From IMG/VR virus record IMGVR_UViG_3300027771_000078, positions 1 through 27,088 of that record: a DNA stretch of 27,088 nucleotides. The stretch is one strand, 5' to 3'. Positions within the stretch are counted from its first letter, which is position 1. The number at the start of each line of letters is the position of its first letter. This DNA is from a virus. The notes beneath the pieces are model-generated. The model was given only the letters and a program-made list of their open reading frames with translations, was not told where the DNA came from and made no database searches. Both the position numbers and the translations under genes were made by a program. Shown in pieces: positions 1-27,088 of the stretch.

Positions 1-211
1 CATTTATATCGACTGTAGTTAAATTAGCTGTAATACCTTTAAGTATTGTTGCTTCTAAGTTAGCAAATTTGGAATTAGATGTCACATTACTAAAGAATGT
101 GTTTACCGTTACCTTCTGGGTGTTGGCTGTACCTGCTGTATTAGAAACTAATACTAATACGTCTGTATTTGCGGGTGCTGCACCAGCACCCAGATTGGTA
201 ATCTTAGGCAT
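1..211 (-). CDS. Partial virion-type hypothetical protein (N-terminal 70 residues)
   Basis: The frame starts at ATG 211 and stays open to the window edge, so the C terminus is missing. It begins MPKITNLGAGAAPANTDVLV and is rich in Ala, Asn, Thr and Val, with no charged clusters, as in many phage structural proteins. An AAGGA ribosome site lies about 8 nt before the start. It follows the 251-aa gene by 22 nt on the same strand and is probably cotranscribed with it. I do not recognise the family; a structural role is inferred only from composition and from its place in the late region. Confidence 0.7.
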   Translation of the reverse strand, partial: MPKITNLGAGAAPANTDVLVLVSNTAGTANTQKVTVNTFFSNVTSNSKFANLEATILKGITANLTTVDIN

Positions 212-233
212 TATCTAATTCCTTAATTCGTTA

Positions 234-989
234 CTATGCAAGCTGTACGCCTGTTAATATTGTAGTACTTCCAGAACTTGATCCAGCTTGTGTTGTTAGT
301 GTATTGACAGTTGAACCAGTTTTCTTGATAGTTGTACCAAACAATTCAGTTGAACCGTCTGGACCAGCAGCAGCTGAACCACCATCATGATCTGCATCAA
401 CAGCTACAACTGTAGTTCCGTTTGCATCTACTACCGCAGATGATCCGTCTGTTGCCATTGCATATGTACCATTAAGGTCTGTGATGTATGCATCAGATAC
501 TGCACTAGCAGGTATCATACCTCTAAATGTTAGAGTATTAGTTCCTGATCCAGCATAGTATTGCATTTGGAATGCGCCATCATTAGCCATATCAGTTGGA
601 CCTACTGTTTGTAAGCCAACATGTACTTTGTTAGATATAGTTTGATTAGCTGACCATGCAGCTGATGTAACAGTAACTACTTCATCAAACGTGTAGTACA
701 TATCAAATCTGCCTGTACCGTCATGTGCTAATGTTGTTGTAGCATCCCAGTCAACAGATAATAGATTAGCAGCACCTAATGTTGCTGATAAGCCTCTGAT
801 GCAAACCAGTAATTCTGGTGTTGCGGCTGCGTTGTCGTTGCCACTATGTGCCTTGCCTGAAGTTTGTGCCCATCCGCCTGTGGTAGCATAAACGTCTTCA
901 CGGGCGCCTGCGCTTCCTCTTGCGTCTGTGTTGTCTACTACAAACTTAGGCCTACTAGCTGCAGAAGTCGATTTTCCCCATAAAGCCAT
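234..989 (-). CDS. Putative virion structural protein, 251 aa
   Basis: The protein is 251 residues and begins MALWGKSTSAASRPKFVVDN. It then runs through Gly/Ala/Thr/Ser-rich sequence with few Lys or Arg, and has no signal peptide or membrane segment. The start ATG has an AGGAG ribosome site 9 nt upstream and a late-promoter-like CATAAATA about 30 nt upstream. From memory, proteins with this kind of N terminus occur as conserved structural or hypothetical proteins in marine T4-like phages, but I cannot name the component. The beta-favouring, low-complexity C-terminal half (many DGSS and TTV stretches) would fit a capsid- or tail-surface protein. The structural role is inferred. Confidence 0.75.
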   Translation of the reverse strand: MALWGKSTSAASRPKFVVDNTDARGSAGAREDVYATTGGWAQTSGKAHSGNDNAAATPELLVCIRGLSATLGAANLLSVDWDATTTLAHDGTGRFDMYYTFDEVVTVTSAAWSANQTISNKVHVGLQTVGPTDMANDGAFQMQYYAGSGTNTLTFRGMIPASAVSDAYITDLNGTYAMATDGSSAVVDANGTTVVAVDADHDGGSAAAGPDGSTELFGTTIKKTGSTVNTLTTQAGSSSGSTTILTGVQLA

Positions 990-1018
990 TTGTTCTCTCT
1001 CCTATTCTTTGTTTATAT

Positions 1019-1026
1019 TATTTATG
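1019..1026 (-). promoter_or_regulatory. Late-promoter-like element CATAAATA
   Basis: The minus strand reads CATAAATA, one base from the T4 late consensus TATAAATA. It abuts the stop codon of the 890-aa gene, and its predicted start point (about 1013) leaves a leader of some 24 nt carrying AGGAG before the 251-aa gene. The first base is a mismatch, so this is weaker than the two perfect copies at 7024 and 9570. Confidence 0.5.
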
Positions 1027-3699
1027 TTAATTCTTGTCCATTGGATTAATCAATTTTCTTGTAGGCTCATCTCTTTTAAAAGCTGATTTAGGTTTATCTT
1101 GACCTAATTTCTTTTCACTTGATGCACTAGATAGTCCACCATGTGAATGAGCAGCACTATTTTGCCATTTGATTTTATCTTCTGGTTTTAATTTACTATA
1201 ATGATCTAAATGTTTTTGAGCAGTTTTAGCTGATATCTTATGTGTTTCTCCATCTTTAAACTTTACTCCACTGTGATTAGCACCTACTGATACAGCTTTT
1301 CTTAACTGCATAATTACATGCTCGTCGCCACCTCCTGTTGGAGTTACTCTATGACCTGATTTACCTTTATACCTGTTCACTTCAGCTAATGCATTACCCC
1401 ATGCATTTCTGTTATAGCTATAATTATCAGGTGTATGCTCTACTACTTCAGGTGCATGCTCTGGTAAATTAGATGAGTCAAAGCCTTCATATATAATTGA
1501 ACCTTCAAACTCTACTTCTTTAAGGTCTTCATTCTGTACACCGCCAGTTTTAGTTTTACCTTTACCAAAGAACTTATCTTTATCTATTGGCTTACTTTTG
1601 ATACCTTTATCTGCTAATGCTTTCTTATTTTGAAAAAATGTCTTACCTTTATCTAATCTTTCTCTTTCTTTTTTAGCTTTATCTATAGCATACTGTCTTG
1701 GATTTGATGCACTTTGATTATTTCCTGAATATGGCTTAGATGTCATCTTTCTTTTATATTCATCTCCAGGATATGGTATGTTAGGATTTTGATCAGACGA
1801 TTCATTAGTTTGGGAGTTTTCGCTCTCACTAAAAGACTCTAGCTTTTTTGTTGTCTCTTCATTTTTAAAAGTATCTTCACCAGACTCGTCTCCATTAGCT
1901 ACCATTTCTTTATACTTGTCAAAGAATTTTTTAGCAAAGTCTTCATGGACTTTTTTCTTATCTTCTCTACCAAACAATTCATCTCTATTTGCAAGTTGTA
2001 GGTAATGTTCAGCTAAACCATATGCTTGTGCAGCATCTTTAGGATTTTCTGCACCAGGTGCTGAGAAGTTCTCATTGAAACCTTCTTTGCTGATAGCTTT
2101 CTTGATAGCTTTACGTCTTTTATGTAAATATTTGTCTGAACTATCTTCATCACCATCATTGTCAATATCAGCATCACCTTGACCTACTGGATCTAATTTT
2201 TCCATTTTGTTTTTACTAGCAATCATTTTACCTTTTTTAGTTTTATGGGAGTGCATTGACTCTCCTAAAATTTCAAGGTTTTCTACAGGTACATTTTTTT
2301 GTATACCTTCAGCAAACATAACATCATAATGACTTACGTAACCTTCCATGTGATAACCTTTGCCATCACAATGATCACACTCTTCACCTTTTACTTGACC
2401 AGTGCCATCACAAGTTTCACATTCTTTTTTCTCTTTTTCTACTAATGTGTGCTGTCCTGGTAAAGGATTGCCTTCACCAAACTCTTCATGTTTAACATGA
2501 GTTGCACAGTTATGTTTCATTACATCTTTTTCTTCCATCTTGGAACCCATAATGGCTTTTTTCTTTTTCATTTTAGATGAATGCATATGATTTGCAGATT
2601 TTACAACAGCTACTGTTTCTGTCACTACTCTTTCAATACCATGTTCAAACATTACATCATACCACTCTACGTTACCATTATCATCTGGTTCAGCATGCTG
2701 TGCAGTAATGCAAACACCTTCGCCAAACTCTGTACTTTCAACATGAGTTGCACAATTATGTTTCATTACATCTTTATCTTCAGATACTGTTTTATAACCT
2801 TTAGCTTTAAGTGCAGCTATTTTTGCAGTATCACCTTGTTGTACAGTTGTACCATGTATACCATCACCATCAGATTTTCTCATTTTGATAGTGCCTTGTT
2901 TTTTAAATATAGCTTTTTCTTCATCACCTAATTTTTTATCCATTGCTGGACCAAACTTAGAAAGAGCTTCTTTAGCTTCCATTTTCTTATCACCACCTTT
3001 GCCACCTTTATAAGATATGCTTACATCACTATCTCTGAGGTCATCAATATTGGTATCAGATAGAGTTTCTCCAACTTTAATTCTACTACCAAGGTCTGCA
3101 GAAACTGAAAGTACTTTATATGATGTACCTCCTGGAGTCATTTCAACTGTAATGCCTTCTTGGAGACCATCTTTACCTACATTTCTCAAAGAGTCCATCC
3201 ATGAGTTGCGGTTGTATTGATAATCACTATTTTTAAATGCCATTTTACTTTCCAATTCTTCTTTTCTCAGTCCTGTTCTCATAGCTGATTTTGATTTACG
3301 ATATTTTCTTCTAAATTCATCCTCAGGTACATTTGTCAAGTCCTGATGAACAGCACTATTTCCACCTACTGGTCTTTTGGTATCGTTAGGTCCTTTACTA
3401 ACTCCTGTACCACGAGCCATACCTTTTGTACCTGGTCTTTTTGCTACTGTATCCCCTGCATGTCTTTGTTTAAATCTTGTTGTGTTAGATGAGCCTACTG
3501 AATCTTTTGACTTCAATGAATCACTCTTACGAGCAATAGCTCTATCTCTTTGAGCTTTCTTAGGTCTTACGTATGCTTCACTTGCTGCATTATCTTCATT
3601 AGCTGTTGGTCCGTGTACCTTTTTGACTGCATCAAGAAGACTATCGCTAATCCCAAATGTATTATGCCTAGAAGGTGTCGCTTTAGGTTTATCAACCAT
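1027..3699 (-). CDS. 890-aa multidomain late protein with duplicated module and DnaJ-like zinc finger
   Basis: A very Lys/Glu/Asp-rich 890-residue protein of unknown function. A module of about 60-85 residues occurs twice (about 309-365 and 391-475). Each copy starts KDVMKHNCATHV, continues EFGEG and ends YDVMF-x2-GI. The second copy carries an inserted CxxCxGxG pair (Cys427, 430, 441, 444) like half of a DnaJ zinc domain. Residues 509-522 (DADIDNDGDEDSSD) resemble an EF-hand/dockerin calcium loop. A YNRN[SA]W motif appears near 162 and 762, and KTGGVQNED at 717-725 is shared with the nucleotidyltransferase fusion upstream. An AAGGAG lies 9 nt before the ATG, and the gene overlaps the 154-aa gene by 8 nt. 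Its place in the late cluster suggests a virion or assembly protein; no enzyme motif is visible. Confidence 0.8.
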   Translation of the reverse strand: MVDKPKATPSRHNTFGISDSLLDAVKKVHGPTANEDNAASEAYVRPKKAQRDRAIARKSDSLKSKDSVGSSNTTRFKQRHAGDTVAKRPGTKGMARGTGVSKGPNDTKRPVGGNSAVHQDLTNVPEDEFRRKYRKSKSAMRTGLRKEELESKMAFKNSDYQYNRNSWMDSLRNVGKDGLQEGITVEMTPGGTSYKVLSVSADLGSRIKVGETLSDTNIDDLRDSDVSISYKGGKGGDKKMEAKEALSKFGPAMDKKLGDEEKAIFKKQGTIKMRKSDGDGIHGTTVQQGDTAKIAALKAKGYKTVSEDKDVMKHNCATHVESTEFGEGVCITAQHAEPDDNGNVEWYDVMFEHGIERVVTETVAVVKSANHMHSSKMKKKKAIMGSKMEEKDVMKHNCATHVKHEEFGEGNPLPGQHTLVEKEKKECETCDGTGQVKGEECDHCDGKGYHMEGYVSHYDVMFAEGIQKNVPVENLEILGESMHSHKTKKGKMIASKNKMEKLDPVGQGDADIDNDGDEDSSDKYLHKRRKAIKKAISKEGFNENFSAPGAENPKDAAQAYGLAEHYLQLANRDELFGREDKKKVHEDFAKKFFDKYKEMVANGDESGEDTFKNEETTKKLESFSESENSQTNESSDQNPNIPYPGDEYKRKMTSKPYSGNNQSASNPRQYAIDKAKKERERLDKGKTFFQNKKALADKGIKSKPIDKDKFFGKGKTKTGGVQNEDLKEVEFEGSIIYEGFDSSNLPEHAPEVVEHTPDNYSYNRNAWGNALAEVNRYKGKSGHRVTPTGGGDEHVIMQLRKAVSVGANHSGVKFKDGETHKISAKTAQKHLDHYSKLKPEDKIKWQNSAAHSHGGLSSASSEKKLGQDKPKSAFKRDEPTRKLINPMDKN
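1526..1556. repeat. 31-bp repeat copy A encoding KTGGVQNED
   Basis: It matches 4601-4631 at 29 of 31 positions in the same orientation. Both copies are read in the same frame and encode KTGGVQNED in different genes. Confidence 0.75.
2494..2535. repeat. Internal 42-bp direct repeat, copy 2 (zinc-finger module)
   Basis: It matches 2740-2781 at 40 of 42 positions, the two differences being single substitutions. It encodes the KDVMKHNCATHV start of the second module in the 890-aa protein. The near identity at DNA level suggests a recent duplication or gene conversion. Confidence 0.85.
2740..2781. repeat. Internal 42-bp direct repeat, copy 1
   Basis: Partner of 2494-2535. It encodes the start of the first module of the 890-aa protein, the copy that lacks the cysteine insert. 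Confidence 0.85.
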
Positions 3700-4156
3700 T
3701 GTCTTCTTCTCCTTTAGTATCTGTTTGTAGTCTTTTCCTCATACGAACAAAAATTTGTTGATCGTCTGAAACGGCGTCGACTAATTTATTAAATAATTCA
3801 TAAATTTGTTTTCTAAGAACAGGTTGTTTAAGAGCATCTTCACCACTCTTTAAAGCTCTCTTCATAGTTTCTAATTCACCCTTCTCTACTAATCCCATTC
3901 TTAACAATGTCATTAGTTTTGAGGGTATCTTTATATCTTCTTCATATATATTTATACTTTTTTGTACTTCTTCCGCCTGAGCTTTTTTCATTTGATCAGG
4001 GGTAGGTGCACCCTTATCACCTTTATCTCTCATTGTTTCACCAGAACCTTTTTTTATTCTAGCTTTTTTATTGTGGATGTTATCCCAAAGACCTTTTTCA
4101 CCTAGTTGTATTCTACGTATAGCTGAACTCTCTGATTCGTAATCTTTTAAACTCAT
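3692..4156 (-). CDS. Conserved hypothetical late protein, 154 aa
   Basis: A charged 154-residue protein. The N-terminal part contains RIQLGEKGLWDNIHNKKARI followed by a Gly/Lys-rich stretch (GSGETMRDKGDKGAPTPDQM). The C-terminal half is predicted helical (LLRMGLVEKGELETMKRALK and onward). From memory, 'WDNIH-KKxRIKxGSGExMR' segments recur in small proteins of marine T4-like phages, with no assigned function. The start ATG overlaps the stop of the 945-aa gene by 4 nt (ATGA), and its own stop overlaps the start of the 890-aa gene, so the three genes look translationally coupled. A head or assembly role is only inferred from location. Confidence 0.8.
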   Translation of the reverse strand: MSLKDYESESSAIRRIQLGEKGLWDNIHNKKARIKKGSGETMRDKGDKGAPTPDQMKKAQAEEVQKSINIYEEDIKIPSKLMTLLRMGLVEKGELETMKRALKSGEDALKQPVLRKQIYELFNKLVDAVSDDQQIFVRMRKRLQTDTKGEEDNG

Positions 4157-6990
4157 GGGTTGATTCCATCTTTTTTATAAGGACCTTTACCATACTTAGG
4201 ATCACCCTTATCCATTCCAACCCTACTTGTACTTGTTTTTAATCCTGTTCCAGTCCTTGCTCTAGCTGTATCTTTTCTTTGTTGCTGTCTAGCTTTTAAT
4301 CCTGCCATACTTTTTACAAAAGCTTCTCTTTTCTTAGCTTTTGCCTCACTGTTATCCATGCCTTCCATCTCTCTATTATGTTGATCTCGCATTCTTTCTT
4401 TTTGACCTTGTTGAGCTCTAGCTACTCTTTGCTGTGCAGCAGCATCTTCATTCTGCATGTTGTTACCACTGTTACCACGAGATTGGGCTGCAGCACGTTG
4501 AGCTAAATGTCTTTTTTTCACTGCAAGTTGTTGAAGCATTTTGTCTTGTAATCTCTTATGGTTTCTTTTTTCTAATTCCTTTGCAGCCATTGCAGCAGCA
4601 TCTTCATTTTGTACACCACCAGTTTTAGTTTGCAATACTTTATCTGTAACTCTTTTAATTCTTCTATTTAAATTATACTCAGATCTTTTAACATATTTGA
4701 CTGCACCCTTTACTTGATCGTCTTGATTCTTTTTTACTTCTTTATCACCAAGTAATGCTTCAAACATAGCATTTATATCTTCATTTTTTTGTCCTGGTGT
4801 ATCTTTTCTATATGCTTTATTAGTACCATGTGGATACTCTAATGCACTAGTTATTTCTTTTTTCTTCTTCCTCTTTTTAGTCTTAGGATCTTTGTCTATA
4901 ATATCATGTGTAACAGTTTTAGGATCAATGGGATCTTCTACGTCTGATCTTTCTCCTGTAGCTTTAAACTCTGTTAATCTTGGCATTGTTGATCTAGTTA
5001 CCATTGGTCTTGTAAATCTCCTATCTAATTGTACGCCATTAATTGGGGTGTCTTGCCACTTGTCCAATGCTTCATATATCTCAGCTTCTTCTTTAAGTGG
5101 TCCACCACCTACCCATGCATCACATACTCTTGCGCCAGCACATTTAAAAGCAAACATCTCACAATAACCTATATGAGCTTGTTCTACTATTTTATCTCCA
5201 TCAGGACCTAATACTTTTGCTATCTTTTTTAATGTAGGAGGGCTCATATCAAATACTGCACAATTGTGACATCTTGATTCTTTAGCTATTTCTGTAGTTG
5301 TATCCCAAAGGTCTGCTGCCTTTTCCCAATACTCTTCATCACTATCGTTTAAAGGACCATAGTTATAATTTTTTATAGTAGAGTTTCTGTTTCTAGTATT
5401 AAGTGCTAGGTTTGTTATAGCTTCTTCTGGTTTATATTTTTTATCTGGAACTTCTAATGCAGCTGCTGTATTATAGTCATCTGCTATAAAAGTATTTAAA
5501 CTCATAAAACCTTGTTGCTGAGGTGTCTGAGGACCATCTCCATCTAACCCCATTGCAAATACTTCAAATAAAATATTATTATCAATATCAGTACTACTCA
5601 TTTTCTTTTCTAATGCTTTTTGATCTTTCTCAGATAACATTGATAACATATCAACAATATTAATTACTTCTTCTGTTTTAACATTTTGTGGTATTGTGTA
5701 TGAAGAAGTTTTTACAGCTTGTTGTGTTGATGAAGTTGGAGGTGGACCTTTATATTTTACTATTGGTCTTTTTGCTGGTGCAGGTGCAGGTTTCTTAATA
5801 CTACTAGTTGGTTTTTTAGCAGCTGCTTGTTTGTTCTTTTTATAGTCTCTTAATCTTACTAATTCAGCTCTACGTACTTTAGGTAATAATCTAGCAGCTA
5901 TTCTATCAATAATGGCTTTCTTTGTAGCTACTCTTGTGTCTATCATTATTTTGTCAGCCATACCTAGCTTAGCATAGTTCTCACCTTTCTTACCCATAAA
6001 TCTTTTACGTACTAATTTAATAGCATGTCTTCTTGCTCTTCTCTTTAACATAGGAGCTGTAGCAAGTTTTTTCCTCATCATTGCTTTTTTTCTTTGGATC
6101 TTATGTTTAAAACGTCTAAGTATCAGAGCTTTTTTAATTCTAGCTTGTCGTGATAATACTTCATCTAATGAGTCACCAGTAAAATCTTCAAATTCAGCAT
6201 TAACCATTCTCATATACTGATCTTTTCCTTCACCAAACCTTTGCCCTCCGGAACGTGTAGTATTAGCCGGCGCACCCTTTCCACCACTACCATTCTTTAC
6301 ACCTACTCCTTTGCCACCTGATGGCATGGTATGTGTGATCACTTCTGTCTTTTCCCCACTAGGTTTGAATTTCTTTTTCATTACGGCTTCTTTAAAACTT
6401 TCCAACTGAGTGCCTCCTATATGTCCATGAATTTCCTTTGCATCCGGGTGTAATGCTTTTGGTAATCCTTGTTTGAATTCTGTGTGTCGACCAGCTCTTG
6501 CGTGGTCTCTTATCTTACTAGATGACATGCCTTTTGTACCTTCAGCTTTCCCATCTCGGTCTCCAGCACTAACACTTTTTATACTTTTAAAATTATAGTG
6601 TCCGTGGGCGCTTTTCTTACCATTATATTTAGTTAAAAGTTTATGCATGCCTTCATGTTGATCACTGCCTCCAACGTATACCAAATGCTTGTGCCCAGCA
6701 GCATGTAGCTTTGCAGCAGCATGCAATGGTCCAGGATTACCTGTAGACGAACCAGATACATTAACATCAGGGTGAGCTATCTTCCTGAGGTAACCTAGCT
6801 TTTTGTCTTGTGGGAGGGGATCTGTGGTTTTGTGTTGTTTATGACTTGCAACTACATGGGCTGTTCCGCCATGTTGCTTTGCAACTTCATGTGTTTTTTT
6901 TATTAGATGTTCGTGTCCAGTTGTTGGAGGGTTCATCCTTCCAAAAGCTAGGACAGCTGTTTTATCTTTTGTATCTTGTTGTAACGCCAT
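4153..6990 (-). CDS. Cytidylyltransferase-like domain fused to a long basic, Cys-containing late protein (945 aa)
   Basis: Residues 7-165 show a nucleotidyltransferase of the cytidylyltransferase/NMNAT type: FGRMNPPTTGH (17-26, the T/HxGH motif), a VGGSDQ segment, and SSSKIR (156-161). The rest has no enzyme signature I know. There is an extremely basic Arg/Lys helix region (about 280-390), a Pro/Ala linker, a cysteine cluster C574-x2-C577-x32-C610-x6-C617-x5-C623 that could bind a metal or Fe-S cluster, and a Gln/Arg/Ala-rich C-terminal coiled region with KTGGVQNED (789-797) and a second QNED. The open frame extends to a GTG at 7020, but a perfect late promoter at 7024-7031 would start RNA at about 7018. 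The ATG at 6990, with AAGGA 10 nt upstream, is therefore chosen. A virion role is inferred. Confidence 0.8.
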   Translation of the reverse strand: MALQQDTKDKTAVLAFGRMNPPTTGHEHLIKKTHEVAKQHGGTAHVVASHKQHKTTDPLPQDKKLGYLRKIAHPDVNVSGSSTGNPGPLHAAAKLHAAGHKHLVYVGGSDQHEGMHKLLTKYNGKKSAHGHYNFKSIKSVSAGDRDGKAEGTKGMSSSKIRDHARAGRHTEFKQGLPKALHPDAKEIHGHIGGTQLESFKEAVMKKKFKPSGEKTEVITHTMPSGGKGVGVKNGSGGKGAPANTTRSGGQRFGEGKDQYMRMVNAEFEDFTGDSLDEVLSRQARIKKALILRRFKHKIQRKKAMMRKKLATAPMLKRRARRHAIKLVRKRFMGKKGENYAKLGMADKIMIDTRVATKKAIIDRIAARLLPKVRRAELVRLRDYKKNKQAAAKKPTSSIKKPAPAPAKRPIVKYKGPPPTSSTQQAVKTSSYTIPQNVKTEEVINIVDMLSMLSEKDQKALEKKMSSTDIDNNILFEVFAMGLDGDGPQTPQQQGFMSLNTFIADDYNTAAALEVPDKKYKPEEAITNLALNTRNRNSTIKNYNYGPLNDSDEEYWEKAADLWDTTTEIAKESRCHNCAVFDMSPPTLKKIAKVLGPDGDKIVEQAHIGYCEMFAFKCAGARVCDAWVGGGPLKEEAEIYEALDKWQDTPINGVQLDRRFTRPMVTRSTMPRLTEFKATGERSDVEDPIDPKTVTHDIIDKDPKTKKRKKKKEITSALEYPHGTNKAYRKDTPGQKNEDINAMFEALLGDKEVKKNQDDQVKGAVKYVKRSEYNLNRRIKRVTDKVLQTKTGGVQNEDAAAMAAKELEKRNHKRLQDKMLQQLAVKKRHLAQRAAAQSRGNSGNNMQNEDAAAQQRVARAQQGQKERMRDQHNREMEGMDNSEAKAKKREAFVKSMAGLKARQQQRKDTARARTGTGLKTSTSRVGMDKGDPKYGKGPYKKDGINP
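4601..4631. repeat. 31-bp repeat copy B encoding KTGGVQNED
   Basis: It pairs with 1526-1556 (29 of 31 identical). It lies in the C-terminal third of the nucleotidyltransferase fusion. A further shorter copy of the QNEDAA-coding part sits near 4438-4459. Confidence 0.75.
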
Positions 6991-7023
6991 ATTCAGGTTT
7001 TCCTTAGACTTACTGAGCACTGC

Positions 7024-7031
7024 TATTTATA
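7024..7031 (-). promoter_or_regulatory. T4-type late promoter TATAAATA
   Basis: The minus strand reads TATAAATA, a perfect match to the T4 late promoter consensus recognised by the gp55/gp33/clamp system. Counting its last base as -6 puts the start point near 7018, giving a 28-nt leader with AAGGA before the ATG at 6990. It sits just past the U-tract of the terminator at 7034-7061, so one unit ends where the next begins. Confidence 0.85.
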
Positions 7032-7033
7032 AT

Positions 7034-7061
7034 AAAAAAGAGGGCAAGTACACTTTTGCCC
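7034..7061 (-). terminator. Intrinsic terminator of the nuclease-ligase-PqqA unit
   Basis: On the minus strand GGGCAA and TTGCCC pair (7056-7061 with 7042-7047) around an 8-nt loop, followed by TCTTTTTT. This is a compact Rho-independent terminator that would end transcripts from the genes at 7144-9551. Confidence 0.8.
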
Positions 7062-7143
7062 CCTTATTCAACGTTTATTAGTTAAAGACCATTATCAAAA
7101 AGGATATTGGATCACCGCCTTTCCTTAAAATTTCTTCGTTTAC

Positions 7144-7218
7144 TTATATTTCAGCACAAGCGTAACAATTAATTTCAAGTCCAACGGCTATTTCTCTAAC
7201 GGAAGGTTTACTCCACAT
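7144..7218 (-). CDS. pqqA: PqqA-like peptide (24 aa), coenzyme PQQ precursor type
   Basis: A 24-codon ORF that begins MWSKPSVREIAVGLEINCYA and ends with CAEI. It has the hallmarks of PqqA, the ribosomal precursor of pyrroloquinoline quinone: an N-terminal W-x-K-P, a central [IL]-x-[VL]-G-[LM]-E-[IV] segment, and E-x3-Y (Glu15, Tyr19), the pair that PqqE cross-links in bacterial PqqA. The terminal AEI resembles methylotroph PqqA. An excellent AAGGAG lies 7 nt before the ATG, which argues strongly that it is translated. It is the last gene of its unit, 27 nt after the 65-aa gene and about 80 nt before a terminator. No pqqBCDE genes are in the window, so the host would have to supply the maturation enzymes. 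An unrelated peptide with chance similarity is the main alternative. Confidence 0.8.
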   Translation of the reverse strand: MWSKPSVREIAVGLEINCYACAEI

Positions 7219-7245
7219 AGGTCTTCTCCTTGTTATTATTAAAAA

Positions 7246-7443
7246 TTAACCACGATAGTTAGTCACGGCTTCGGCCCACAAATCAGAGTTGCCAGCTTCG
7301 TTCCAAAGAACATAAGCTAATCTCACTGCATCTCTACCAGCGGTAGCATGAGTCCAAGCGGGGTCGGACTCAATTTGTCTTTCGGCTGCTCCTAAGTAGC
7401 CGTCCTTTACATCTGAGTGCATTGCACTTACAGGAATACTCAT
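7246..7443 (-). CDS. Small unknown protein (65 aa) of unusually high GC
   Basis: A 65-residue acidic protein that begins MSIPVSAMHSDVKDGYLGAA, with a helical middle containing Ala, Trp, Arg and Glu (AGRDAVRLAYVLWNEAGNSD). AAGGAG lies 6 nt before the ATG. I do not recognise the family. The base composition stands out: two 60-base lines inside it (7261-7380) are about 50-53% G+C, while neighbouring genes are about one-third. It lies directly upstream of the PqqA-like gene on the same transcript, so the two may have been acquired together. It lacks the length and features of PqqD, and no catalytic motif is visible. Confidence 0.75.
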   Translation of the reverse strand: MSIPVSAMHSDVKDGYLGAAERQIESDPAWTHATAGRDAVRLAYVLWNEAGNSDLWAEAVTNYRG

Positions 7444-7453
7444 AAATTTCTCC

Positions 7454-8509
7454 TTAAACTTTGTTCCATCCTTTAATCACTTCAGAACTAAAATTAGCAT
7501 AACTAAATTCCATCCTGTCGATTATCTTAACAGCATCAATACCATGTTGGTTTATTGCTACATACCCTTCATGACCAGTAGGTTTTAAACCATCTTTAGT
7601 CTTTAGGAATGTTTCTACACTGCTAGCCTTATTTAGGCTTTTTAGAATTACTATTTTCATTCGATATAATAAGCTATGCATTTTATCAACAGCTACCATA
7701 TCAGGCAGGTTTTTAAACACAGGTGTATATAATTCAGCCTTTCTTATCTTAGTTTCTTCACGTTTAACTGAATCAACAGCTTTGTTCATATGTGCTACAA
7801 CAAAATCAGCAAAATTAGTAATGTTACCGTTAACATTAAATGTACCTTTCATTATTAAAGAATTAATATAAACAACCCACAAATCTATTGTCATAGGACT
7901 AAGATTGAATTTATGTTTAACAGAACTATATTCTTTTTTCATATATTCTAATAGTTGTTTAGTATTATCGTCTATCTCATCTATTTCATCATGAGCATTG
8001 AAATGCCATAAACCATATGGCGAACCAATCATCTTCTTAATATCATAACCATAATGAGCTTGACCATCAATATAATTAGTATGCCAAGCTATACCAACCC
8101 AATCAGAACCTTTAAGACCAGGAGCTGAGTATACTAATGTATTTGCTTGGAATATGCCTCTACCTTTAGTATACTCAACCATGCCTCTGGTAAATAACAG
8201 ATCACCCTGTACAAGATCCCCTAGCTGTAAGTCACTGTCTTCTAATATCATTAATGTATCAGCTAGCTTTGTACTAAGTTTATTCTCACCCATATCATCT
8301 ATAATTTCTTGATATGTATAATATAATTTTGAATCTTTATTGAATATACTTTTCTTAGCAATATAGATACCTTTTTTATCTCTACCTAAAAAGATTGCAG
8401 GTGCACCGTCCCACTTACGAGACCACTGCACCTTGCCAGATATCATATCATCTATCCAATGTATAGGGTTTTTTTGAGCCAGAACTATTCTGTCCTCAAA
8501 ATGATCCAT
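7454..8509 (-). CDS. Ligase-fold nucleotidyltransferase-like protein (DUF6267-like), 351 aa
   Basis: The N-terminal third has SRKWDGAPAIFLG, with Lys32-x-Asp34-Gly35 matching motif I (KxDG) of ATP/NAD-dependent DNA and RNA ligases and mRNA capping enzymes. Later QGDLLF (101-106), HEGYV (313-317) and AVKI (326-329) resemble motifs III/IIIa, IV and V. Proteins of this type are common in marine T4-like phages and are usually left as domains of unknown function. I infer a covalent nucleotidyltransferase; the substrate is unknown. The ORF can be extended to ATG 8530, but that codon is only 5 nt from the promoter -10 box. The ATG at 8509 gives an N terminus (MDHFED) in the family style, with AAAAGG 10 nt upstream. 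A leaderless start at 8530 remains possible. Confidence 0.75.
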   Translation of the reverse strand: MDHFEDRIVLAQKNPIHWIDDMISGKVQWSRKWDGAPAIFLGRDKKGIYIAKKSIFNKDSKLYYTYQEIIDDMGENKLSTKLADTLMILEDSDLQLGDLVQGDLLFTRGMVEYTKGRGIFQANTLVYSAPGLKGSDWVGIAWHTNYIDGQAHYGYDIKKMIGSPYGLWHFNAHDEIDEIDDNTKQLLEYMKKEYSSVKHKFNLSPMTIDLWVVYINSLIMKGTFNVNGNITNFADFVVAHMNKAVDSVKREETKIRKAELYTPVFKNLPDMVAVDKMHSLLYRMKIVILKSLNKASSVETFLKTKDGLKPTGHEGYVAINQHGIDAVKIIDRMEFSYANFSSEVIKGWNKV

Positions 8510-8535
8510 ATGTGTATTACCTTTTCTCATACCTT

Positions 8536-8564
8536 ATTGTACTACATTAATGAGAACAGGTCAA
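8536..8564 (-). promoter_or_regulatory. Sigma70-type early promoter TTGACC-N17-TACAAT
   Basis: The -35 box TTGACC is at 8564-8559, the spacer is exactly 17 nt, and the -10 box TACAAT is at 8541-8536, all on the minus strand just after the nuclease stop codon. The -35 box continues TGT and the sequence before the -10 is TGTAG, both shared with the polymerase promoter at 19707-19735. Confidence 0.85.
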
Positions 8565-8567
8565 CAA

Positions 8568-9551
8568 TTATATGAACGGATTTATCTTTAACTTTCTAGG
8601 ATCAAATCCATATGGTGATGCTGGTATGAGTTTAGATGCTCTCAGATCAGGCATTAATTCCACCCGACCTTCAGTGCTATCTAAAACTAAACGAAATGAA
8701 AAATTGCCCACAGCATTATATACTGGAATTTTTCTAAAAGATGCTAATGTTTTATTAAGTTGTAATGGATCACTCCTACCCATCAAATAAAAATCAGGTC
8801 CCGTTTGAATATAATGAGCACCGCCGTCCTTTTTTCCTTTAGTATAATGTGTTGTCACTAAGTCTGTAATATTTTTATTCTTCCTTAGGTATCCAATCAT
8901 ATTATTCCGGCCTGGTCCTTCGTTAGTAATTAAGCTGTCAGGGTTTTTTAAAATATAGTCTGTTAACTCATACCAGCTGACCACACTATCATTTCTTGGA
9001 ACATCTTTCCAATCTGGGGATCTTCCAACTTGAGTTGAAACTCCATTTAAATCATATTCCCTTAATGGATTGGTTTCATAATTTGCGTTTGCAACTCTAC
9101 CTGTATCACTAGTAGGTGGTTTTACTAGAGCACCAGACTGTACTGAAGGTGTGCTTGTTGAGAGAAAAGTAATTTTTTCTAATAGTTTGTTCTTTTTCAT
9201 CCACTGGTCATCTCTACCCAAAAATTTACTAAGAGAATTAATAAATTTCATGCCAATACTATTGGGTTGCCTCAACTTGTCTCGTATTGTATTTTTAACT
9301 GCGGAAGGGTTCTTTTTACTAAAAACAATTTTATTATTTCTATAACTTGGGCGAGCATTAAATAAAGCATTATCATGGGCCATCTTAACTTCAACCCATG
9401 TTCTAGATGTGCCATTATATGTTATTTTTATATCTGAATGTGCTACATCTGCTTTGGGACGGACAGCTGTTAGATCAGTTCTACCAGCATCTTTAAGACT
9501 TTTATTAATTTGTTCTGCTACATCAAGTTCATGTTGATCTGAGGCCCTCAT
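8568..9551 (-). CDS. Putative PD-(D/E)XK-type nuclease, 327 aa
   Basis: The N-terminal 60 residues fit a restriction-endonuclease-like core: a leading helix (DQHELDVAEQINKSLKDAG), then Asp40 in HSDIKITYNG and Glu54-x-Lys56 in TWVEVKMA, the D...ExK pattern. The remainder (61-327) is unrecognised and has a basic middle and a C-terminal beta-rich segment. The gene lies directly upstream of the ligase-fold protein, so a DNA or RNA processing pair is plausible. The start ATG is fixed by AAGGAG within a hairpin and by a late promoter at 9570-9577. The nuclease assignment rests on three residues and the local pattern, so it is tentative. An unrelated DNA-binding protein is the alternative. Confidence 0.6.
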   Translation of the reverse strand: MRASDQHELDVAEQINKSLKDAGRTDLTAVRPKADVAHSDIKITYNGTSRTWVEVKMAHDNALFNARPSYRNNKIVFSKKNPSAVKNTIRDKLRQPNSIGMKFINSLSKFLGRDDQWMKKNKLLEKITFLSTSTPSVQSGALVKPPTSDTGRVANANYETNPLREYDLNGVSTQVGRSPDWKDVPRNDSVVSWYELTDYILKNPDSLITNEGPGRNNMIGYLRKNKNITDLVTTHYTKGKKDGGAHYIQTGPDFYLMGRSDPLQLNKTLASFRKIPVYNAVGNFSFRLVLDSTEGRVELMPDLRASKLIPASPYGFDPRKLKINPFI

Positions 9552-9573
9552 AATATCTCCTTACGGAGATATT
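9552..9573 (-). promoter_or_regulatory. Ribosome-site-sequestering hairpin with GUAA tetraloop
   Basis: In RNA from the minus strand, AAUAUCUCC and GGAGAUAUU form a perfect 9-bp stem closed by GUAA, a GNRA tetraloop. The 3' arm contains the GGAG of the nuclease gene and ends next to the AUG. Transcripts arriving from upstream would hide the ribosome site. RNA from the overlapping late promoter would start near 9564, at the loop, and lack the 5' arm. This is the arrangement known for T4 gene e. Confidence 0.85.
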
Positions 9574-9577
9574 TATA
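9570..9577 (-). promoter_or_regulatory. T4-type late promoter TATAAATA overlapping the hairpin
   Basis: A perfect TATAAATA whose last four bases lie inside the 5' arm of the sequestering hairpin. It also overlaps the stop region of the 73-aa gene. The predicted start near 9564 gives a 13-nt leader carrying AAGGAG. Confidence 0.85.
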
Positions 9578-9794
9578 AACCTAACACTCTGGCTGCAGAA
9601 TCAAGACCTTTTTTCTGATTGTAATGATTAGAAAAGTAATCTACCATCTGGCCAAAATAAAACTTAGCATCCTCTTCTGGAACTTCTTTAGCAGCCTCTT
9701 CAAATAAACTAATCAGTCTAGCAACAGACAGGCCTTCAAGATTTACTTTCTTTAACGCTGCTGGTGTAGATGGTCCACGTGGTTTATTAAACAT
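9573..9794 (-). CDS. Small unknown protein, 73 aa
   Basis: It begins MFNKPRGPSTPAALKKVNLE and continues as a predicted helical, acidic segment (ARLISLFEEAAKEVPEEDAK) ending in LDSAARVLGL. GGGAG lies about 9 nt before the ATG, and the start follows the stop of the 78-aa gene by one base, so the two are coupled. No family recognised and no membrane or signal segment seen. Its stop codon overlaps the late promoter and hairpin of the nuclease gene. Confidence 0.75.
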   Translation of the reverse strand: MFNKPRGPSTPAALKKVNLEGLSVARLISLFEEAAKEVPEEDAKFYFGQMVDYFSNHYNQKKGLDSAARVLGL

Positions 9795-9795
9795 A

Positions 9796-10032
9796 TTATA
9801 TTCTCCCTATTCTATGAATTAGCTGAAGTAGAGCCTCTCTTTTCTTTACATTGTTCTCAGATGGTACAAAGCCAGCAGACGTATTAGCTTCTAACATAAA
9901 GTCATTCTTATTAAGATAGAATATTACACATTCTCTTATTAGTTCTACATCTGACTCAGCTATTGCTGGTTTAGTTACTCTTGGTGTACTGACCCCTTTA
10001 GGGTCAGATGGTGTAGGTGTCCATGGTGTCAT
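9796..10032 (-). CDS. Small unknown protein, 78 aa
   Basis: It has a Pro/Thr-rich N terminus (MTPWTPTPSDPKGVSTPRVT) followed by a helical part (DVELIRECVIFYLNKNDFML) and a basic end. AGGGAG lies 8 nt before the ATG. The 73-aa neighbour also has a PSTP stretch near its start. The gene begins just after the transporter stop codon and is probably read from the same transcript. Function unknown. Confidence 0.75.
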   Translation of the reverse strand: MTPWTPTPSDPKGVSTPRVTKPAIAESDVELIRECVIFYLNKNDFMLEANTSAGFVPSENNVKKREALLQLIHRIGRI

Positions 10033-10033
10033 T

Positions 10034-11260
10034 TTAATTACTCCCTGTAAATTCTGGATAACTTCTAAGACCTATCTCACTTATATCAGAACCTTTTAGT
10101 TCTTCTTCTTCTGATAACCTTATTCCTAATACAAGTTTAACACCATACCAAAGAATGAAGCTAGTGATAACAACAAATGATCCTATTGCTACAACCCCAA
10201 TTAATTGAGTACTAAATTTTGCGTCTGCGTTAGTCAATGGAACTGCTAATGTTCCCCATATACCACAAACTAAATGAACTGGTATTGCACCAACTACATC
10301 ATCTATTTTTAATTTATCAAGTAAAGGTACTGCTAACATAACTAAGGCTCCACCTGTTCCACCAATTAATACTGCTTGGAAAAATGAAGGGGCTAAAGGT
10401 TCAGCAGTTATTGATACTAATCCACCTAGTGCTCCATTTAAAACAAATGTTAAATCTACCTTCTTATAAAGTAGCTGCCCTAATATCATGGCTACTATAA
10501 CACCACCTGCAGCAGCTAAATTTGTATTACAAAATATTCTTGCCATTGCACTTGCATCTGCTACTGACCCAAGAGCTAATTGAGAACCACCATTAAATCC
10601 AAACCAGCCAAACCATAATAGAAAAGTGCCTAATGTTGCTAAAGGTAATGAAGAAGCAGGCATTGAATTAACCTTACCCTTTTTTGAATACTTACCTTTT
10701 CTTGCACCAACAACTAGACATCCTACTAAAGCACACCATCCTCCTACAGAATGAACTATAGTAGATCCAGCAAAGTCACTAAATCCTAATTCAGATAACC
10801 AGCCTGCTCCCCATGTCCATGAACCCTGTATTGGATATATGATTGCTGTTAATCCTACAACAACAGCTATGAAAGGCCATAACTTAACCCGTTCAGCAAC
10901 TGCTCCGGATACTATTGAAGCAGCTGTAGCTACAAATACCATCTGGAAGAACCAATCTGAGGCTCCTGCATAACCACCTTCTGAAGTTTCAGTAGCTGGA
11001 TCAGCTACATCAAAGGGACTAAAAGTTCCTATAAAGCCTCCATCTACTCCTGAATACATTAAGTTGTATCCTACTAAAAAGTATAACACTCCTGCCATAG
11101 AATATAATACAATATTTTTCGTGCATATTGTTGCCACACTTTTAGTTCTTACCATACCTGCTTCTAGCATGCAAAAACCTGCAGCCATTAACATTACTAG
11201 TATTCCATTTACTAGGAATGAAAACGTATTAAATATAAACACTATATCTTGAGATTCCAT
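10034..11260 (-). CDS. amt: Ammonium transporter (Amt/MEP family), 408 aa
   Basis: An inner-membrane channel-like transporter for ammonium with full family length and no signal peptide. It begins with transmembrane helices that contain AAGFCMLEAGMVRTKS, and about 11 hydrophobic segments can be counted. Functional residues of E. coli AmtB have clear counterparts: Asp162 in SDFAGSTIVH (AmtB D160), His170 (H168) and His329 in IPVHLVCGIWG (H318), with the WFGFNGGS segment between. AAGGA lies 6 nt before the ATG. No PII (glnK) gene is next to it. It sits downstream of uvsX and gp41 in the replication unit, so expression with early/middle genes is likely. As an auxiliary metabolic gene it probably raises nitrogen uptake during infection; that role is inferred. 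Confidence 0.95.
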   Translation of the reverse strand: MESQDIVFIFNTFSFLVNGILVMLMAAGFCMLEAGMVRTKSVATICTKNIVLYSMAGVLYFLVGYNLMYSGVDGGFIGTFSPFDVADPATETSEGGYAGASDWFFQMVFVATAASIVSGAVAERVKLWPFIAVVVGLTAIIYPIQGSWTWGAGWLSELGFSDFAGSTIVHSVGGWCALVGCLVVGARKGKYSKKGKVNSMPASSLPLATLGTFLLWFGWFGFNGGSQLALGSVADASAMARIFCNTNLAAAGGVIVAMILGQLLYKKVDLTFVLNGALGGLVSITAEPLAPSFFQAVLIGGTGGALVMLAVPLLDKLKIDDVVGAIPVHLVCGIWGTLAVPLTNADAKFSTQLIGVVAIGSFVVITSFILWYGVKLVLGIRLSEEEELKGSDISEIGLRSYPEFTGSN

Positions 11261-11278
11261 TATTTTTCCTTGTTATTT

Positions 11279-11467
11279 TTACAATTCCATTATTTCTGTA
11301 TCGCGTTCATGCATAGCTTGTGCCAATGCATTATTTTTACTATACTTTATGTCTCCAGTCAACCGATAAGTTGTTAAAAACACTTGTATATATTCTTCCA
11401 CCACCTTATGCTTAGTTGCAACCATTAAACCATCTTGAAATGTTTGTGCTTCAGGAAATAGATCCAT
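11279..11467 (-). CDS. Small unknown protein, 62 aa
   Basis: It begins MDLFPEAQTFQDGLMVATKH and appears largely helical, with a C terminus rich in Ala, Glu and Met. The ATG lies one base after the stop codon of the DUF59 gene, and its ribosome site would be inside that gene (weak GGGATTGG), so translation probably depends on coupling. No family recognised. The tight packing and absence of stops support a real gene. Confidence 0.65.
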   Translation of the reverse strand: MDLFPEAQTFQDGLMVATKHKVVEEYIQVFLTTYRLTGDIKYSKNNALAQAMHERDTEIMEL

Positions 11468-11468
11468 G

Positions 11469-11774
11469 TTATACCAATCCCAATTCTAGTTTACCAGCTT
11501 CTGATATGTTATCATGACCCCATAGAGGTTCAAATACCACCTGTACATCACAATCTTTTATCCCGTCTACCTTCATTACAGCATCCTTTACCCATACTGG
11601 CATATCTTGGGCAACAGGACACCATGCACTTGTTAGTGTCATAATAACATTACATTTATCTTTATCAAAAGATATATCATATATCAATCCTAGCTCATAT
11701 ATGTTCAAAGATATTTCAGGATCATGTACTGTTCGAATTTGTTCTATTACTTTTTCTTTAAGATCTTGATCCAT
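11469..11774 (-). CDS. DUF59 / MIP18-family Fe-S assembly-like protein (SufT/PaaD type), 101 aa
   Basis: The sequence has the family core: VHDPEISLNIYELGLIYDIS near the N terminus, then the MTLTSAWCPVA strand-turn with the conserved Cys52, and a C-terminal VVFEPLWG. Members (SufT, PaaD, MIP18) act in Fe-S cluster assembly or delivery in the cytoplasm. Here the usual 'TAPGCP' turn is TSAWCP. AAGGAG lies 7 nt before the ATG and the gene overlaps the preceding 50-aa ORF. The window encodes two candidate metal-cofactor enzymes, the radical SAM protein and the TauD-like oxygenase. Support for phage or host Fe-S enzymes is a plausible but unproven role. Confidence 0.88.
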   Translation of the reverse strand: MDQDLKEKVIEQIRTVHDPEISLNIYELGLIYDISFDKDKCNVIMTLTSAWCPVAQDMPVWVKDAVMKVDGIKDCDVQVVFEPLWGHDNISEAGKLELGLV

Positions 11775-11910
11775 ATTTTAACTCCTTTAATGTTCTAAGT
11801 ACCTTTACACAATATAAAAAACTTTGTGGGTACATTTCTGGATCAGGAAGTTGAGTATCTTTAAACTCTCTTTGTAGTTCTTCTATCTCTTGTCTACTAA
11901 TCCCAATCAT
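11758..11910 (-). CDS. Small unknown protein, 50 aa
   Basis: It begins MIGISRQEIEELQREFKDTQ and ends in a basic LKELKYGSRS. The frame is open to an ATG at 11943, but that would put 47 nt inside the metalloprotease-like gene. The ATG at 11910 overlaps its end by only 14 nt and has a weak GGAA-type site upstream. It overlaps the DUF59 gene by 17 nt at its 3' end. Function unknown. Confidence 0.6.
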   Translation of the reverse strand: MIGISRQEIEELQREFKDTQLPDPEMYPQSFLYCVKVLRTLKELKYGSRS

Positions 11911-12478
11911 GAGCTTTTTTTCCAAAAGGTATATCGTCACCATACTCTTCTACAAAGTATGCTATTAACCCAACTTCAAGCCCATATGCTTCAATTTCCC
12001 ATGGTTGAAAATAATAGTCTTTATCATCAGCATCTAAAATAACTTTAGTATCATAACCATGAATAGTATAACCTTTTCTTTTTTCTTCCTTAGGATATCT
12101 TTTACTTGGTATATTAAATGAAGGTCCATTCCACTCATGTGTATTACCTTTGCCATATATACCATCCAATTGATTAGTTGCAAATTGTTTTACATGCACC
12201 ATTTCATGTGCCAAAGATTTAAAATAGAAATGTTCATCTCCATCTTGTTCTTTAACTATTCTAATATTAAACTCTGTAGGACTAGGAGGTGGGGTAAAAT
12301 CATCCCACATACAATCTGCTTTATATCTAAAATGAGATGTATTAGGTTGTATTTTAATGTTTAGCAATAAAGATCTTGAAAGATCGTCTGGCATTAATTC
12401 ATCACAATAAAATTGAGCAGCCAGCTTAAGCCATTTTACTAGCTTTTTATTTTTTGCACCTCTTACTTTTATAATCAC
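11897..12478 (-). CDS. Putative zinc metallopeptidase (HExxH), 193 aa
   Basis: Residues 89-97 read LAHEMVHVK, a consensus HExxH zincin motif (His91, Glu92, His95). A WEIEAYGLE segment near 160-168 offers a glutamate as third ligand, as in gluzincin or SprT-like small peptidases. No signal peptide is present, so it acts in the cytoplasm or in particles. The start codon is GTG, overlapping the TAG stop of the 79-aa gene by one base, with GAGGAAG upstream. Similar small HExxH proteins occur in T4-like phages without a proven substrate. The metal-binding call is firm; peptidase activity is inferred. Confidence 0.75.
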   Translation of the reverse strand: MIIKVRGAKNKKLVKWLKLAAQFYCDELMPDDLSRSLLLNIKIQPNTSHFRYKADCMWDDFTPPPSPTEFNIRIVKEQDGDEHFYFKSLAHEMVHVKQFATNQLDGIYGKGNTHEWNGPSFNIPSKRYPKEEKRKGYTIHGYDTKVILDADDKDYYFQPWEIEAYGLEVGLIAYFVEEYGDDIPFGKKAHDWD

Positions 12479-12717
12479 TAATCTTCCTCAATAAGAGACT
12501 CTAAAGGCTGTGGCATTTTAGTCAAAAAGAAAGCTGGTGTCCATCCATTAAACCCAGACCCTAAACTATACTTTCGTACAGCCTCTCTTGCTTCAGTTAT
12601 ATAACCAAATGTTTGTACTATCTGATCTGTTGCAAGTTCTCTTACGTGATATTTTCTACCTGGTATTTTTTCTAGTTTGTAACCATTACTTTTATATTCT
12701 TTTTGTCTGTAACCCAT
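12478..12717 (-). CDS. Conserved hypothetical, 79 aa
   Basis: A 79-residue basic-to-acidic protein that begins MGYRQKEYKSNGYKLEKIPG and contains a YHVRELATDQIVQTFGYITE segment that looks like a small beta sheet plus helix. It overlaps the gp41 stop by one base (TAATG) and the next gene by one base. Function unknown. Its position between the helicase and the HExxH gene suggests coexpression with replication genes. Confidence 0.7.
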   Translation of the reverse strand: MGYRQKEYKSNGYKLEKIPGRKYHVRELATDQIVQTFGYITEAREAVRKYSLGSGFNGWTPAFFLTKMPQPLESLIEED

Positions 12718-14081
12718 TATTGAAACCCTTCAAATTTAATTCTCTGACCAGTAGGAGTCTGATCAAAGCCTGGTGTATCATCATTAATCATATCATCCTG
12801 AGCATGTTGCTCAACATCATACAGCTTCATCTTACTTTTATCTACCCCTACAATAAATCTTCTATAGAGGCCAGGATCACTATATCTATTTTTCAATTGC
12901 TTGACTTGAAATTGGTTTAATGCTTCTAAATCTTCTGTACTAATTAAAGCAAACATAAAGTCAGCAGTAGCTGGTAATCCAAACGATTCAGAAGTATCTT
13001 CTAATCCAATATCAGAAGAGCTAAAACCAGCTCTAGTAGTTTGAGTAGCAGATACTACAGGAACATTAAACTCTACAGCTAATCCTCTAAGTTCTTCTGC
13101 TATTGCTTTTACATAGGTATACGAGTTAACACTTGCACCATATTTAATTCTTGCAGACATACATATATTCAAATAGTCTACATATATTATATCTGGTACA
13201 AATTTCTTTTTCATCTTTAATTCATTAAGTAAGTGTCTGAAATGATTGACTCCAGCACTTGCAGTAGGATATTCTTTTATTATTATTTGACCTGTAGTCT
13301 TATCTTTTATTCTTGTTAGTTTTTTATCATATGCCTCTTTAGGTAACATGGATAACTCATCCATAGTAACATCCATTAAATTAGCATCTATTCTTTGAGC
13401 TATCTTTTCTTCAGCCATCTCCATAGTAAGATACAATACGTTCTTACCATTCATCATATTATCAGCAGCACAGCTACACATAAAGAGAGACTTACCTACA
13501 CCAGTACCAGCTAGGCAGATATTCAAAGTCTTTTTAGATAGACCACCTTTAGTAATTCTATTGAAATATTCTAATGTAAATGGAAGTTTTTCTTCTTTAG
13601 CATGATAGAACTCAAACCGGGCGTCAGCATCATCAATAAAGTCATGTCCTACATGAGGATCAAAACTTACTGATAAAGCGTCAGTCAACAAGGCGGGTAT
13701 TGCACCCTTTGAAGTCTTCGTTTTACCGTCAAGTATTTGAATGGACTCCATTATTGCGTTGTATACTGCCTGAGTTTGGCAGAACTTCTCAGTTTCGGAT
13801 GTAAGCCATTCTGAGTCTACAACAATATTAGGTCCAATACCCTGCAGATATTTAGAACAATCGGAATATTGATCCTCAGATAAGTGTGTTAAATTACTTA
13901 GATCTACACTAAGGGAATCTACATTAGGTACCTTATTATACTTGTCTACGTACACCTCTACAAGATTAAATATAGTTTTAGATGTAAAGTCCTTAAAGTA
14001 TTCGTCTTTTAGAAACGGTTTAGTTTTTCTTAAATAATCTTCACTGCTTATTAAGCCTTCGATAATTTTCTGTTCTATCAT
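12717..14081 (-). CDS. 41: Replicative DNA helicase (T4 gp41 / DnaB family), 454 aa
   Basis: A hexameric 5'-3' helicase that would unwind DNA at the fork and partner primase. Walker A is CLAGTGVGKS (about 189-198), Walker B is IIYVDYLNIC (298-307), and a DnaB-type VPVVSATQTTRAG segment follows. The N-terminal domain is the helical type of gp41, and the length is close to T4 gp41 (475 aa). The start overlaps uvsX by ATGA, so the recombinase and helicase are coupled. No primase (gp61) lies next to it in this window. Confidence 0.95.
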   Translation of the reverse strand: MIEQKIIEGLISSEDYLRKTKPFLKDEYFKDFTSKTIFNLVEVYVDKYNKVPNVDSLSVDLSNLTHLSEDQYSDCSKYLQGIGPNIVVDSEWLTSETEKFCQTQAVYNAIMESIQILDGKTKTSKGAIPALLTDALSVSFDPHVGHDFIDDADARFEFYHAKEEKLPFTLEYFNRITKGGLSKKTLNICLAGTGVGKSLFMCSCAADNMMNGKNVLYLTMEMAEEKIAQRIDANLMDVTMDELSMLPKEAYDKKLTRIKDKTTGQIIIKEYPTASAGVNHFRHLLNELKMKKKFVPDIIYVDYLNICMSARIKYGASVNSYTYVKAIAEELRGLAVEFNVPVVSATQTTRAGFSSSDIGLEDTSESFGLPATADFMFALISTEDLEALNQFQVKQLKNRYSDPGLYRRFIVGVDKSKMKLYDVEQHAQDDMINDDTPGFDQTPTGQRIKFEGFQ

Positions 14082-15091
14082 ATAGTAGTTCCATAGCTAA
14101 ATTCTGTTTTACATGCTTCATCAATCTGCTTCAATACCTCCTCAGTAAAATACTTCTCAGGATCTTTTAGTATCTGTTTACCATACAACTTAGATTCACC
14201 CATTTCATATCTATTACCAGACTTCTTAAATATACCATGCTTTTCACCAAACTCTAATAGACCATAATATCTGTCTAATCCACCTGTATAAGATAATAGT
14301 ACTTCTGCTTCTGCATTCTCTTTAGCTAACCTAGATTTAAACATTTTAGCTTTAATAATGATACCAGTAATCTCAGTACCATCTCTTACTTTCTTCTTAG
14401 AAAGGTATGCAATAGTAGAAGCTGCGTATTTTAACCCAGAACCACCACCCATCTCTTTCATAGGCATATACGACCCAATTACCTCGTAAACATGGTTTGT
14501 AACAATCATAGGCACGCCTATTTTTGCTAATTTAAGTGTTAGCACTCTAAAGGCACCTTTGATTAATTGAGACTTAGTCATGTCACGTACATCTTTACCT
14601 TCAGTAGTATCAGCTACCTCTTTTTCAGTAGATAATAAACCTAGACTATCTAATATAAACATCATAGGAGGTCTATCTGGAGACTTCTCATACATGTCAA
14701 TAGTCTTCATAGCATGTGTTCTAAATTTCTGTATAGTGTCAGGTTGGGATATAATAACACGAGTTGTATCCACTCCTCTTTCTTCCATCATCTGTTTAGT
14801 GACAGCTGCTTCAGTATCATAATATACTATTCCACCATCTGGATTATCTAATAAGAATTGCTTAGCAACACCTAATACAAAGAAAGTCTTCCCAGTTGCA
14901 GATTCACCTGCAAAGGCAGTTATTTTATTATTAGGTATTCCACCAAATATAGAACCAGACATTACAGCATTAAGCATATAGCTGCCTGAATCTATTGTAC
15001 CAGCATATTCAGCAGCACCTTTACCATCACCCATTATAGATGTATCTTCATCTTTCATATCATCTACTAAATTTCTAAAAAAATCACTCAT
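14078..15091 (-). CDS. uvsX: Recombinase UvsX (RecA family), 337 aa
   Basis: The strand-exchange protein of T4-like recombination-dependent replication. Walker A is AGESATGKT (about 61-69), followed by YYDTEAA, the Walker B-like MMFILDSLGLL, and the loop GGGSGLKYAAST. The frame can start at ATG 15097, but that codon is one base from GGAG. The ATG at 15091, 7 nt after GGAG, is preferred and overlaps the radical SAM-SDR stop by 8 nt. An internal promoter at 15156-15184 would provide a separate early transcript. Confidence 0.95.
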   Translation of the reverse strand: MSDFFRNLVDDMKDEDTSIMGDGKGAAEYAGTIDSGSYMLNAVMSGSIFGGIPNNKITAFAGESATGKTFFVLGVAKQFLLDNPDGGIVYYDTEAAVTKQMMEERGVDTTRVIISQPDTIQKFRTHAMKTIDMYEKSPDRPPMMFILDSLGLLSTEKEVADTTEGKDVRDMTKSQLIKGAFRVLTLKLAKIGVPMIVTNHVYEVIGSYMPMKEMGGGSGLKYAASTIAYLSKKKVRDGTEITGIIIKAKMFKSRLAKENAEAEVLLSYTGGLDRYYGLLEFGEKHGIFKKSGNRYEMGESKLYGKQILKDPEKYFTEEVLKQIDEACKTEFSYGTTI

Positions 15092-16817
15092 TCCCATACT
15101 CCAAATTTACTTGCATTACTAAATCCTCAATACATAGATTAGGACTCATTGATACAGTATACTCTATAAACTTGGCTAGGTCAAGAGAATTTATTCCATT
15201 ACCTGTCCAATTACTTCTACTGCGAGATAGAGGCGTATCTAATCTGCTTGGTGTTATTAATGTAGTTTTAAATTTTACCTCATTGCACTTAAATGCATTA
15301 GAACAATCTTTACTTGCTTGTTTAAGTGCAGCTTTAGGAATAGTATATGCACCCTCTGTTCCTGAACTACCTATATTAAATATCCAACCTGTCTTTTTAT
15401 GAAATTTCCATAATTTGAATACTTCCATTAATACTTTAACTTGACCATAATTACCCCATTTTTCGTCTGGTGGACCATCAAACGCATTATTAATAAATAC
15501 ATCATAATGTAGTGATTGCTTTGCTATATGCTCAACATCCAGATCTTTGGTTATATCTAAACCAGACGATCTACTACAACCTTCTGCATTAAAGTGATTA
15601 GACAAATTTAGTCCTAATCCTTTATTATTACCTGTTATGTAATATCTGTAAGTTTTTGTCATTTTTTTATTTTGATCCCATACCTTTGAAAGTTTCTGTC
15701 CACACGTTAAAGCACATTCAAATATCTTACCATTATCTAACTTTTTACTCCAAGAGTCAACAAGCTCATTCCAAAACGGATTTTTAAATACTTCTTTTAA
15801 ACTTGTATTGTGTATATTCAGTAATCCTTCTTTAACATCACCTTCTACAGTAGTGACAGAATTATGCTTTTCTATGAATTTCTCTACTTGGTTAAAACCA
15901 TCTTCAAAATGGTTAGCATTACTGTTTGGAAAAAAATCATTACCGCGGAAACGCGCATCAAAAAGATTATGCTCAAAAAAGTTACAAGGCAACACTAATC
16001 CCTCAGCAGTTATAGTTACTTTCTTTCCTGTAAGTGCATCACATTTTATTTTAGTACTGTTAAAGTAATCTTTTATGTCAGGATACTCTTTGTGTAGCTT
16101 AGGTAAATTTACTACACTAGCATTATGATGTTGTTCATCTGTAGGAGGTTCTAAATAGTATTCTACTTCACCCTTTTTATTTTGTACGGGCCACTTGTCT
16201 ATTGTAGTCAAAGTTTTATGGTCCATAAACCTACCAGTTGCTCTGAATAATATATCCTCAAAGCCCATTTCTTTTGCTAGCTTTTTAGCTTCTGGTATTT
16301 GATGTTCGTTGTGTTTATATACTAACCAGTTCCATTGAGCCTTTCCTCCTGCATCAATGAATGCTTTAGCATTAGCCATAACTTTTTTAAATTTAACATT
16401 ACGTCTATATAAATGGTTGGTGTCTTCTAATCCATCAATACCAAAATCTATTTTAGAATTTGGACCTAAGACGGTAGCAAGTCGACTCCACCACTGTTCA
16501 TCATGTACACCACCATTAGTATGAATATATAAATGTAGGTCGGGTGCTTTATCTCTAAAGTTGTAAAGTATGTTATGGAAGTCAGGATGCATAATAGGAT
16601 CACCATAACTCCCACAAAAAAATACTTGCTTTAAACGTCTGCATAAATCTTCAGGGAATGCCTTATCTATAACACTACCGTCTAAATGGCATACGTTTAG
16701 GTATGGATTAACCTTACCTCCATTTACATTTCTTGGACATTGTGGACATGCTGCGTTGCAATAAGTGGTTATCTCTAATTGATACTCTTCAATTGCTTCA
16801 TAACTAAATGTGTTCAA
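15084..16817 (-). CDS. Radical SAM (SPASM/twitch-like) protein fused to a short-chain dehydrogenase, 577 aa
   Basis: Residues 1-380 are a radical SAM enzyme: TTYCNAACPQC gives C20-x3-C24-x2-C27 for the SAM [4Fe-4S] cluster, and CGSYGDP (68-73) sits where GGEP is usual. Further cysteines C259-x13-G273-x4-C278 and C368-x3-C372 resemble a twitch/SPASM domain that binds an auxiliary cluster. Residues 386-577 are an SDR-type oxidoreductase: TGNNKGLG (395-402) binds NAD(P), NNAF (443-446), GSS (483-485) and Tyr491-x3-Lys495 form the catalytic set. The start codon is TTG (16817), 3 nt after the previous stop; the CxxxCxxC motif at residue 20 leaves no room for a later start. The substrate is unknown. 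The fusion is a single open frame with no internal ribosome site. Confidence 0.85.
   Translation of the reverse strand: MNTFSYEAIEEYQLEITTYCNAACPQCPRNVNGGKVNPYLNVCHLDGSVIDKAFPEDLCRRLKQVFFCGSYGDPIMHPDFHNILYNFRDKAPDLHLYIHTNGGVHDEQWWSRLATVLGPNSKIDFGIDGLEDTNHLYRRNVKFKKVMANAKAFIDAGGKAQWNWLVYKHNEHQIPEAKKLAKEMGFEDILFRATGRFMDHKTLTTIDKWPVQNKKGEVEYYLEPPTDEQHHNASVVNLPKLHKEYPDIKDYFNSTKIKCDALTGKKVTITAEGLVLPCNFFEHNLFDARFRGNDFFPNSNANHFEDGFNQVEKFIEKHNSVTTVEGDVKEGLLNIHNTSLKEVFKNPFWNELVDSWSKKLDNGKIFECALTCGQKLSKVWDQNKKMTKTYRYYITGNNKGLGLNLSNHFNAEGCSRSSGLDITKDLDVEHIAKQSLHYDVFINNAFDGPPDEKWGNYGQVKVLMEVFKLWKFHKKTGWIFNIGSSGTEGAYTIPKAALKQASKDCSNAFKCNEVKFKTTLITPSRLDTPLSRSRSNWTGNGINSLDLAKFIEYTVSMSPNLCIEDLVMQVNLEYGNE
15156..15184 (-). 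promoter_or_regulatory. Internal sigma70-type promoter TTGACC-N17-TATACT for uvsX
   Basis: The -35 box TTGACC is at 15184-15179 and the -10 box TATACT at 15161-15156, with a 17-nt spacer. They lie inside the 3' end of the SDR-coding part. The predicted start near 15149 leaves a leader of about 58 nt before uvsX. The -35 box is identical to those at 8559 and 19730. Confidence 0.75.
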
Positions 16818-16820
16818 TTT

Positions 16821-17093
16821 TTAACTCTTATATAATATTGTTAACTTGTCTCTAAATGCTTCTACTTTACCGTGTCTGTCTGGCCAGAAAATATATTCTT
16901 TCTCTGGATTTTTTTGTAAGTTATTTAATAATGGTATTACTGCATTGTACATGGAATCTAATTTCTTTTGTGATGCCTTAGCACCTTCTGTAGATGCTGC
17001 TACTTCTGCAGAGGCAGTACTAACTGCTTCTAATTCATCTTCATCAACTGCTGTAAATCCAAAATCAAAATCACCTAAGTCTGTTGTTGCCAA
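16821..17093 (-). CDS. Conserved hypothetical, 90 aa, next to gp43
   Basis: It begins MATTDLGDFDFGFTAVDEDE, followed by an Ala/Ser/Glu stretch and a helical, probably coiled part (KKLDSMYNAVIPLLNNLQKN), and ends with a YIFWPDRHGKVEAFRDKL segment. From memory, proteins with an 'FDFGFTAVDEDEL' start and a 'PLLNNLxKNPEK' body are conserved in marine T4-like phages near gp43, with no assigned function. The start codon is TTG, with AGGAG 7 nt upstream; no ATG fits. Confidence 0.8.
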   Translation of the reverse strand: MATTDLGDFDFGFTAVDEDELEAVSTASAEVAASTEGAKASQKKLDSMYNAVIPLLNNLQKNPEKEYIFWPDRHGKVEAFRDKLTILYKS

Positions 17094-17103
17094 TGGTCTT
17101 CTC

Positions 17104-19701
17104 CTATTTCCAAAAATCTTCTAGTGTTACTATCTTTTCTGTTCTCCATCCAGCTGCATCAGCTATAGATTGCATAGGTCCAAGAAAAGACTTTTCAAAT
17201 TGTTTATCGTAGTCTATATATTTATCTAGCCCAAATTGTTTGGGTAGTGCTTGTGGACACGATATCACATGCTCTTTAGATGGATTAGGTAGTTTCAAAT
17301 AACAAAACTTTATCTTATCTGAATTCTTTATAGTCTCATATTTGTTCATTAAGTTATGTTGTACTAACATATTATTAAATGTAATGGAACCTCTAACATG
17401 AATAGGTGTACCTTTCTTAGGTATTACTTGTGATGGTAATCTATCACACCACTTATCTATATCACTTACACCTCTTGGGAAAGCTACAGACTCATATGGT
17501 AAGGTTTTAAACTTCTCTTTAAACTCTCCAATATACTTTATAAAAGCATCTTCATTCTCGTTGAGCATTATCTCTAGGGATTTATTTATTGCGTGTCTAC
17601 AGACTAATGGAGTCGAGCTCTTAACAGACTCAAGTCCCATGATCTTTCTTTGAGGTACTTCATATCTAAAGCCTTCCATGTCCCATACATTAAGAGCGTA
17701 ATGTTTCTTAGCAGTCCATACACCTTTGTCTGCTATCACTTCTCTTTTCATTATCATTTTTTGTTCATAAGCATTTGTATAGTCAGCCAACTCTTGGTAC
17801 CACTTATCAATGTTAGGTTCCATTGTTGTTTGTATAAACTGATCTAACAACTCAACATTCTCTGGTGTAGGCTTACTATCATCAACCATCTTATCAAAGG
17901 TAACATAAACTGAATCAGTATCAATAGCTATAACATAATCTACCTTTTCTGTATTGAACTTCTCATTCATATAGATGTTAATCTTTTTCTCTATCCAACG
18001 AATAGCCATCTGACCAGATAGAGTTATACCTTCAGCATGCTCCATCTTAAACCATCTAAAAGCAGGATTAGCTAAAGCACCATAAGCAGAGTTAAGTTGA
18101 ATCTTTTTAGCCATCTGCATATTATTACATCTGGATATCTCATTTTCATTACCAGCCTTTTTAGCTAACTTTAATTTGTCTTTCCATACTACACGATCAG
18201 CATATGTACGTTCCATTAATGTAGGTAAGAAACCTCTAAGGTCTTTAGAATACATTGCACCTGCACCAGTTATAGTACAATCATCTGGATTGTCTATACC
18301 ATTATAAGCACCATTAAGAATACTATCAATAGATGTTCTCTTAGGATGTACACCTTTGTATGTCTCAGGTGAAATATTATATTGCATAATCAAATGAGGA
18401 TATAGACTATTTAAATCAAAGGATGCTATCCACTTATGTATTTTACCTTTGTGTGGATCTTTAACATAGCCACCTTGGTTTTGTCTTTCTTTAATAGATA
18501 AATCAATCATTGGAACTACTATTTTTTTCTTTAGTAGATAGTTGTGTATCATTATGTCCCACAACCTCACAGATGTAAATGCATCATTAAGATTGACGTG
18601 AGCATCATAAGAGATAGCACCCATAAGTTCTAATAGTTTCATCTTATCATCAAGACGACTTACTAATTCTACATCTTTAATATTATATTCAATAAACTTT
18701 TGATAGTTATTTTTATACAGACCCATCAGTCCATCATATTCACTATAGTCTAGTTTCTTCTCACCTAACTCTACAGATGATATATTATCTAAAGAATAAC
18801 TTTCTTGTTGGGTGTATGTAAACTTTTTATATGCAGCAAGATAATCTATAATACTAATACCTAGTATATCATAAGCTGTCTTACCCCATTTACCTTCTTT
18901 ATTAGATAAGGCAGCAGCAGCTGCAGCAGAATTTCTTGGGTTAGGAAACTGTCCAGGTCCAGGAATTTTTGCAAACTTAGATAGTCTACCTTCTTCTACA
19001 ATACCCCAAGGTGACAATCGGAAGATATCTTTTTCACCTAATATATTATACATTCTATTAACAATATAAGGTACATCAAATAGTTCACAGTTCCATCCTG
19101 TAATAATATCTACGTTAAGTTTTTCCCATGTGTCTAAAAATTTAGATAATAATTCTCTTTCATCTATACATTTAATATAATGATGATTATTTTCCTTAGG
19201 TGTAAATTCACCACAACCAAATACTATAGTTTGTTTTCTAACTTTAACAGCTATAGCTGTAATAGGTTTCTCTGCATCTACAATACTAGGAAAGCCTTCA
19301 TCAGCTGCAACCTCAATATCTATAACAGCTGTAGTTAATTTAGCAAAGTCAAACTCAACTTCTTTATCCCATGTATAATTTATGTAATGATCTACTAAAT
19401 TTTTAGCACTCATCTTAGAATGAATACCATATAGTTTTGAATTACTTATTCCTTGATTCTCTCTAACAAATTGTCTAGCATCACGCCATCTAGCAAACGT
19501 ATGCTTCTTAACATGCTTGCCATCTATTGTACGATATTCACTAGAGCGAGAGGGATCATCTTTAAAGATATGCAGATCGCAATCTTTGATAGGTACACGA
19601 GTTTGATATCTACCGTCATCATTATAACCTACTACAAGTAGTTCTTTAGGACTATTCCAGCCATCAATATTCACTGCAACATTAGTATAAAAATCTTTCA
19701 T
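17104..19701 (-). CDS. 43: Family B DNA polymerase (T4 gp43), 865 aa
   Basis: Replicative polymerase with proofreading. Exonuclease motifs: AVIDIEV with Asp128/Glu130, WNCELFD (203-209), and Tyr339-x3-Asp343 in YNIKD. Polymerase motifs: DLNSLYP (429-435), KIQLNSAYG (533-541) and DTDS (594-597), all intact. Length is close to T4 gp43 (898 aa). A run of six alanines lies at 259-264 in an insertion-like segment. The C terminus ends TLEDFWK, a plausible sliding-clamp contact. There is no ribosome site before the ATG, and a promoter -10 box ends only 5 nt upstream, so the mRNA from this promoter may be leaderless. Confidence 0.97.
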   Translation of the reverse strand: MKDFYTNVAVNIDGWNSPKELLVVGYNDDGRYQTRVPIKDCDLHIFKDDPSRSSEYRTIDGKHVKKHTFARWRDARQFVRENQGISNSKLYGIHSKMSAKNLVDHYINYTWDKEVEFDFAKLTTAVIDIEVAADEGFPSIVDAEKPITAIAVKVRKQTIVFGCGEFTPKENNHHYIKCIDERELLSKFLDTWEKLNVDIITGWNCELFDVPYIVNRMYNILGEKDIFRLSPWGIVEEGRLSKFAKIPGPGQFPNPRNSAAAAAALSNKEGKWGKTAYDILGISIIDYLAAYKKFTYTQQESYSLDNISSVELGEKKLDYSEYDGLMGLYKNNYQKFIEYNIKDVELVSRLDDKMKLLELMGAISYDAHVNLNDAFTSVRLWDIMIHNYLLKKKIVVPMIDLSIKERQNQGGYVKDPHKGKIHKWIASFDLNSLYPHLIMQYNISPETYKGVHPKRTSIDSILNGAYNGIDNPDDCTITGAGAMYSKDLRGFLPTLMERTYADRVVWKDKLKLAKKAGNENEISRCNNMQMAKKIQLNSAYGALANPAFRWFKMEHAEGITLSGQMAIRWIEKKINIYMNEKFNTEKVDYVIAIDTDSVYVTFDKMVDDSKPTPENVELLDQFIQTTMEPNIDKWYQELADYTNAYEQKMIMKREVIADKGVWTAKKHYALNVWDMEGFRYEVPQRKIMGLESVKSSTPLVCRHAINKSLEIMLNENEDAFIKYIGEFKEKFKTLPYESVAFPRGVSDIDKWCDRLPSQVIPKKGTPIHVRGSITFNNMLVQHNLMNKYETIKNSDKIKFCYLKLPNPSKEHVISCPQALPKQFGLDKYIDYDKQFEKSFLGPMQSIADAAGWRTEKIVTLEDFWK

Positions 19702-19706
19702 AATTT

Positions 19707-19735
19707 ATATTACTACAATACTATGTACAGGTCAA
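19707..19735 (-). promoter_or_regulatory. Early promoter TTGACC-N17-TAATAT of gp43
   Basis: The -35 box TTGACC (19735-19730) and the -10 box TAATAT (19712-19707) are separated by 17 nt. It shares the TGT after the -35 and the TGTAG before the -10 with the promoter at 8536-8564. In both, exactly 5 nt separate the -10 box from an ATG. Confidence 0.8.
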
Positions 19736-20026
19736 CTAAAATTTATACTCTTGTTCAAAAAAGATAACGCCATCATCATCTTCGTCCCAACTGTTCAGAT
19801 CATTACCAGTTTTTTTATCCCAGCCAAACTTCATAGTACTACCATCAACTTGTTTATACTTTCCAAACAATCTTATTTTACCTTCTTTATCATCATCTAG
19901 ATCAAACCAATATCTGTAACCAGCACTAAAGCCAGGCAACGTACTATAGCCTTTGTTGTTTTCATAGGCTTGTGATGGGGCGATTAATAATAGTCCTAAG
20001 ACTAGTGCACTAATTATTATATTCAT
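19736..20026 (-). CDS. Small exported protein with calcium-loop-like acidic motifs, 96 aa
   Basis: The first 20 residues (MNIIISALVLGLLLIAPSQA) form a Sec signal peptide with a typical SQA|Y cleavage site, giving a mature protein of about 76 residues sent to the periplasm. The mature part has DLDDDKEGKIR and a DEDDDGVIFFEQE stretch. The second fits the D-x-D-x-D-G-x-I start of an EF-hand loop, though position 12 is Gln. Aromatic residues recur (GYRYWFDL, FFEQEYKF). An AGGAG lies 8 nt before the ATG. It lies between lysozyme and polymerase. The family is unrecognised; an envelope or lysis-related role is only suggested by export and by the lysozyme neighbour. Confidence 0.75.
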   Translation of the reverse strand: MNIIISALVLGLLLIAPSQAYENNKGYSTLPGFSAGYRYWFDLDDDKEGKIRLFGKYKQVDGSTMKFGWDKKTGNDLNSWDEDDDGVIFFEQEYKF

Positions 20027-20053
20027 TTTTATTCTCCTATTTTATATCACCGA

Positions 20054-20076
20054 GGGGCAGACAGTATGTCTACCCC
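20054..20076 (-). other. Stable intergenic hairpin without U-tract
   Basis: In the minus-strand RNA, GGGGUAGACA pairs with UGUCUGCCCC (one G-U pair) around a 3-nt loop. No run of U follows, so it is not a standard terminator. It lies between the 15-codon ORF and the exported-protein gene and could stabilise or process the mRNA. Confidence 0.65.
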
Positions 20077-20083
20077 TTATAAC

Positions 20084-20131
20084 CTATTTACCTGATAGCC
20101 ATTTAGCTTCTTCTTCTGTATAAGGCCACAT
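20084..20131 (-). CDS. 15-aa micro-ORF MWPYTEEEAKWLSGK
   Basis: A 15-codon ORF that starts at ATG with AGGAG 7 nt upstream; the AGGAG overlaps the TAG stop of the lysozyme gene. The peptide is MWPYTEEEAKWLSGK. A 'YPYTxEE..WL' pattern is one I associate with very short ORFs in marine T4-like phages, but I cannot name a family. The ribosome site is as good as those of the longer genes. It might be a leader peptide for the following hairpin and exported protein. Confidence 0.55.
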   Translation of the reverse strand: MWPYTEEEAKWLSGK

Positions 20132-20141
20132 GCTTGTTCTC

Positions 20142-20588
20142 CTAGGTTCTTACGCTTCTCATTCTTTGGACTAAACGATCTGCTCGGTTAGTAACTTGTC
20201 TATACCAGGCACTGTCAACCATTTCTTCAGCTGCAGCATTCCAATCCATAGCATCAACACCCCTTTTCATACCACGAAACTTTGTCAATCTAGTTCTTCC
20301 TAAATTAAACATCATGTTCGCTATAATTTGTTGTACCTCTTCTGGCAACTCATCAAAATCATTATATAATTTATTGCAATCTTCTATGACAGATTGTACA
20401 TCTGACTCAAAGGCTTGTCTGACTCTGTCTCTCGTGATGGGAGTGCCAACACTTTGTCCACTTTCCGGGTCTGCTTTAGTAACAAGATGACCGATACCAA
20501 AAGTAGGATACCCGAGGTGATCATTGTAAATGTCATATTTAACTCCTTCGTCTATTTCTAATTGTTCTCTTAAATGTTTTATATTCAT
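20142..20588 (-). CDS. T4-type lysozyme (glycoside hydrolase 24), 148 aa
   Basis: A muramidase that cleaves peptidoglycan. It aligns by eye with T4 lysozyme across its length: IDEGVKYDIY with catalytic Glu14, then Asp23, and PTFGIGHLV with Thr29, matching E11/D20/T26. The C-terminal lobe has NMMFNLG, SAWYRQVTNRADR and a basic end. The open frame reaches a GTG at 20621, but the ATG at 20588 has AAGGAG 6 nt upstream and matches the T4 start (MNI...). There is no signal peptide, so release would need a holin, which is not in the window. Tail-associated use is an alternative, but the protein is a single free domain. Confidence 0.93.
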   Translation of the reverse strand: MNIKHLREQLEIDEGVKYDIYNDHLGYPTFGIGHLVTKADPESGQSVGTPITRDRVRQAFESDVQSVIEDCNKLYNDFDELPEEVQQIIANMMFNLGRTRLTKFRGMKRGVDAMDWNAAAEEMVDSAWYRQVTNRADRLVQRMRSVRT

Positions 20589-20645
20589 AATTTGCTCCTT
20601 CATATTTGAGTCTACCATCACATATATCTAATTGGTAGTCAACAT

Positions 20646-20672
20646 AAAAAAAAGGGCTCCGAAGAGCCCTTT
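20646..20672 (-). terminator. Intrinsic terminator after hsp20
   Basis: The minus strand has AAAGGGCTC, loop TTCG and GAGCCCTTT, a perfect 9-bp stem with a UUCG tetraloop, followed by a run of T. It begins 7 nt after the hsp20 stop codon. It is a textbook Rho-independent terminator and isolates the hsp20 unit from lysozyme. Confidence 0.95.
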
Positions 20673-20679
20673 GAATGGG

Positions 20680-21156
20680 TTATGATTTGCCCTCTTGCAA
20701 GAGCTGTTCAGTTGTTCGTCGTTCTTGTTTCGAGTTGATTTTTATTTTCTTTGGTTTCAGTTCTTCTGGTACAATTTTTTCCAAAGAAACTTTGAGTAAT
20801 CCGTGTTTGAGTTCTGCGTCAATGACTTCTGTGTGGTCTTCAATATGCCAGACTTTCTTGAAGCTTCGGTTAGCGATACCTTTGTGGACGTAATCTGATT
20901 CTTTGTCTTCTTTTTTCTTACCCTCAATGGTAAGTTCGTTATCTTTATACTCAATATCTAGGTCCTCCTCTGAAAATCCTGCTACAGCAATTTCAATATC
21001 AAATTTATCATCACCTTGTCGGTGAATGTTATATGGGGGATAGGATGATTGGGATGGCATGTCTGATTCAGCTATACGACTAAGTCTATCAAATATTTTT
21101 TCAAAGCCTACAGTGCGTGAATGGAATGGGTCAAAGTTTAGGTTGTGTAAAACCAT
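20680..21156 (-). CDS. hsp20: Small heat-shock protein, IbpA/Hsp20 type, 158 aa
   Basis: An ATP-independent holdase chaperone. The N-terminal arm begins MVLHNLNFDPFHSRTVGFEK. The alpha-crystallin domain spans about 40-135, with YNIHRQGDDKFDIEIAVAGF, NELTIEGKK, NRSFKKVWHIEDH and the conserved GLLKVSLEKIVPEE, and it closes with a KPKKIKI tail. The resemblance is closest to IbpA. AAGGAG lies 7 nt before the ATG and is part of a predicted thermometer-like hairpin. The gene has its own promoter and terminator. Hsp20 genes are known in T4-like cyanophages, where a role in virion scaffolding or host proteostasis is suspected. Confidence 0.95.
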   Translation of the reverse strand: MVLHNLNFDPFHSRTVGFEKIFDRLSRIAESDMPSQSSYPPYNIHRQGDDKFDIEIAVAGFSEEDLDIEYKDNELTIEGKKKEDKESDYVHKGIANRSFKKVWHIEDHTEVIDAELKHGLLKVSLEKIVPEELKPKKIKINSKQERRTTEQLLQEGKS

Positions 21157-21163
21157 TGTTGTT

Positions 21164-21179
21164 CTCCTTTAAAAGCGAG
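21164..21179 (-). promoter_or_regulatory. ROSE-like RNA thermometer hairpin covering the hsp20 ribosome site
   Basis: In the minus-strand RNA, CUC-G-CU (21179-21174) can pair with AGGAG (21168-21164) around a UUUAA loop, with G21176 bulged. The UCGCU segment fits the U(U/C)GCU anti-SD motif of ROSE thermometers, which precede small heat-shock genes in proteobacteria. The ribosome site is fully covered by a weak 5-bp stem. Confidence 0.6.
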
Positions 21180-21186
21180 TTGTAAT

Positions 21187-21208
21187 GAGGTCCCATTATG
21201 GCAACCTC
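21187..21208 (-). promoter_or_regulatory. 5' hairpin of the hsp20 leader
   Basis: GAGGU pairs with ACCUC and, inside it, CCAU with AUGG, separated by small internal loops. It starts where the promoter would start transcription (near 21208), so the leader of about 52 nt would consist of this stem and the 3' ribosome-site hairpin. Confidence 0.6.
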
Positions 21209-21214
21209 TATACT

Positions 21215-21247
21215 ATTATATATGGGTATTTTACTCTAAGAAGTCAA
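21215..21247 (-). promoter_or_regulatory. Promoter of hsp20 (TATAAT/TATATA with TTGACT)
   Basis: A consensus TATAAT is at 21220-21215, overlapping TATATA at 21222-21217. A TTGACT lies at 21247-21242, giving a spacing of 19 nt to TATATA or 21 nt to TATAAT, longer than ideal. It lies just after the regA stop codon. Confidence 0.6.
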
Positions 21248-21268
21248 CAGCTTTTCGTATATGTGCTA

Positions 21269-21670
21269 TTACTTTTTGCGCCCTATGTTATATTTTGCAA
21301 CAAGTGTCCACTCATCTTTTTCTTTATGAGATATAATTTTAATTTGACTTAAAGGTGCGATAGGATCTGTAGCTTTATCTGGATCAACTAAACTAATTAG
21401 ACCCCACTCAGCTAATAAATTAGTGATAGTATTTCTTCTACCTTGATCTTCTTCATTAAAGTTAGTTGGCTTGCCATCAAGAGCAAACAGCTCTTTAAAA
21501 TGTACAATATAATACTTACCTTGTTTATGGAGAATGTGACAACTTTGATATAAAGTTTTGTCTTTACGAGATGCAACACCTATACGTGTAAGAGTCTCTC
21601 TAACTTTTAAAAAATCTTCTTGTTCTTGAAGACCCACTTCAACCATGCTATCAATTAATTCTTGACTCAT
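21269..21670 (-). CDS. regA: RegA translational repressor, 133 aa
   Basis: The T4 RegA counterpart binds early mRNAs near their start codons and blocks translation. The conserved blocks are clear: EDFLKVRETLTRIGVASRKD, TLYQSCHILHKQGKYYIVHF, EEDQGRRNTITNLLAEWGLI and a KYNIG ending. It is slightly longer than T4 RegA (122 aa). AAGGGG lies 8 nt before the ATG. It overlaps gp62 by 20 nt, in the T4 gene order. As in T4, it probably represses clamp-loader and clamp translation and its own; that is inferred from the family. Confidence 0.95.
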   Translation of the reverse strand: MSQELIDSMVEVGLQEQEDFLKVRETLTRIGVASRKDKTLYQSCHILHKQGKYYIVHFKELFALDGKPTNFNEEDQGRRNTITNLLAEWGLISLVDPDKATDPIAPLSQIKIISHKEKDEWTLVAKYNIGRKK

Positions 21671-22055
21671 TTTTTACACCCCTTGTAACCTTCTTCGTTA
21701 TAATTTCCAGTTGTTTAAGGGATAGGACTTTTAGAGCTTGTAAAGCCTTGTTTGTAGAATAACCAAAGTATAATTTAACAATTTCCAAATCATCACTATC
21801 CTGCACCTTCACCCACTTTGCATATCTTTTCTTGGGTCTAACGCTATTTATTAAATAGTCATATTGTAGTTTGTGATCTACGTGATGATGTTGGTTAATT
21901 TCATTGCTGTAAAATAAGGTGTCTGGAAAATAAGATAATGTTCTATTTGTTATGAATGGTACGTAACTTGACTCTGCCAACTTATCGTTCTCAGAATCTA
22001 CCATTAAATTTTTCTTAGTATGATTTATTGAATTTATATAATCAAATGGTTTCAT
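21651..22055 (-). CDS. 62: Clamp loader small subunit (T4 gp62), 134 aa
   Basis: The partner of gp44 in the clamp loader. The sequence has the marine T4-like gp62 pattern: PFDYINSINHTKKNLMVDSE, then FITNRTLSYFPDTLFYSNEI, and the conserved RPKKRYAKWVK block that matches RGKRYGKWAK in T4 gp62. It is shorter than T4 gp62 (187 aa), as is usual in these phages. AAAGGA lies 5 nt before the ATG, and the start overlaps the TauD-like stop. Its separation from gp44 by three metabolic or unknown genes is unlike T4, where the two are adjacent. Confidence 0.88.
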   Translation of the reverse strand: MKPFDYINSINHTKKNLMVDSENDKLAESSYVPFITNRTLSYFPDTLFYSNEINQHHHVDHKLQYDYLINSVRPKKRYAKWVKVQDSDDLEIVKLYFGYSTNKALQALKVLSLKQLEIITKKVTRGVKNESRIN

Positions 22056-22987
22056 TATAATCCTTTATTCATTTTTTCTATGTAGTTGTCATAGTTTGAT
22101 ATTCTAAATGTTATACGGTGTAATACTCGTCTTTGTAAAATTTCAGGATCGTTTTGATCTCTCTTATGTAATGTTAATAACTGATCCGTTACAACAATAT
22201 CGCCAGGGTTCCACCAGTGTTGATAGATATATTTTTCTTGAAACACATGCTTATGTAGCCTATCGTATAATGTATTATCGTTAGTAATAATTTTACACTT
22301 ATTATTAGTATAGAAATATAAACCTTTAATACCTTTAACATTCTGTTGTATTAACCACATCTTATACTTATCAGTATTTAAATTATTATTTGATATATCA
22401 GGTCTGTATCCTTTCATTTCATTCAACTGATCATCAGGAAGACCTTTAGCCCATACTTCAGGAGCGTACTCATATTCTGCATAGACGTTATCAATATCGT
22501 TACGCAAATCGTCAGGCATCTCTAAATATGCTAAGTTGGTATTAAGAAATGATGTAGATGTATTCTTGCAGTGTTCATAACCTTGTAGTGCTACACCGTC
22601 TGCACGATTAAGTCCATTGAGATTTGCATGCCAATCAAGGACACCAGACCCAAAAATACCTGATCTTTTACCGTCTACTTTTTTACCTGTAACTCTCTGA
22701 ACTGGATATACATTTTTAGCATTTGTCCACATGTCGGTTGGTTCACCAGGATTGTTGGCTAGCGTTCCGTCATTGTTATAAATCATTTGAATATAGTTGG
22801 CCACGTTTCCAAGACCCTCAATAAACTTTGTATAGTTATATGAATCACAACTTTGATTCTTTATTACAAGTATTAGATTCTTATGTAAACAATCTTTTAC
22901 TTTTTCTGTTTCCAAAATAGTTAATGATGAGATGTCAATATTAGATATTTCAGTTGCTACACCATTATTGATACTGTGGATATCCAT
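22055..22987 (-). CDS. TauD/TfdA-like 2-oxoglutarate Fe(II) oxygenase with HxN in place of HxD, 310 aa
   Basis: A jelly-roll oxygenase of the TauD family by overall pattern: LDWHANLNG at 117-125, a QHWWNPGDIVVTDQLLTLHK block that carries the distal His274, and RRVLHRITFRI with an Arg for 2-oxoglutarate. The usual His-x-Asp iron pair reads His120-Ala-Asn122. Asn at this place is not the canonical ligand, so activity may be altered or water-assisted; a non-hydroxylating role is possible. The substrate is unknown. It sits between gp62 and a 72-aa protein in the replication operon; 2OG oxygenases are common passengers of marine T4-like phages. Confidence 0.82.
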   Translation of the reverse strand: MDIHSINNGVATEISNIDISSLTILETEKVKDCLHKNLILVIKNQSCDSYNYTKFIEGLGNVANYIQMIYNNDGTLANNPGEPTDMWTNAKNVYPVQRVTGKKVDGKRSGIFGSGVLDWHANLNGLNRADGVALQGYEHCKNTSTSFLNTNLAYLEMPDDLRNDIDNVYAEYEYAPEVWAKGLPDDQLNEMKGYRPDISNNNLNTDKYKMWLIQQNVKGIKGLYFYTNNKCKIITNDNTLYDRLHKHVFQEKYIYQHWWNPGDIVVTDQLLTLHKRDQNDPEILQRRVLHRITFRISNYDNYIEKMNKGL

Positions 22988-23206
22988 TTATTTTAATTCC
23001 ACTTCACTATCTGTTTCTATCCATACTCTTGCACCACATGATAAAGGTTTGTCAGGACTATAGATAACTTTACTAGGACCATCTATATGTACTTCATGAG
23101 CATATGTATTACTCTTACTTGTCTTAACTGTTAGTACAGGATTTCTTTCTCCTGTTTTTAAATTCTTTCTTATGATGTGCATGTTGACATGTATTCTTTT
23201 TTTCAT
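22988..23206 (-). CDS. Conserved hypothetical of marine T4-like phages, 72 aa
   Basis: A small basic protein with a strongly beta pattern: MKKRIHVNMHIIRKNLKTGE, then NTYAHEVHIDGPSKVIYSPD and CGARVWIETDSEVEL. The 'HEVxIxGPSKVIYSPDKPLxCGARVWIET' segment is one I know from cyanophage genomes close to the clamp-loader genes, without a function. It overlaps the FAD enzyme by ATGA and is directly followed by the TauD-like gene. Confidence 0.85.
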   Translation of the reverse strand: MKKRIHVNMHIIRKNLKTGERNPVLTVKTSKSNTYAHEVHIDGPSKVIYSPDKPLSCGARVWIETDSEVELK

Positions 23207-24360
23207 ATCTTATCACTTATTCTTTCTGCTAATGCCATACCCATTGTCCATCCAAGATGTCCAGCTCCACTATTAACCCATACCTTACCTACTTTCTTTA
23301 CCAAAGGCAACATATTAGGTGTCATAGGTCTTAAACATGCCCATGATGTATAACTTTCTGGCTCTACGTTTGTCGTATCTTTAGTCCATTTAAGTAATGG
23401 ATTTAATCTTTCTTCTCTTATACGAGTATTGTATCCTGCTAACTCAGCTGTACCAGCTACTCTAAATCTATTTCCAAATGTAGACGACACTATTTTTTTA
23501 TCATCATCTAATATAGAATACTTTGGAGCTACTTGTTCTAAATCTTTTATTGTAATTGAATAACCTTTGACAGGAATTATTCCAGTACCTGGCACAAGCC
23601 TTGCTGTATCTGCTCCAGCAGCAACTACTACTTCATCATAGTCTCTTTGTAATGTATCTAAACCTATGTTACCAGTTTCTTTTGTTTGCTTTCTTGTAAC
23701 ATTATTTTTATATCTACCTACAGGATAATTAGATTGAAGATGATACATAAGCTCAGTACAAAATAAATTTATATCTCCAACCCAATCATCTGGTGCAATA
23801 GTAGCACCTACCATATTAGAAGTTTTAATTCCTTCTATTCTATCTACATCTATGTCTTGGACATTCCATCCAGTATCTGCAAATCTTTTATTTGATTCTT
23901 GTGCATGTCTGTATGATGCACCATTACGATACACATGAACAATACCACAATACTGTTGATCATATTTTATATTGATATCATTTTCAAGTTCTAATAACAA
24001 TTCTCTTGATCTTAAACTGTAGTCAATTATCTTACGAGTGTTCTTTTCATAACCACCTAAAGCAGTTGTACCTAAAAAGCTAGCTAGCCATTTAATTTTA
24101 TTCCAACCAAGTACATCTAATCTTAAAGAGAGAGGTGCGTCTGCTTTTCTTAACCAACTAAGACCATGCATAACATTGTCCCAAGTGTTCCATACCTCAG
24201 CATTACAAACAGATATTTGTCCACCATTAGCAAAACTACATTCACTTGCTACTGATTTATTACGATCAAATAAATCTATCTCGTAACCTTTTTTTGCAAG
24301 AAAGTATGCAGTTGTTAAACCAGCTACACCTGTTCCTACTATTGCAACCTTTAAAGCCAT
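23203..24360 (-). CDS. FAD-dependent D-amino-acid dehydrogenase-like enzyme (DadA/DAO), 385 aa
   Basis: It starts with a Rossmann FAD site, KVAIVGTGVAGLTTAYFLAK (GxGxxG at 9-14), then FDRNKSVASECSFANGGQIS, typical of DadA. The substrate domain follows, with VVVAAGADTARLVPG, IIPVKGYSITI and the C-terminal GHLGWTMGMALAE. The reaction expected is oxidative deamination of D-amino acids (or another small amine) to a keto acid and ammonia, with electrons to the respiratory chain. The frame opens at ATG 24390, but ATG 24360 (MALKVAI) fits the family start and overlaps gp44 by only 10 nt; ATG 24366 is also possible. The substrate is not provable from sequence. Its placement between gp44 and gp62 is unusual. 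Confidence 0.9.
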   Translation of the reverse strand: MALKVAIVGTGVAGLTTAYFLAKKGYEIDLFDRNKSVASECSFANGGQISVCNAEVWNTWDNVMHGLSWLRKADAPLSLRLDVLGWNKIKWLASFLGTTALGGYEKNTRKIIDYSLRSRELLLELENDINIKYDQQYCGIVHVYRNGASYRHAQESNKRFADTGWNVQDIDVDRIEGIKTSNMVGATIAPDDWVGDINLFCTELMYHLQSNYPVGRYKNNVTRKQTKETGNIGLDTLQRDYDEVVVAAGADTARLVPGTGIIPVKGYSITIKDLEQVAPKYSILDDDKKIVSSTFGNRFRVAGTAELAGYNTRIREERLNPLLKWTKDTTNVEPESYTSWACLRPMTPNMLPLVKKVGKVWVNSGAGHLGWTMGMALAERISDKI

Positions 24361-25289
24361 TCGCATTCTGCCATTAGTTGAGTTAAACATGCTACCATAT
24401 TTACCTCTTGGTCAGCTACGAATGCACTTTTATATTGATAGTCTGCTATAGTAAGTACAAGTTGTGGTACAGAACCTTTACTCATCAGAGCATTAGAATG
24501 ATCATAGATGTGTCTGAATATTACTACTGGTTCATTATCTAAGTTAGAAGCTACCCACTTCCTCATCTCTGTAAAGTTCTTAGATTTTAAATGACTTACT
24601 AATACTTTAAAGTTGTCATCAGATAAGCTACTAAGTATTCCACTATCTATTTTACCAGTGGCACTATACCTTTGTAGCTCATTTAATACTCTTCTCCAAT
24701 CAGGAAAGAATTTTATTATAAGTTCAGCCACAACCTTATCATCTGATTGTACACTTTCAGTCTCAAGTATACCTCGTACTCTTTTCATAAAGCTAACAGC
24801 TAATTTATCTCTTACAGACTTATCTATTTTAAAATCTATAACACTACATCTAGATTGTAATGGATCTATAATTCTATTCTTAAAATTACAGGTCATTATG
24901 AATCCACAGTTCTTACTAAACTCTTCCATAAAGTTTCTAAGAGCTGGTTGAGTACTATTAGGATTCAAATAGTCAGCCTCATCTAGTATAACATATTTCC
25001 TTCCACCTACTAAACTCATAGAGGAAGCAAACTGCATTATGTCATTGCGCAATGTATCAATATTACCTGATAGACTACCGTTTATAACGATATAATCGCA
25101 CTCTAGTTCGTCTAACATAGCCTTAGCTATGGTTGTCTTACCAACACCTGGACCTCCAGCTAACAGTAAGTTTGGTATGTTTTTATTGTCTACAAACTGT
25201 TGGAAGGTTTTCTTTAGTTCATCCGGAAGTATGGTCTCAGATACAGTTTTTGGTCTATACTTTTCTACCCATAAAAATTCTTCACGCAT
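24351..25289 (-). CDS. 44: Clamp loader large subunit (T4 gp44, AAA+), 312 aa
   Basis: The ATPase that opens and loads the gp45 clamp. WVEKYRPKTVSE at the N terminus is the RFC-type opening. Walker A is GGPGVGKT (45-52), Walker B is ILDEAD (101-106), and the SRC arginine-finger motif is at 146-148 (LQSRCSV). Length agrees with T4 gp44 (319 aa). The gene starts 5 nt after the gp45 stop codon, with GGA about 9 nt before the ATG. Confidence 0.95.
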   Translation of the reverse strand: MREEFLWVEKYRPKTVSETILPDELKKTFQQFVDNKNIPNLLLAGGPGVGKTTIAKAMLDELECDYIVINGSLSGNIDTLRNDIMQFASSMSLVGGRKYVILDEADYLNPNSTQPALRNFMEEFSKNCGFIMTCNFKNRIIDPLQSRCSVIDFKIDKSVRDKLAVSFMKRVRGILETESVQSDDKVVAELIIKFFPDWRRVLNELQRYSATGKIDSGILSSLSDDNFKVLVSHLKSKNFTEMRKWVASNLDNEPVVIFRHIYDHSNALMSKGSVPQLVLTIADYQYKSAFVADQEVNMVACLTQLMAECEWL

Positions 25290-25294
25290 TATTA

Positions 25295-25969
25295 CTATCC
25301 ATTATAATTAGAGCTTGACTCCGCTGCTACCCAATAAGTTATCAATACTTCACCACGCTTAGATGAGAACTGAGCAATGCCACCTTTATTAATTTTTACA
25401 TTATAGTCACCTGGAAGCATTTTAAAACTTTCAGTCTTAAATATAAATTGAAAAGTAGACTCTGGTGTCCAGTCTTGTATCACTTCTTTGTAGGTATCAG
25501 AACCATTAGTATCTAAACCTTCTAAGTATACTTGTGAACCGTCACATGATATAGCTACTTCTTTAAGTTGAAGTATAGCAGCTGCTTTCAATACAGCAGA
25601 TATCTTTTCACCAGATACTTCTATATCAACATCAGGCTCTTCGATAGCTAAGGTTTTACCATTAGGGGGTGTAACTATCATAGAAGGATCTGCAAATGTA
25701 TAGTTAACAGATTTGGATCTCTCCTTGATAGTTACCTGAGACGTATTGAATTCATACTCAGGGGTTTCAAATAAACTTACTACACCTAAGAATCTACTTA
25801 GATCATATATTGCTCCAGGAGATGGTAACACATCTACAAGTTCTGCTCTAGCCATAATAGTTTTATTAGTAGCTACAGTCTGTAATACGTTACCAGGTTC
25901 AAATGCTATGGATGGATTAATCATAGCAAAGTTTTTTAGTATATCAATAGTCTCATTACTTATTTGCAT
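25295..25969 (-). CDS. 45: Sliding clamp (T4 gp45), 224 aa
   Basis: The trimeric processivity clamp for gp43, and in T4 also the activator of late transcription. It begins MQISNETIDILKNFAMINPS, a gp45-like opening. Later blocks include YDLSRFLGVVSLFETPEYEF, a VDIEVSGEKISAVLKAA strand-helix, and LPGDYNVKIN near the end. The frame is open to a TTG at 26017, but ATG 25969 fits the family length (T4 228 aa) and overlaps the upstream gene by 14 nt. The late promoters seen in this window fit a clamp-dependent late system. Confidence 0.93.
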   Translation of the reverse strand: MQISNETIDILKNFAMINPSIAFEPGNVLQTVATNKTIMARAELVDVLPSPGAIYDLSRFLGVVSLFETPEYEFNTSQVTIKERSKSVNYTFADPSMIVTPPNGKTLAIEEPDVDIEVSGEKISAVLKAAAILQLKEVAISCDGSQVYLEGLDTNGSDTYKEVIQDWTPESTFQFIFKTESFKMLPGDYNVKINKGGIAQFSSKRGEVLITYWVAAESSSNYNG

Positions 25970-26981
25970 TTTGTCTCGCTTTCTTTGCAGCCAACTTCTT
26001 TGATGTATTATCTTCAAATTTACCTGTGACAGGTGTTTGAGCTGTTGCAGTCATTTTCATCTTGCTATTCTCTAAAGGACCTCCAATTTGTTTATCTTTA
26101 GGAGATCTCTTAGCTCCTACCTTAGAGGCATCAGCTGTAGCAGATGCTTGTATCTGAGCTAGATCAGCTAACGTACCACCAAACACATGAGTACCAACAT
26201 GTTGTAACTGCATCCAAGGACATAACCATATCTTCAGACCTATCTTACGAGACCACTGACAGAACATATAATCTTCTGAAAGGTAACGTCTAGTCTTAGG
26301 ATCAATCAATGCTTGGAAGTACATCATTATTTCTGTACTACCATCAAACTCTTTAGTTCTAACATGGTCAGGTCTATATCTAAATCCACCAGGACTGTTC
26401 TCACTATCATCCCAGTAAGCATCTTTATACTTTTGTAATATCTTTTTAGTAAACATCATAAAGCCAGTACCACCTTCTAACACTTCAGCTGGTTCATCTA
26501 ATTGTATTCTATCTGTACCAGGTACAGGATTAAAAACAAAGTCACCAACATACTTGTCTAGGTTATTAGGATCTTCATCAGCCTTACCTTGATCTACAGC
26601 TGCTTTAATCTTTTCCCAAGCAATACATTTCTTAGGATAAGGAGCACATAGTATATCATACTTAGACTTCTCATCTTCATGATCCATTAATGCCATCATA
26701 GAGATAACATCTCTAGCATCAAAACCAATATCACTATCAATAAATATCATATGAGTACTATCACTTCTCATAAACTCATCACAACAATAGTTACGAGCTC
26801 TTGTAATTAAACTTTCATTAAACAAATAATAAAACTTAACTTCTATTCCATAATGCATACACAATGCAGATAAGTCATTAGTACTTCTAGTATACATACC
26901 ATGACATTGTCCACCATACATAGGAGTAGCTACAAATAGTTTTCTCTTCTTTAGTTCTTCAATCTCAATCTTAATTTCCAT
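25956..26981 (-). CDS. Glycosyltransferase-like protein (GT-A fold), 341 aa
   Basis: The N-terminal part has LFVATPMYGGQCHGMYTRST, then SLITRARNYCCDEF and MIFIDSDIGFD with a DxD (Asp82, Asp84) that would bind a metal-nucleotide sugar. Later GGTGFMMFTKKIL and LSEDYMFCQWSRKIG complete a GT2/GT-A-like pattern. The C-terminal 70 residues are Ala/Lys-rich and probably disordered. The frame begins at ATG 26987 directly after GGAG; ATG 26981, 6 nt from AGGAG, is the better start. Similar proteins are common in T4-like cyanophages. The acceptor (DNA base, capsid or cell envelope) is unknown. Confidence 0.82.
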   Translation of the reverse strand: MEIKIEIEELKKRKLFVATPMYGGQCHGMYTRSTNDLSALCMHYGIEVKFYYLFNESLITRARNYCCDEFMRSDSTHMIFIDSDIGFDARDVISMMALMDHEDEKSKYDILCAPYPKKCIAWEKIKAAVDQGKADEDPNNLDKYVGDFVFNPVPGTDRIQLDEPAEVLEGGTGFMMFTKKILQKYKDAYWDDSENSPGGFRYRPDHVRTKEFDGSTEIMMYFQALIDPKTRRYLSEDYMFCQWSRKIGLKIWLCPWMQLQHVGTHVFGGTLADLAQIQASATADASKVGAKRSPKDKQIGGPLENSKMKMTATAQTPVTGKFEDNTSKKLAAKKARQNANK

Positions 26982-27088
26982 TATCATCTCCTGATGTAAA
27001 ATGTGCTAGCAATACAATATAATGAACAGCCTTCAATAGATCTTTTCTATTATGACCACCCTTCTTACCATACCTCATTAAATATTTT
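26971..27088 (-). CDS. Partial DUF3310-like protein, C-terminal 38 residues
   Basis: The frame is open at the window edge and reads KYLMRYGKKGGHNRKDLLKA followed by VHYIVLLAHF and an acidic end. The 'KYL-RxGKKxGxxxxDLxKAxHYI' pattern resembles the C-terminal half of small phage proteins of the DUF3310 type, whose function is uncertain (sometimes called nucleotide kinase-like). It overlaps the glycosyltransferase gene by 11 nt, so the two are coupled. Only the last third is visible, so the family call is tentative. Confidence 0.6.
   Translation of the reverse strand, partial: KYLMRYGKKGGHNRKDLLKAVHYIVLLAHFTSGDDNGN

Follow-up and report, generated by a model that had tools for sequence, protein, structure and literature searches.

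Cyanophages carry psbA and other photosynthesis genes, which stand in for a host component consumed in the course of infection. The cofactor PQQ starts from a precursor peptide, PqqA, in which PqqE, together with PqqD, joins a conserved Glu and Tyr as the first step of the pathway (PMC5715301). PqqA encoded by a phage is as such already known since 2020, when it was reported in the Lake Baikal Methylophilaceae phage population VP_266 (PMC7678222). Two further sources touch on the subject: a 2026 study lists viral pqqA/D/E for reservoir sediments (PMC13188868), and a PqqA-annotated RiPP family has been tied to defence genes by bacterial co-expression, in a passage that does not concern phage-encoded PqqA (PMC11118758). 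For the alphaproteobacterial PqqA type in a T4-like marine phage, hidden PqqA ORFs in phage isolates and the breadth across lineages, no report was found in open-licence literature, and all three look unreported. Herein, we describe such a gene and compare it with its relatives in viral contigs, cultured phages and bacteria.

The pqqA gene and its phage context

The window (the whole stretch of 27,088 bases analysed here) is a fragment of a T4-like marine phage, in which PHROGs identified a T4-type DNA polymerase, UvsX, a DnaB-like helicase, a clamp loader and Hsp20. As is asked of an auxiliary gene, pqqA is surrounded by a genuine viral genome. It is the last member of a minus-strand block that runs from a gene at 8568-9551 through the DUF6267 gene and a 65-aa ORF. 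The features referred to below are as follows.

7144..7218, minus strand: PqqA ORF MWSKPSVREIAVGLEINCYACAEI, above the cut-offs of PF08042 and TIGR02107
7226..7231, minus strand: Shine-Dalgarno AAGGAG, ending 7 nt 5' of the pqqA ATG, read from the sequence
7162..7176, minus strand: Glu15-x3-Tyr19, the residues predicted to be joined by PqqE, placed from the peptide position (invariant among the 242 phage copies listed; chemistry in PMC5715301)
7246..7443, minus strand: 65-aa ORF directly upstream of pqqA, without a match in family searches, 95% identical in the related contig L004
7454..8530, minus strand: DUF6267 / phrog_455 protein, upstream backbone gene (PF19782, E=2.8e-51)
7038..7065, minus strand: terminator-like hairpin and T tract directly 3' of pqqA (10-pair stem; -17.1 kcal/mol for the surrounding 71-base segment)
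9570..9577, minus strand: TATAAATA, a weak T4 late-promoter-like octamer ahead of the gene block 9551..7144
10034..11260, minus strand: ammonium transporter (Amt), marine subtype, a host-lineage marker (TIGR03644, 594.9 bits)

A sequence-only reading of this DNA had proposed a 24-codon PqqA-like ORF at 7144-7218, with AAGGAG 7 nt ahead of its ATG and the motifs W-x-K-P, V-G-L-E-I and Glu15-x3-Tyr19, and had suggested a profile search. All of this was borne out. The ORF lies on the minus strand (7218..7144), where the ATG at 7218-7216 opens 24 codons that end in a TAA at 7146-7144; the strong ribosome site is found at 7226-7231, and the three motifs are all present in the peptide. The profile matches reach 31 bits for PF08042 of Pfam (E=2.5e-7; gathering cut-off 21.1) and 34.8 bits for the NCBIfam equivalog TIGR02107 (E=1e-8; cut-off 20), and no other PF08042 match occurs in the whole virus record. 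An HMM built from other phages' copies gave the ORF 53.5 bits, against 6.3 for the second-best frame of the window and 12.3 for the best of 40 shuffled windows; the ORF is not a chance match. With the cut-offs of curated models passed and the E-x3-Y spacing present, it is, by profile, a true PqqA.

The TATAAATA octamer recurs at 7031, ahead of the next gene, which makes late transcription possible; the evidence is only suggestive, since DNA with so high an AT content should contain a few of these octamers by chance.

Elsewhere on the minus strand, the window encodes an FAD-dependent, D-amino-acid-dehydrogenase-like oxidoreductase (23203-24390; 40-41% identical to the host group discussed below) and, close to it, a TauD-family dioxygenase (22055-22987), both possible further auxiliary metabolic genes. 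A protein with a SUF-associated Fe-S assembly domain is found at 11469-11774 (minus strand), where TIGR02945 scores 118 bits with a cut-off of 143.

The minus-strand gene at 15084-16817 codes for a 577-aa protein in which a radical SAM part is joined to a C-terminal portion resembling short-chain dehydrogenases; close relatives were found only in the viral contigs L002 and L003. As a candidate PqqE it was rejected (TIGR02109, 16.5 bits vs a cut-off of 381.35). That it nonetheless takes PqqA as its substrate and yields a different modified peptide strikes us as extremely improbable: a weak SPASM-like stretch and its presence in the same fragment speak for it, but, besides the low PqqE score, 8 kb separate the two genes, and just 3 of 51 PqqA-carrying viral records, the window included, have any match to this radical SAM model, although it matches weakly in 14 of 14 control genomes. 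Among phage isolates, moreover, its only relatives are partial ones from Pelagibacter and Campylobacter phages, with 26-27% identity.

PqqA copies in viral contigs and cultured phages

The same ORF was also sought in related phages, as the earlier reading had advised. The contig L004, which is about 89% identical to the window at the DNA level along 2.8 kb, carries it at the same locus; its PqqA is MWNKPSVKEIAVGLEINCYACAEI, which differs from the window's pqqA by two replacement and three silent changes and is preceded by the ribosome site taaggag. Pattern scans of IMG/VR returned PqqA-like ORFs of 23-27 aa in at least about 120 contigs for each of two main types, one of them the window's ...EISVGLEIN[SC]YACAE, and nearly all copies listed have ribosome sites. 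No PqqA was found in 79 marine phage fragments (635 kb) that share the window's DUF6267 gene.

Loss of Glu15 or Tyr19 in related phages had been named beforehand as an outcome that would speak against PqqA, and it was not seen. Although codons 15 and 19 were left free in the searches, both residues are kept in 120/120 and 122/122 of the copies listed (242/242), the second set taking in the window and L004; Trp2 is likewise fixed in every assessable phage copy among the matches listed. Silent positions do vary: in the matches listed for the window's type, Glu is encoded by GAA or GAG in 80 and 41 copies and Tyr by TAT or TAC in 85 and 36. The pN/pS of the phage copies is 0.15-0.18; as many residues are fixed by the patterns used in the search, this underestimates the true ratio, and the unforced codons are the better evidence for constraint. 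By this comparison, Glu15 and Tyr19, the very residues that become PQQ, are shown to be held under constraint.

Sorted by the genes they have in common, the pqqA neighbourhoods among the matches listed form 25 groups, and the commonest flanking proteins, judged by eye, are structural and related ones (portal-, capsid- and scaffold-like). Within one large group of related phages, either PqqA type occurs, and its position differs; this suggests that the gene was captured repeatedly and in line with the host.

What these phages seem to leave out is the rest of the pathway. PqqE over the cut-off was found in 0 of 51 PqqA-carrying viral records and the PQQ_2 enzyme domain in 0 of the same 51, window included; most of the records are fragments, and missing pqqB-E is thus not proof of absence from the whole genomes. 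Judged from such mostly fragmentary records, PqqA-carrying phages bring the peptide alone, which fits the substrate-only auxiliary gene that had been proposed for the window. The lack of the other enzymes would also suit an inhibitor or decoy that occupies PqqD/PqqE and slows host PQQ synthesis, or a cross-linked product put to another use, and free peptide could tie up the chaperone PqqD. A decoy would not require the two reacting residues together, yet both are unvarying in the copies listed; the phage sequences are, furthermore, host-like along the entire peptide, and a methylophage pair has been reported with methanol dehydrogenase plus PqqA, which favours boosting (PMC7678222). We consider the decoy unlikely.

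Three contigs assigned to Maricaulis, Verrucomicrobia and Flavobacteriaceae bins (L210, L249 and L262) also hold PqqA ORFs, although their genomes show no PqqE over the cut-off; these are probably misbinned phage contigs.

Cultured phages provide a second source of copies. With the window's own 24-mer, tblastn matched no phage isolate. With the Methylophilales-type peptide, a search of 50,697 phage records retrieved Venkman, P19250A, MEP301, MEP401, MEP402 and four Melnitz genomes, all of which infect Methylophilales, and one further match, an environmental podovirus. Widespread in methylotroph phages, the gene thus occurs in many phages of PQQ users from both the sea and fresh water. The only other PqqA-like matches were bacterial DNA labelled as phage. 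Such is the case for 'Acinetobacter phage MD-2021a' (L477, CAKLQF020000010.1), which we rejected as a phage: its contig holds a pqqABCDE operon and ppk and is apparently mislabelled bacterial DNA.

The isolate ORFs are 23-24 aa long, keep Glu15/Tyr19 and in most cases have a clear ribosome site; in the viewed stretches of these genomes, no pqqB-E is annotated. Their sequences are of the Methylophilales-matching type and sit on several unrelated backbones (siphovirus-like, Zobellviridae and T4-like Kyanoviridae genomes). The suspicion that so short an ORF is easily missed by gene callers proved justified here: the records of Venkman, P19250A, MEP301, MEP401 and MEP402 have no feature at the pqqA site, and those of Melnitz and the Manatee Spring phage annotate only an antisense hypothetical gene. 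Nor does pqqA appear in the publications that describe Venkman, MEP301, MEP401/402 and Melnitz.

A very short gene with a host-like sequence could, in principle, be a recently captured passenger without function in the phage. We think this very improbable given the strong ribosome sites in nearly all copies listed, the divergence at silent sites while the key residues stay fixed, and the presence of the gene both in unrelated cultured Methylophilales phages and in some 25 gene neighbourhoods.

The host group

The closest bacterial PqqA sequences belong to marine Alphaproteobacteria. The sequence-only reading had likewise advised a search for pqqBCDE in the host, and had counted a host lacking both PQQ synthesis and PQQ enzymes as evidence against its idea. 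These matching bacteria gave a favourable result, so that none of the three adverse outcomes it had named came about: PqqE exceeds the cut-off in 18 of 23 genomes with near-identical PqqA, a PQQ-dependent alcohol dehydrogenase does so in 10 of 16 matching genomes, and one bacterial locus (L266) retains pqqABCDE as an intact operon; the PqqA encoded there, MWKSPVVREVAVGLEINCYACAEI, is identical to the window's at 20 of 24 residues. Bacteria with a matching PqqA thus possess the pathway partners of the peptide.

The ammonium transporter of the window leads to the same place. Its best matches are the transporters of G010 (SFB_27D_100_8; 86% identity), G008 (MarineAlpha9_Bin3; 85%) and G009 (SP94; 80%), and in a sample of 385 genomes from across the class nothing else exceeds 70%; these three genomes also carry MWKSPVVKEVAVGLEINCYACAEI or a near-identical PqqA. 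PqqA and Amt, two separate genes, thus agree on a single host group that uses PQQ. We infer from them that the window's pqqA was taken from a PQQ-making marine alphaproteobacterial host, so that, as for an auxiliary gene, a host origin would go together with a pathway present in the host. One of the three genomes, G008, has no PqqE over the cut-off, which may reflect genome incompleteness. In G010, the amt gene has a partial match to a PQQ-dehydrogenase some 370 bases away.

Counterparts of the other common phage type, ...ISVGLEINSYACAEK, are found in genomes such as that of MED657 (MAWTKPIISEISVGLEINSYACAEK, L239), which has been placed in TMED127/Methylaequorales, predicted obligate methylotrophs (PMC12542740). 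In two bacteria of the host type (L213 and L234), a lone pqqA is flanked by a LysR regulator on one side and an EmrB-type efflux gene on the other, with no pqq operon nearby in the region viewed, and is thus a free-standing substrate gene in bacteria.

Proposed role and comparison with described systems

Taken together, the sequences make it likely, in our judgement, that the phage pqqA is a substrate-only auxiliary metabolic gene, obtained from the host, that sustains PQQ and PQQ-dependent alcohol oxidation during infection. The phage would make the PqqA peptide, host PqqD would present it to host PqqE for the joining of Glu15 and Tyr19, and host PqqB/PqqC would complete PQQ. One PqqA would be consumed per PQQ and would have to be made anew, whereas PqqB-E, as catalysts, would outlast the stop of host transcription; a phage would therefore need to bring only the 75-bp substrate gene. 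PQQ, and hence periplasmic PQQ-dependent alcohol oxidation, could in this way be kept going until lysis. Counting against this role, some bacteria import PQQ from outside. Furthermore, overexpression of pqqAB alone in Acetobacter pasteurianus brought a gain in PQQ of just 29%, whereas the full pqqABCDE set gave about eightfold more (PMC7936290); in uninfected cells, PQQ supply is therefore not always limited by PqqA.

More broadly, we lean toward the view that, in at least two PQQ-dependent host groups (Methylophilales and marine Alphaproteobacteria), phages have time and again retained nothing of the pathway but a PqqA matched to the host type, a general 'substrate-only' class of genes missed by gene callers. 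Annotation pipelines skip ORFs of this length. If the role is true, a 75-bp gene connects infection by phages with the PQQ supply of abundant ocean bacteria and, through it, with their oxidation of alcohol (probably methanol). Several PqqA phages and their hosts are in culture, which makes the question directly testable, and for phage contigs that stem from PQQ users, PqqA may help to indicate the host.

Among the described systems, VP_266 is alike in being a T4-like aquatic phage with a PQQ precursor peptide, for which the same role in PQQ-dependent alcohol oxidation was proposed. It differs in its additional gene for methanol dehydrogenase and in its assignment to Methylophilaceae, whereas the window has no PQQ enzyme domain and carries the alphaproteobacterial type of PqqA. 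The cultured methylophages have Glu15/Tyr19 and the size of the peptide in common with the window, but sequence type and backbones differ. The bacterial pqqA of L266 shares its 20 residues with the window's, GLEINCYACAEI included, yet is followed by pqqB, C, D and E, while the phage copy stands alone. Finally, the psbA of cyanophages encodes D1, a protein subunit that turns over, whereas PqqA is a peptide substrate consumed for a cofactor.
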